Shown: one piece after another, positions 1 through 64,000 of the stretch
Layout of the letters: each line of letters opens with the position of its first letter
Position numbering within the stretch: position 1 is the stretch's first letter
DNA from: Naegleria lovaniensis
Taxonomy: Eukaryota > Heterolobosea > Eutetramitea > Acrasida > Naegleriidae
DNA: 64,000 nt
Reading direction: 5' to 3'
Assembly (NCBI RefSeq): GCF_003324165.1
Contig: NW_025407884.1
Span: 43,051-107,050, forward strand
The notes under the pieces: generated by a model
What the model saw: only the letters and a program-made list of their open reading frames with translations
Databases searched by the model: none
What the model was told of the DNA's origin: nothing
Made by a program: the position numbers and the translations under genes

Positions 1-1569
1 GATTTGAAAAATGCCTTGTCTGGAAATACCATTCTTGAAGATGATCTTATTGATAATGGTGGTACGAGCGATTCATCAACAACCTCCTCTTCATCGGGTG
101 GAGTTTCCGATGGTAATACACGAAAACCAGCCTATTTGAAACGACCCGAATTAATGACCATTCAAGATTACCATGTTGATTTCATGTCTGACTCTCAAAA
201 CGAGAGAAGAAGAGCCGTGAGAGAAGCTTTCATTCATGCTTTCAAGGGTTATGAAAATGTTTGGGGAAAAGATGAATACAGACCAGTGAGTCGTGGTTAC
301 CATAATTGGATTCGTGATTCGAATGGATTTGGTATGACCATTATTGATTCGTTGGACACCATGATTATTATGGGTTTGAAGGAACAATTTGAAAAGTCAT
401 TGAAATATGTGAAAAAAGAAATGCCATCCTTTTCGACGATTAATGGAGGAATTAGTGTTTTCGAAACAACAATTCGAGTGGTGGGAGGATTTTTGAGTGC
501 ATTTGATTTGAGTAAGGAACCAATTTTTCTTGAGAAAGCGAAGGACATGGCTGATCGATTGATTCCTGCTTTCAGTTCCTCAACAGGAATTCCCTATTCT
601 GAAATTAATTTGAGAACTGGAGAAAAGAAGACATTTGCATGGGCTGGAAATTGTTGTCCATTGAGTGAATTTGGTACCCTCCAATTGGAATTTAGAAGAT
701 TGAGCGAATTAACTGGAGATGACAAGTATCACAAATTGGTCACACGAATTATGGACTTGATGGTCGAAAAAAAGCCATCCAATGGGCTTTTCCCAATCAA
801 ATTCCATCCAGAAAACGCCAATTGGTGCACCAATCATGTCTCTCTAGGTGCTCTCGGTGATTCCTTCTTTGAATATCTTCTCAAACAATGGCTCATGAAT
901 AGAGGAACTCAAGCTGCAGAAAGATATCGACAATTATATTTGGATTCTTTGAAAGGTATTTTCGATCACATGCTCTTAAAATCGAGTCAAGGATATACCT
1001 ATGTGGCAGAATATAGTGGAGCTCCATTCCACAAGGTGGATCATTTGGCTTGTTTTGCTGCTGGTATGTTCGCATTGGGAGGACATTTCAATGTCTCAAC
1101 CAAAGACTCTCCAATTTCCAATGCAAGACAAATTGAAGCTGGAGCAGAGTTTACTAGAACATGCTATGAATCGTATGCTCAAATGCCTTCAAAGATTGGA
1201 CCTGAAACATTCTTAATGGATTCTGGAGATATTAGAGCTGGTGTTCCTACATATTTATTAAGACCAGAAACTGTGGAAAGTATTTTCGTGTTGTGGCGTG
1301 TGACAGGTGATGAAAAATACAGAGATTGGGGATGGAAGATTTTCCAAGCTATTGAGAAGCATTGTAAGGTGGAAGGTGGAGGATACAGTGGCTTGCACTC
1401 GGTCTTGTCCACACAACCTGGAAAGGATGATTTCCAACAATCATTCTTTTTGGCAGAAACTCTGAAATATTTGTATTTATTATTTTCACCGAATCATGTC
1501 ATTCCATTGGATAAGTTTGTGTTCAACACTGAAGCTCACCCTCTCAGAATCACGAAAACTGAACATTAA
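1..1569 (+). CDS. Class I alpha-1,2-mannosidase (GH47), 5'-truncated by the window edge
   Basis: The reading frame is open from base 1, and no convincing ATG lies at the start, so the N-terminus (probably a signal anchor) lies outside the window; 522 codons are visible. After about 45 Ser/Thr-rich linker residues the GH47 catalytic domain runs to the C-terminus. Family motifs seen include DSLDTMIIMGL (near residue 115), RVVGGFLSAF, a DSFFEY segment, HLACFAAGMFALGG and RPETVESIFVLWRVTGD. It ends with FNTEAHPL, whose Thr is the calcium ligand in this family. GH47 enzymes trim alpha-1,2-linked mannose from N-glycans in the ER or Golgi, or act as EDEM-type ER-associated degradation factors. The domain looks complete and active. 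ER mannosidase I versus Golgi mannosidase I cannot be decided without the N-terminus. Confidence 0.9.
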   Translation, partial: DLKNALSGNTILEDDLIDNGGTSDSSTTSSSSGGVSDGNTRKPAYLKRPELMTIQDYHVDFMSDSQNERRRAVREAFIHAFKGYENVWGKDEYRPVSRGYHNWIRDSNGFGMTIIDSLDTMIIMGLKEQFEKSLKYVKKEMPSFSTINGGISVFETTIRVVGGFLSAFDLSKEPIFLEKAKDMADRLIPAFSSSTGIPYSEINLRTGEKKTFAWAGNCCPLSEFGTLQLEFRRLSELTGDDKYHKLVTRIMDLMVEKKPSNGLFPIKFHPENANWCTNHVSLGALGDSFFEYLLKQWLMNRGTQAAERYRQLYLDSLKGIFDHMLLKSSQGYTYVAEYSGAPFHKVDHLACFAAGMFALGGHFNVSTKDSPISNARQIEAGAEFTRTCYESYAQMPSKIGPETFLMDSGDIRAGVPTYLLRPETVESIFVLWRVTGDEKYRDWGWKIFQAIEKHCKVEGGGYSGLHSVLSTQPGKDDFQQSFFLAETLKYLYLLFSPNHVIPLDKFVFNTEAHPLRITKTEH

Positions 1570-1715
1570 TTTATAACTCGATGAGATACATTGAATGATA
1601 CTTAAGATCACACTAGTCATAGAATTCCATAAATTATTAATTCTTTACTTGTTTATTGAATTATTTCACTCAAATTGAATGCTTGTTTAATGGATGACCA
1701 TTGGTGGTCACATGT

Positions 1716-4642
1716 TTAAAACTTTGGTGCTCTTTGCATGAAATAGTGAATATCATTCAAAAAGTGTAACATGAACAAGGCAAACAAAAATCTAGTTTTT
1801 CCATCCTCAACAGTTAACTTTCTTCCCACGATTGAAATATGCTTTTTCGTTCCAATAAACACCAACACATGAATAATTACAATAAAGAGAAATTCCAAGG
1901 CAAGCAATACCAACGATTGAGAGGTAATACTCAATTCATATAAAGCATCTTTCACATATCGATCTCTCAGAATGGGATACATTTGAAAGTTGTATTCACT
2001 ACTTTTCAAAATTTTGGTGAAAATCAAAAAGGACAAGGTCGAAGCAACACTCGAAATTTCATACAAATAAAACTTGGCACAAATATTCCTCAAATAATAC
2101 TCGTATGTTTGGAGTGTCACTCTATAAAAGAGAGAAGGAAAGAACTTTTTCACTCCAAAAATGTACAACACCCAATATTTCACTTTTTGTGTAATCAAAT
2201 AGGCAGTTCGTGTCGCTCTTATAGGATATTGTACGAGAAGGAAAATAAAATTGATAAATGTAAGAAGGAAGAAATTTTCCCAAGTCTCAACTTTGACAAA
2301 GAGATAATTGTAAAATAGGCCAAAAAACATTTGTGAAATAAAATTGTGAAAATATCGAATGGATTCAATTTGGCGAGTTGGAAGTAAAAGTTCAGAAGCC
2401 ATTTCTAAAATGAATGGAATGACAACTCTGGACACTTGAAATCCAATACTGATGGCGGCTGTTAAAAAGATTCATTTAAAGCAGTGATGATTTTCCAAAC
2501 ATTATATATATATTTAGAAATTATATTTTAAATAAATTGTACAATAATATTAAAGAAAAAAACATAAAACTTCAATAGTAATAACATAAAATACAAACCT
2601 TGCTTTTCTGTTGGAGTAACGTCCCAAATTTCATAAGCAAACGATTGCAAATAAAACCATATCAGAAAAACTAAAAGTTTGAATAAAATCACTTGAAATA
2701 ACGTTCGAATCATATAGCTCCGTGTTGCATACTCCACAGGAGGTCTCACACTCGATGTCACCTTGCAACATCCTTCCTCAAGATCGTTCATAATGGAATA
2801 CGAAGATTTGTTAGCTTGTTGCATTAAATGTTCTCTTGGTTCGAGAAGTGTAATTTCTTTTGGAGTTACTTCCTCTTCTATGAATTGAAAATTTGATTCT
2901 TGTTCGTTGGTTGTGGATGAAGACGTGACAGAGAGTCTGCTTTTAAAATGTGGTGCTGTTGTTCCGTGTTCTTTAAGGACAGTGTCAAATGTCACATAGT
3001 CACCATTTTCCAGAGTAGAGTCGTGATCATCATCGATTCTTGATGTACCATTCGGTTGAGTTCTTGCTTTTGAAAACTTTTTCTTGAATAATTTCATTAA
3101 GGAAAATCCCTTATTGGCATCCACAATGGTCGAGAAGGCATACGGTGTTCGATATTTCGATTGCATTTCAAAGAGATAAATTTGTAAACAAAGAGATCGA
3201 ATGAGAGCATCTGTCCATCCTTTGGAAACTTCAATCTCATAATAAATCAAATGATGAGAGTTTGTCACGAGTTCGTTTTCACTTTCTCTGTGGGTGTAAT
3301 AAATGGAAGTATTTGTGTTGCTATCCATGTTGGTACTACCAGTAAATTGAGGTGGCACATATTCTTGTTGTGAATGATTTTGTGAAAATTCTTCCAAAGA
3401 CACCAAGTGTTGAAAAGATGATGAATTTTGATCATTTTCGATTGGTATATCTTTCTCTAGCAATGATTCTTCCAAATTATTATTGATACGGTCATTCACG
3501 AGTTGTTGTGGATAACCATCATGATTATGAGTTAGATCTCTTCGAAAAATAGTTTTTCTAAATCGAGGTAAATAATCCTCCTGCAAATAAATTTTGTTAT
3601 AAAATACAAAGGTTCCAGAAGGTGGATGCAATTGTAACACGTGACTTTGTTTCCATTTTCGACGTGACACTTCATTTTGAATAAACTCCAATCGAGAAGT
3701 GTCATTCTTAAATTCTGTCCTCAAGTTTTGTAAAATCTTTTGTCGATCCATTCTATTTGTGGTCATTAAAAATCGAATCACAAAAACAGTATATGCCAAA
3801 AATCCACACAACACTTCACATGCAGCCAATAATAAATAGGACCACCTCGAGGATGCAACTTTCGCTCTATGTATGGCAATCAAACTAATAATCGTTAATA
3901 GTGTGAAAGCAAGTGTTGAAAATATGACATTCCACAATGAATTTCCAGGAATGACATAATCGAAAAACACCAACCAAATTAAAAAGGCAAATAAATAATA
4001 GAGGTAATAAGAAATGCCAATACCGACAAAGGAATCTGACACATTGATCATGAATGGTTGTGTCGAGTTGGTATGATTGGATGAATTGCTATTTCCAATT
4101 GGATCATTATAATTTCCATAAATGTCAATATTGTTGGGTTCATGTGCAATGAAATGATGAATTTCAGAAGCAACTCGATGATCCTTGTTGTTGAATATTT
4201 CAAGCCGTGAATGATCATTCATTGTTATTTCCAAATTAGGAGATGAAGGAAAATCATGAGCATGTTCATGATGAGAATTCATATTCGGCTTTGCCAGACC
4301 AGGATCATCACTTCCTCTACTCGTTATGGATAAATCATGAAATGATCGATGAATCGGAATAATATTGAATGTTGATGAATATTCTTGATGATGATTATGA
4401 TGATTGTTATGACTCCTCCAAAAGGATTGCTGCTTCATTGCATCTTGCAGAGATTTTACTTTTATATATTCCTCGACATCTACCAATGGAATTAAAATCC
4501 ATAACGTGTTCAATACGAATGGAATGATTATAAGGAATAGGGAGAGATGTAAAGACTCACATCCGAAGGTACAACAGAAACGTGTGAGGAAGGCTTTGAA
4601 TTTTCGGGGAGAGCAAGAGGTGGTCGTATGATACAGACACAT
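1716..4642 (-). CDS. Large multi-pass membrane protein of unknown function, two exons
   Basis: Exon 1 (4642-2599) and exon 2 (2458-1716) are joined by a 140-nt intron, with donor GTTTGT after CAAG and acceptor TTTTTAACAG. The join is in phase 1 and gives 928 aa. Hydrophobic segments lie near residues 32-52, four or more between about 210 and 310, one near 665, and a cluster in the last 250 residues, so 8-12 membrane spans are likely. The middle (roughly 330-650) is hydrophilic, rich in Asn/Ser/His and probably cytosolic. An N-terminal stretch (about 80-200) has many potential N-glycosylation sites. I do not recognise the family. The second exon alone would lack a plausible ATG, which supports the join. 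Alternative: two separate genes, which I think unlikely. Confidence 0.7.
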
Positions 4643-4808
4643 GGTTCGGGATGATACCAGTGATGATGAGTGGATGAGAAAGTCTCTAGTTCAATATTTT
4701 GGAGAGAGGAATGATGATCTCTCTATCTCACTGTGTGAATATTTTTGTTTTCACACACAGAATGTAACTTGGAGAATTTATTGTACGCAGCATTTAGAGT
4801 CACATGCT

Positions 4809-6520
4809 CTACTTTTCCAATTTTGCAACAATACTTTCAACCTTTGTCTTAAAATCAGCTCGCTCATTCTTTTGGTCGAAACGAATAAGGTGAGGAATAA
4901 ATTCTGGCTCTTTGGATAACTCTTCTGGTGTCAACTGTTCACAAAGTTGACTCTTGTGGACAGAGAAAATGATGGATTGTTCTTGGAATGGAGAGAATTT
5001 CATTCCTTTGAAAACCTTAGCGTTCAAGATGAGTTTGAGAACAGAGTCAGCTCTAATGACTAAACGAGCATCCTTCTCATCATTCTTGTTCAAATTAATC
5101 TTCAATGTACCAACACCTCGTTGTTGCCAAGTGGACTTGCCATCCACTGTCACGCTTCGATACAATTTGGCAGCCTTATATTCGCCCAATAATTTTTCAT
5201 TCTCTTCTCCGGATTTTAACTCAACTGGTGGAAGGTCAATAATCTTGTGACTCATGGCTGGAAGGTTTGGTTCGTAATCTGCTGCTTCTCCACCTTCCTC
5301 ATCTTCTTCATTAGCACCAGATACTTTTGGTTTGTAATCAGTATTGGTCCACGATGGTGGCTTGTTGCTAATTTCAAATTTAAATTGACTTTCTCCTAGA
5401 TTCGAACCTGCTCCACTGAATGGATTTGAAAATGTTGAAAAGCCTCCAAATGAGAATTTTTGAGGTTCACTAGCATTCGCAGAAGGAGTTCCACTGGAGA
5501 AATTGAAATTAAATGGTTTCTTTTCTTCGGGAGCCACTTGCTTTTTCTCTTCGGTGGGTGCTGTTGTCTTTTTCTCTTCCACTGTTGTTGGTGTTGGAGT
5601 TTTTTGCAACTCTGCTGTTGTTGGTGTTGCTGTGGTAGCAGTATGACTGGCTGCGGGTGTTGCTGTAGCAGAAGTTGGAGTTGGCTCAGTGGTGGCAGTA
5701 GTAGTATTTGCAGTTCCATTACTGGAAGGTTGTGGGAATGAAAATGCAAATGGCTTTGTTGCGGATTGATCGAAAGAGAAGGCAAATCCGCCACTGCTCG
5801 ATGATGTTGTTGCCTCTGATGGAGCTCCAGCACTCTTCTTCTCTTGTAATTGTTTCTTTAGCTTCTCAGTTTCACTCTCCAATTCCTTCACTCTTTTTTC
5901 CAATTCTTTAATACGAAGATCCTTGGCATCTTGTGGTGTTGGAGTGGTCTGGAAAGTAAATGTAGATGGCTTTGATGGTGGTTGTTGTTGAGATGGAATT
6001 GGGAAGCTCCAAACAGGTTGTTGTTTTGTTTCCGTAAAAGTAGCGGTGGCTGGTGTTGTTGTTGCTGGAGGAACAGCAAAATTGAAGGTTGTTGTTGGAG
6101 CACCAGAAGTAGCAGCGGTACCTTGCTTTCTCTTGGCCTTTATGGGTCTAAGAATTAAAATGTTTGAATTAATAAATAGTGTCTTACAAGATAATACTTA
6201 CTTTCGTTCTTTCAATTCTTCTTCGGAAGCCTTTTCAAAGTGTCCAGCTTCTGTTTCCTCATCATCTTGGTCTCTATGGTTATTGTTTGAAGCGACGGTG
6301 TGCCAAAAACATTTGATTTAAATGTAACAAATATTCATTGTTTTTGCAATGATGACAAGTGGATGTATTCAATTTTATACGATATATTCCGACCGAATAA
6401 TATTATTAAATACACATTACACCAAATGAATTACAATTTAAATAACACAAGACCGAGAATCATGATTGCTTACCTGAAATTTTCGGAGGTGAGTTGATGC
6501 TCGTTTGTTCGTTTCGACAT
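4809..6520 (-). CDS. NUP50: Nucleoporin NUP50/NUP2-like with C-terminal Ran-binding domain
   Basis: Three exons: 6520-6474 (47 nt), 6273-6202 (72 nt) and 6147-4809, with introns of 200 and 54 nt (GTAAGC and GTAAGT donors), giving 485 aa. The N-terminus starts MSKRTNEHQLTSENF and continues through DQDDEETEAGHFEKASEEEL and KAKRK. This is the NUP50 N-terminal motif that binds importin-alpha, and it is recovered only when both small exons are spliced. The middle is Thr/Pro/Ala-rich with sparse phenylalanine repeats (FNF, FAFSF, FSFGG) and a coiled coil (about residues 115-145). The C-terminal 130 residues are a RanBP1-type Ran-binding domain. NUP50 works at the nuclear basket, promoting cargo release from importin-alpha. 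It is divergently paired with the BET3 gene, 170 bp between start codons. Confidence 0.9.
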
Positions 6521-6690
6521 TTTTTTTGTTCAATTAAAACCACCCCTTTCTGATGACAAATCGTTTATTGTGGAATCATCTCTGGACGAAGAATTCCTCT
6601 TGAGAGAAGTGGATCTACCCTCAAAGATTGAAACAAACCAAGAAGGCTGTTTACACACTTCACAAGCCAACCCGTCTTTACAAAAAAAAA

Positions 6691-7254
6691 ATGAGCAAAC
6701 TAGCAAAGATAGGTGAAACCACATTCAACAAGATTGAGAAAATCAATTCGGAATTGTTAGCCATGACGTATGGCTCTCTCGTAACTCAAATGTTGAAAGA
6801 CTATGAGGACGTTGCAGCAATTAATACCCAATTGGAAAAGATGGGATACAAGATGGGTATGCGTTTGATTGATGAGTTCATGTCAAAAAGCGGTTTGAGC
6901 TCGGGTGCTTGTCGTGAATTTAAAGATACAGCAGAGTCCATTGCCAAAGTTGCTTTCAAAATGTTCTTGGGAATTAATGCAAATGTTACAAATTGGAGCA
7001 AGGATCAAACCGAGTATAGTATTGTGTTTGATGAGAATCCACTGAACGATTTTGTAGAATTACCAGAGACTATCAAACAAAAACGATTGTACTACTCGAA
7101 TATTATTTGTGGAGTCATACGAGGAGCCTTGGAAATGGTCTTGATGCGAGTTGAATGTGAATACAAGAAATGTCCCTTGTTGGGTGATGATCAATCGGAA
7201 ATTCGTGTCCGATTGAAGGAATATTTGAAGGAAACTGTACCATCCGAAGATTAA
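6691..7254 (+). CDS. BET3: TRAPP complex subunit BET3/TRAPPC3
   Basis: A single exon of 187 aa, close to the usual 180 aa of the family. The start is the ATG directly after a run of nine A's; the in-frame stretch upstream lacks family similarity. The whole sequence matches the BET3 alpha/beta fold: an N-terminal helix with ELLAMTYGSLVTQML, then a Cys (residue 74) followed by the strongly conserved DTAESIAKVAFKMFLGI, a YSIVFDENPL strand and the C-terminal YYSNIICGVIRGALEMV helix. In yeast and animals the equivalent Cys is acylated inside a hydrophobic channel. BET3 is a core subunit of the TRAPP tethers that activate Rab1/Ypt1 in ER-Golgi and autophagic traffic. No oddities seen. Confidence 0.95.
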   Translation: MSKLAKIGETTFNKIEKINSELLAMTYGSLVTQMLKDYEDVAAINTQLEKMGYKMGMRLIDEFMSKSGLSSGACREFKDTAESIAKVAFKMFLGINANVTNWSKDQTEYSIVFDENPLNDFVELPETIKQKRLYYSNIICGVIRGALEMVLMRVECEYKKCPLLGDDQSEIRVRLKEYLKETVPSED

Positions 7255-7576
7255 TCAGAAAGTAATTTTCGGAAATCAAATACAAATAATACCATCATGA
7301 TTGTAAATATATTTATTTAAATATTGAACGTGGTGTCATCTAGTTTGCTGACAACAAGCCTTGCGCACTCACTTGTCAGACATGTACAAAATAGGAATAA
7401 TTGTACCACCAACATCATTACAGCCAAAAAACAAACACAAAAAAAACAACCCACACCGATTGAGTTCTTTGGCAAACCTCTGTAAAATTTTAACCTTATC
7501 CTCACAAGGCTTGTTTATCGACCTGCTTCTACAACTTTTGCTACTGCTAGTACTCCAAAACCTATATACCACGTTC
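7255..7576 (+). other. Intergenic, BET3 to disordered-protein gene
   Basis: About 320 bases. It has an AT-rich 3' flank after BET3 and an A-rich, C-containing run at 7430-7445. The frame of the next gene stays open back to 7361 with an in-frame ATG at 7382, but the implied peptide (a poly-Leu stretch from CTGCTTCTACAACTTTTG-type sequence) looks non-coding. I see no RNA gene or clear regulatory motif. Confidence 0.4.
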
Positions 7577-9601
7577 ATGTCAACTCTATTCAAAGGAAGT
7601 GCTTGTTTCTGTCCCTCCTTGTATTGGATGATCACAGGTGAGGTTGAAATTGAGAAAGAGCCTTTCGCAGCTGTGCAAGAGGATGATCTTTCTCATCTCT
7701 TGTTTTCAAACGAGAAAGCACTACCATCGTCATCCACTCGTTTGCATCATCAAAAGAGAAACGATGGCAAGTCTCATCATGACAGTAGTGGTGACCACGA
7801 AAACGACATTAGCCTTTCTTCAACATCAGCCTTGTCATTTGCTGAATACTCTGAAGGGGCACAACCAAAACACAACCAGTTGCTCCGAAGAGAGCTTCTT
7901 GTGGAAAATACCCAAGAGGAGCAGGCAGTGCTTATTATTTGTAATTTGCAAGATGAGACAAGTATTGGGAAGGGATGGTCATCTCGAAAGAAAGATCTTC
8001 ACAAGAACAGCAGTTCCAAAGTGATTCATCGTTCGCAACTTGCTCCAGGCCAAGTATTGTACATTCCCAAATCGAAGGTCTATGTCAACGCTCCGCAAGA
8101 GCAAGCTCAAAGCAACCAATCTTCGATCAAATACTTGGTCGTGGCAAGCCATGTCAAGTTGGTTCCAAGGAAGAGTGCCATTTTCAATTTTTTCGAGAAT
8201 ACTCTTGAATTAAGGTTGGCTCAATATCACCAACAAAAGCAACTTTTAGATCATGCAGAGGAACATGCTACAGTCACAGAGAGATTTCAACACCCAACGT
8301 CTATGACTTATCATCGTGATGTACAACAGCAACAACATGATGACCATACCCCTAACAAAACTTTGTCGAGCAATTCCATAGAAAAGAAAAGAAAATTAGT
8401 GGACACCTCAGTACAGTGTGACAATATGTACGTACAACAACATGATACAAAGAGAGTGACACGAACGTCCCCCACGTTACAACTCCATCGACAACAGCAC
8501 TCTCGTTCACAAGCTGAAGATCACAAAGAGACTTTACAACATGACACTATCCTTTCTCCTACAAGCCCTTACAATGACAATTTCGAATTGGAAAGGAGGA
8601 GAATTGAAGTTTTCAAGCAAAAGTTAAAGGAAATTGTCAAAAAGCACAGCAGTAGCAATAGTTGTTCCATTGCACAAATTCAACTTCCTGACCGAAGCAG
8701 CACAAAGAGAAAGAAAAAGACCACAACGACAACCTCTTCTTCCAAAGCAAGTGGAAAGTATATGGCATCAGTTGAAAAGGACGCCATTTCTGAAATGTCT
8801 ATCGCTTCCTCTGTTGCTTCGTGCATGTCATTTTCTCCCAACATGTTGGAAAATATTTCAGATTTGAACAAGTCCTTCACCCTTTCGAACAAGAGTGTGC
8901 AAAGAGAAAAGGTGTCAGCCAATTTGGATGAGGCCTTCATTGTCAGCGACTCTCAAACTGGTGCGTACATGGAAGAGGCGCAAATTTCAGGTGATGGAAC
9001 TCCAAGCTTGTGTTGTGGAGATGACAATAGCCAAACAAACATGCCTCAACCAGCAACAACATCCTCAAAAGTGTGCACTGAGGAAAGTAAGGGAATTTCA
9101 CGCCTTAGTAGGTCACCAGCTCTGTTAACACCATCTCCTCTTATCGAAGTTGTTCGTTACAACCCAGTAGTAGCGACAAAAGAAGATCTCAACATGTCAT
9201 CACAGATTCATGAAACTTCCCTCACACACATTTCTGATAGTGTCAATACTACAATTATTTTCATGGACGATTCTCCCGTTGAGTCCAAGGGAGCTCAAAT
9301 ATCAGAGGTCGTGGCTCGTTCTCCCAAATCGGATAAATGTCTCCCTGGTATCATTGAACAAGAAACAGTAGACAGCCAAAAGCTCATGGAACATCGATCC
9401 GTCATGATTCGAACATCAACAGGTGATACTTCCACATGTGAGCCAATGATAAACGTGTCTTCATCGGCCTCCTTAATCGAAGCACCATCTCCAATTCCAT
9501 CCTTACTCAAAGTTAATTCCCAGCCGTCACAAGATGATAGTGGACTATTGAATGCAGCACAATTGTTATCGAGTATGAAAAGTCCAGCCCTAGCAAAGTA
9601 A
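7577..9601 (+). CDS. Large low-complexity protein of unknown function
   Basis: A single exon. I choose the ATG at 7577 (674 aa); a start at 7629 (MITGEVE) is also possible. The protein is rich in Ser, Thr, Gln and His, mostly predicted disorder, with a Lys-rich basic patch near residues 375-400 (KRKKKTTTTTSSSK). The one region with folded character is about residues 105-225, containing AVLIICNLQD, LAPGQVLYIPKSKVYV and YLVVASHVKLVP, which alternate like beta strands and might form a small barrel. I recognise no family. Short acidic/Ser clusters and SP/TP dipeptides (TPSPL, SPTSP) suggest phosphorylation. A nuclear location is possible from the basic patches, but this is inference. Confidence 0.6.
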   Translation: MSTLFKGSACFCPSLYWMITGEVEIEKEPFAAVQEDDLSHLLFSNEKALPSSSTRLHHQKRNDGKSHHDSSGDHENDISLSSTSALSFAEYSEGAQPKHNQLLRRELLVENTQEEQAVLIICNLQDETSIGKGWSSRKKDLHKNSSSKVIHRSQLAPGQVLYIPKSKVYVNAPQEQAQSNQSSIKYLVVASHVKLVPRKSAIFNFFENTLELRLAQYHQQKQLLDHAEEHATVTERFQHPTSMTYHRDVQQQQHDDHTPNKTLSSNSIEKKRKLVDTSVQCDNMYVQQHDTKRVTRTSPTLQLHRQQHSRSQAEDHKETLQHDTILSPTSPYNDNFELERRRIEVFKQKLKEIVKKHSSSNSCSIAQIQLPDRSSTKRKKKTTTTTSSSKASGKYMASVEKDAISEMSIASSVASCMSFSPNMLENISDLNKSFTLSNKSVQREKVSANLDEAFIVSDSQTGAYMEEAQISGDGTPSLCCGDDNSQTNMPQPATTSSKVCTEESKGISRLSRSPALLTPSPLIEVVRYNPVVATKEDLNMSSQIHETSLTHISDSVNTTIIFMDDSPVESKGAQISEVVARSPKSDKCLPGIIEQETVDSQKLMEHRSVMIRTSTGDTSTCEPMINVSSSASLIEAPSPIPSLLKVNSQPSQDDSGLLNAAQLLSSMKSPALAK

Positions 9602-9844
9602 GGCCACATACATTAAATCTAATAATTACATTCACCTGAGCGAACAACAACAGTAAAACTGTTGCCACTTCAAAATATATACTCCCTACGCCCAAAACTG
9701 AAACATAATGTTTCGCAAACTTTGTCACTTGGGTTCATGAATTTGATTGGTCCGAGGTTCTCAATAATCATCAACGATATTTTCAAAAAAAGAAACAACC
9801 TTAATCGAATTTAGCGCTCCATCTTAATAAAACAAAAAAAAATC

Positions 9845-12800
9845 ATGCGTAAATTAAGCAACATCTTTAAACGAAGAGAAAGTGATGCAGCACATCAAAA
9901 ATCATCATCCAGCAGGCGCCCGAGTGAGATCATTGTGGCAACTGATGAAGGGAGTAATCATGCCCCACAAGATTTGTCATCCTCATCCACCACAGTTACC
10001 ACAACATCCACCGATGAAGAAACCTATCCAGAAAACTTTGATGAAGAATTTAGACAATTTCTCGAGAAAACCTATGGTAACACCAATCAATCTCAAGCCA
10101 TTGAAAAACTCATGCTACTCCCGAAAAAGAAGAAGCTTGAATTGTTGAAAATGCGAAATAGTTCATCCTCTTCATCATCGGAACAAAATTTACTCTCTCA
10201 ATTGAATGATGTGGTGGAACATATCAAGCAACCCAATTCCATGCAAGGCTTGACAAAATCATTGCAACATTTGAAAGTCATGGTTGCTACTCATGCCGAA
10301 ATTGAGGAAGGCTTCATTCAGAGAGAGGGTCTAGAAATTCTCATGAAAATCTATGGACAAACTCGTTTACCGTTTGATCCAAGCAGTAAGAATTCTTTGC
10401 ACACGATCGATCATGCCATGTTGCAATTTGATATCATTGTTCTACTCATTCTTAATATTACTCAATTATGTAAGAATAATGAGGGTCTTGAACGATTTGT
10501 TCATTATCCGAATAGTATTTTGGAAATTACGATGGGTTTACATGTCGAGAGTGAGGAAGCTCGAAATTCCATTTACTTTTTGCTCTCGAGTTTGTGTTTG
10601 TATAGGGAGGGTCAATACTTTCAAAACATTATGGAATGTGTTCAAATATTTTCAGAGGTAGCTCGTGAGGAGAGATTTTTCACTTTGGTTCATCATTTGA
10701 GAAGTTCCTCAAGCTTTAAAACCAAATATATCATTTTGGCTTTCATTAATATTTTGATGAGACAAAGTCCAGGTAAGTGTGTGTCAAGTTGTTACTATCA
10801 ACTCGCTTGAAAATTCATGGTTGGAAACTTGTAAAATTCAATACTTTCAACTAGTTCAAGAACGAAGAAATGTGAAACAGCAATTCGTGAGTGTAGGAAT
10901 ATTGAGCGAGGTGAGAAATATTGAGAAGGATTTCCAGTCATTCACAGCGCTAGATTCGAAAATTCTCGATGACAGTTACAAGTTGAAAAATCAAGTGGAA
11001 ATATTCAACGCCATCATGGAAGGAGATTTTGAAGAGGATGATATTTTCGATGAGTTGAGATGCGTGATAGAGAGCTTGGAGAATGACTCTACTACTAGTC
11101 GTTCCAGTGGAATTTCTGATGATTTGAGAATAATTGTGGAGAGTATGATTGGAAAGTGTAAAGAGTAAGTGGTTGTTTTTGTAATGCCATGGAGTTTGTT
11201 CAATTGCTTGGTCCATAATGACATGCTGCATCATTCCAATATTTGTCACACAGAGAAAATACGGAATGGATTCGTGAGTGTAAATCCATTGTGAAAGGAG
11301 AGACCTCATTGAGGATATTAATTGATCGAGCCACCATTTTGCAGCAACAATTGGATAGTCAGAGCAAGGAAGTGTCCTCATTGAAAGAGAAACTCAAACA
11401 ATTAGCAGCTCAGCAAAAGCCATGCATTACGACTGCCGAAAAATCAGTCAATACCACATTGGATGTGACATCTTTGCAGCCAACCACAATGACGATGAAT
11501 CCTCAAAAAGTAGAGGTATCTCAAACAATTCCTCCACCACCCCCATCACCTCCTTCATCCTTGTCTGTATCAAGTGGAGGGAATGCTTCAATTCCACCGC
11601 CACCACCACCTTCAACAAGCTCTTCGCATATGAGCAACTTTTCATCGATTCCACCTCCACCACCACCTCCTGTTTCATGTGCTTTGTCATTCTCAACAAC
11701 CATTCCTCCACCGCCACCTCCAATCATTAGCACTTGTGGAAATGATTCTTCATTGATTCCACCACCTCCCTTAGTAAATATTCCACCGCCACCTCTTTCT
11801 GTAAAGATAACATCAGCAACTACAAGTAATGTACCACCTCCACCGTTGACCGTTGGATCAGTGCCACCACCACCATTACCTTCCATTGGAGTCATGCCAC
11901 CACCACCACCAACTAGTCTGAACAGCCCTCCATTTGTTTCACAAATGACTCCTCCTACTGTAAAAATCTTGCCAGAACTGCCTTTGAAAAGAGCAGCCGT
12001 ACCAACCAAGGACCTTCGTCTCTCCAAATTGGAAGATGCCAAGCTGCAGAAATCATTGTGGGTGAAAAATAACCTCCATGCCAAATTGTTTGAAATAGAG
12101 CTACCTGAAAAAGAGTTGGAAGAAATGTTTTCGAATCAGTCCAAGCCGGTCACACTTGTATCTTCATCAAGTAATGATTTGTTGAGCAAAAAGAAAGAGG
12201 AAACTATTAGCATTCTGGAAGGACCTCGCCTTCAAAATGTATCCATATTCATCAAATATTTGAAAATTCCTGCTTCAGAATTGGTATGCAAGTTGTTGGA
12301 AGTGTCCAGTGATTTTTCAGAGGAAATGTTGTCCAAATTACTGACCAATGCACCGACCGAGGATGAAATTCAGCGACTCAAGGACTATGAAGGCGACGAT
12401 AATTCCTTAAATGCAGCTGATAGATATTTGAGAGAGCTCATTAAGGTGCCACGTCTTCAAAGTAGATTACAGTGCTGGATTTTCAAGCTGAAATTTCCTG
12501 AAACAAAGGCCTCTGTCTCTCCTGACATGAGTCTCATCCATTCGACATGCCAAATAATTATGAAATCACAACAAATCCAAGATATCTTTGTCTTGATATT
12601 AGCAGTGAATAACTATTTGAGCAAGAAGGCCATGCATGGATTCAAGATTGCCTCTCTGTCCAAGCTTAAAGAAACTCGAGGAAACGAGAAGAATGTGACT
12701 GCTCTGGATATGGTTGCCAAAATGGTACTAGACAAGCATCCAGAAATTCTCGCCGTAAAAGATGAAATGCAAAGGATTGAGTCTGCTTCTCGTGTAGACA

Positions 12801-13498
12801 TGTCTAGCCTCTCTGAAAAAATTGAAACCTTGGAAAAGAGCATTAACAAATTATCACAAGAGATTGCTAAAGTCTCAAGCGACGAGAATACACCCAAGGA
12901 GGATCGATTCAAAGACGTGTTTGAACCATTCTATGAAGAAGCAAGAGGTGAATTTGTGAAAATTAAGGAAAGTTACTTTTCAATGGGACAAACGCTTCAA
13001 GAACTCGCCGAGTACCTTGGAGAAGATCCTTCCAGCGTGAAAAAGAACCCTTCTGAAGTAATTCTTCAATTTTCAAGTTTCTTTAAAGATCTTTTCAAAT
13101 CAATGGAGAATATCAAAAAGGAGCAAGAAAAGAAAAAGAAATTGGAACAAAGTAACAGCAAGAAATCAATCGCTACGAGTGGCAGCAGTAGTGGATCAAT
13201 TTCAGACAGCTTGGCTCAAATGAATGTACAAAGTCGGGAAACACAAATGGAGTCTCCAATTAGTAGTGTCATCATCGGAAGTGACAATAGCGTCTTACCC
13301 GTTGTGAATTCACTCAAAGCGTCTCACAATAGAGAGCGAACAAAATCAATTTTAAGCTCCATAGAGAAATCGATTTATGAAGGACAGGGTGTACTGTCAC
13401 CTGGAAAGAAGAAACGAGTCTATGGAGGAAATACACCAAATTCCATCATGTTGGTCGGAGAATTGAATAGTGCATTGGGTTCAAGAAAGAAGGAATAA
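9845..13498 (+). CDS. Diaphanous-type formin (GBD/FH3-FH1-FH2), three exons
   Basis: Exons 9845-10772, 10855-11164 and 11254-13498; introns of 82 and 89 nt with GTAAGT donors and CTAG/ACAG acceptors; 1160 aa. Residues about 50-400 form an armadillo-like GTPase-binding/FH3 region (LTKSLQHLKVMVATH; ILMRQSPVQERRN across the first join), followed by a coiled coil (about 435-465). FH1 (about 505-650) holds around ten runs of four to seven prolines, the sites that load profilin-actin. FH2 (about 660-1045) includes LQKSLWVKNNL, ILEGPRLQNVSIFIKYL and ALDMVAKMVLDKHPE. The tail is basic. Formins nucleate and elongate unbranched actin filaments under Rho-GTPase control, which suits an amoeboid cell. The Gly-rich reading frame on the opposite strand is only the shadow of FH1. 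Confidence 0.92.
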
Positions 13499-13744
13499 AT
13501 CATGGCATACTGTGTGAAAATTCAATACAGTTGTGTGAAGTCAATAAATTAAGTAATTTTACATGATGATTGGTTTCTTTTTCTTAAAAGTAGAAGGTGT
13601 GATTTTCGCAGAGGATTGTTCCCATTTTTTATGCTTGTTGTTAATCTTCTTCTATCAACTTGAGCTTGTTGCAGAACGCATTTACAATCCAATTCACATG
13701 ATTTACAATTCCATTAAGAATCTTGTATTTTTGAACTTTAAAAA

Positions 13745-16700
13745 ATGTCCAACAATGATGAAACAAAACCTGTTGATGAAGATGTAAATTTATCGGAAAA
13801 CTTTATAACTGCTCACGAAGATGTTTTTGTAAATAATAATCATAGCCATGAAAAAGTGAATCTTGCAACTGTACAAGACCAAACACAACCATCAGCATCG
13901 GGTATTGAAGAAGAAATTAATTTTGATGAGAATGAAACTATTCATGCACGTTCATCATCACCGACACTTTCCGATGACGATGCTAGTAGTAGTATCGTTG
14001 TTGATGATAGTGGAGACATAAATTTAGACGAAGAAGTTTCTATCATTGACGATGATGAATTACCAAATAACAATCATATTCAAAATAATTCTGCAAAATC
14101 CAGTAATGCTCAACAACATGGAATAACGCATCCGATCAAAACAGAAACACAAGAAGATGTAGATTTAAACGAAGAGGCTACTAGTCCGCTGCATTCAAAC
14201 ACCATGATCAGTGTAAGCCACATGGACCAACATAATTTTGTTGCAGCAACTCTTGACGACGAAGAAGTAGACTTGGGAGAAGTGGAAGAAATGATAGAAA
14301 CAATCGCTCCTTCTCCGTTATTGGATACGACTTTTTCACCTCGATCCGATCGGGAAACAAGAATAACAAATGCTCAACAACAACAACACGGCAGCAGCTT
14401 AACACAACAACCATCACAAACCTTTTCCGAAAGCATCATGCTCGATGAAGATATTAATTTTGACGAGCCAATCACAATAGAGGATGAAGAGGAAATCAAT
14501 TTCGATTCTGAATATTCTGAGAACGCTTCACAACAACTCAAAGCGACAATCAGAGTTAAAGAGGAAATGGTGGATGAGGATGTAGATTTAAACGAATCGC
14601 AAGCTGAATCATCGACATCTCTCGTAGAAAATACCAAAAATGAAACCGAAGCAAAATTAAGATCAACTCCATCCTTGGATTTTCAATCGGATTTGCAACG
14701 CGAGATGGAAGAGGAAATTGACCTAAATGATGATGAATCTTTATTGGATTCAATACCTCCTTCACCTCATCGAACTGATTCAACTACTGCACAGCAGCAA
14801 GATGCTGACACAACACTTAATGAAGACATTGGTTTAGATGAGCCTACATCAAACTCACTTCCCATTTTGTCAACGATGAACGAAACGATAAGCGTTGACA
14901 AGAATCAGCAGCAGCAGCAACAAGAACAACCTCCATCCATTCCTTCACACCCACAATTAATTCCTGAAGAACAAGACCGATTGCCTCCTTCAACTTCTTC
15001 TTCACAGGATGAAGAGTTCTTCCAAACCCTCAACGCAGCTCCATTACACACTCCTTCAACAACTACTCACGAGATTACCATTGCTCCAACCTTACCTCCA
15101 TCTAACGATCAAGAAACTCCACTTGTAAACATCATACTACCTCCTCATCAAGATGCTCATGTCACGCAAGAGCCATCCAAAACCATTGACATTATCTCAA
15201 TATCCTCTGACGATACAAGCACTGAAGGTTTTGATCATTCTGACGAGAGTCATGAAGAAGACGAAGAAGATGACTTGGATGAAGGTGATATCATGTCTGA
15301 CGACGACGAAAACTATCATCCCACTATCAGCATACGACGACTGGCAACCATGATGAAGCGAATATGCTCTGATTTGTGCACGGGAAGTTTTTCGAGTGGA
15401 GGGCAATTGTTTTGTCGAGTTGGATTGCCAGGATTGCAAATTCCCATACTGACACCAAGCAGTGACCCAATATCCTCGTCATTACGGAATCAACCACACC
15501 CAATGGCATCGCAAGAAACAGAGTCGTACACCAATGATCATCCAACCTTATTTAAACATGTTTCATTACCAATCGCTACTAAGGAACAAGCAGATGAGCT
15601 CATTAAGTTGAGCTTATCCGCTCGAGCTTTGCCACCGCTCAGAACACAAGACCAGAAGAAGATTTGGTACATTACTCCGAATCTATTCAAACTGACGAAT
15701 CCACACTGGGACAAAATGATTGCAGATGTGGTCGATGATTCTGCTCGACGTGGATTAGGTGTGAGTTCAAAAAAGAAAATCTCACACGAACTGGAATACT
15801 TGGTACTGTACCAAGATGGAAGTGTTGATTTTCACAGAGGAAAGAAACAATCCACTCGTGAACAAGTTAAAGAGGAAAATCCAGCATTTGCAAAACTCAT
15901 CGTTCAATTACCGTCAGTGTATAGTGGTGGAGCAGTAATCGTTCGATATCACGAAAAGGAGGTCCAATACGATTTCTCAGACTCTTCAAGTTATTTACCT
16001 TCGTATATATCACTGTATGATGAGTGTGATCGAGAAGAATGCTCAATTCAAAGCGGCTATCGTTTGTGTCTCGTCTACAAGATTATTTTCACAGGGGGAG
16101 AAGGACGAATACCCAAATTCGACCATGGCTCACAAATCAGCCACGATTTAAAAAGACTTGTGGATGAATGGTCAGAGCAGGAGCCACCCATGGCCGTTTT
16201 CCCACTCGCAAATGTCTATCCTCAATCATCCTTTAATTTCGAGTCTCTCAAAGATGACGATGCACTAATTTTCAATTTTTTCAATAACTTCAATGCCAAT
16301 CATCCACAGTTGCACTTATTCCTTGCAGTATTCGAGAAGAAAGCAGTAGTATCACGTTCAACAAGGAGCGATGAGACACAAAACATTTCATATCGAGCAT
16401 TTTCGCTGTTAGGACCCAATAATGATACTCGATTTCAAAAATTTAGCTTAAATTTAGATGTCTCAAGTATTTTTCCCTACGATGCTGTGACAGACATGCC
16501 ATTCACTGAGAGGAATCAACTCGGTAGTGGTCCCGTAGAATTGAAATGCCGCTGTACTTGCTTAATCATCATTCCTAAAAAGATTGACTACATGTTTTGG
16601 GCATATACGGATCCTACAAGTTGTTATCAGGGATTTTTGAGCCTCTACAATCAATATCGAAGCGACCCGACACGAAGAGATGCCTGCATTCGACTTGCTC

Positions 16701-18277
16701 TTTCACAAAAAGATTCAGCCATGTTCAAAAGTAATATTAGTGAACTCGTACCCATTCTCATTGACTTGAAAGACACCAATTTGCTGAAATTGTTCATTAC
16801 CAGTGCTGCAGCCAACATTAGTCTCAATACATGGAATGTCATCTTGTCACAATTTTCGATTGATGATTTGAAGCAAGAGTTTTTAACGAGTGTGGTTCGA
16901 TCGACCTGTGCCAACGCAAATAATCTTTGCCAAAGATTGCAAGCATCCATAGAAATGGTACAAAAATTTAATAATTCACAACTCTCTCAAGAATTTATTA
17001 CCAAGATCATTGAGTCTCTCAGTATCAATACCTCATCTCAGTACATGTCACTTAAAGCCATTGGAATACTGCTGAATACGCTAAACTCGTTGGAACTACC
17101 AATTACTCCTGCATTCAAAAAGTTGTTGGTAAAACGGACGGACATTTATACATTCTCGGATAAACCCACGGGAATTATTACATCCATATTCAGGACATGT
17201 CTGCAACAAAACGAGAGACCAATTTGTGATACTATTTTCAACAACATGATCCAGTCTGTGACTCCTCTAGCTCTAGAAGCTTCACTGGACACTTTCGTTA
17301 CAATAATTCACATGATTGGTTTGGAATCCTCAATTTCACGAGTGCAGAACGTTTTAAGAAGTGTCAACTCCATTACACTATATTTGAACATGATGAGAAA
17401 GCTACAAACAAATTTCTTAGAAAACAACTCTGAATATCATAAGGAGGCATCTTTTATTTTCAAGGAATGCAAACACCACGTTATTAATTCTTTTTATACA
17501 ATGCAAACTCTTGATATCACCTTGTGCCAGCAAGTTCTTGTATTTTTTTGGACAAACAAATTGTTGGATGACATTACTGGAATTACTTCAACTATTATTG
17601 TCAAAGCTGGAACCGATTATGAAGTATTGCTCACGCTCATTCGATATATTGAACAAAAGTTTGGACAAGCAGCATTTCAACACATTGCATTCAATTCGAT
17701 CCTTTTAAATTGCTCCAATATTGTCAAAGTGCACTTGTCTCAAGCATCAGCAAGCAGTGGACAAGATTGGTCTTTCAATGTTGACATGTCATGCCATTGT
17801 GCGTATTGTCAACCTGCACAATTGTTTTTAAAGGACAAGACGCAACGACAAATCGAGCTCAGACACGCTGAAAAATACAGAAATCACATCTCAGAACAAG
17901 TGAAGCAAGCTGTGGCCGACAATGCCAAATATTTGAAATTTGAGACCATCAAGACAGGCTCTCCCTATGGTTTGCTAATTAAGAAAATTGCAACACCCAA
18001 TGATAGTCAGAAACGCAAAGTTAAACGAATTCAAGACATTGACAATTATTTGACACGACTGATTGCCTCTGTCAATAATGCTAGCTCGTCCTCATCTCAA
18101 GTTCCAGGATATATTGTTGCATCCAATTCGCCCACAGCTAGCATGTCATCAAGCCAAAGCAATACATCCATTTCCTCCTCAGCCTCTACCTCGTCGTCAT
18201 CAGGCGTGAAACGAATCATCAGTCATTCATCCTCTTCTTCATTGAATCCACCCAATAAGAAATCAAAGGAGCGATAA
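13745..18277 (+). CDS. 1510-aa protein: acidic DINLDE-type repeats plus degenerate 2OG-Fe(II) oxygenase-like domain
   Basis: A single exon starting at an ATG after TTTAAAAA. Residues about 11-367 carry roughly ten copies of a short motif, [DE][DE][IV][DN][LF][DN]E (e.g. DINLDEE, DVDLNEE, EINFDEN), spaced by low-complexity sequence; residues 490-520 are strongly acidic. Residues about 600-780 resemble the prolyl-4-hydroxylase-like 2OG-Fe(II) oxygenase domain of large fungal and protist proteins: LVLYQDGSVDFHRG, LIVQLPSVYSGGAVIV and SGYRLCLVYKI. The expected iron ligands are largely missing. The HxD triad reads His697-Arg-Gly699, and the distal His position is Arg763; Arg773 of SGYR, the usual 2OG-binding Arg, is kept. 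The helical C-terminal half ends in a Ser-rich basic tail. Probably a non-catalytic scaffold; function unknown. Confidence 0.75.
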   Translation: MSNNDETKPVDEDVNLSENFITAHEDVFVNNNHSHEKVNLATVQDQTQPSASGIEEEINFDENETIHARSSSPTLSDDDASSSIVVDDSGDINLDEEVSIIDDDELPNNNHIQNNSAKSSNAQQHGITHPIKTETQEDVDLNEEATSPLHSNTMISVSHMDQHNFVAATLDDEEVDLGEVEEMIETIAPSPLLDTTFSPRSDRETRITNAQQQQHGSSLTQQPSQTFSESIMLDEDINFDEPITIEDEEEINFDSEYSENASQQLKATIRVKEEMVDEDVDLNESQAESSTSLVENTKNETEAKLRSTPSLDFQSDLQREMEEEIDLNDDESLLDSIPPSPHRTDSTTAQQQDADTTLNEDIGLDEPTSNSLPILSTMNETISVDKNQQQQQQEQPPSIPSHPQLIPEEQDRLPPSTSSSQDEEFFQTLNAAPLHTPSTTTHEITIAPTLPPSNDQETPLVNIILPPHQDAHVTQEPSKTIDIISISSDDTSTEGFDHSDESHEEDEEDDLDEGDIMSDDDENYHPTISIRRLATMMKRICSDLCTGSFSSGGQLFCRVGLPGLQIPILTPSSDPISSSLRNQPHPMASQETESYTNDHPTLFKHVSLPIATKEQADELIKLSLSARALPPLRTQDQKKIWYITPNLFKLTNPHWDKMIADVVDDSARRGLGVSSKKKISHELEYLVLYQDGSVDFHRGKKQSTREQVKEENPAFAKLIVQLPSVYSGGAVIVRYHEKEVQYDFSDSSSYLPSYISLYDECDREECSIQSGYRLCLVYKIIFTGGEGRIPKFDHGSQISHDLKRLVDEWSEQEPPMAVFPLANVYPQSSFNFESLKDDDALIFNFFNNFNANHPQLHLFLAVFEKKAVVSRSTRSDETQNISYRAFSLLGPNNDTRFQKFSLNLDVSSIFPYDAVTDMPFTERNQLGSGPVELKCRCTCLIIIPKKIDYMFWAYTDPTSCYQGFLSLYNQYRSDPTRRDACIRLALSQKDSAMFKSNISELVPILIDLKDTNLLKLFITSAAANISLNTWNVILSQFSIDDLKQEFLTSVVRSTCANANNLCQRLQASIEMVQKFNNSQLSQEFITKIIESLSINTSSQYMSLKAIGILLNTLNSLELPITPAFKKLLVKRTDIYTFSDKPTGIITSIFRTCLQQNERPICDTIFNNMIQSVTPLALEASLDTFVTIIHMIGLESSISRVQNVLRSVNSITLYLNMMRKLQTNFLENNSEYHKEASFIFKECKHHVINSFYTMQTLDITLCQQVLVFFWTNKLLDDITGITSTIIVKAGTDYEVLLTLIRYIEQKFGQAAFQHIAFNSILLNCSNIVKVHLSQASASSGQDWSFNVDMSCHCAYCQPAQLFLKDKTQRQIELRHAEKYRNHISEQVKQAVADNAKYLKFETIKTGSPYGLLIKKIATPNDSQKRKVKRIQDIDNYLTRLIASVNNASSSSSQVPGYIVASNSPTASMSSSQSNTSISSSASTSSSSGVKRIISHSSSSSLNPPNKKSKER

Positions 18278-18575
18278 TATGTGTGTGTGAATTTAAATTT
18301 GAATTTTTATTTCTGACTCGATTCACTCATGACATCTTTTTTTCAATAAAGATATTGTAAAGCAATAAGGTTTGATATCGTCACACTCTCTTTAAGGATT
18401 CCTCAATATTGAGAGAGTATTTCATGAGTAGTGCTCAAACCCTCAAATGCACGTACGCACAGTTTCCTTTTGCTTGTCCTTCCGACGGGAATTTTCTTTG
18501 AATTTTCCCTCAACTCTCAAAATAAGAAATTCACTCCGAATTCCGACCTCACCAAGCTTCACACAACAAAAAAAA

Positions 18576-19924
18576 ATGTCCACTTCAAACTTTGATCAAA
18601 CCATTCACTCTCTCGTTTCAAAACTCGTTCCCTCTCAACGTTTCATGATTTATGGATGCTATGGCTACACTGGTGAATTAATTGTCAAACTCGTACGAGA
18701 GTATGGACTTTTAAAAAAAGTTGTACTTGCAGGTCGGAATCGAGAACAATTAGAAGACATGTTAAAACGTCAAAAAATTGAAAAATCTGAAGTCGAATAT
18801 CAAGTATTTTCATTGGATCAAGATTCGGAAGTGATTGATGAACAAGTGAGAAAGGTCGATTTGGTCTTGTTGGTTGCAGGACCTTTTGTTTCAACTTCGA
18901 AGGCAATTGTTGACAGTTGTTTGAGATGTGGAGCTCATTATTTGGATATTACTGGAGAATGTAGGTGTTTTGTGGGGAATATTTTATTTAATTTTTTCGA
19001 ATTTGTCACATTTAATCAATGATTGATTTCACATGTTTAACAATTGACACTTGACAAGTCCCTGTATTCCAAAGCATTCTCGAAAATGAAACTGTCAAAA
19101 AACAAGCCTGTGAAAAAGACATTATTCTCATGCCAGGTGTTGGTTTTGATGTCGTTCCCACTGATTGTCTTGCCAAAACTCTCGAAGAAGCTTTCACTTC
19201 TAAATTTGGTAAAGAAAAAGCCACCAATCCCAATGCTCAACTCGAACTTGCCATCAATACCAGCAATGGCGCACAAACTTCTCGTGGTACCACAAAAAGT
19301 GCTGTCAACATGTTGAGAAGTGGTCAATGGGGATTTCCAGAACGAGTTCAAGGTGTCATTAAACCAGTGCCTCGCGTCGTAAAGGAATTCCCATTTTACA
19401 AAAATGGAAAAGAAGGATTTGAAAATTCTGAAATCAAGCAAGTGACCTGTATGAGTGTTCCTTGGGGAGATATAGCCACGGCATATGTGAGCACTGGAGT
19501 TCCAAATGTGAGAGTTTATTTTTCATCATCCAAGAATGCTGCAACAGTGGCCAAAATTATGAATATTTGGTTGGTCAACTTTTTATTCTTTTTATTCTTC
19601 AATTTACCATTCGTCGTTCCATTGATCTTTAAACTCATTGATTGGCTCATGCCAAAAGGACCTGAAGAAAGTCCTGACTCGAGAATTCAAATTTATGGCG
19701 AATTGACCTTTCAAGATTCTACAAATAAGAATTACAAAGTGTGTGGAAGAGCACAGACTCGAGCTGGTTACTTGTTTACAGCAGATAGTGCCTTATTGAT
19801 TACATTGAAGATTTTAACCAAGACTGGATTGAAGAAACATTCAGGATGTTTGACACCATCGTTGGCGTTTGGAGCTGATTTTTTGAATGAAATTGGTGGA
19901 TGTAAGGTTGAGATTGTTGAGTAA
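18576..19924 (+). CDS. SCCPDH: Saccharopine dehydrogenase-like oxidoreductase (SCCPDH family), two exons
   Basis: Exon 1 is 18576-18960 and exon 2 is 19059-19924. The 98-nt intron has donor GTAGGT and acceptor TTGACAAG, and the phase 1 join rebuilds GAHYLDITGEFPVFQ, the family's conserved segment; 416 aa. The start is the ATG after a run of A's. The N-terminus is a Rossmann fold with the dinucleotide loop GCYGYTGE (about residues 26-33) and LAGRNREQL. PGVGFDVVPTDC follows the join, and a long hydrophobic stretch (about 310-340, IWLVNFLFFLFFNLPFVVPLIF) should be a membrane or lipid-droplet anchor. SCCPDH proteins sit on membranes and lipid droplets; their substrate is not established, so lysine catabolism should not be assumed from the name. 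Confidence 0.88.
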
Positions 19925-20346
19925 CAATTGTTGGCTCCCTGAAATAGTCTACAGAACAATAAAAGTAAATCAATCTTTAAAAGTAGTTGTTTATAAGAGT
20001 GATGAACCCAATATACATGTGATATTGAAGGGAATTGGTGTGAGTGTGTCACCTCGAGGTGTGTGGGTAATGATGGTGGTTGTTGAAGAAAAACAATTTG
20101 AGAAATCGGAAATGGAGAATGTGATCCAATGAAATTGAATTACTACTACTACAATCATGAATACGTAAAATCCAAACATCCAATATTCAAACGAAAGGCT
20201 TGATGATGAAGAAGTAAAATTATAAAATCAAATCCAATCAAAATGATTGCTCCAGTAAATATTAATCCTCATCCATATATCACCTAATAATGATGATATC
20301 AGGATGTTCTTGTTGTAGTAGTAAAATAGTTCCATCATGATGATCA
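19925..20346. other. Intergenic, between convergent SCCPDH-like and COA3-like genes
   Basis: About 420 bases of 3' flank for two convergent genes. The short open frames here lack biased composition. AT-rich with TGATGA runs. I see no RNA gene or mobile element. Confidence 0.4.
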
Positions 20347-20730
20347 TTATTCCTTTTGCTTTAAAGTATCAGGAATTACCACATCCGAGAAATTCTCTTG
20401 TTTCATACTGTAGATGGTATATCCATAAGTACCAACAATCAGCGTTCCCAATACGAGAGCAACAATTCCAGCTCCCCTCTTTCTCTCAAACGAAGCAGCC
20501 TCAAACGGAATGTTTCCAATTCCTCTAAAGATGGAGGATGGACTCACCTTCTTGAATCCGGAGCTGGTTTTGTTGGCATTGGGTAAATTATATTTTGGAT
20601 TGGATGATGGAGCATTACCCGATGATGTTGATGATGCAGGAGTATGTTGCAACTTTTCAAAGGTTGGAGTGGGTGGTGTGATTTGCTTGTTTAAATTCTT
20701 GTATTGGTCGTGAGAGAAGTTTGATGGCAT
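20347..20730 (-). CDS. COA3: COA3-like cytochrome c oxidase assembly factor
   Basis: A single exon of 127 aa; the ATG at 20730 follows a run of A's on the coding strand. The first 75 residues are polar and Pro/Ser-rich. The end holds the COA3 (CCDC56-type) signature: a basic FERKRG just before one membrane span (about residues 85-103, GIVALVLGTLIVGTYGYTIY), then SMKQENFSDV. This order of basic charge, short TM with a YxYT(I/F)Y end and QExFxD is the hallmark of the family. COA3 is an inner mitochondrial membrane protein that stabilises newly made COX1 and couples its translation to assembly. The N-terminal extension is longer than in animals. The call rests on this short motif, so a different small single-span mitochondrial protein remains possible. 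Confidence 0.65.
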   Translation of the reverse strand: MPSNFSHDQYKNLNKQITPPTPTFEKLQHTPASSTSSGNAPSSNPKYNLPNANKTSSGFKKVSPSSIFRGIGNIPFEAASFERKRGAGIVALVLGTLIVGTYGYTIYSMKQENFSDVVIPDTLKQKE

Positions 20731-20931
20731 TTTTGTGTTTTTTTTTTGGAAATTGTTTTGACTTTAGTCGTTTGTTTTGTTCATGAGTTTTTCTCAGAAA
20801 ATTTAATAAAGAAAAGAATTAAGGAACCTCGCTTATGAAATAAATGTAAGGGAAAGGTTCGGTTCTAAAGGTTTTTTGAAAATGAAAAGAAATACTTTAA
20901 TTCTAATCTTGAAATCATTCGTTGAAAAAAA

Positions 20932-22533
20932 ATGCAGTCAAGTATCATCACTCGTCGCCAGTTCTTCAAACTTGGTGCTCTCATTTTCATGGTTCTCTCC
21001 ACTCTTCTCGTTCTCCGATTATTCTTTCTTTCATCATCATCAAGAAAATCATCAACTTCCGATCATTCAAAGTTTGAACCATCCAAGAACCGATTAGCCT
21101 CTCTTTGTTCACAAACTATCTACTCGGAACAAGATTCTTATCATCATGACGACTCTACAATAATTTCCAAAAAAAGAAACCAATTGAAATCATGGATTTT
21201 TCCAGAACATGATCCGAAAACAAATTTTGAACCATTACTTGCACCCAATCCACAACATGAAAAATATTTTTCAAATCGAATCACCTCATGCAGTATTGGA
21301 CCTAATTTTGGAGTTATTTGTGGATTGACAAATCAACTTTTTGAAATTATCACTTGTATGGCCCTTTCTAGAAAATTGGGAGCGAAAAAAATGATTCTCT
21401 CGAATGTATGTTCAAATGGAGCTCCCGGTCTCTGTAAATATTGTAATACCTTTTCACCTCTTTCAGAATTTTTTAATATTGAACGCATTCAAACACTCGG
21501 TCTGGAACGTTTTGGTTTGACCTTAATAGATTCCACACAAACGAATTTGAAACATTTAAAAATTTCAAAACCCATGTTTTCAGTTTACAATCGAACGTGG
21601 GATGAAAAACCATTGGCGGAAGCAGTGGATGCAATTTTCAAAATTGCTCTCCATGAAAAGACGAATTTTTTCACACACAATGACATTTTAAATTTGGGGT
21701 TTGTTTGGGGACGTTGGCTTCCAACAAGTGATGATGAAATTTCTCTGTATTTACATCTTTTTGACTTATTTGAACCTAATCAATATATTCGACGAGTGAT
21801 GAATGAGTTTTTATGGAGAGTGAATTTTTTTGATTCGGTTGGAAGACCCTTCATGGTGATTCACAACCAATTTCCAAAACAAGAGTCTGACAGTTACCAA
21901 GGGTGTCAAAGAACACAACATATTCTCTCGACATCACAACCTGATTTCTTTCATTTTCTGAAAAACGATCTGAAATTGAATTCTGTAGTTTCGAATAGTC
22001 CTTCTCGCTTTACTCGACGACAAGTTCACCAAAAAGGAAACTCCAATCATTATGAAAAGAAACATTTGGGAAATGACCACAAATTACTACAAGGAATGAA
22101 TGTTTTACTTATTGGAAGCGGATTTGAAAATAAGAATGTGGAATCTCTTCGATTAAGCGATTTAGCAGATGAAAATATTTTCACTTATACACAAAGCGAT
22201 TTAATGCCACTCACAAGAAATCATCAATTTCATAATTCAGTGATGGCCATGTGGATGGCTATGGAGGCAGATTATTTTGTGGCAACTACGTGTGAAAGTC
22301 AATTTCTTTCGCATGTCATTCGAATTAGACAATTATTGAAAAAACCAGTGTGCAGTATGGCAGATATTGCAAAATCTATGAATTTGAACAGATATGACTC
22401 TCAATATTTGAAAAATGTGAACAAGAGTCCCTATTACTTTCCTCATCACGTGACGGGAAGAGTGTTTTTAGTGGACAAGTGTCAGTTGCCGTTTGTGACC
22501 CGTGTAGATGGCAATGAATTTGTTGCCCAATAA
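20932..22533 (+). CDS. Type II membrane protein, probable Golgi glycosyltransferase (O-fucosyltransferase-like)
   Basis: A single exon of 533 aa; the ATG follows GAAAAAAA. A short basic tail (RRQFFK) precedes a signal anchor at about residues 14-34, then a Ser-rich stem and a lumenal domain with several Cys. GLTNQLFEIITCMALSRKLGAKKMIL (about residues 142-167) matches the pattern of the first Rossmann strand and helix of GDP-fucose-using transferases (GxxNQL...A..A..L). A late segment, DYFVATTCESQFLSHVIRIRQLL, resembles the acceptor/nucleotide region where these enzymes have (S/T)xxSxF..(N/R)...R. Assignment to O-fucosyltransferases or a neighbouring GT-B family is inference from pattern; the donor sugar is not certain. 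Confidence 0.6.
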   Translation: MQSSIITRRQFFKLGALIFMVLSTLLVLRLFFLSSSSRKSSTSDHSKFEPSKNRLASLCSQTIYSEQDSYHHDDSTIISKKRNQLKSWIFPEHDPKTNFEPLLAPNPQHEKYFSNRITSCSIGPNFGVICGLTNQLFEIITCMALSRKLGAKKMILSNVCSNGAPGLCKYCNTFSPLSEFFNIERIQTLGLERFGLTLIDSTQTNLKHLKISKPMFSVYNRTWDEKPLAEAVDAIFKIALHEKTNFFTHNDILNLGFVWGRWLPTSDDEISLYLHLFDLFEPNQYIRRVMNEFLWRVNFFDSVGRPFMVIHNQFPKQESDSYQGCQRTQHILSTSQPDFFHFLKNDLKLNSVVSNSPSRFTRRQVHQKGNSNHYEKKHLGNDHKLLQGMNVLLIGSGFENKNVESLRLSDLADENIFTYTQSDLMPLTRNHQFHNSVMAMWMAMEADYFVATTCESQFLSHVIRIRQLLKKPVCSMADIAKSMNLNRYDSQYLKNVNKSPYYFPHHVTGRVFLVDKCQLPFVTRVDGNEFVAQ

Positions 22534-23276
22534 GCATCATTCTGCAACAAAGAAATTCAAGTACTACGGAGCGTCAACTATACCAATACATCACGGAAAG
22601 CAAATTTACAGTGATTATTATAGATTGAAATTATTATTGAATGGTCAATCTTATACGGATGCTTCCATATTATGAATGACATGGACTTCTCACAACTCTC
22701 CAAAAATTCAAGTGATTCAAACTCTCAATGTGAGTCAGTTAACGATTATTGATTTAAATGACATCATTGTCAAGCATTCCATTTATAGGTCTATCTCATC
22801 CAACGCTTCAAAATGCAACACAGTGATACAAGTAGCATGAGAAGCAAACTTGTCAGATTCTTTCAATAAGAGCCGGATGTTGTGTGATAATTCATTATGG
22901 TTTGTTTGATGAGTTTTTGGGTCTTCTCAAGTACCGTGATGCTCCCTTATTGAAACACACTGAGAGTTGAACTTTATGGAATAAACCTTCTAAGTAATCT
23001 CGAACTGTGTACCTTGGAATGAGAGGATTATGGATTGAGGGTGATCAAATCATTTAGAACTTTAAATATTAACCATCTTCTCTCTCCTTTTTTTACTATA
23101 TGTTAAGCAACATGCGTCTTGAGTTGATAGATTTATGTAAGACTGTAAATTAAGAAGGAGGGAATGGACGGAACAAGAATGGAAATTGAATTGACAAATT
23201 AGAAATGACAATCACGCCAACAATCATCAAAAAAAAAAATTGTCTCATTGAAAATCATTCATCCTCACAGTGCAAC
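22534..23276. other. Long intergenic region holding a scrambled HECT-gene relic
   Basis: About 740 bases. Apart from the pseudogene pieces at 22624-22868, listed separately, the rest (22869-23200) shows no coding bias. The 5' leader of the kinase-HECT gene begins within it and has a 10-A run near 23230. Confidence 0.6.
22624..22868. pseudogene. Rearranged relic of the HECT C-lobe of the downstream gene
   Basis: Bases 22624-22785 match 26946-27124 of the kinase-HECT gene in the same orientation. The first 30-odd bases (ATTGAAATTATTATTGAATG and on) are identical; after that there are substitutions, small deletions and loss of about 16 nt. Bases 22805-22868 then match 27150-27210 of the same gene but as the reverse complement, including the region around the catalytic Cys codon. 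The piece is therefore a direct segment followed by an inverted one. In-frame stops and indels rule out coding. It is probably the remains of a tandem paralogue that broke by inversion. Confidence 0.85.
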
Positions 23277-26200
23277 ATGTCAAACAGGCAACAAAGAAGT
23301 GAAATGATTGATCGTGCTTTTAAAGCCATCAAAGATGGTGATTTGAATGAATTGCGAGGAATGGATTTGCGTCCGATTATTAATGAAAAGAAAGATGATT
23401 GTACAATGTTATGCGATGCATGTTGGAAAGGAGATTTGGAAATTGTGAAATTGTTGTTGAATGTGGATGGAATTGATTTTAATTTGAATACTAGAGTAAG
23501 TTTTTAATGAAATTGTGTTTGATATTTGAGAATGAATGATAATGTTTGTAAATATAGGGTGTAAGTATTGATTATTGTTTGTTGAATTGAATGAAATTCA
23601 AATGTTATAATTATTTCAACTCATGAAATAGGAAGTAAGTATTATTGAACTTATTTTCAAAATTCATTCATTTCAAAAGACTCCATTATTCATTGCATGT
23701 TATAATGGACATTTGGAAATGGTGAAACTTCTTCTTGCCCACAATGATATTCAAATTGATGAAGATACTCAACATCGTGCACAAAGAAATGACATTAATT
23801 TACAACAACTCCAAACACAAGCTCGTCAAACCGTCTCCAATTCAAACCATTCTTCCACAACTATGATCAGCAATAACAACAATACCATGAGATCACCATC
23901 CTTATCATTTCTTCAGATGTTCCAAACAAGCAATGAAATTCGTTCCAACAATCCTTCCACTTCAAGTGCACCCAGAACAAGTGACAATCTTAATGAATGG
24001 AAAGAACGAAACAAGAAACTCGAAGAACAAGTGAAATCTCTTGAAATGAAACTCTCAAAGATGCAATCCGAACATACACAACAGAGAGACCAATGGAACC
24101 ACATGATTTCTGAACACGAGCAAACCATCAACACCTTGCTTAAACAAATTTCTCAAAATGAGACAGATTTGAAAAGAGTTGTTGACGAGAAACAACAGCA
24201 AATGAAGACATTTGAAGTTGAAATGAAAAAATTGCAAAGTAATCTCAATCAAGTCGTTCATGAGAAGAATCAATTGCAGCAACAGCAACAAGGATCAGAT
24301 ATTGATTCTTTTATTCAACGTCTCATGAATGAAATTAAGAATGATTCAATTTCAAACAGTCACATTCCTGAAGATATTCAAGTCAAAAGAAGCATTGAAA
24401 AAATTGAACAAAAGTTGAACGAATGTGAACAATCCTTGTCTAGATTGGTTCTCAATGATCAGCAATGTTTGGTCATTTCTCAGTCTGAACCTACAGTTGA
24501 CTACAATTCTGTGAATGAACTTGTTCAAAAGAGAAACAATCTCAGAGATGAATTGTCCAAAGAATATGAGAAGTATAATCGTGTGTTAAACAAGATGACC
24601 ATTCTAGCAACGAAAAAGAAATTAATCGCGGCATATAATGCATCCAAGAATGAAACGACAGACGAGGACAAGATGTTGAGTTTATCCATGAGACAGTTGT
24701 CATATAAATCTATATATTTACAAAACCTAATTAAGGAGAAGAAAGAAATCGAAAATCTCTATCAACAGCTTAAAGAATTAAAACTTACCATTGGAAAGAG
24801 TGAATCAGAAATAGCAAAGATTACTTTGGATTTGCAATATAGTGATGATTTGACTGAACATCAATGGTCACATCTCGAAGAAAAACAAGACAAATTAAGA
24901 TCCAACCTCAATACTCTCAACAACAAGTTTTCAGAGCTCAAAACTCTATTAATGAGCCACGTTCAGCAATATCCTGAAGTAATTGTGGAGCTTGACAAGA
25001 TATTAAGCGCTTCTCAAAGAAAATTCAATGTCCAAAGAGCAGCTACTCCATCTCAAAAATTCCAAAAATGGGCATCTTCAAAGAATATCCTTCTCCATGG
25101 AGCGTCTTTTAAACATTACCACCAAATCGAGTCATTACATAATGGTCTCTCTAATGCATATTTGATGAAGAAGGACAATCAACATGTGGTTCTTAAGGAA
25201 ATTGCATTTGGTGAATCGACTTATCATTTAATCATTAATGAACTTACAAATATCATTAGACTTGGAAAATGTGATCGAATTGTGAAGGTGAATGGTGTGT
25301 TTGTAGAACCTGGAATGCCTCATGTTTACATTGAAATGCCTTATTACCCGAATGGAAATTTGAGAAATTATATCATGACTCTGAAAAGTCATCAACCACA
25401 TGAACGTAGAGAAACAATGAGAAGACTCATGAGAAGTATTGTTGAAACCATTTATTACATGCACTCGAAAGATATTATTCATCGTGATTTGAAAAGTGAC
25501 AACATTTTGGTTGACAAGAATGGAAATGCTGTCATTGCTGATTTTGGTAGTAGCAAGAAACTTCATGCTCTCCTCACCAACAAATCTATTGGAATTGGTA
25601 CTGAGAATTATATGGCTCCTGAAGTTCGTCATTCAGCTCCAAATGAAAAATCTGACATTTGGTCATTGGGTGTGACCATGTTAGAATGTTGGTATTATTT
25701 AGAAAACAAAAAGCAAAGATATGATCCTCGTGACTCCATTATTCAATACAGTGGTGAAAATAAGGTTCATTTACCAACTCCTGAGGAAGATGATGAACAT
25801 GGAAAATTACTGATGGAAATGTTAAATCTAATTTTCAATTGTGACGAACCTCATCAAAGACCTTCTGCCATGGAATTGTTGAAAGAAAATTATTTCACAA
25901 AAGGATTGACTGAAATGTTGGAACATCAAGGAATTCAACTCAGCACTCCAGAATCTCGAATTCAACAATGGATTCACACATTGAATGAATTGAGAAAGAT
26001 TATGAAAAATCAGGTTGGAAAAAATTTGACTCGATTGACCATTAATCGAACTCGATTGTTGGAGCAAATCTCTTCCAAACTCTATTCTATATTTTTCAAT
26101 TCACAACACAATCCTACAACATTTGACCAATATTTAAAGCTCTACACTTCGTTTCAAGTTCAATATGAAAATGATGAAACGGGAATGGAAAGTGGAATTG

Positions 26201-27297
26201 ATCAAGGCGCCTTAACCAATGAATTATTTACAAAATATTTCCCTGAATGTTTGAAGAATGAAAAGTTATTTACACGTTCAGAAACACAGAGTGTTGAGAA
26301 TTACATCTTGTCTTCAAGTGAAGAGAATATTTCGGAAGAAGAAGAACAAATGTTGGTTGTTTTTGGATTTTTATTGAAGAAGGTCTTGTTGGAATGTGAT
26401 GAAAGATCCTTGTATTTACCAATCAATGATTTCATTCTCAAATATTTGATTTATGATGCGAGTATTTCCAATGATGTGACTATTGATGAAATTCATAGAG
26501 AAAGAGAATTGATGATTGTCACTTGTCAACTCAAGAAACCATTGAAAGATCAAATCTCTTATTGGAAACATTTTGTTTCTCAATATGATTCTCAATATTG
26601 TGAAAACATTTTAGAAATGAAAAGATATACTTCCAATGAGGACTTGCAATTCATTGAAGAATCATTCAGCAATGACTTGTTTTACTCTCCAAATTCTCAA
26701 AGTATTGACAAGAAAGAAATGGCAGTGAATATGGAACATGTTGATGAATATATTATTCATTTATTGAGAAAAACTCTCTTCTCACCCATTCAAAGAAGAA
26801 AATTGAAACTAATTTCAAAAGGATTTCAATGGTATTCGATTCAACAGTTGAGGAATGTGGTTTCAAATTCTTCACAACAACAAGTCAAATCTTTACTCAC
26901 TCAAAATAAGGATTGGTTCATGGAAAGCAAATTGACAGTGATGGAATTGAAATTATTATTGAATGGTCAATCTTATATTGATGCTTCCATGTTATTGAAT
27001 GAAATGGACTTCTCACAACTCTCTCCAAAAATTCGAAACAATTTCACACAAGTGATTCTAATCCTCAATGTGAGTGAATTGAGACAATTATTGATTTGGA
27101 TGACTTCATTGTCAAGCATTCCATTGATGGGACTTCCAAAGAAGATTGTGTTGAAAGAATCTGACAAGTTTGCTTCTCATGCTTGTAACACTGTGTTGCA
27201 TTTTGAAGTGTTGAATGAGAAAGATTATGAAAAGTTTAGTTCTCAATTTTTGAACATGTTGAAATGGTCTGAAGATGCCACTCAAGAAGATAGATAA
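23277..27297 (+). CDS. Ankyrin / coiled-coil / protein kinase / HECT ubiquitin-ligase fusion
   Basis: Proposed exons are 23277-23495, 23558-23560, 23632-23634 and 23680-27297 (1280 aa). The two 3-nt exons supply Gly and Glu and restore an ankyrin repeat (NTRGETPLFIACYNGHLEMVKLLL). Residues about 20-110 are ankyrin repeats; 180-280 and 300-525 are coiled coils. A kinase domain spans about 555-815: Lys581 (VLKEI), HRDLKSDN with Asp678, DFG at 696 and an APE-type motif, though the Gly-rich loop is weak (HNGLSNAYL). Residues about 875-1280 are a HECT domain: GIDQGALTNELF in the N-lobe, LLNGQSYIDASML, LSSIPLMGLPKKI and SHACNTVL with the catalytic Cys1244, 36 residues from the end as in active HECT ligases. 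Likely substrate selection by ankyrins plus dual kinase/E3 output. An alternative start lies at 23205. Confidence 0.8.
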
Positions 27298-28090
27298 GAA
27301 TTTCATGAATATGTAAGGTGTTATTTCACCTGTTTCGAAAATTACATCAGGCCCAAAATGTCAATTCTGGAACTACAATAAATGTTTACGCCCTTACTGA
27401 CGAAACCAATTCCATCTACCTTGGATAGTTCCATGAGTTCTTGTAGGAAATACAACATTGAAAACGAGGTGGTTGCATTTTCTCTTGGACTGATTGAATC
27501 AAAGATTTGTTTAGAAACGGTGGACATTGATTTTTCACACAACGAACATTTCAGCCGATCAAAATCAGGCTTTTAGGAAATGCGATCGAATGGTGTTGCC
27601 AAGTATTGGTGGTTGATCAAATTCGGATTTTATTAATCATCCACAACAAAAAGGTAATGAATTAATGGTAGTTTGGCCCAAAATACATCACCAATGAAAA
27701 ACAAACACTAACATATTCACTTACCTTAATTCAATAATTCTTTTCAAAAGCGTTCAATCGGCAATGCTGTACGGTAGGTTGAAAGATATATTTGCTGCCT
27801 CGTTATCATTTTCAATGGAAATGATTTTAAAGCATCTATAAATTATTTTGAAAGCGATGTGTTGATGAAGATTGAGAGTAAGTAAGGTTTCAATTTGAAA
27901 GAAGTAGTAGTAAATTTATGAAGAATGATGAGAGTTCTTGTTTTGATTATGAGGGTTGTGATCATGTTGATGATGATAATGCTTCTACTTTTCAAGCGTA
28001 ATGAGGAATGTGACGTGGATTGAGCGTGGAGGATGAAATAATTATTGTAGAAGGAATTGTGAACGAACTGTCATGATGTTGAGTAACAAC
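27298..28090. other. Intergenic, kinase-HECT gene to PTB-like gene
   Basis: About 790 bases. Overlapping open frames of 60-odd codons lie on both strands at 27342-27576; neither has recognisable similarity or a clear start context, so I leave them uncalled. The piece 27880-28070 is rich in GATGAT-type sequence and looks like 3' flank. No RNA gene seen. Confidence 0.4.
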
Positions 28091-30781
28091 CTAGTTGTCT
28101 TGATGGGTGTTCACACTCTCAGAAGAATTGGACGACTGAGGTATTTTATCATCCTTACTGCCGCCGCTTCTTCGATAGCCTCGTCTGTCACCTCTTCGAT
28201 AGTCATCATGATGTGGTGGTGGATAATTGTAATAGGATGCATGACTACCAGCAGCAGCACTACTAGTGCCTACGTCTGAATAGCCATTTCGATTGCTAAA
28301 TTTGATATTCAAATGATGTGAGTCAATAGAAATGTCGTGTAACTCAACGAGAACAGTGGTTGCAGCATCAGTAGAGTCCATCTCAACAATCGCTGATTTC
28401 TTTTCCTTCAATTTGTGATCAGATGTTTGAGTCTTCTTGTAGTCAATAAATTTGAAATCAACAATGCGAGATTTAGTCTTCTTGTCGCTTGAAGAGGAGG
28501 ACTCGGTAAATAGCTTATCAATCTCTCTTCTAATCTTGTCCTCAGTAGTGGTTCCAGAAACGTTGCTAATATGAAGAACATTTGAAGGAGGACAAATATT
28601 CATGACTTTTTTGTAATTGGCACGAAAGCTCTCGTGAGTGCCTTGTCTTGGAGTGAAACGATGAAGAGGTGAGTTTTCATAGGACTTGAAAATGACATCT
28701 TTAGATCCATCAGTTTCCTTGGATTTGGATGATCTTGGTGGGACAATATCAAAAATGCGAAGAGATGGTTCAATGTGTAACGGTTTGCCAAAAAGAGTGC
28801 AACCTTGAGCGGAAGGAGCCATACCCGAGTTGAAGGAATTATAAGGTGGGAAGTAAGGTGCACCAAGAAAACGTAACGCGTTCGCAACCTCATGAGGGAA
28901 TTTGAATTGGACAAAGGCCATGAACGGAGTCTTGTGATCTTTCTTTGACAAGCTAATGCTGACCTTAATGACGTCTCCGTAGAGTCCGAATAGCACGAAC
29001 AAGTGGTCACATGTGCATGAGGAAGGAAGATTTTTAACAATCAATACACAAGTACCAGTTGGAGGTGGCATCAAAGATGGAGGTGGTGTCATTGGAAGTA
29101 AAGAAGGAGGGAATTGCTGAGGAATGCCATGATGTGGTTGAGGAATTCCGTGATGTGCAGTAGGGTGTGATGGTAAACCTGGATATGACGACGAAGAAGA
29201 GCCTGAAGAAGGAGCTAAATAATCAGTCGAAGATGATCCGTATGGAGGAAGCATCATTCCGAGAGGCCCAGATGAAGATCCATTGGTACCTGGCATCATG
29301 GGTTGGTAATAGCCTCCAGAGGAGCTGTAAGGCATTGAGCTGTATCCGCCACCACCACCGTGATGGTAGGAAGAGGTGCCTTTGGATTCCGAGTAGTGAT
29401 GATAGGAGGAGGAATCGTGCTGCTGTTGCTCGTGTGGTGGTGCATAGAAGGATTGGTTTGAAGGAGCATTGTAGCGATCGTGTTGTTTGCTTGAAGTGCT
29501 GCCACTGGGAGTGGTGCCAGATTGTTGGGTGTAATCTCGGTTTCTATCATTGTTGTCCTTAATGACCAACTCGTCACGATACTTTTTGCTGAATTGAATG
29601 TTCATGCGATACAATTTCAAATCAGGATACACAAAAACACTCTCCATTTCTCTTAAAGCCTCTGTAGCTTCGTTGGGTTGACTAAATTGAATAAGCGCCT
29701 GTGTAAGCTCGTTCTTGATGAAAATGTTAATCTTCTCAATGGTTCCAAACTTGTTGAATAAATTATAAAGAGTGTGGACATTCATTGGATAGCGATACTC
29801 ATCACAATGAGTGAAAGTAATATGAAGGATGGTTGCATTGTTGGTGTTGACAACGTTTTTGCGAGTTGTGGTGACTGTTAAATCCTCCTCACTGGCGTTC
29901 GAACCTCCCTCCAAGTGTTGTTTCTCAGAGTATTTAAGATAGACGGTTTTACCTCGAATCTTGATCTTTTGTTCATCAAACTTGCTCAAATATAATTGTG
30001 CCTTCTCAATGCTCTCAAATTCGACAAAGGCCAAATATCCCTCACGCTTTCTCTTCTTGGTGTTGTTTCTGTTTGCAGTGGATGCAGGTTGCTTGAAGAG
30101 AAAGACCTTTTGGAATTTGCATTCGTTTGGAAAGAGATCAAATTCTAACACTTCAGATTTCTGACAATTCACTGGGAGATTGGAGAAGAGAAGAACTTTG
30201 GAAGGAGGAGCCAGTGGCCTTCCATTGTACGAAGCACTGGTTGCTGAAGAAGATGAGCCAGTAGCAGCAGAAGGAGTCGAAAGAGTTGAAGAAGACGTAG
30301 CCATAGTTGCAACTGCAAGATCTTGGTTCTGGGCAATTGTGGTAGTGGAGGAGGCAGCTGCTGCTGCTTCGTTGGTACCCGTGGATGAGGAGGATTCATC
30401 CTCGTCCTCATTCAAGCTATGAAGAGGCTGTGGTTGTTGTTGTTGTTTGCTTGAACTCTCTTGGTGGAAATCCTCTTCATCGTCCTCATCTTCCTCGAGC
30501 TCGTGATGAGATCTTTTCAAACTATTACTCGCTGGTATGGCCATAGAGGAATTCTGGCCATCATCATGAGTCATCATCATGGCAGCCAAGCCAAAATTGG
30601 GCTGAGTAACAGTGGATGTACCAACGACCGAGGATAGGTTAGAAGGAGTATTCGTATTTGGAGAGGTACTTGAAGAAGTGGTTGAGGAAATATTGGGAGG
30701 TGTAGTCGTTGGAGTGGTTGCAGAAGAGGAGGATGATGAAGCAAGCTGTTGTTGCTTTTCCTTCATGCGGGCCTTGAGCAT
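28091..30781 (-). CDS. PTB / hnRNP L-like four-RRM RNA-binding protein
   Basis: A single exon of 896 aa from the ATG at 30781 (MLKARMKEK); the frame stays open further upstream, but that stretch is AT-rich leader. A disordered Ser/Thr/Gln N-terminus (1-185) with an acidic patch precedes RRM1 (about 192-290, VLLFSNLPVNCQ), RRM2 (about 312-400, ATILHITFTHCDEYRYPMNV), a Gly/Ser/Tyr/Pro-rich linker (400-570), RRM3 (573-665, CVLIVKNLPSSCTCDHL) and RRM4 (732-830, NVLHISNVSGTT). An RGG-like basic tail follows. The four-RRM layout, the PMNVHTLYNLF of RRM2 and SPLHRF before RRM4 are typical of PTBP/hnRNP L proteins, which bind pyrimidine-rich RNA and regulate splicing and stability. RRM1 carries a long Lys-rich insert. 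Divergent from the pseudokinase gene. Confidence 0.88.
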   Translation of the reverse strand: MLKARMKEKQQQLASSSSSSATTPTTTPPNISSTTSSSTSPNTNTPSNLSSVVGTSTVTQPNFGLAAMMMTHDDGQNSSMAIPASNSLKRSHHELEEDEDDEEDFHQESSSKQQQQPQPLHSLNEDEDESSSSTGTNEAAAAASSTTTIAQNQDLAVATMATSSSTLSTPSAATGSSSSATSASYNGRPLAPPSKVLLFSNLPVNCQKSEVLEFDLFPNECKFQKVFLFKQPASTANRNNTKKRKREGYLAFVEFESIEKAQLYLSKFDEQKIKIRGKTVYLKYSEKQHLEGGSNASEEDLTVTTTRKNVVNTNNATILHITFTHCDEYRYPMNVHTLYNLFNKFGTIEKINIFIKNELTQALIQFSQPNEATEALREMESVFVYPDLKLYRMNIQFSKKYRDELVIKDNNDRNRDYTQQSGTTPSGSTSSKQHDRYNAPSNQSFYAPPHEQQQHDSSSYHHYSESKGTSSYHHGGGGGYSSMPYSSSGGYYQPMMPGTNGSSSGPLGMMLPPYGSSSTDYLAPSSGSSSSSYPGLPSHPTAHHGIPQPHHGIPQQFPPSLLPMTPPPSLMPPPTGTCVLIVKNLPSSCTCDHLFVLFGLYGDVIKVSISLSKKDHKTPFMAFVQFKFPHEVANALRFLGAPYFPPYNSFNSGMAPSAQGCTLFGKPLHIEPSLRIFDIVPPRSSKSKETDGSKDVIFKSYENSPLHRFTPRQGTHESFRANYKKVMNICPPSNVLHISNVSGTTTEDKIRREIDKLFTESSSSSDKKTKSRIVDFKFIDYKKTQTSDHKLKEKKSAIVEMDSTDAATTVLVELHDISIDSHHLNIKFSNRNGYSDVGTSSAAAGSHASYYNYPPPHHDDYRRGDRRGYRRSGGSKDDKIPQSSNSSESVNTHQDN

Positions 30782-31016
30782 GATGATGATGAAAAATTTT
30801 TTGGAAACAAAAAAAAATTTTATTATTATTGTGTTCACATTCAATCGATTTGGGTTATCGCCAACGTTATCGGAAGAACATTGTTGGTGTATGAATGAAT
30901 TGTCGTTGAATAATTTTTTAATCATCATCATCACAGTGTTGATTGAATAATAGCACTTTGAAAAAACTTTAAAGCCTAGCTGTTGAAAATAATAGTTTGC
31001 GTCCAACTCGCAGTAC
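30782..31016. promoter_or_regulatory. Bidirectional intergenic region, PTB-like and pseudokinase genes
   Basis: 235 bases between two divergent start codons. It contains a run of nine A's at about 30810-30818 and A/T-rich sequence; no defined promoter element can be named from sequence alone. Because the genes face away from each other, both promoters must lie here or in the flanking coding sequence. Confidence 0.5.
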
Positions 31017-33209
31017 ATGGCTGGTGGTAATGATGATGGTTTTAATCGGGAAGTCGTTAATATCGGCTCTGATGATGAATTGATCGAAGATGTTGAAGAG
31101 GATGGTTCAACTGAGGGGGAAGAAGATTCTCCGATATTGACTTTGCATCGAGTGAGTGAATCTTTTGAATCATCATCGGGAAAGCAACAAGAAACAGCAA
31201 CAGTAACATCGGAGCTTGTCTATGGCAATAATATTACAAATGAAACAAGCAATATTCACCAAAATACTTCTTCCTCCGAAATGGACACTACTCTCATACA
31301 GTCACAAACGACGGACAATACTGGATTAGATGATCCAGGGCTTGGACTAACTCAACCTCAAGAATTTATTCATGAAACCACGCAAACAACACACGAGATT
31401 ATTAGTATCGAATCAGATGAGGAAAGAGATGTCGTGATGATGGACTCTTCGAAGTCAATAACAACGCAAAATTTGGATAGCACAAAAGCGACTCGAATGA
31501 CAACGCAAAATTTGGATAGCACAAAAGAAACACCTCACCGTTCCTCATCTTCTCGTTTTCATGAACATAATCAGTCTTTGATAATTCATACTGATTCTAG
31601 TAATATTTCCGGAGAAACACTGTCAGAACAACAAATGATTCATCTGTTAGAATCTAGATATCAAAAAGTTGTTAAGATATCGGGAAAATACTTGAGAGAC
31701 CCCATATGGGAAGTTTTACTCAAGGAAACTGGTGAAAAAAGAGCTGTCGAATGCGTGTCAACAGTACCTTCACTTGCCTTGGACCTTACAAAGAAAATTG
31801 CTGAGCTGAGCCATCCACACATAGTTCCAATGCGCCCTCCATTCGTACTTGGCAATTGTTTTTGCATTGAAATGGACTATATGGAACATGGAAGCTTAAA
31901 AGAGTGCTTTGACAGATTTGAAAAAGCGCCTTCTGAAAAGATGTTACGTTCATTGATTCTACAAGTGTCAAGTGCATTGCAATACATACATTCCAAGAAT
32001 ATGATTCATACAAATATCAACCCCAATAGCATTTTAGTCAAAAGTATTAATTTTATGACTGACGAAATTCATGTGTGTCTCTCTGGCTTTGGTTTTGCGA
32101 AAATTATGAATTCATCTCCAGAATTTAAGAGTAGTGAGTTTAGTTTTCTTTCACCTGCATCCGATGTGCTTTCATTTGGGGCCACTTTGTATAAGCTAAT
32201 GACGGGAGGAGGTAGCATAGTTTCAGACCCAGAACAATTACTGCAAACCTTTCACAGTTTACAACGAGCCAATTATGACGAACTATTACACAAATGTGTG
32301 GCACAAATGATTCATCCAGATCCAACAAAAAGATTGCCATTGGAGGAATTACAAAAATTATTGGAGACGCCAACCAGATCATCAAATCATGGCGCTGACG
32401 GCCAGCAAACCATCACGCCATCAAAGACAAGGAATTATTCGTTTTTACAAGTAGCTGCTGAAGAATTCGCAAAACAGAACCGATTTCTCTCAGACTCTAC
32501 CACGAGTAGCCAGGTAGCACGACCTATCAGGACCAAAATTACAGTCAGTCATGTAGCATCTCCAACCCAAAACATCACCAGCACACAACAAAAGCAAATC
32601 TCCAACGAAAATGTTGTTTCATCTCAAACGTCGATCAGTGGTATTAGTGGAAATTCCAAATCAACAACAGAAAGAGTTGGCAGTGAAGACTTTTCAGGTT
32701 CTGAAGAATTAGTTGTCTCACGAGATACATCTTTTTTGGTAAAATCACGCAAGTACAGAAAATCCAAAACTTCTTCCAACATATCAAGTAGTAGCAGTTC
32801 AGCTGATACGAGTATGAGGCCACCAGCGAGAACCAAGTTATTAACTTCTCCTCCAAAGGCGACTAGTAGCAAAAATAGTCAAAAGCAAGCAACTGTAAGA
32901 GCTTCTCCTACCTCAAAAAAAGCTACTACTGTGCAGGACAAATCTGTGACATCCTCTTCATCTCAATTAACAAGTCCACCACAGCAAACAGTAGCTTCCA
33001 AAGCGACATCCTTGACCCCCTATAGATTTGCAAATTTGGACATAGGCCTCATTGACATGATCATGGATCCAAAATTAACAAGCTCACAATTTGAGCTCAT
33101 TGAAAAGGAGTTTTATGAGATATTTCATCTCGTTAAAGTGGAAAAGCTGTCAAATCTCGTTGATGAGATTATTGCAGAGGATATGAAACGAAGAACACCT
33201 AAACGGTAG
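31017..33209 (+). CDS. Pseudokinase with long disordered tails
   Basis: A single exon of 730 aa; ATGGCTGG start. Residues 1-200 are acidic/Ser/Thr-rich and carry two copies of a TTQNLDSTK segment, 39 nt apart. Residues about 215-460 form a kinase-like fold: the ATP-anchoring Lys of beta-3 is Glu245 (RAVECVS), the HRD motif reads His331-Thr-Asn333 (HTNINPNSIL), and DFG reads Ser356-Gly-Phe. MEHGSLKECFDRF, IHSKNMIH, SDVLSFGATLYKLM and a C-lobe RLPLEEL remain. All three catalytic motifs are altered, so it should not phosphorylate. Residues 460-680 are Ser/Thr-rich and basic, and a short helical domain ends the protein. Probably a scaffold or allosteric partner; no closer family is recognised. 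Confidence 0.8.
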   Translation: MAGGNDDGFNREVVNIGSDDELIEDVEEDGSTEGEEDSPILTLHRVSESFESSSGKQQETATVTSELVYGNNITNETSNIHQNTSSSEMDTTLIQSQTTDNTGLDDPGLGLTQPQEFIHETTQTTHEIISIESDEERDVVMMDSSKSITTQNLDSTKATRMTTQNLDSTKETPHRSSSSRFHEHNQSLIIHTDSSNISGETLSEQQMIHLLESRYQKVVKISGKYLRDPIWEVLLKETGEKRAVECVSTVPSLALDLTKKIAELSHPHIVPMRPPFVLGNCFCIEMDYMEHGSLKECFDRFEKAPSEKMLRSLILQVSSALQYIHSKNMIHTNINPNSILVKSINFMTDEIHVCLSGFGFAKIMNSSPEFKSSEFSFLSPASDVLSFGATLYKLMTGGGSIVSDPEQLLQTFHSLQRANYDELLHKCVAQMIHPDPTKRLPLEELQKLLETPTRSSNHGADGQQTITPSKTRNYSFLQVAAEEFAKQNRFLSDSTTSSQVARPIRTKITVSHVASPTQNITSTQQKQISNENVVSSQTSISGISGNSKSTTERVGSEDFSGSEELVVSRDTSFLVKSRKYRKSKTSSNISSSSSSADTSMRPPARTKLLTSPPKATSSKNSQKQATVRASPTSKKATTVQDKSVTSSSSQLTSPPQQTVASKATSLTPYRFANLDIGLIDMIMDPKLTSSQFELIEKEFYEIFHLVKVEKLSNLVDEIIAEDMKRRTPKR

Positions 33210-33624
33210 TCATTGAGGTTGAAAATTGAAAACATTCATGATGGAACATGGTAAGGAATGCTGTCAAGGATTTGAACCCTGACACGATATAGAAGTAGTT
33301 AAACAATTTGAGATTTCATTTGTAATATGACAATGAATGAACATGATATATAAGCTTATTGTTCTTTGAGCAGTGAAACAAGATGATCATGTGTTTTATT
33401 GTACTTATTCAAAGATTGACATTGAAATTGTTCTTAAAACTTTGAAGGGATTGATGGTCCATAATAAAGTCTTTGTAATACTGAAAATTTTGTATGTGAC
33501 GTTGCTTTCGCAAAATTTTTTGCTGTGCCTGTTGGGTTTTAAAGGGCACTTACGCTCTCTTCGACAAAAAATATTATTAAAAAAACACAAAACATTCGCT
33601 TGATCAAACTGCAGAGTCATCACC
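33210..33624. other. Intergenic, pseudokinase to small basic protein gene
   Basis: About 415 bases. Includes the 3' flank (CATGATATATAAGC) and an A-rich leader at 33577-33590 before the next gene. A T-loop-like sequence near 33275 was examined and rejected as a tRNA. Confidence 0.4.
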
Positions 33625-34188
33625 ATGACAGCCAGAAAACAAAAGACACCCTCATCTTCATCTTCCGTATCCACACCATCCAAGAAAAACAAAGCCAATC
33701 TCCAACAACAAAATTTAGAAGAATTGGATCGTTTGATGAGTCAACCCATCAGCAAGCAACACAAACTCTCACATAAAGCCGAACAATTGGAACGTGATTT
33801 AAGAAATCCAAGTCGAATCATTTCCCGTAATTCCATGCAACACATTATTAAACGTCACATGAATGTCATTCACGATGCCAATGCTCCCTCAGGTAAACTC
33901 AGAGTTACTGAGAAGGCAGTCCAGTACATGAGATGTGTACTCGTTTATCGATTGTTAAATCACTTGTCCATGACCAAAAGAATTCGAGATGCTGATACTT
34001 GGAAAAAGTGTCAAGAAACTGCAGTCGTGTTCAGAGAAGGACTTGCCGGATACAACTCGAGTCATTTAAGTTCAGAGGAAATATTTCAACGTTTTGTTCA
34101 GAGTCGTAAAAGACTTGTTCCTAATGATCAACAACAAGAGAAGAAGGAGGAGAAAGACAACCACAACAAACGTAAGGCTAAAAAGTAA
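33625..34188 (+). CDS. Small basic protein, possible histone-fold
   Basis: A single exon of 187 aa. Basic, Ser/Lys-rich N-terminal tail (1-50) and a very Lys/Glu-rich C-terminal tail (160-187) enclose a compact core. In the core, SRNSMQHIIKRHM, then LRVTEKAVQYMRCVLVYRLLNHLSMTKRIRDAD, then WKKCQETAVVFREGL follow the short-long-short helix pattern of a histone fold, with the Arg-Val-Thr at the usual start of the long helix. The tails suggest a nuclear, nucleic-acid-binding protein. The histone-fold reading is an inference from helix pattern only; no specific histone or TAF subfamily is recognised. Confidence 0.6.
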   Translation: MTARKQKTPSSSSSVSTPSKKNKANLQQQNLEELDRLMSQPISKQHKLSHKAEQLERDLRNPSRIISRNSMQHIIKRHMNVIHDANAPSGKLRVTEKAVQYMRCVLVYRLLNHLSMTKRIRDADTWKKCQETAVVFREGLAGYNSSHLSSEEIFQRFVQSRKRLVPNDQQQEKKEEKDNHNKRKAKK

Positions 34189-34452
34189 TAATAGTTGTGT
34201 GAGTCATCCATGTGATCAGAATAATCACATTCTGTAAATATTATATTAAAATATTACAATCTATCACATTGTAAATATATTAAAATATATAAATGTGCAT
34301 TGAGATGAATCTGAAATGTTGTATATTCGTATCTTGTTGTTACTTTCATGAGTATGTCTATCTGACACTTCAAATCTCCAATAATGGACTCCAATTGAAT
34401 TATATCTAAATAATATATCTAACATGTCACCGAATGATCGAATGTTCATGAT

Positions 34453-36615
34453 TTACCGAGCCTTATACTTTTTAGTTGAAATAGTGGTTGTTGCTTCCTC
34501 CTCACCGAATTCATCCTCAAATTCATCAGTAAATTCATTTTCATTTCTTCGATCAATTTTGTTCTTTTCTTGAATACTTTGTGTTGCTCTTTTTCCTAGC
34601 ACTGAGCGATTGGACGTGCTATAGTCATCGGTATCTTCATCCAAATGAATATCGTCCACAGTTTGATTTTTCTGTGTGTCACTAATAAGTTCATCCTCAT
34701 CAAAGAGAGACTTGGAAACGAGATTACGGGCAATTTTGGCTCGAAGTAAATTGGCAGAAGCTTCTGAAGCACTTCTGTAGACAGCATGACTTTCAACTTG
34801 AGAAACATTGGGTTGAGTTCCATATAATAATCCTCCCATATTATAGATTGACCCAGAGGAGGCATCTACAGCATGTGCAGCTCCAGCTGTTCTTCGCCTT
34901 CTGCCACCGCCTTGTTTTCTCTTTTCCTCCTTCTCCTTTCTATTTTCTTCCATCATTTGTACATACTCTAAATGAAGCTCATCCCACAACTTTTCTCGAC
35001 TCTCAATTTCTGAGTCTTCCGTGATCACTACTTCTTCAATTTCAGAGTCATCTTCAAAATCAGAGAGTGTGTCAATTTCTTCTTCAGGTGGTTCTTCTTG
35101 CGGCTGAACTGTTTGTTGTTGTGTCGTCTGTGAAATTGTATCATCTCCTCGATTATTATTGGTCTGGAGTTGTGTCTTTTTACTTCGATCACCGTGATCA
35201 TCAAAAGCATTTTCAAATTCATCAAACTCTTCATTGTGAGCTTCTTCAAGGTTCTTGTCATCTGAGCTTTTATCCACACTTGTATTTGTTAAGGTCAATA
35301 CTGTCTGTTGTTGAGAAGAATTTGGAGGAGTATTAATCACAGGGGTTGATTCGGCCAATTTCTTTGCCTTTTCACGTTCTTTTCGAGCAAATTGATCTCC
35401 CTTTTCAAGTTCTGTTGTAATTTGTTCAATATCCTTGTCTTGCATGAGTTGTTCGGCCTCTTCAACATCCTTATCGTTGACATCTGTGAAAAGAGTATCG
35501 CTCTGTGACGACATTACAGATTCAGCATCGGACAGAGAGGACTCCTTGTCTCTACTTTTGTCTCGTTCCAAAAGTTTCATCTTTTCCTTGAGAGATTTCG
35601 AATAGGCTGGAGGATCCAAAACTTCAATCGTTCCTTGGAAGGTACCATTATTAATTTCTTGTTCTCGTTTTTCAAATTCGTCAAAGGAGAGTTGTGCAGT
35701 CTCTGTCTTGTCAAATTCCATTAAACGTTTGGTGAGCGTGACTGTACAAATTTTTACAACTTTGACAACATCTTGCTTGGAAACATTTTTAAAGCCATGA
35801 ATTCGAGCAGCAACAAGCAAGGCGGCTGCACAAATACCTGCAGGTCTTCGTCCTGTTTGAATCCAATTTCTCTTCATGCTTGCAATTAATTTTAGCGTGG
35901 TTTGAATGACTCTATTGATTGCCTCTTGGTGTTGGTGTTGTGTTTGATTTTCCTTGATCGAGTTGAGCAAGAGTCGATTCGCAAATCTTCTCACATAAAA
36001 GAATGGTTCCACAGTGGGTAATTTAAAATTCAATGCATTCATCAAATCTAAAAAACAATGTCCAATTAAGAAGACGTCCGTTTTCATGGCCTCTGAAAAA
36101 TCCATTAACATGAATGGTTGCTTGTCCTGACGTAGCACAAAGTACAAGCATGCAGCGGCAACAATTTCTGGATTTCTCGACTTGGTGCAACCTTTCAATA
36201 AGGCCAATTTGTATGTATTGGTGGCTCTATCAATATAATGATTGGGAATTTTCATCATGAGTGCAATGGATGCAATTCTTTTCTTTGCTTTTTCAATGGT
36301 TTGAAGTCGACTCTCTGTCATGGGTTGATCCAAGTCTGATGTGGTCGATTGTGGCACGGCTGACGAAAATACCAACTTTCCATTCTCGTCATAGGTAAAT
36401 TGTGGAACGCCTGCCAAAGCCGTTGCTGCACTCGCAGCAGCTCGTTCTGTTGAAATGAAATGTCCAGCCATTGTGTGATCTTCATTAAATTCAATTCCTT
36501 CTTCAAAGGAAAAACCCTCCAATTCCTCTCCGCATTCACCACAGTAAAGTCCAGAAGTAGCTCCCTGTTCGGGATTGACATAGGCATTGCAAGTAGTACA
36601 CCAAATTTCAGGCAT
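34453..36615 (-). CDS. BRF1: TFIIIB subunit BRF1
   Basis: A single exon of 720 aa, ATG at 36615. A zinc ribbon sits at the N-terminus (Cys6, Cys9, Cys25, Cys28; no other zinc site seen). Two TFIIB-type cyclin folds follow at about 100-200 (RIASIALMMKIP, NPEIVAAACLYFVLR) and 210-320 (VIQTTLKLIASM, TGRRPAGICAAALLVAARIHGF). The C-terminal half is acidic and low-complexity but contains ESREKLWDELHLEYVQMMEE (about 535-560), the BRF1 homology block that binds TBP. The end is DE-rich. BRF1 with TBP and BDP1 recruits RNA polymerase III to tRNA and 5S genes. The Gly-Arg-Arg-Pro-Ala-Gly motif and overall length are normal. Confidence 0.95.
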   Translation of the reverse strand: MPEIWCTTCNAYVNPEQGATSGLYCGECGEELEGFSFEEGIEFNEDHTMAGHFISTERAAASAATALAGVPQFTYDENGKLVFSSAVPQSTTSDLDQPMTESRLQTIEKAKKRIASIALMMKIPNHYIDRATNTYKLALLKGCTKSRNPEIVAAACLYFVLRQDKQPFMLMDFSEAMKTDVFLIGHCFLDLMNALNFKLPTVEPFFYVRRFANRLLLNSIKENQTQHQHQEAINRVIQTTLKLIASMKRNWIQTGRRPAGICAAALLVAARIHGFKNVSKQDVVKVVKICTVTLTKRLMEFDKTETAQLSFDEFEKREQEINNGTFQGTIEVLDPPAYSKSLKEKMKLLERDKSRDKESSLSDAESVMSSQSDTLFTDVNDKDVEEAEQLMQDKDIEQITTELEKGDQFARKEREKAKKLAESTPVINTPPNSSQQQTVLTLTNTSVDKSSDDKNLEEAHNEEFDEFENAFDDHGDRSKKTQLQTNNNRGDDTISQTTQQQTVQPQEEPPEEEIDTLSDFEDDSEIEEVVITEDSEIESREKLWDELHLEYVQMMEENRKEKEEKRKQGGGRRRRTAGAAHAVDASSGSIYNMGGLLYGTQPNVSQVESHAVYRSASEASANLLRAKIARNLVSKSLFDEDELISDTQKNQTVDDIHLDEDTDDYSTSNRSVLGKRATQSIQEKNKIDRRNENEFTDEFEDEFGEEEATTTISTKKYKAR

Positions 36616-37280
36616 TTTGTTGTATGAGAATGACTATAGTATCCTTGTATTTTGTTCAGATTTCGAGTGTTGTTGTTGTTAATGTTTTAACGATGAATTA
36701 TTGAAAGTATATATTTGTAAGGCGCTGATGATGGCAATGATGATGATAATAAAATTCTGTAACGGCAAAATTTCAAAAATATATTTCCGATTTAAACAAC
36801 ATGAATTCTGTGTATCTTTCAAAAATTCCAGTGATTGATAATCCCAATAGAATAAACAAATGAAGAACCCAAGCAATTTAAAACTTTCAAACGGTTAATT
36901 TTTTTTAATTTAAAGAATTTTTGGAGAAACAGTTGACTGCAACATTAGGGAAGCACTTCCTGTTCTATGCATTTTGCATTCAACTGTTCACATGAAGATC
37001 CTTGTTGTGTAATTCAACAAAATGGTCCGGAGTTATTGCCGCAAGGTTTGTCCACGCTTGGACACATTCAACTCCGCTGTATCATCTTGGACCTTCCCAC
37101 AACAATTAGTGAATTCAAAAAAAATAAGCACTTCTTGAGCGGCTTGTGTTCATCATCATTGAATTTCTCGGGAGAGACCTTTGCTTTCATCAGAGAGATT
37201 TTATGGGAATACCATTCGTATTTTTCTAATTTATTATTGAAACTTTAAAACTAGTCAAGTGAACAACTCATCCACACAAC
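36616..37280. other. Intergenic, between divergent BRF1 and membrane-protein genes
   Basis: About 665 bases, the promoter side of two divergent genes. It includes AT-rich stretches (36690-36920) and an open frame at 36967-37248 (93 codons) that I judge non-coding: no family match and a run of unrelated composition. No RNA gene seen. Confidence 0.4.
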
Positions 37281-39230
37281 ATGAACTCTCTCATAGGCTC
37301 ATCATCTATAACATCATCCGTAGTGATGAACCACAGAAGGCTCATCATGACGACAACCATCCTTTCCGTATGGATAATGTTACTAGGTAGTTTTTTCATG
37401 AGTAGTACCGCATCGGCCCAGGAACAACATCCTTGCTCCTCTTCAAATGTTACGTTACTGCATTGGAATGGTACAGATGCCTCGTTTTTGAACGGAATCT
37501 ATCCAATTTATTTCCCTCAATTACCTACGCTCCAATTTTTGATTGATGTAGATGGTGCTGCTCAACCATTGCCAAATAGTGATCCTTCAATGAATGATAC
37601 ATTCAAGGGAACTACTTTTGCCATGATGTATCATGTGGTGAAAAATCAAGAGGACAGACATTTTTACAAGACTGTCTACATGATGAATTCGAAATTGGAG
37701 TCCAACAAAATTCAGAAATTAATGGACTGCAATATCAATGTCACCAAGGCTGGCATTCCATACTGTGATCGAGTAATTATGCTTCCAAATACTGTCGTGA
37801 ATCAAAATTCCAAGAGACAACATTTCCTTTGGAGTATTATTGCTGGTAGACAATATGGTGATCAAAATACTGAGCTCGGCTCCAAAGCAGTACCATATTT
37901 ATACATTACGGACGTGACTAATTATGCTCTGCAACCCGATACACCAGATGCTGCTACTAATTTCCCAATTTTGATTAACAATTTTGCCAAGGATCCAGTC
38001 TATTCAAGCAAATCTGGTAACTCGATCGGTTTTGAAACTTTTGCTTCTGCCAATGCAGTCACTTCCGATATCTTCTACAAACCCATTCTCATGCTCGACA
38101 TTATGAACCCAGTTTCAAATCAAAACGAGTTATTGGTATTGCACAAATCTGATGCTAATGCTATTCGTATTTTGAGATTGACTCCATTCCATGAATCGTT
38201 TGCAGTGACCTCGAGCCTTTTATTGGTTCCTTCAATTGTTGGTGAAGGAATCGGTGGAACCATCTATGCCAATAACGTCAAATTCCTCTACAGTGCTTCA
38301 AGACAACAAATTCATGTCTACTTTACCTTATTTAGAGAACAACAAAGCTCTTTTGAAAATTTCCACAACCTTGGTCACAACACAAATATTCAATTCCCTT
38401 CACAAGAGAGTGTCAAGTTTGTGAACGTTCTCATGACTCTTGATGCATCCTCCCTAGATAACCTCAAGGTTGTTAAAATTGCTCAACTTTTCACAAGTAC
38501 AGAGCGAACCATTGACCTCTTCTCGAATAACAAGATGAAAGTTTGGCGCATCAATGACATGGTATTATCAGGAAGCAATGACCAATATTTGGTTCTCGTG
38601 GGTACTACCATCTTTTCCGAAGAAGGAGAAACTGACAAGAATGGCTTTATTTATTCGGTCAACATGGACGAGTATCAACCATTCCCAACCTCAAAAGCCA
38701 ATGCTGAACAATTCTCTCTCGTCAACATTGACGATGTGCAAATTTCAAATTCTGAAGCCCTCACTGTGAGTGCCAATTTTTATGGCTACAATGACACCAT
38801 TGCTGTCGGTTCCATTGTTCGAACCAAGAAAGATGGTGCACCATTCTATGAAGAACCTGAATTGTCGGGATATGTTCATTTGTATAGTGCTTCCAATCTT
38901 GAGACACCTCTCGGTTACAAACAAATGAGACCCAACCATGGTATTGTTCGTGCGTTTAAGGTTGAATTGTATCCAAGTTCACAATACGAACACGAACAAA
39001 ATTATGAACATATCTTCTTGTCATGGAATATTAAGGAAGAAGGTGCTGTCATTTCGCCACTTTCCTTTTCATGTACTCCAAAGATTGTCCGTGACGGCTG
39101 GCAATACATGTTGATTGGAGTGTTTGGAGGCGAATTTTTGTTTTGTTTCTTGATTGGTGCTGCATACTTTGCGTATAAGAAGTTGAGAGCTAAATTCTCA
39201 AAGCAATCATCAGCCTATGAAAGTATTTAA
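37281..39230 (+). CDS. Type I membrane protein with large lumenal/extracellular domain, unknown family
   Basis: A single exon of 649 aa. The N-terminus has a signal peptide: a hydrophobic core at about 23-45 and a predicted cleavage after ASA near residue 47. It is followed by a beta-rich ectodomain with many Asn-X-Ser/Thr sites and a few Cys. A single span lies near residues 612-634 (MLIGVFGGEFLFCFLIGAAYFAY), then a short basic tail ending AYESI, a C-terminal YxxI-type sorting motif that in other eukaryotes sends proteins to lysosomes or endosomes. Segments recurring as FYKPILMLDIMNP..LLVLHK and YLVLVGTTIF suggest a propeller or lectin-like fold, but I recognise no family. Codon use resembles its neighbours. 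Confidence 0.7.
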   Translation: MNSLIGSSSITSSVVMNHRRLIMTTTILSVWIMLLGSFFMSSTASAQEQHPCSSSNVTLLHWNGTDASFLNGIYPIYFPQLPTLQFLIDVDGAAQPLPNSDPSMNDTFKGTTFAMMYHVVKNQEDRHFYKTVYMMNSKLESNKIQKLMDCNINVTKAGIPYCDRVIMLPNTVVNQNSKRQHFLWSIIAGRQYGDQNTELGSKAVPYLYITDVTNYALQPDTPDAATNFPILINNFAKDPVYSSKSGNSIGFETFASANAVTSDIFYKPILMLDIMNPVSNQNELLVLHKSDANAIRILRLTPFHESFAVTSSLLLVPSIVGEGIGGTIYANNVKFLYSASRQQIHVYFTLFREQQSSFENFHNLGHNTNIQFPSQESVKFVNVLMTLDASSLDNLKVVKIAQLFTSTERTIDLFSNNKMKVWRINDMVLSGSNDQYLVLVGTTIFSEEGETDKNGFIYSVNMDEYQPFPTSKANAEQFSLVNIDDVQISNSEALTVSANFYGYNDTIAVGSIVRTKKDGAPFYEEPELSGYVHLYSASNLETPLGYKQMRPNHGIVRAFKVELYPSSQYEHEQNYEHIFLSWNIKEEGAVISPLSFSCTPKIVRDGWQYMLIGVFGGEFLFCFLIGAAYFAYKKLRAKFSKQSSAYESI

Positions 39231-39363
39231 TTTTCATGATGCATTAAATTTGAAGTTTTGATTTTAGAGAATTGTAGTGGTCCTAATTTTGTCTTGGGAA
39301 TGAGGAGACACTCTCTCTCTATAAATATATACTGAATACCATTTTCACACATGTGTTCAAAAT

Positions 39364-39873
39364 TCACATCGCAATTTGTTCATGTGAATTTGAAGAATCT
39401 TCATTGTCTTCTTGGTCATCATCATTTCGACAAGCAACAAAATCCACCCCTGAAACACTCAAGTTGGGATTCCACGACAACTCGAAAACCAACCACCTCA
39501 CTTCTTCTGGTTGAACCGCATACACAAGAACAATAAATATTCGTTGAGGGAATGGAACGGTTTGAAACCACACGACTGTTTGACCTTCTTGACGCAGTGG
39601 ATGTGTATCATTCAAGCTGTCACTCACAGAGAAAAACATGGACACTATTCGAATTGGACAAGAATTCCTGCCTCTAACTTGAATTGTCAAAAGCGAACCA
39701 TTGGAATGAGTGGTTTCAACACGAGAAAGAACAGCATTCACATGTAAAGAATGATCCGATGCAATGGGAATGTCTATCGAGTTGGTGGTTTGGGAATTTT
39801 GGATCGATGAAGGAAAGCAGAAGAATATTAGACAAGAATGGACAATACCAAGATGTATGTTCATATTGATCAT
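39364..39873 (-). CDS. Small secreted or membrane-inserted protein, unknown
   Basis: 169 aa, ATG at 39873. It starts with MINMNIHLG and a hydrophobic stretch (about 8-24, IVHSCLIFFCFPSS) that could be a signal peptide. It continues with a beta-strand-rich core (VNAVLSRVETTHSNGSLLTIQVRG, QTVVWFQTVPFPQRIFIVLVYAV) and ends in an acidic Asp/Glu/Asn tail. The alternating hydrophobic pattern is that of a real small domain. No family recognised; an upstream exon cannot be excluded. Confidence 0.45.
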   Translation of the reverse strand: MINMNIHLGIVHSCLIFFCFPSSIQNSQTTNSIDIPIASDHSLHVNAVLSRVETTHSNGSLLTIQVRGRNSCPIRIVSMFFSVSDSLNDTHPLRQEGQTVVWFQTVPFPQRIFIVLVYAVQPEEVRWLVFELSWNPNLSVSGVDFVACRNDDDQEDNEDSSNSHEQIAM

Positions 39874-40142
39874 GATGATGAAATTGATGATGAGAGAATG
39901 GCAACGACATAATCATCATGAGGATTTAATCCTGATTTTTCAACTTACATTTTATGAATCGCGTTTCTCTAACTTCAAAATTTCCTCACCACAAGGCGCA
40001 CTAAACCAATTTGGAGGGTCATTACAACATTTGGTATTGTTCGCAAAAGTTCCATTCACGCCTTGTTTTAAACGTGAAAAAGAGATCAAGGTTACAAAAA
40101 TGTCAAATTGCTGTTTATTTACTTGTCAATTCTTCTTCTTAA

Positions 40143-42641
40143 TTACCACAATACCATCATGAATATCACAAACATGCACCCCGTCATCAACTTGAAATTT
40201 GAAACTAATCTTCCCAAAGAACTTGCTTTTGAAACACTTCGTTTGGACATTGAAACCAATGGACGATTATTCGACAATGATTTTTTGGGAGACAAACTTG
40301 GTTTGGGAGAAGGTCGTGGAGGAGGAGGAGGAGGAATTGGTTCTCTTTTCTCACTCAACAGTCCAATGTCATCGAATGGAATTTTCGTAAAATTATAAAA
40401 TGTCCAATTTCCTTCATAGATATTTCCTGGAATTAAATTAAAATTCAATTCTGAAACATTCATAAAGATGGACATGGAAACATTGAAAGTATTATTCGTA
40501 TAGACGCTATACATGTCCGTATAGGGTTGAACCACATGATTCGCAGTGAATGATTCGGTCACTAAATTATTCGAAACGACATTTCCAAATGGCTCAAACG
40601 GATTTCCATCGAGAATTCTCGCCAATTCTGGATACGCTTGTTCCCATAGCGAACTATTGAAAGGAACTGCCCATAAATTATTCCAAATGGATCGACGCCA
40701 TTCGTCATCGTTCCATTGCAATCCACGAGCATCGATTCGAATACTGGACCAATTTCGAATGAAAATGTTGTTTTGCACTTGATTGTGTCGACCTCCTCCG
40801 ACAATGACTCCGCGATTACAATCGTACAAGACATTTCCGAAAACGATGGCACTTGAAAATACATCGTCGAGATAGATACAGGCAGCTCCCCAAGTGAGAC
40901 CTCGAACTCGGTAGATAAAGTTGTATTTGACAACGTTGCCTCGTGTGGTCCAGTCTCGTCCTGATGGGAATTTTTGGCATTTGACAGATTGGAAAATTTG
41001 AAAAATTATTGAAATCAAAGAATGTTCAATGAAAGAGACTTACCCATATAGATAGCACCTGCGTCGTCACTTGTTTTAACCACATCATGAATCTTGTTAA
41101 AAGACACTTCATGGTTATTACCAATAAGCATTAATGCCGCATGATCACCGTTAAAAAAATAGTTATGTGTGACTTTAGCACCGACTCCTTCTATTCTAAC
41201 AGCTGAGAGTTTCATGAGTTCGATCCATCCAAAAACGGTTTGATAGAAAAACAATAATTAGCGACATGCTGTCAAATAAATCGTGAACAAACTTACCAGG
41301 TCGATAAACTTTTCCAACCCGAGAAAAACTATGAATCAAATTGTTCGAGATGAAATTGTTACTTGGAATCAACTTGGCTCGATCACTGGGTGGACCTGTC
41401 ACAATGACACCTCCTTTGCCAATTTGAAAGATTTCATTATTAGTGACCAAACAGTTTCGACAACCTAACAATGACAATCCAATAGCACCCACATTCGAAA
41501 TGATGCTATTATTCACCACAATGTAATGACTGTTCCAGGAATAAATGGCATTTCCTCGGACAAATCCAAATTCAAGAGAATCAAAAATTTGTGCATGGGC
41601 ATTGACTTGAACGAGTGTTTCCGTCAATGAAAGAACAACATCATTTTCATGTTCAATCGGAGCAGGAGGCCAGAAATACAAAACATTATCTTGCAAAATG
41701 TATTCTCCAGCTTGATCGAGTTCACTCAAAAAGTTGACCAAATAAAAATTACTTCCCGAAGCGATCGATCCATCGGCAACGACATTTCTCAACACTACAG
41801 TTCCATTTGCGTCAATGTTTTGAATCCCTTCGACAGAATCTGAATAATCATCTTTCCAGTAACCAAAAGCATATCCATTTTGTTCTTTGGACCATTTGCT
41901 CTTATTGGGACATGAAGTGCTGTTGAAAAGAAAAGAATTGGTTCCTTTCGAAGCAGTTTTCATGTAGACATCTAACACGAGACTCGGATTGCTCTCATAT
42001 TGTGTATTCAACTTGTTGGGATATCTTGCCACGGTCTGAGGAAAGTCTCGGAAAAACAACTCCGATCCCGCGGAGGCTTTTCCATCCATCCGGCCAGAGA
42101 CTTTGAAAGGAGTAGCAATTACTGAAGGTGATAGAAGTGTCAAATTACATTGATAGACCTTTCCTCTCGCTCCAAGTGGAAGCATTTCATAAATCGATGC
42201 ATGCTCATCCAATGTCACTTTTTTCCACATATACGGAGGTAAGGAAATTCCTCCAGTAATGTTCACATCTCCTCTCGAGCTCCCAGGAATGGGTCTCCAT
42301 GTTACTGGAGAGAATTGATCATTAAATTTCGAAGGACGAGGAATCACCAATGTCGAATTCAAATAAAAAGTGCCAGGCATCAAATTGACATAGATGGAAG
42401 TATTCAAAGTCAATTTCGAATTCTTGAGAAGAGTCACCATCGAAGAAGCCTTGTCCAAGGTAGCGAATGGAAACTGTGTGGAATTTCCTGAAAAGAGATC
42501 ATTGCCCTTCGTTGGTGAAACAAATAAATGAATTTCAAACGTTGAATTTGATGCATGAACAGAATGACTCGACCACAGAATGGAAAGAAACAAAACCGCA
42601 ACAACAACAGCCACAGCAGCAACGATAAGGCGATCCAGCAT
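40143..42641 (-). CDS. Secreted right-handed beta-helix protein, probably GPI-anchored, three exons
   Basis: Exons 42641-41297, 41202-41044 and 40960-40143; introns of 94 and 83 nt (GTAAGT donors; CTCTCAG and CCATCAG acceptors); 773 aa. The joins rebuild KVYRPAVRIEGVGAKVTHN and GAIYMGRDWTTRGN, both canonical for the pectate-lyase-like right-handed beta-helix proteins (DUF1565-type FVSPTKGND start after the signal peptide). Residues 1-31 are a signal sequence. About 35-680 form the helix, with GGGRHNQVQNNIF and IYLDDVFSS as late rungs; then a Pro-rich linker (PPPPPPRPSP) and a hydrophobic C-terminus (FKLMTGCMFVIFMMVLW) without a basic end, typical of a GPI-anchor signal. Likely surface carbohydrate-binding or lyase activity; substrate not predictable. 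It may act in bacterial feeding. Confidence 0.85.
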
Positions 42642-42878
42642 GGTTGGAATTGATTTTTTTTTTTGCAATGGTGAGATCATGAAAGGAGATGGAAGTGTTA
42701 ACAAAACACTTTGGGACCTTCTTTTTTTGGTAATGCTGAGCAGCGAATCAACAAATTGAACGCCTACAACTGGTTGGGTGTTGATATGAAATACTAGTAT
42801 CGATGATGGAAGAACAGTTTTGTTGTTGTTACACCCATCGTCAAACGATTGGTTGTTCAATAAATTACAACAAAAAAA
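42642..42878. promoter_or_regulatory. Divergent promoter, beta-helix and L,D-transpeptidase-like genes
   Basis: 237 bases between two divergent ATGs, each preceded by a run of A's on its own strand (A10 at 42652-42661 reverse; A8 at 42871-42878 forward). Shared control of a secreted carbohydrate-type protein and a bacterial-wall-type protein is possible, but nothing more can be claimed. Confidence 0.4.
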
Positions 42879-44026
42879 ATGGCATCTCATCATTCAAGTC
42901 TTTCGTTTCCAATTCCTCCATTTCGTAGAGAATTACATCATGGCGATACTGGTCCCGATGTTTTGATATTACAATTATTATTATCTCGATTTGTGGATTG
43001 GAAGAAGAAACAACAACAACTCGTACTCGGAACATGCAAGAAATCCATTGTGTCTTTATCATCATTGGAACATTCAAAGCTCTCAACTGATAAAGAAGTA
43101 TTTTACATAACAACCATTGAAAAAGAAGAAACACGATTGGAAATGAATGGAATTATGAATGATGCAACGGAACAAGTGTTACAAGAATTTGTATTCCAAC
43201 AAGAAGAACTTCATCACGTAATGAAAGAAACATTTCATGATGAGAAAATTGTAAATTTTACTCCCGAGATGGCTCAACATTTATTGAAATTGTACATGTA
43301 TGATGAATATCAAGAAGAATTTATTGATTGGAAAGAATTTCATGAAAATGGTTCGCTTCTACTTTTGACATGTTTGCCTTCACCTTATTTATTTTACTTG
43401 TACATTCCAGTGATGGAGAATCGAACGATTGAAACAGAGTGTATGCTATTCGACGCACGTGGTGAATTGAAATTTAAATTTAGAGGAAGAACGAAAGGAA
43501 AAATTGAATTGAATCAATTAACCACTTATGGAGATACTCCTACTGGATTGTATACTTGTGATTTGAATTCACCATTTCAAGATGTGAAAAGCTTTGGACC
43601 GTATAATGTCGTTCGATTGATTCAAGGTTTAAAGGTGGGTTGAATGGATGTCAAATTGACATTTGAAATATTTTCAAATATTCGAATGGATTGGAATGGA
43701 TCATTGATTTGAAACATTTTCAAATATTCATTGATAATCCAATGAATGAATCAACTTGAACTAATTCAATTAAGGGAAATGCCCTTCACATTTATCCTTC
43801 CATTCGATGTGGCATTCTCATTCACACGGGAGAATGGGAATGTAACGATCCAATGCCCAACTCTCTTGGATGTATTCACGTCACACCTCAAGATGGCCAA
43901 CAATTGGCTCATATTTTAGAACATGAATTGCGAGTTCAAGTGCACGAAAATTTATGTGGAAAAATGCCATACCCATTTCCAGTTCAAGGTTTAGTGAGTG
44001 TTGTACAACAAAAACTTATTCAATAA
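42879..44026 (+). CDS. L,D-transpeptidase-like (YkuD fold) with peptidoglycan-binding-like domain, two exons
   Basis: Exon 1 is 42879-43634 and exon 2 is 43775-44026, joined by a 140-nt intron (GTGGGT donor, AATTAAG acceptor; phase 0); 335 aa. Residues about 18-110 follow the peptidoglycan-binding pattern: GDTGPDVLILQLLL near the start and NGIMNDATEQVLQEFVFQQ later. Residues about 185-320 resemble YkuD: TTYGDTPTGLYTC, then GILIHTGEWE with His269 and PNSLGCIHVTPQDG with Cys285. The usual SHGC[IVL]R reads SLGCIH, so the His and Arg before and after Cys are replaced while the Ser, Gly and Cys are kept. No signal peptide is visible. In bacteria the family cross-links or edits murein; eukaryotes lack murein, so horizontal transfer is likely. 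The intron shows it is an established amoeba gene. Function here is unknown. Confidence 0.75.
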
Positions 44027-44248
44027 TGTTGCTGATATCAGCAACAATGTATTGTCATTTCATATTGGATTATCTCACGTCTCGGTCCTGTGGATTCATG
44101 TAAGCGTTGTTGACTCAGGACGATTTAAAACACTGAAATTAATGACAGTTGTCTGCCAGATACAAGATGGATCGAGATAATGTGTTTGGCTCTTGAGGAA
44201 GTTGTTTATTTGTTTCGTGTGGTTAAGGTTTGTTGATAAAAAAACATC

Positions 44249-45919
44249 TCATGTTGTTCCCAAATAGGCATCAAAGTAGCAATGTGTCATTCTTTCTTGA
44301 TACAATACATCATTGTACTCCAACACAAAACCATTGCATTTGAGAGCTTCACAAATAAGCTCTCGATCGTTTTTCAGTTCCAGGCTTGCATATGTCAATG
44401 CTGCTCCATTATTTTTCACAGCCTCTAACAAGAGTTCCTTGTCACGACATGTATGATAACCGAATCCAAATATTCCAAGACCATTTTCTTTGACAGCTTT
44501 TAACAAGAATTCTTTGTCATTATAAAATTCTCTTGGTGAGCTGGAAACAACATCTTTACAGCCCAGCTGAACAAGCTGTAATAAGAATTGTTTGTCTCTC
44601 AAAAGCTCAGTTGAAGCATATATAAAAGCATCCGAAAATTGCTTGACGGCTTCAATGACTAGCTCTCGGTCATTTTTCATCGTTTCGTTTGTAAATAGCA
44701 AAGCGTGACCATTTTGTCTTAGAGCTGTTAGTACAACTTCTCTATCGCTTTTCAACTCGTTGGATGCATATTGTAGAACATGCCCTGCTTGTCGTACAGC
44801 AGCTAATACAATCTCTTTATCATTCCTCAATTCTTCTGCTGCAAATTCAAGTGCACCACCCTGTTGGTTGACAGCAGCAAGCACAACCTCTTTGTCTCTT
44901 TTCAATTCATCAGAGACAAAATGTAATGCTCTCCCATTTTGCTGAACCGCTACAATTGCAATTTCTCTGTCATTACTCAAATTGTCAGAAGCAAAACAAA
45001 GTAAACGTCCATCATTTTTGATTACATTCAAAATAATATCTCGATCATTCCTGAGCTCTTCGCTTACAAATTCAAGTAAAAATCCAAATTCTTGCACAAT
45101 TGGAGTCACTATTTCTTTCTTTGAATAATCATAAGAGGAAAGTTCTGGAAATATTAATTTGAGAGCCTTCAACATGAACTCTTGATCTGCAAGTAAATAT
45201 TTTGGTACCCATTGCAGAGATCGCTTTGTTTGTTTGATAGCTTCAAAAATTATTTCTTCGTCGATTTCCAAATTGTAAATATGAACGAGTTGCAACACAC
45301 GCAATGCTTCACCATTTTGTTTCATTGCAGCTAAAACAATTTCTCGATCTTCTATCCATTGTCCAACACTATACAGAGCATTTCCATTCCGCCGAATTGC
45401 TTCCAATACAAATTCACGATCTTTAATACGTCGTTTTGAGACCTGTGCCAATGCATAGTCGTTGCTCTTTAAGGCCGTTAATACCACTTTCTTGTCGTTA
45501 CGAACACTAGAAGAAGCGTGCTGCAATTCATTTCCATGTTTTTTAACTACTTTCAAGACAAAATCTCTATCATCTTTCAATTGTGCCGATGCATGTTTTA
45601 ATCCATACCCATACTTGTTGATATGATTCAATACAAATTTTTTATCATTCATAAACTCAACTGGAATGAACGACGAATATTTCAATTCCCGATTCAACAA
45701 CCACTTCTTCTTTCCTTCTTGTTGCTTTAAAAATTTCTGTTTTAATACAAATTCCAACCTCCGAATTCTAGAATGTTCTTCTACCGGTGTGCTGTGTTTA
45801 CAAGGAAGAGTATCATCATCCCTAAGCAACGAATGGTTTCCAGAAAAATCCAATAATACCAGCCTCACAGTGTGATCATCACACCAGTTCATCATTTTTT
45901 TTGAGAATATCGATTTCAT
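44249..45919 (-). CDS. DUF4116 repeat protein
   Basis: A single exon of 556 aa, ATG at 45919. From about residue 85 to the end it consists of 17-18 units of about 25 residues with consensus NDREIVLAAVKQNGxALQYASEEL (DUF4116). The best-preserved copies are in the middle (KRDKEVVLAAVNQQGGALEF, RNDKEIVLAAVRQAGHVLQY), with decayed copies at the start and end and one irregular long unit near 275-310. Each repeat is a helix pair, so the protein forms a helical solenoid. DUF4116 is common in protists and some intracellular bacteria; the molecular role is not known. The N-terminal 80 residues are basic and not repeat-like. Confidence 0.9.
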   Translation of the reverse strand: MKSIFSKKMMNWCDDHTVRLVLLDFSGNHSLLRDDDTLPCKHSTPVEEHSRIRRLEFVLKQKFLKQQEGKKKWLLNRELKYSSFIPVEFMNDKKFVLNHINKYGYGLKHASAQLKDDRDFVLKVVKKHGNELQHASSSVRNDKKVVLTALKSNDYALAQVSKRRIKDREFVLEAIRRNGNALYSVGQWIEDREIVLAAMKQNGEALRVLQLVHIYNLEIDEEIIFEAIKQTKRSLQWVPKYLLADQEFMLKALKLIFPELSSYDYSKKEIVTPIVQEFGFLLEFVSEELRNDRDIILNVIKNDGRLLCFASDNLSNDREIAIVAVQQNGRALHFVSDELKRDKEVVLAAVNQQGGALEFAAEELRNDKEIVLAAVRQAGHVLQYASNELKSDREVVLTALRQNGHALLFTNETMKNDRELVIEAVKQFSDAFIYASTELLRDKQFLLQLVQLGCKDVVSSSPREFYNDKEFLLKAVKENGLGIFGFGYHTCRDKELLLEAVKNNGAALTYASLELKNDRELICEALKCNGFVLEYNDVLYQERMTHCYFDAYLGTT

Positions 45920-46022
45920 GAGTTGTTTATTTAATTGATGACAACTTCAAGTTCAGTTAGAGTTCATTCAGATCATGATTAAGGGAAATTCACATACCAA
46001 GAAGAGCAGCAGCATTCTCTCT

Positions 46023-48483
46023 TCAATGGTTATTTGTTCTGCTGGCTAGAGCGAAGCGTATCTTCTCTAAAACTTCACGTTTCGTGGTAAGTTGTGCTTC
46101 CAGTTGTTGAATTTGATTTTCAGTTTCTTCTGCTTTGATTTGTAGCGCTTCTAATGGTTGTGAGTTTAAGAAGGTTTGAGAAATTTTGTGGATGAAGTGA
46201 GTGGTTTGATGGTGTTCGACCATGTCTCTGACAGTTGAATTAGATTGAAGACTGTCAAATGTCAACTCTTGTCGACACAGAGGACATTGCTGCTTTCTTG
46301 AGGTATCTACGGCTCTGAAAATAGAATCTCTATCAATCGTCTTTTTACAACAAGGAAGTACCACTGGATCAATCATGAGTTCAAATGAAATTGGACAATA
46401 CAAATGTTCCAAAATCTCTGAATCTCGATTCTCTGAAGAGTCGTCATTTCCCAATGCCCATTGTTTCTCTGAGTAATTCTTGTAATGTTTTTTAAATTCT
46501 TCTGTGAACTTATTTTGGAGACCCAAAAGCTCCAAAATGTCAAACAAGGCATAATAAATGGCTTGACGACTTGTAATTTTTTCTTCATAACTTTCCATTT
46601 GTTTGGTTAACTTGGTAATTTTCTCTTTCAAATCATTACTACTGTTTTTGAATTGATTAATTACAGATTGCAAATTTCTCTTCTCATCCGCCATTTGCTT
46701 TTTCTTTTGAGCGATTCCTTGCTTTCCTAAACTAATTCCATTTTCCTCTTGTTTCAAGCGTTCATTGTCACTTGTTAACTCACGGATATTTCCTTCAAGT
46801 CGCTCAACCTCCTTCAATACATGAGTACGTTGTTGCTTGACGGTCTCGTACAAGGCCTTATTGTCTGGAATTTGATTTTTCTGAGCCTTTAACACAATTT
46901 CACAAAGACCATCATTGCCAAATTTTGAGACTGAACAATTTCACATATCGTCAAAGATGATGATCATTAAAAAAGAGGTTGAGTCGTTCAAAAAATCATT
47001 CAACCAAGTGAAACACAAAAAACTTACCATATCTCTTGTCATAGCAACCAGATGAAACACAGTGACCATTTCTCTCATCCAAACGACTTGTGTTTGAATC
47101 AAAGTCTTCTTTTGCAACCACAAGAGGGCAATTACTTAGTTTAAATGTGATATTTACATCTGTATAACTCAGCCATCCCCAAAATTTCATTCTTTCTTCA
47201 CTGATGGTTTTAGAGAAAACCTGTACTAGTTCTGGGCTCTCCAAATCCTTCATCTGCTTCTCCAACCGGTTCAATGTTTCTTTTTGTTGATTCAATTCAG
47301 TGCCAAAGCTTGTCAACCGGTTTGTATTTTGTTTGATCTCTTCGATAATTTGGTTTAATACTCGATCTACAGCTTGGGAATCGTCTCTCTCTAATGTTCC
47401 ACTGTTTCCAATTTCATTCAATCGTTTTTCATATATATTGATTCGATCTTGATAGTGCTTGGCATCGTCTTGATATTTTTCAGTCAAAGCATGCGTGGCA
47501 CTGACATTCTCATAAACAAGACAAGCATTGGCCGTAATTTGCAGAAATAATTCCTTGAGCTGATTCCACTTGTCATCATAGTCATCCAACGAGAAGAAAG
47601 ACTTGTCAACTCCTGGCATTCTGTTAATGGCTTCTGTTATTTCTTGGAGACATGTTTCGTCAAATCGAACGACGAATAAATTATGGATTTGATCATGCAT
47701 AGATTGAAGAAAGGTCAAGCGATCTTTCTCATCATCAGCGCTTGATTTTGAAGCATTGTCTCCTCCCTTACGCCATTGTGAAAGTTTGTTGAAAGTACTG
47801 TTAAATAACTTGTTCCATCTGGACATGGCATTCTCGAGATGTTTTCCAATTTGATCTGAAATAACGGTCTTGTTGATTGCATAATTGTTGGTCTTGTCAT
47901 TGATCAGGTATACAATGGATGACTGAAGTTTTTCAATGTTTGGAAGCAATTTTCCAATAATTTGAGAAGTCTCTAGTAACTTGGTGTCTCTCGAGGTAAA
48001 ATAAGCTGCATCCATGACCACAATGACACCTTTCACAGGGGAATTCAGAATGCTCAATCTCAAACTCAGAGTAGCCATCAACTGTTCCATGTCACCTCTA
48101 TTGTCAAAAAATCCAGCACAATCCACTAAAACATATTCCACATTGGCACCCACATCAACAAAGGTCGAAAATTGAGTCTCTGATTGAAGTGAATGGCCAA
48201 TTGGAGTCACTGCCTCTCCATCCACAGAAACCACCATTTGTTGATCAATTTGTTCATATCTCATCTTTTTACCAGCGAGAAAATTGGTAATCACCGATTT
48301 ACCTGCTCCTGTTGGACCGATCACTAGCACAAGTGGTTTGTTACTCTTGTTTTCAGAGGCGGCTTTTGCTTCGAGACATTGTGTTTTCAATTCCATCAAA
48401 TCAGATAATGGAATGTCGCTTAGGTCTTCTTCGTGTTGTTCTTCAAAGTTGTTATGTGAAGGACAAAAGTTGGGATCTGACAT
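46023..48483 (-). CDS. AIG1/septin-like GTPase / coiled-coil / U-box fusion, two exons
   Basis: Exon 1 is 48483-47028 and exon 2 is 46930-46023, joined by a 97-nt intron (GTAAGT donor; TTGTTCAG acceptor; phase 1); 787 aa. A P-loop, GPTGAGKS (56-63), and a VDCAGF switch-2 (about 117-123) define a TRAFAC-class GTPase of the AIG1/GIMAP or related kind; an NDKTN sequence fills the G4 region. Long coiled coils follow (about 355-455 and 500-625). LYCPISFELMIDPVVLP (Cys664) with KQQCPLCRQEL is a U-box/RING domain at about 660-725, and a last coiled coil closes the protein. U-boxes recruit E2s; whether the two Cys-rich pairs bind zinc cannot be told. A GTPase-regulated ubiquitin ligase is the simplest reading. 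Start chosen at MSDPNFC; an open frame extends upstream. Confidence 0.8.
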
Positions 48484-48708
48484 TGTGTTGTTGTTTTTGT
48501 TTTTGTGGTTGAAATCATCTAGCGTGATGATGTGTTGAAAAAGGCTTGATGAACAACTTATTCGAATAAGTTGTTCGAGCCAACCGGTTGTCACTTGTCA
48601 TGGAAAACGTTTCTTTGATGTTCCAATCAGATTAAAGTCAGACACTTGTATTGCAAAACGTACAAAAAATAATCAAAATCAGAGACACCACACACGTGGT
48701 CCAGACAA

Positions 48709-50771
48709 TTATTGATTCTTTTTCGTGCTTACAGAGTCAACGCTTTTGTGACCATGCCTCTCAGAGTGATGACCATGACGACTAGGTATCATGGTTAAAA
48801 TGACATATATTGGAAAGAATGCCATATGACCACACCATTGCATGGATCTAAAGAATTGAATGGAATTACCCCAAGACAATAACAAGAATGGTGGTAAAAT
48901 GTAGGATGTGAAAATACCAGTTGCAATGAATGACAGTATCTTGTAGGTGTAGGACATGACACGACTATTCTTTGCAGAGAAGAGATGTTCAACATCGTTC
49001 AAAAAATAGGGTCTCATCTTTTTGTGAGCCAAACGTCCAATCAAACTCATGGCCAGTGCGTAATGAATCCACATGATGGCATATCCTGCATAGACTCCTG
49101 TTGTGCGAGTGTAATGCGTTATAATTGTCGTGTCAATGGTGTCATTCCCAATCAGAAGATGACATAGATTCATAGTGTCAATGAGTGTATAATATAAAAT
49201 AGCCACATAAAAGGTACAACAAAGTCATCGAATGATGTGAAATTTTGAAAGAAAAACATACCATGCCAAATGGCGCTCACAATAAATGTAATAACAGTTG
49301 CCAAAGTACCAGGTTTTTCTCCAACTCGGGTATATACATAATTTCTCAACCATTTTGAAACAGAAACATTCCAAGTAGTTGTCACATCTCGAAGATTGGA
49401 TGCAAGGAAATGATCAAAGTAATCGACTGCCTCAGCACCAGCAAAAGAAAATTCACCAGACTTGTAATGTCTTTGATATCCAAAACCTGTAATGAGTAAT
49501 GCAGCTTCGCTCCAGCACCATCCCACAACATATTTAAATTTGATAGAGTTCATACATGCAAATGAAAACAGAAATTTGTACAAGAGAGAACTTCCTAAAA
49601 GCTCTCTTGGACGATCTCCTCTTTCATAAATGACATCTTCGAGTTGCTCTCTTCCAAAATAGGATGCTGTTTGCAAAACGAGAACCATATTGACTAGAGC
49701 GAGAATAATCTTTTTCAACACTAATAACCAAGGAATTGGTGGATTTTTTCTCTCTCTTGTGCTATTATTCAAATCTCTGATAAATGAAATATCATGTGCT
49801 TCATACTCGCCATAAATAAATCTCAAATAGTCACTCATTTCGTAGATTGGACCAGACAAGACAGGAATAAAGAAGAATAAGAAACCAAAATATTCCATGA
49901 GTGATGGCATTCGTTCCAATCTGTTAGTTCTATGGTATGGATTGGTAACACCTTTTCCTTCCTTGGAATCAGGATCATGAACGAGTATACCATCATATAC
50001 ATTCCATGCCACAGCAGTGGTCTTCAAAGTAATGAGCATTTGCAGTCCTGTAAAGTCCAATTTCCATCCTAAATAATCCGTTAACATTCGATGATAGTGA
50101 CACACAAGCAAGTATCCGAATGAGAACACCACAGCCACCAGTGGAACTGCCAATCGAGCTCGGCTGCGTCTCAAATACTTGACCACTCGGTCACTCATGC
50201 CAACAGTCACATACAGCCATAGATATACCATCAATGGCACAGCTATCGAATGCAAAGTATGTACTCCAAACGTATAGAATGTGTAAACAAGTCCAATCCA
50301 TGCTCCCAACACAGCTCTCATCATTCCAAATCGAGTCATTCTCAACACCAACGCTAACGGAAAATTCATGGCAATCAGAAAGAACATGTATGTAGCTGCC
50401 GATTGATCCACTCCCAATGAATTGGAAATATTTCTAATGACTTCATTGAGTGGACGTACCAATAATTCATGCATGAAATTTGGTTCCAATACCTGAAACG
50501 ATAACGAACGCGATGATGATGAGATGACACCTGAATCCGAGAGAGTACTCATTGACACGGCACCTCCCAACCATGCATCTGTATAATTCATCATGGTTTT
50601 GGTCGTTTTCATCATGACACTACTTCCGTTTTCCAACACTTTGGTTGGCCATTGCATCAAGGCTTGTACGAGAGATTCCATCACGATGGTGGTTGTGTTC
50701 ATGAGAGGCTGTTGTTGTTGATGAGGATTATTACCAACGTGCAGTAGTAACGTTGAAAGAAGGCTATTCAT
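48709..50771 (-). CDS. MBOAT-family lysophospholipid acyltransferase, two exons
   Basis: Exon 1 is 50771-49262 and exon 2 is 49097-48709, joined by a 164-nt intron (GTATGT donor; CACAACAG acceptor; phase 1); 632 aa. The join gives SAIWHGVYAGYAIMW, matching the MBOAT WHGxYxGY motif, with active His503. The catalytic Asn is Asn468 in WNVSVSKWLRNYVYTR. Other family motifs: WNVYDG, MPSLMEYFGFLFFFIPVLSGPIYEMSDY and FKYVVGWCWSEAALLITGFGY. About ten membrane spans are visible. MBOAT1/2- and ALE1-type enzymes re-acylate lysophospholipids in the ER; the acyl donor and head group cannot be told. The 120-residue Ser/Met-rich N-terminal extension is unusual. The C-terminus ends in a His/Ser-rich tail. 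Confidence 0.88.
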
Positions 50772-51176
50772 TTTTTAAAAAAGGATGAAAAACTCTTAAA
50801 CGGATGAGGATGCAATCTTTGAACGTTAAAGATTACAAAATTTCATGTCGTTATGAAAATTGGATTGAGAGAGTGTGGGATCGGGGAGTAGTGGTTTGGA
50901 AAATTGTTAAACTAATGTTCGTTGCAAATGGATTTCAAAGAACATGTCCATGATTTTGAAATAGCAGAAAGTAAATGAAGGTTAAATGTCAGATTGAATA
51001 TTTCCTTATTTGAAATTTCCTTATTCAATCTGACATTTTTGTGAATTTGTTGAATTGAAAGAAATTGTCATACATTGAATCTTGATGCGCCACAGTCTTC
51101 TTGTTTGATGTTGGAGTTTCATCTTTTATTTTCAAAGTGTCACAAGGAAGAGAAGGCAACTCTCGCCCCAAAAAAA
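50772..51176. other. Intergenic, divergent MBOAT and receptor-kinase genes
   Basis: About 405 bases between divergent start codons. It contains the perfect 17-nt inverted repeat listed separately. The receptor-kinase reading frame is open from 51075, but the stretch before 51177 does not look coding. Confidence 0.5.
50984..51038. repeat. Perfect 17-nt inverted repeat with 21-nt loop
   Basis: AAATGTCAGATTGAATA at 50984-51000 is the exact reverse complement of 51022-51038. The loop begins TTTCCTTATT, and TTTCCTTATT occurs again from 51016 (a partial direct repeat). It could form a hairpin in DNA or in the 5' leader of the receptor-kinase transcript, or be a footprint of a short mobile sequence. 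Confidence 0.9.
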
Positions 51177-54100
51177 ATGTTTTCCGAGCTGCCGAAGAAG
51201 CACTCGTTCAATACTCATGTTTTATGCCTTTCTATCATTCTTTTGCTACAGGTGATTCTGCCGAGTCTTTCCATCATGATGAGAAGGGAGGACTCTTTGG
51301 TCCATGGTGCTTCTTCTTTGGACCATGGCCATTTCGTTTTCAATCGCTCCGAAATGATGACGGAAACAACAACACCTTCGGAAAAGATTTTAAATCATGT
51401 TGTGGCAGTGGATGATGAAACACTTGTACTTTACATTCAACCCTCGCCATCTAGGATGTTCAATTTCAAAAATTTCAATAGTTATAACATGAATAATTGT
51501 ACAAATATTCTAACGCCATGTGCCTCGTTGGCGGAGGCTCTTCAATTTGCTCAAAGAAATACTAGTTTTACAAAGGTGTTGTTAAAATTGATGAACGACA
51601 GTGATGGCAATGTGACGTATGGAAGCGAACAATGTCTAATTGATGTGAATGGATATTTTCGACAAGTGACGATCACATCTCTGAATTTACAACAAATCAT
51701 CACATTGGATTGTAATTATCAGAAATTGAACAAACATTTAGGTGCAGCAAATTTGGTGATTTTTGGAATTAAATTATTCAGAATGGATCTATGGTTGATG
51801 TATCCAACAATCTTAAACTTGGATGTGACAGGTGTGGAGTTGAATCATGTCCGTATTTTAGATGAAGATGTGACAACAATCACACCACTTCTAAAAACCA
51901 TTACCATCTCTCTTAGCTCGATCAAAAATTCAACCATTTCTGTTCAAAACAAGCGTTGGATTGAAATCAAAAGCTGTGACGTTTCAAACTCGAGCATGTC
52001 CTCTAAAATTTCATCTAAAATATCATTGACCTATTGCAAAATTGATAATTTTCAATTTACAGTTGATGATAGGATATTGGCACTAAGACAGTTGAATATT
52101 GATTTCAGCATCAGCTATTGCCGAATCATCAATTCCACTTTTATTATTTATGAATTTAACAGCACTATTTTTGAAGATGTACAATTCTATGGCACTAATA
52201 TTATCCAGCACCTATTTTCATACGAAACAAAATATTCAAGAGTTACAGCAAGAGATAAGGCAAGCTTTAAATTTCATGGCGTCACATTTATTTCGCTAGG
52301 AAAATGTACATTTACCGATTTGGAAGCATTGGACAATTCTAACAAGTATATTATTAGTGTCGAAACTACTTCAGGATTACTTCTTGATGCTGTCACGAGT
52401 TACAACAATAGAGCTCCACTTTTTTATATTCGAGAAGCACAAGGTATTCGAGCGTATGATTTAAATTTCACAAATAACGTAGGCCCATGTATGACTGTGA
52501 AATCAAACCTATATGAACCTGTACCTGGCCTGACGTCTTCCTTTCAAATTTATTCATCCACTTTTGAGAACAATTTTTGTACGACTGAGGAATGCAAAGG
52601 AGGAGCTCTTCAAGTCGTTTTTTACTTGCTTCACATTCAATCCTCTGTATTGAGAAACAACAGTGCTTTTAATGGAGGAGCCATTCATGTTGAGACGGGT
52701 CTTCTTTCATTATTTAGTGTGGAATTCATTCAAAACGTTGCGAGATCCAAAGGGGGTGCTGTTTATATTGGTTCTGGAACGTTTAACAGTGCACCCCTTA
52801 GTATTGCATTTAATTGCTTGTCCAATATTGCATACTATTCAGGAGGATGTATCTATTTTCACTCACCCATACAATCACCCATTAACTGGAAAGACGTCAT
52901 CTTCAATCAAAACGAGGGAATGTCTTATGGAAATGATTTGGCAGAGTCATTACATTCCATTCGATTCGATGTGTCTATTCAGTACGCATCTGGTAATAGC
53001 TCCAGTTTTCGAAATAATCAAGTTCCTGAATTATATCTGTATCCTGGACAATTAGTTTCTAGTATTGAAATAACGGTATGGAATAACGTATCTGAGAGAG
53101 TGAAATTCTTGGAAAATCCGATAAGCTATCAATTGGACGAATCTAAAAATGCATTGCTCAATTATGACAAGAACCCCAATAATTCTCTGGCACTCTCATC
53201 ATTGACCGTTGCCATTTTCACACCAAATGTTCGACAAGTATTTCCATCGATTTATCTTGACACCAATACAAGGATTGATACAATTGTTCACATTGAACCA
53301 TGTCCTCAAGGAAAAAGTCTTGTCAAACAAGACGTGTTAGATGATGCATGGATTTGTGTGGATGAGCCGTATATACCCTATGAAACCATCATTGCTGTAG
53401 CCTCAATTACCTCCATTCTATTATTCTCATTATTTCTTCTTGCTCTGTATGCATTGTTTCGTTTAATTAGAAACATCATTTCCAAACTGAAACGATTGGA
53501 GAAGAAGGAGAAAGCTGAAAAGCTCATGGAGTCAAAACTTTTGGAAAAACGAGTCGTGTTAATGGAAGGACATGACGATCATGAATCTGCTCTCAGCAAT
53601 TCCATAACACCTTATCACTCACTTGGTGAAAAATCACCATTAGTTGTGAATCATCACGACGGTGACAAGCAGGATTCATCCCAATCGAACAATGGAAGTT
53701 CCTCAAAAAAAAGCGTCTCCTCTCACACCTCTCACCATGCACGAGAATATTCACAATGGATCATTTCCATTGACGAAATCGAAATTATGAAACGAATTGC
53801 AGACGGTGCAAATGGTACCGTGTATTTGGCAAGTTGGAACGGAACTAAGGTTGCATTGAAAACTCTCAAACATAGTGATGAACCTCTCGACGCTTCTAGT
53901 GAAGATGAAGAATTCGAACGAGAAGCATCTCTATTGGGAAGCATTCGACATCCGAATATTGTACAATTTTTTGGAGTGATTCTTGCAGGAAGCAAAAAGT
54001 ATATGGTTGTGGAGTATGTGGAGAGAGGAAGTCTCGATCGATTAATCTACAATTTGAAACATGGATTTGAAAAGATGACTCTATTTCAGAAAATTGATAT

Positions 54101-54810
54101 TTTGTTTGGAGTTGCAAAAGGAATGAATTATTTACATACACTGAAACCAAAGGGAATTATTCATAGAGATTTGAAACCTGGAAATATTTTGATTGACAAT
54201 CATTTCACAGCAAAGATTTGTGATTTTGGTTTAAGTAAGGCATTGACAGATTCCAATTCAGCAACCACGAATATTGGAACATTGTCCTATATGGCTAATG
54301 TAAGTTATTGATGGCTACAGGGAAAGACGTTATTCATTGTTCAAATGATTTTCGTAATACTCGCCATATTTCTGATGTGTCCATCCAATCGTACAGGAAA
54401 TGATTGAAGGAAATTCCAACTACAATCACAAGGTAGACGTCTATAGTTTTGCAATCATCATGTGGGAATTATTCTTTGAAGAGACTCCATATCTGAACTC
54501 GGCCTGTGAAAAGCTTTACAAATTTATTGAACAAGGTGACGATGTTTCGAGGTTTAATGTCATTGTAAAAGTATTGAAAGGTGAGAGACCAGTGATACCT
54601 TTTCGAAACCATGAAGAAATGAGAGAATGGATTTCCGTGTATTTGATAGACCAAACCAACACATTACAAACATCGTTGGATATTTTGTGTGACGTGACAC
54701 AAGAATTCGTTTCAATCATGACATCTTGTTGGAATGCCAATTATTCAGAAAGGCCTGAATTTAGTGAAGTGTGTTTGAGACTTTCAAAATTATTAGAGTA
54801 CTCAAAATAG
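51177..54810 (+). CDS. Receptor protein kinase with beta-helix ectodomain, two exons
   Basis: Exon 1 is 51177-54299 and exon 2 is 54397-54810 (97-nt intron, GTAAGT donor, GTACAG acceptor, phase 0); 1178 aa. The start is an ATG after a run of A's and gives a signal peptide (hydrophobic about 15-32). The ectodomain (about 40-735) is Asn/Ser/Thr-rich with polymorphic-membrane-protein-like GGA(I/L/V) rungs near 510-580. One span lies at about 740-762. A tyrosine-kinase-like domain (about 860-1165) has a GANGTVYLASW Gly loop, Lys895, HRDLKPGN (Asp998) and DFG at 1016. The intron cuts just before the APE motif, which reads ANE. Kinase motifs are intact. A surface sensor for prey, matrix or self is plausible. 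Kinase subfamily TKL is likely but not proven. Confidence 0.88.
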
Positions 54811-55310
54811 AACCAGATTAATTGCCACCCCTAAAGCAAGCAGTTGATTGTTGATAGTTGCTCATCATGCCACAAGTTCGAGTAGTATTACCTTAGACAT
54901 GACCTTATTTTTGAACCACCCACATACAGATGGCAAGGCAAATAATGACCAAGCTGAATTTACAGTTTCGTGACAAGTGGTGGTTTCATGATTTGAGATT
55001 TCAAAAAACAACAATTCGCGAATTGGATTCCTTTTCGCGGATGAGATTCTTTCCATACGCACGATCTGATCAAATATTCCTGTTCTCGAGCCTTGGCTGA
55101 TATGAACACATCCAGGAGAACAATCCAAGCATCCTCCTTGCTATGCTATCCATTCCTAAAAACTTGTGTTTCTCAAATCAACATAAAACCAATCAATTCT
55201 GATCATGGAGATGATGATGATCGCACTCCATCGTGTACTCACTAAGCAACGTTACAACCTCCGAATTTTTTTCCTTTACAAATCCTCGCTCAATTTCTGA
55301 CGATCAAAAA
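54811..55310. other. Intergenic, receptor kinase to isocitrate dehydrogenase
   Basis: About 500 bases. A 54865-55128 reverse-strand open frame is not supported. The IDH reading frame is open upstream of its start from 55233, likely leader. No RNA gene seen. Confidence 0.4.
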
Positions 55311-56883
55311 ATGCTGAAAACCGCTGTATCGGGATTTTCTCTTTGCAAAAAATTTCCACACAACACCACAGCAGCCTTGTTGTTGAACACTTCAAACGTT
55401 GTTGCTCATCATCAGACTCGTTCCTCTGCTACGACCACAACACCATCATCATTATTGAATCATCAAGTGAGATCCTTCTCTACTAGAAACTCAACCATCA
55501 TGGCTTCATTCCAAAAGATTAAAGTTGCAAATCCAGTCGTTGAATTGGACGGAGATGAAATGACCCGTATCATCTGGGCCTGGATCAAGGAAAAGCTCAT
55601 CCTTCCATACCTTGAACTCGATATCAAGTATTACGATTTGGGTATTGAAAAGAGAGATGAAACCAGTGATAAGATCACTGAAGAAGCTGCTCATGCCATT
55701 AAAAAGTACAATGTTGGTATCAAGTGTGCAACCATCACTCCTGATGAACAACGTGTTGAAGAATTCAAATTAAAGAAGATGTGGAAATCACCAAACGGAA
55801 CGATTCGTAACATTTTGGGTGGTACTGTCTTTAGAGAACCAATCGTTATAGAAAACATTCCAAGATTGGTTCCTGGTTGGACCAAGCCAATCGTCATTGG
55901 TCGTCATGCTCATGGTGATCAATACAAGGCCACTGATTTGGTTGTTGGTGAGCCAGGTAAGATGGAACTTGTTTTCACTCCAAAGAATGGTGGTGAACAA
56001 AAGAGATACACTGTCTTTGACTTTGAAGGTGCTGGTGTTGCTATGGGAATGTACAATACTGATGAATCCATCCGTGATTTTGCTTATTCATGCTTCAACT
56101 TGGCTGTTGATAAGAAGTGGCCATTATACTTGTCCACAAAGAATACCATCTTGAAGGCCTACGATGGTCGTTTCAAGGACATCTTCCAAGAAATTTATGA
56201 AAAGGAATTCAAGACCAAATTCACTGAATTGGGCATTTGGTATGAACATCGTCTTATTGATGACATGGTTGCTCAAACTTTGAAGAGCAATGGTGGATTC
56301 ATTTGGGCATGTAAGAACTATGACGGAGATGTTCAATCCGACATTGTTGCTCAAGGATATGGTTCATTGGGTTTGATGACCTCTGTTTTGTTGTGCCCAG
56401 ATGGTAAGACTGTTGAATCCGAGGCTGCTCACGGTACTGTCACCAGACACTACAGACAACACCAAAAGGGTGAAGAGACCTCAACCAATCCAGTTGCTTC
56501 CATCTTTGCTTGGACTCGTGGTTTGGCTCATCGTGCCAAGTTGGACAATAACGATGCTTTGGCCAAGTTCTGTGACTCTTTGGAGGCTGCTACTATTGAC
56601 ACTATTAGAGAAGGAAAGATGACCAAGGATTTGGCTATCTGTATTCACGGAAACAAGTAAGTTTTTGGTGTTGTTCGATGATTTGTGATTTTAACACGAA
56701 TATTGCCTTTAAATATGTTCTGCATCTGCTGAATGATTTTTCACAAATTTGTGAAATACACAAACCAACTACTTTCGGATCACATTCATGCACAACAACA
56801 GTGTCAACCGTAGCCAATATCTCAACACCAAGGAATTCATGGATGCTATTGATGCATCATTGAAGAAGAAACTAGGATTGTAA
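55311..56883 (+). CDS. IDH: NADP-dependent isocitrate dehydrogenase
   Basis: Exon 1 is 55311-56656 and exon 2 is 56802-56883, joined by a 145-nt intron (GTAAGT donor, CACAACAACAG acceptor, phase 2). It rebuilds [22 protein letters not shown] at the C-terminus; 475 aa. The first 60 residues are basic, Ser/Thr-rich and end near RSFSTRNS, a mitochondrial targeting peptide. The enzyme core then begins [24 protein letters not shown]. Family motifs: [36 protein letters not shown] and [17 protein letters not shown]; the catalytic fold is complete. It decarboxylates isocitrate to 2-oxoglutarate with NADP+. The internal Met at 55501 could yield a cytosolic form. Codon use here is more biased (GGT, AAG, TTG) than in neighbours, as expected for a highly expressed gene. 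Confidence 0.95.
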
Positions 56884-57129
56884 GCTGTCATTTCTTTTTC
56901 TGTGGAATTAAAAATTCACACTCTATGATGTTGTTTTTAGATTAAAATCAACGACTCATAGAGTTTCCAAGCTTTAAATAAATCCTATACCACCTATTGG
57001 ACATTTGTATCATTTGACTAATATCTATCTATCAAAACTTTTAATTTATTCAAAGATTAATTGTACAGTTTTAAATAATAACAATAAATTGTGATTTTAT
57101 TAAAAAAATCTTCAACATTGACATTCACA

Positions 57130-59719
57130 ATGACATCCGAATTGGCCGATGAAGAGGAACTCATTCGATCCACCTTCCCCATTTTCATCAATGACGAGGA
57201 AGAGCAACAACAATACATGGAAATTTCATACCGATATTCGGAACGTGGCCACATTGTTCACGCTCTTCATTTGAAATGGTATTCCCACATTTCTCTGTAC
57301 GACTTTGTGGAACAAACATGTTGCAATGAATATAAATTACCTCTCTATTTAAAAGAGAGTATCACTTTTCAATTATTGGAATTAATTCGGGAACGTCAAA
57401 CGACAAGGAATGATCAAATTGTAGATGAATTTTATTATGAAGATGATGAAGATGATTGGCAAGTCGTTGGGGACGATCCGATCGATCATCAACTCAAATC
57501 GAACACGGACGAATATTCTTCTTTCAATGAATCCAATATTCTCAACATTGATCAAGAAATTTCAATATTACCGATTCAAGACATTTCCAAATTTTATCGA
57601 CTTTTTCATTCGAGTTATGTGAATCAGATTTATTTGGTGAAAATTGCAAATGATTTGAGATGTGCCTATCAAGATAAAATTAAGGGAAGAGAAACTGAAA
57701 TTAGTGAAATTCAGAAAGTGTACGTAGTGTTAAGAGGTTGTGAGCATTGAAAATAATTATCAATATTATTTTTCTTCTTCTTATGAATGGTGACCCAAAT
57801 TATGACAAAATGACACTTTTTGAATGTCACTTGTGTGAACATTATCAAAATTCACAATCAGTCATCGAGATGGAATGGAACAGAAAATGACTATGGAAAG
57901 AAATGATCAATTACAAGTCATGGTCTTGGAGCACATGAAGCAATTAGAAGAATTGGAAGAAAAATGGAATGAAGAATTACGAGAGTTGTACAAGGAAATG
58001 GTCATTACTTTTTGGACATTTGTTTCTGATCTAGATAAGGAAGATGCTTTCACGAATCGATCCAAAACAAAGGCCAATCTCGTGAAAAGTAAGGACGATT
58101 TACTATTCCCAGCCTTTCGATTGATGGAACCTCGTGGAAAACAATTTGAATTATTATTGAGAAATGAATTACAGGGAGACAAGTATTCTATTCAGAATGC
58201 ATCCAACAAATTTGGAAATTTATCGTCGTTCATTCGAAAATTCTCGATTCGAGCTAAGAAAAAGAAACATTCACCAAAAACTAACTCCACCACACAAGAT
58301 CCATGGACTGTTTTGGAGACGTTTGATGCCATTGATAGTCCACAACCCATCTCGATGATGGAAGCTCGACCACCTGGTAATGCCACAACGTCCTCAGAAC
58401 AAGAAGCCACACGAAAAAAGCTCAATGAAATCAAAAGAATGATGAAACGCATATTCAGAGATGGAAGAACTCTCACTGACATTCCTCGGCTCATTCAAAC
58501 TGAGAGATTCCATTGCATTTCTATTTACAAAAAGATTGAGAGAATATATTTGGAGAATGACGACTTGTATAGTCCCTATGATGATTCGTATGTGTTCATT
58601 GAGGACGATGCAGACTCTGAGTTGTTTAAAGGAGACGGCACAAGACGCTTATGTGGAAGAGTTTTCATTATTTACACGGCTGACATGAGTGACTGTATTT
58701 GTAGGAATTTTAAAAAGGATGAGGAGGAACGTGACTGCGAAGAGGATTATATTCTGTTCAAAGCGAGACAAACATATAATTTGTATCAGTCAAGGCTGAG
58801 TGCACTTGTTGTGAATTGTTGCATTCAAAAGAGTTCTACCGTAGAGAGTGTGGGTGAAACATTGCATCAGGATGTAACGTCCTCGTCACATGTGACGACA
58901 AACAAGCAACACACTCCAACCTTGACTTGGGCCATGCGAGATATGGAGAGAATACGGTTTGAGGCCAATCATGCACAAGGTCCAGATTTTCATTTTCCAT
59001 CATTTGACGAGCAAATAAGGCAAGTGAGGAACAATATTCAAGAGAGAACTGGTGCTAGCAGTAGTATCGGAAGCGGCAATGAAAATTCAAAGGATTATGA
59101 AACAACTCCCAAACTTGGAGATTATTTCATTACCAAACATTCTAATTTGAGTTATGCAAATTTGATATTCCACCTCGTTTCACAGACCGATTACTCTTCT
59201 TCGCGTAGTAGTATTAATGGAAGTATCAATAATAGCATTGAAAATACTAATGAACAAGAATACGAACAAATCATGAATGGATATTCGAAAATTATGGATG
59301 ATTGCAAAGAAATGGGAGTACGAAATTTGGGTATTCAAGTTCCTCTCTCGGTGACGTTCAAACATCCAAAGCTGGGAGGAAACCTTCCCACTGGAGACAC
59401 CATCATCATGCAAATACGTGACTTGTTGAGAATGTATCTCACTAAACAGAAGGAGCACGGTGCTTGGTATTTACCAAATCTATTTCTGTACTGCCCAAAG
59501 AATCCAAAGCATTCGAGCGGAGACTTTCAATGTCAATGTCACTACATGCTCATGCAAGAAACCGATAATATTTTACATCATAGCTCAGTATCTTTAGACA
59601 ATAATGGTTCAGACTCATCCAACGAAAATGATAATTTACACAAGTACATTGTTGAGCCATTCTACAAGTCATTCCTGAATTCAAATGTTCAACTTCCTCC
59701 TGCTTGGATTAAAATGTAG
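57130..59719 (+). CDS. C12orf4: C12orf4/FERRY3-like endosomal mRNA-transport complex subunit, two exons
   Basis: ATG at 57130 (MTSELADE). The first coding stretch (57130 to about 57735) and the second (about 57870-59719) are joined by a short intron; a GTGAGC donor after LRG and an acceptor near 57869 restore the frame, but the exact edges are uncertain. The order matches the DUF2362 family: an N-terminal strand RYSERGHIVHALHLKW with LYLKESITFQLL, then FHSSYVNQIYLVKIAND, a coiled coil VLEHMKQLEELEEKWNEEL and the late block LGDYFITKHSNLSYANLIFHL (about residue 630). In animals C12orf4 is a FERRY subunit linking early endosomes and mRNAs. Three low-complexity inserts lengthen it. If unspliced, the first part would end at GCEH. 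Confidence 0.65.
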
Positions 59720-59808
59720 AGGAACGGAAATACTTCAGAAAATTCCTGGTAGAGGTTATTCAATGCATGCTAGGCTTGCTCATACCTGGAAATTCGCCAT
59801 TGAAAAGT

Positions 59809-60522
59809 TCATGCATTGTCGTTAGTGCATTTCACCTGAATATCAGAGAGAATTTGAAAACTCTTAGGAGAAAATTTCAAAGGCTCAAATTTTCGAATGA
59901 AAGGAGCCACTTGTTCATTAAGTACAGAACGGAACACTTTGTAAATTCTGTACGAAGGCTTTTTTGAAAAACAAGGACATAATTGAGTCGTTTGCTTCTC
60001 GAGTACATGTTGATGCAATTGTTTCAATTCATCACTCGTGAGGCAATAGAAATTCAAGCGCTCACTACGGGCTAACTTGTACATGAGCGAGTTCAAGACA
60101 TTCATGTGTGCAACAGGTGTTGTGGCTGTTCGAGATGAAGCGTTATTTGGGCTCCTTGCAATGGAGAGAGTTTTATCAAGAAGCAGGCATAGATGCTTTT
60201 GAGTATCCTCCGTGTTGGGAAAATTCTCTTTACCATCATCTTCCATTGCATCAACATGTACTCTATTCAAACTGTCATTATTGCAAGAGTCATTGAGTGC
60301 GAATCTCAAGTGGTGCTTCATGGTACTTGAAAATTCTTCTCCATCTTCCTCAATCACGGATTCTTTCAGCATTTGTCTGATGGCAAATATATATGCTTCT
60401 CTTTCATCTGCATAGATACCAACACACTCTGAATAAGTATCTGAAAACTTGAAACAATCATCATGCTTTTCAAATACCACGCTAAAAACGGTTAAGGCTT
60501 TTCTACTACCACAACTATTCAT
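59809..60522 (-). CDS. Unknown protein, 237 aa
   Basis: A single exon, ATG at 60522 (MNSCGSRK). The N-terminal third has a compact alpha/beta feel (VFSVVFEKHDDCFKF, CVGIYADEREAYIFAIRQMLKESV), resembling small domains that sense acidic/Glu patterns, but I recognise no family. A charged middle (about 60-130) precedes a helical C-terminus, with KLARSERLNFYCLTSDELKQLHQHVLE and a Cys pair (CPC). It overlaps nothing and runs convergent to the C12orf4-like gene. Could be a lineage-specific protein. Confidence 0.5.
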   Translation of the reverse strand: MNSCGSRKALTVFSVVFEKHDDCFKFSDTYSECVGIYADEREAYIFAIRQMLKESVIEEDGEEFSSTMKHHLRFALNDSCNNDSLNRVHVDAMEDDGKENFPNTEDTQKHLCLLLDKTLSIARSPNNASSRTATTPVAHMNVLNSLMYKLARSERLNFYCLTSDELKQLHQHVLEKQTTQLCPCFSKKPSYRIYKVFRSVLNEQVAPFIRKFEPLKFSPKSFQILSDIQVKCTNDNA

Positions 60523-61150
60523 TTTGAGTAACTTTCAAAGACGATCCTTTCAAATTAGCTCTATTATGTATCTTGTTCAAAACGCCTACAACTAATCCAT
60601 AAAAATCAAATTCGGGATTGCGACTAAGCGAAACAGGACCAAAGATGAACAACACTTGTTCTTAATATTTTTTTTTAAAGAATTATTTGAGCCTTACTTT
60701 CGTTGAAATTGTTTTTTGAAAAAATATGTAATGAAGGAATGCATTGGTTGAAATCAATCCTTTGCACTTTGATCTCTTTCTCTCACCAAAAGATTCTCCT
60801 TTCCAGTTGATCACCATTTTAGAAATGAAGCGACAGTTGACAAAAAACAAAGGCAACAGACCAGGTCACTGAAAAAAAATTCTTTACGGGTTGAACCTGA
60901 TTTTGTGGACGACGGAATCAACACTCTCTCCATTACAACAAAATTTTACTCTCTCAGTAATAGTAGTAGAGCTCAGAACTCTTTTCAGTCATTTTATTAA
61001 CCCATCATCATTGGCATCATCGGAATTTGAAAAGATTGTTTTTATCAATTATTATTCTGATCTGTTCCAAGTTGAACATACAAACCTTGTTGAAATTCAT
61101 CATCCAATCAAATTTTAAACGTACTATATTTTGTTTTAATCATCATCATC
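60523..61150. other. Intergenic, unknown gene to ARL8
   Basis: About 630 bases, promoter side of both divergent genes. Contains several A/T runs (60666-60676, 60717-60725). An open frame at 60891-61118 has no family match and no good start context. No tRNA-like fold seen. Confidence 0.4.
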
Positions 61151-62027
61151 ATGGGTGCTCTATTTTCCAAATTGTGGGAATTGTTTAACGGCAAACAATT
61201 AGAAATTTTGATGGTCGGACTGGCCAACAGCGGAAAGACCACCTTGTTGAATGTTATCAGTGATAATGAACCAGGTGATACATTACCAACAGTGGGTGTC
61301 AATGTTAGACATGTAAAGAAAGGAAACGTTACAATGAAAGGTGAGTGTGTTGAGCCGTTCGAGTAGTAATAGTAGCATGATGACATGTGATCATATTTTC
61401 AATGATTTTCTGTGGATATGATTATATATTACATATTGTTAAAATCATCATGATGGGTTGTTATCATCATTGTCCATGATGGTTGCCTCATTCCACTCCG
61501 TTCAATCGTGTCACTGATTTTGAACTGTTGCACAATTTGTGGCGTGTCACGACGACATGACTGGATGACAGTGATGGACCTCGGTGGTCAAGAGAGATTT
61601 AGAAATTTGGTAGGTTTCCACTCTAAAATGATTTTGATTTTTGATGATCATGATTCAAAAACATCGTACTTCTCTGATTCAATAATGATGCAAAATAACA
61701 ATTACATTGAAACAGTGGGTCCAACATTCTGGCAGTTGTCAAGTTGTGATATTTGTTGTTGATGGTGCCGATATTGACAAGGTTCCAGAAGCAAAACGAG
61801 AACTTCACAAACTGTTAGAAAACAAAGATTTGGAAGGAAAGCCAGTGTTGATTGTTTTGAACAAGATTGATATTGAACGAAGATTTACAAAGGACGACAT
61901 TGTCAAACACATGAATTTGGATTATATTGACAATAAGAAGAATCCTTGGGCTGTCATTCCAATTTCTGCTTTACACAAGACCAATATTACCGATGTTGTG
62001 GATTGGTTGATTAAGCAAACTAAATAA
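61151..62027 (+). CDS. ARL8: ARL8 small GTPase, three exons
   Basis: Exons 61151-61340, 61572-61609 (38 nt) and 61716-62027; introns of 231 and 106 nt (GTGAGT, GTAGGT donors; GACAG, AACAG acceptors); 179 aa, close to the usual 186. Motifs: GLANSGKT (P-loop, about 24-31), TVGVNVRHV (switch 1), DLGGQERFRN (switch 2, rebuilt across the first join), VLNKID (G4) and ISALHKT (G5). The N-terminus MGALFSKLWELF is amphipathic, as in ARL8, which uses an acetylated N-terminal helix instead of myristoylation; a Gly at position 2 is present here. ARL8 positions lysosomes via motor adaptors. The 38-nt exon lies entirely within switch 2. Confidence 0.9.
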
Positions 62028-62302
62028 TAATACGGAATGAATATAAATCTATTTATTAAACATGACATGCCAAAGAGTCTTTTCAATAAGCCCGAGAAGC
62101 GCTGTCATTCCAACACTGAAAAGAACAATTTTGAACTCTCAGTTTGAGAAAATGTCTGTGTGGCACAGACTCGATTGTGAATCTTCGTTCATGCATCTTC
62201 TCTCTACTGATTGCCGAGAAATCATCTCTGAACTATTTCTCATCAATAGTATTGTTTTCACAGCAAGTCCATCCCAACTCGACCATTTTCACAAAACAAA
62301 AA

Positions 62303-63294
62303 ATGATCAAATTACTCAATGCTGAAGAGTCTCGCCTCATTGATGTGGCTCTCATGGGAGAGGAATATGGATTTTCAAATGATCAATTGATGGAAATGGC
62401 AGGTAAATATGAGAAGATCTTTCTTTTTGAAACTACAACTTTTTCAATTAATATTCATCATGTTGATCATCGGGTTTTTAAACCAACTTTATGAACTTTT
62501 GGAAAATTCCGAATGGAATGATCATGATTTCCAAATAGGCATGTCAGTGGCTCATTCATGTGTTCAAGCTTTTCCTCTTTCTCACTTTTCACCCAAATTT
62601 TTAGGTAAGAGTTTTTATTGTTGTTAAAACCACTCGTTGATGATTTTAAAATGGATCTGTTTCCGATGAAATGAAAATTGGTATGTTCACGATTTATAGT
62701 TATTTGTGGACCACAAAATAATGGAGGTGATGGTTTAGTAGCTGCTCGCCATTTAAAACATTTTGGATATGAACCAGTCATTTTGTATCCAAAAAAAGAA
62801 TCTGCAGAAAAAGATTTATTTAAGAGACTCATTTTGCAATGCACAACTTTGGGAATTTCAATTTATTTCAGCTTGAATGAATTGTTACAGAATTATTCCT
62901 TGACAGATTTTACTTTTATTTTGGATGCCATTTTTGGTTATTCTTTTTCTGGTAAATCAGGAATTCGAGAGCCTTTCAAAACAGTGATTGAAACTGTCAA
63001 AAAACCAGAATATTCATCAATTCCAATTGTTTGCATTGACATTCCAAGCGGATGGGAAATTGATATCATAGATGTTGATGAAAATTTAAAACTTGGTTTA
63101 AGATGTGACATTTTAGTGTCATTGCCTTCTCCAAATTATGTTCATTGAACTTTAGGGGAAGACATTTCATTGGAGGGCGATTCATGCCTCCTCAACTGTT
63201 GAAAAAATTTGGAGTTGATTTACCACCCTACAAGGGCACAGATATTATAATGGAAATTAGTTCAGACATGTTGAAAATACCATCAACTGATTAA
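62303..63294 (+). CDS. NAXE: NAD(P)HX epimerase (NAXE / YjeF N-domain), apparent frameshift near the end
   Basis: Exons 62303-62402, 62539-62604 and 62700 onward, with introns of 136 and 95 nt (GTAAAT, GTAAGA donors; ATAG acceptors). The joins rebuild EMAGMSVAHSCVQAF and VICGPQNNGGDGLVAARHL, the family's core. DAIFGYSFSG and IDIPSGW follow. The main frame stops at TGA 63146-63148 after SPNYVH (204 aa). The expected tail, FRGRHFIGGRFMPPQL... ending KIPSTD (63148-63294), lies in another frame. This requires a one-base loss or two-base gain near 63140-63150. NAXE epimerises damaged NAD(P)HX, working with NAXD. Whether the shift is real or a sequencing error cannot be told. Confidence 0.85.
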
Positions 63295-63387
63295 ATTTTA
63301 ATTGTTGCTTCAATAAATAAGAACGAAAATGCTATCAATTGATTAAATTTTGAAATGTCGCGACTATGAACCATTTGCTCAGTGTAG

Positions 63388-63964
63388 TTAAAAACTCTCG
63401 ATCAAAATGTCACAATAATTATGAACTGGATTGTTTTGCCTAATGGAGGCTAATAAATTTCCAAAAAACCAATTCTGTCTCTTCAAATGTGAATACTTTT
63501 TCACAAACACACAAAAAAAATCACTTGAATTTTGAGTGGATAAAAACCATTTGAAATGTGGCGGAAGAGGTGGGGCCATAATCAGTCGAACAGGTTGCAA
63601 ACTCGACTTGGCACAATAAATTTCTCGATTAGAAGTCAAGAAGAAGCAATGGCTGCGCGATGCTCGAACACTCTCGACATGTTCAAAGAGCGGTAATTCA
63701 AGTCTAATTCGTGTCAAAATTTCATAAGCTGGATCTACAGAAAACAGTTGATGGTTGTCTGTCAAAATGACAATCTTGTCGCTAAATGTTGCACATTGCA
63801 ATACCTTGTATGGTAAAGAATGCAACTCAAAGGAACCAAATGCTGTTGGACTCAAATAAAAATCTCCATTCTCACACACAATAGCAATCGTTTGATCCGT
63901 TCCACTAATTTGTTTGATTTTAGAAGAGAATTTAGTATTGGCTTGTTGAACGGTTTTTTTGCCT
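63388..63964 (-). CDS. RCC1-like repeat protein, partial (upstream part outside window)
   Basis: The visible exon runs from about 63964 (an acceptor AATTCCAG fits) to a stop at 63388. It reads QQANTKF..KIKQISGTDQTIAIVCENGDFYLS, then LFSVDPAYE and CAKSSLQPVRL: RCC1 blades with the typical pattern I-x-G-x-x-x-x-x-A-x-x-x-x-G-x-(L/V)-(Y/F). The last 60 residues depart from the repeat and include a Trp-rich stretch. The start and any earlier exons lie past base 64000. RCC1-like propellers act in GTPase exchange and many other roles; no subfamily can be named from this fragment. Confidence 0.65.
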
Positions 63965-64000
63965 GGAATTCAGTTCCAGTAAGCTTGGTTATTTTTTTTG

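Follow-up and report, generated by a model that had tools for sequence, protein, structure and literature searches.

The window, that is the whole stretch of 64,000 nucleotides that was analysed, has a GC content near 37%. This value, the style of the genes and a ten-copy DUF4116 protein suggest Naegleria, whose assemblies are tabulated at 35-37% GC (PMC9928731), and the host is probably a free-living amoeba; the case made below is independent of its identity. On its forward strand, positions 23277-27297 hold a gene that fuses ankyrin repeats, a protein kinase and a HECT domain in one chain. Joining exon 1, two exons of three nucleotides each and exon 4 gives a single open frame of 1280 amino acids, with a Pkinase match of 126.7 bits (Pfam) and a C-terminal HECT match of 39.3 bits. 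We read the N-terminal side as two ankyrin repeats, and the long charged stretch between ankyrin and kinase looks, by eye, like a coiled coil. The protein may combine a kinase and a ubiquitin ligase. An in-frame stop is found upstream of exon 1 at 23187; another in-frame ATG, at 23205, precedes 23277 by 72 nt without an intervening stop, and the true start of the gene may be earlier than 23277. The predicted features are as follows.

Exon 1: 23277-23495, plus strand, 73 codons; first ankyrin repeat; ends ...NLNTR in phase 0; placed by frame, translation and Pfam ankyrin matches
Intron 1: 23496-23557, plus strand, 62 nt, GTAAGT...ATATAG; GC 0.21; retention would give in-frame stops
Microexon 1: 23558-23560, plus strand, GGT for Gly74 in the context AG-GGT-GTAAGT; present in all three GxTPLFIA paths among the 471 enumerated below
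Intron 2: 23561-23631, plus strand, 71 nt, GTAAGT...AAATAG; GC 0.21
Microexon 2: 23632-23634, plus strand, GAA for Glu75 in the context AG-GAA-GTAAGT; likewise present in all three GxTPLFIA paths among the 471
Intron 3: 23635-23679, plus strand, 45 nt, GTAAGT...CAAAAG; GC 0.20; length a multiple of three, stop-free
Exon 4: 23680-27297, plus strand; remainder of the second ankyrin repeat (TPLFIA...), coiled coil by eye, protein kinase, HECT, stop

All three introns are in phase 0. GTAAGT stands as donor at 23496, 23561 and 23635, and the acceptors end at 23557 (ATATAG), 23631 (AAATAG) and 23679 (CAAAAG). A preliminary description of this DNA had proposed three introns (62, 71 and 45 nt) and the composites ATAG-GGT-GTAAGT and ATAG-GAA-GTAAGT; the lengths and coordinates are exactly as it gave them, and both composites and the reading frame are present in the sequence. 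The predicted splice-joined sequence over both microexons is ACTAGAGGTGAAACTCCA. Taking a microexon as an internal coding exon of at most 15 nt, GGT and GAA would both belong to this class, each being directly flanked by an acceptor and a donor.

Parts of the protein were also compared with contig collections. Among viral contigs the 113-residue ankyrin part found no relative, and the 413-residue kinase part matched one locus (L001) at 36% identity. Among genome contigs a 766-residue piece of exon 4 matched one locus (L002), in which the stretch 5001-5615, within a Bacillota metagenome bin, is 27% identical to query residues 364-560. Neither locus is informative on intron positions.

Splice paths and the ankyrin core

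Splice paths with sites in 23430-23765 were enumerated, keeping those that are in frame and stop-free, with GT/GC-AG introns of at least 25 nt and at most three introns. This yields 471 paths (440 if only GT-AG introns with a minimum of 30 nt are allowed), three of which restore GxTPLFIA. Because both 3-nt exons occur in all three, the ankyrin core is impossible without both single-codon exons within the limits of the enumeration. Only one of the three paths has GTAAGT donors throughout. The other two take GTGAAA (23445) or GTGGAT (23463) as first donor and lose part of repeat 1. There is a unique strong path, and we infer that the RNA is spliced along it, with constitutive rather than regulated inclusion of both codons. 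Six in-frame, stop-free paths run on GTAAGT donors alone. Inclusion of the two microexons is needed for the ankyrin motif, not for the reading frame.

With Gly-Glu included, T43 in repeat 1 and T76 in repeat 2 are 33 residues apart, and the pattern of an ankyrin repeat (approximately 33 residues with a GxTPLHxA core) is present at an Ank score of 50.7 bits against a cut-off of 21.1. The preliminary description had called the ankyrin spacing exact. This stands for the G-x-T-P-L core and for the step from T43 to T76, but not for the hairpin, which looks one residue short: many PDB alignments carry one gap there despite Gly-Glu (5 chains among the matches listed, the others being gap-free). Skipping both exons does remove Gly-Glu, as had been expected, the product of the 184-nt joint having no ankyrin Gly and a step of 31 residues.

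We scored fourteen versions of the protein by Pfam: four isoforms, the form retaining intron 3, and nine with other residue pairs. The Gly-Glu form is the best of the 14 on Ank, Ank_3, Ank_4 and Ank_5, by small margins; together with the three core paths this supports the claim that both microexons are needed for the ankyrin core. On Ank the scores are 50.7 bits for Gly-Glu, 47.9 for full skipping, 47.2 for G only, 47.5 for E only and 50.5 for the best control (Gly-Lys), and Gly-Glu compares with skipping as 48 against 45.8 on Ank_5, 47.4 against 44.7 on Ank_4 and 40 against 38.2 on Ank_3. For the four favouring models the gain is 1.8-2.8 bits over full skipping and 0.8-6.2 bits over inclusion of one codon. 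Gly-Glu is not the best form on Ank_2, where it reaches 55 bits against 64 for E only, 62.5 for VE, 60.3 for II and 55.4 for GK; the three highest of these scores are each made up of two separate stretches. Five versions score above Gly-Glu on Ank_KRIT1 and three on ANK_LRRK2. Overall, the support from the protein scores appears mostly consistent, but modest.

Taken by themselves, the site counts are unremarkable; it is the clustering and the frame that carry the case. GTAAGT occurs 18 times in the window (17.2 expected) and AG-NNN-GTAAGT three times on both strands (0.82 expected), with at least three of the latter in 5 of 100 whole-window shuffles. The interval itself was subjected to 20,000 dinucleotide shuffles in which the outer donor and acceptor were fixed, scoring as a microexon any stop-free stretch with a GTAAGT donor and a length of 3-15 nt divisible by three. 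At least one such microexon arises in 75 of the 20,000 shuffles and at least two in none, a statistical excess at the locus; with the looser donor GTRAGN at least two arise in 3 of 20,000. In composition, introns 1, 2 and 3 have GC contents of 0.21, 0.21 and 0.20, whereas 45-nt windows taken from the same gene's exons average 0.335. Overlapping exon 4 windows of the same length reach a GC as low as the intron or lower in 5 of 3555 cases for intron 1, 1 of 3546 for intron 2 and 17 of 3572 for intron 3. Both controls, the shuffles and the GC comparison, are consistent with three introns.

The third AG-NNN-GTAAGT composite lies on the minus strand at 33548-33558. It was rejected as a microexon, being outside any minus-strand open frame of at least 120 aa.

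Proposed intron definition and alternative readings

Judging from the sequence, we consider it very probable that three very short AT-rich introns sit at neighbouring codon boundaries, enclose two constitutive one-codon exons (Gly and Glu) and are removed by stepwise intron definition. That three functional introns lie 3 nt apart in one transcript, with obligately sequential intron definition and each of the two amino acids in an exon of its own, is likely. Each intron would be recognised across itself, through its own perfect GTAAGT and its AT-rich body. Such intron-wise pairing is the natural reading, because a 3-nt exon is unrecognisable across itself and the introns are short and AT-rich. 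The donors match CAGGTAAGT at 6, 6 and 7 of 9, and their exonic side adds little to recognition.

Two spliceosomes would be unable to sit on both sides of one microexon simultaneously. Given that each acceptor and the next donor are only 3 nt apart, removal would be stepwise; introns 1 and 3 could be removed at the same time, with intron 2 preceding or following them. A codon, once joined, would be locked in rather than spliced out again, because the junctions AGA^GGT and GGT^GAA rebuild no strong donor. The GT sites after ligation are the weak GTGTAA and GTGAAG, the next true donor, and GTATTG/GTATTA just behind that donor.

Several known arrangements were considered for the locus and rejected. 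It is not a recursive splicing site or RS-exon, as no GT is formed at AGA^GGT or GGT^GAA. Nor is it a stwintron: examination of donors and acceptors gives each intron an intact GTAAGT and AG, with 3 coding nt between. An introner or tandem intron duplication does not fit either, the pairwise local scores being equalled by 206, 195 and 128 of 500 shuffles each.

Along the predicted path both microexons appear strong and intron 3 somewhat weaker. Retention of intron 3 would preserve the frame, since its length is a multiple of three and it is stop-free, and would add the open 15-residue insert VSIIELIFKIHSFQK. It is therefore conceivable, if quite improbable, that these 45 nt are exon, in which case there would be one 3-nt exon (GGT), an exon running from GAA onward and the insert within the repeat. 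The long open frame does begin at 23632, and the codon usage of the 45 nt does not leave the coding range, 18% of 1190 coding windows having an equal or lower score. However, such an insert would sit inside the ankyrin hairpin, parting Gly-Glu from Thr-Pro-Leu, and lower Ank_4 from 47.4 to 35.3 bits. This loss of 12 bits, the perfect GTAAGT at the 5' end and the low GC (0.20, as low in only the 17 exon 4 windows) argue that intron 3 is removed. Another reading is inclusion of both microexons in only some transcripts: the three phase-0 introns could act as a small in-frame switch altering the ankyrin hairpin, with the forms R-TPLF, R-G-TPLF, R-E-TPLF, R-GE-TPLF and, through retention of intron 3, forms with 15 additional residues. 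The six paths on GTAAGT donors agree with such a switch, and there are reports of both exon skipping and intron retention for Naegleria gruberi, as for other lineages (PMC6142364). We nevertheless regard it as unlikely, as skipping requires introns of 136, 119 or 184 nt that enclose a shorter strong pair, and forms without one or both residues score lower on four ankyrin models (E only being higher on Ank_2).

The simplest gene model is a single in-frame intron of 184 nt (23496-23679), with the inner sites as decoys or relics. It is this intron that was listed by the automatic coding scan, which required flanks of 150 nt and was blind to microexons. The model is highly improbable in view of two extra perfect in-frame GTAAGT sites, each 3 nt past an AG, a configuration obtained in none of the 20,000 shuffles; its product, moreover, is the one without the ankyrin Gly and with the 31-residue step. 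Assembly error, a pseudogene or chance has a next to negligible probability. Although the locus is represented by one sequence copy, the 1280-aa frame is intact and has ankyrin, kinase and HECT matches, and the shuffle test argues against chance.

Comparison with known microexons

Exons of a single nucleotide have been described: APC11 has one in Arabidopsis, and 1-nt microexons are given for APC11 and VPS55 in plants (PMC4674806, PMC8831610). As in our case these exons are too small for exon definition, and VPS55 has conserved GTRAGT donors. The authors of the APC11 study suggest intron definition and recursive splicing, with the introns removed one by one (PMC4674806), and we liken the sequential removal proposed here to that suggestion. 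Whereas the plant exons are described as isolated and were shown in RNA, the present ones are two in tandem, with three introns within 184 nt, and are read from DNA alone. CYP621A of Fusarium likewise contains an ultra-short exon that is needed for a conserved motif, but this is one fungal exon of a single nucleotide, confirmed in RNA reads (PMC12940212).

Adjacent microexons are known as well. Exons of 5 and 12 nt lie next to each other in a rice transcript (PMC8831610) and in a peptidase M1 gene of Zygnema and land plants; the Zygnema annotation overlooked both, by which the Peptidase M1 motif was lost (PMC11096116). Our pair shares the adjacency, but the plant exons, as described in these papers, are longer, are not single codons and are RNA-verified. 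Human RPS24 also has consecutive microexons including a 3-bp one (3, 18 and 22 bp), but these are alternatively spliced: the isoform classes contain none of the three, or the 22-bp exon alone, with the 3-bp exon or with the 18-bp exon (PMC11162997). Stwintrons, the spliceosomal twin introns of fungi (PMC6616335), resemble the locus as short packed introns that need consecutive intron-defined reactions. There, however, a splice element of one intron is broken up by another intron, whereas here three complete introns are parted by codons.

In the open-licence literature we found no paper on microexons in Naegleria, and none of the matches listed describes a consecutive pair of 3-nt exons, although single-nucleotide exons and adjacent microexons are known. 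If true, the locus would provide a compact natural test of the minimal distance between two used splice sites. It would equally test whether the splicing of short introns needs a definable exon at all. Intron positions this close would also bear on intron gain and on the coexistence of near intron pairs. For annotation, gene predictors may call one 184-nt intron and lose two codons of a conserved motif.

Reference introns and neighbouring genes

Five introns of the window served as a reference set; each was set by eye at first, and its joint was afterwards checked by protein comparison. Other automatic candidates were left out. Placement was done by eye because some acceptors in the automatic list were judged wrong (54432 against 54396 from the kinase match).

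18961-19058: saccharopine-dehydrogenase-like gene; AAG acceptor
54300-54396: kinase gene; joint tested by Pfam
56657-56801: NADP-isocitrate dehydrogenase; joint tested by alignment to structure
61341-61571 and 61610-61715: Arl8-like GTPase, two introns; Pfam and structure match

Four of the five are well supported, by matches that run on past the joint. The kinase joint turns pieces of 129.3 and 34.0 bits into one stretch of 174.9 bits. Once joined, the Arl8-like GTPase scores 151.9 bits against Arf over 167 residues, and Arl8A is aligned unbroken at both joints. The dehydrogenase tail is aligned across 56657-56801, the structure having one added residue. The joint at 18961-19058, the sole AAG precedent for intron 3 in the window, has only weak support: its alignment to a solved structure continues over the joint with an E of 0.0081, and the Pfam match stops short of crossing.

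The reference donors are GTAAGT (2), GTAGGT (2) and GTGAGT (1), and the acceptors CAG (4) and AAG (1). None of the five ends in TAG, whereas introns 1 and 2 do. The reference introns measure 97-231 nt, all of them longer than our three (45-71 nt); beside them, the shortness of our three introns is either a point against these or simply a property of the gene.

A candidate intron at 41296-41191, outside the reference set, ends in AATAG. The minus strand at 40961-41296 holds a beta-helix-like gene, apparently with two introns (approximately 106 and 83 nt) around an internal exon of approximately 147 nt. The frame at 13742-18274 gave no match to solved structures, and a tRNA scan of the window with the bacterial code found none. 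The Arl8-like small GTPase gene spans 61151-62027 with its two introns, its best structure match being Arl8A. Finally, an open frame on the minus strand at 44249-45946 contains ten DUF4116 stretches (435 bits).
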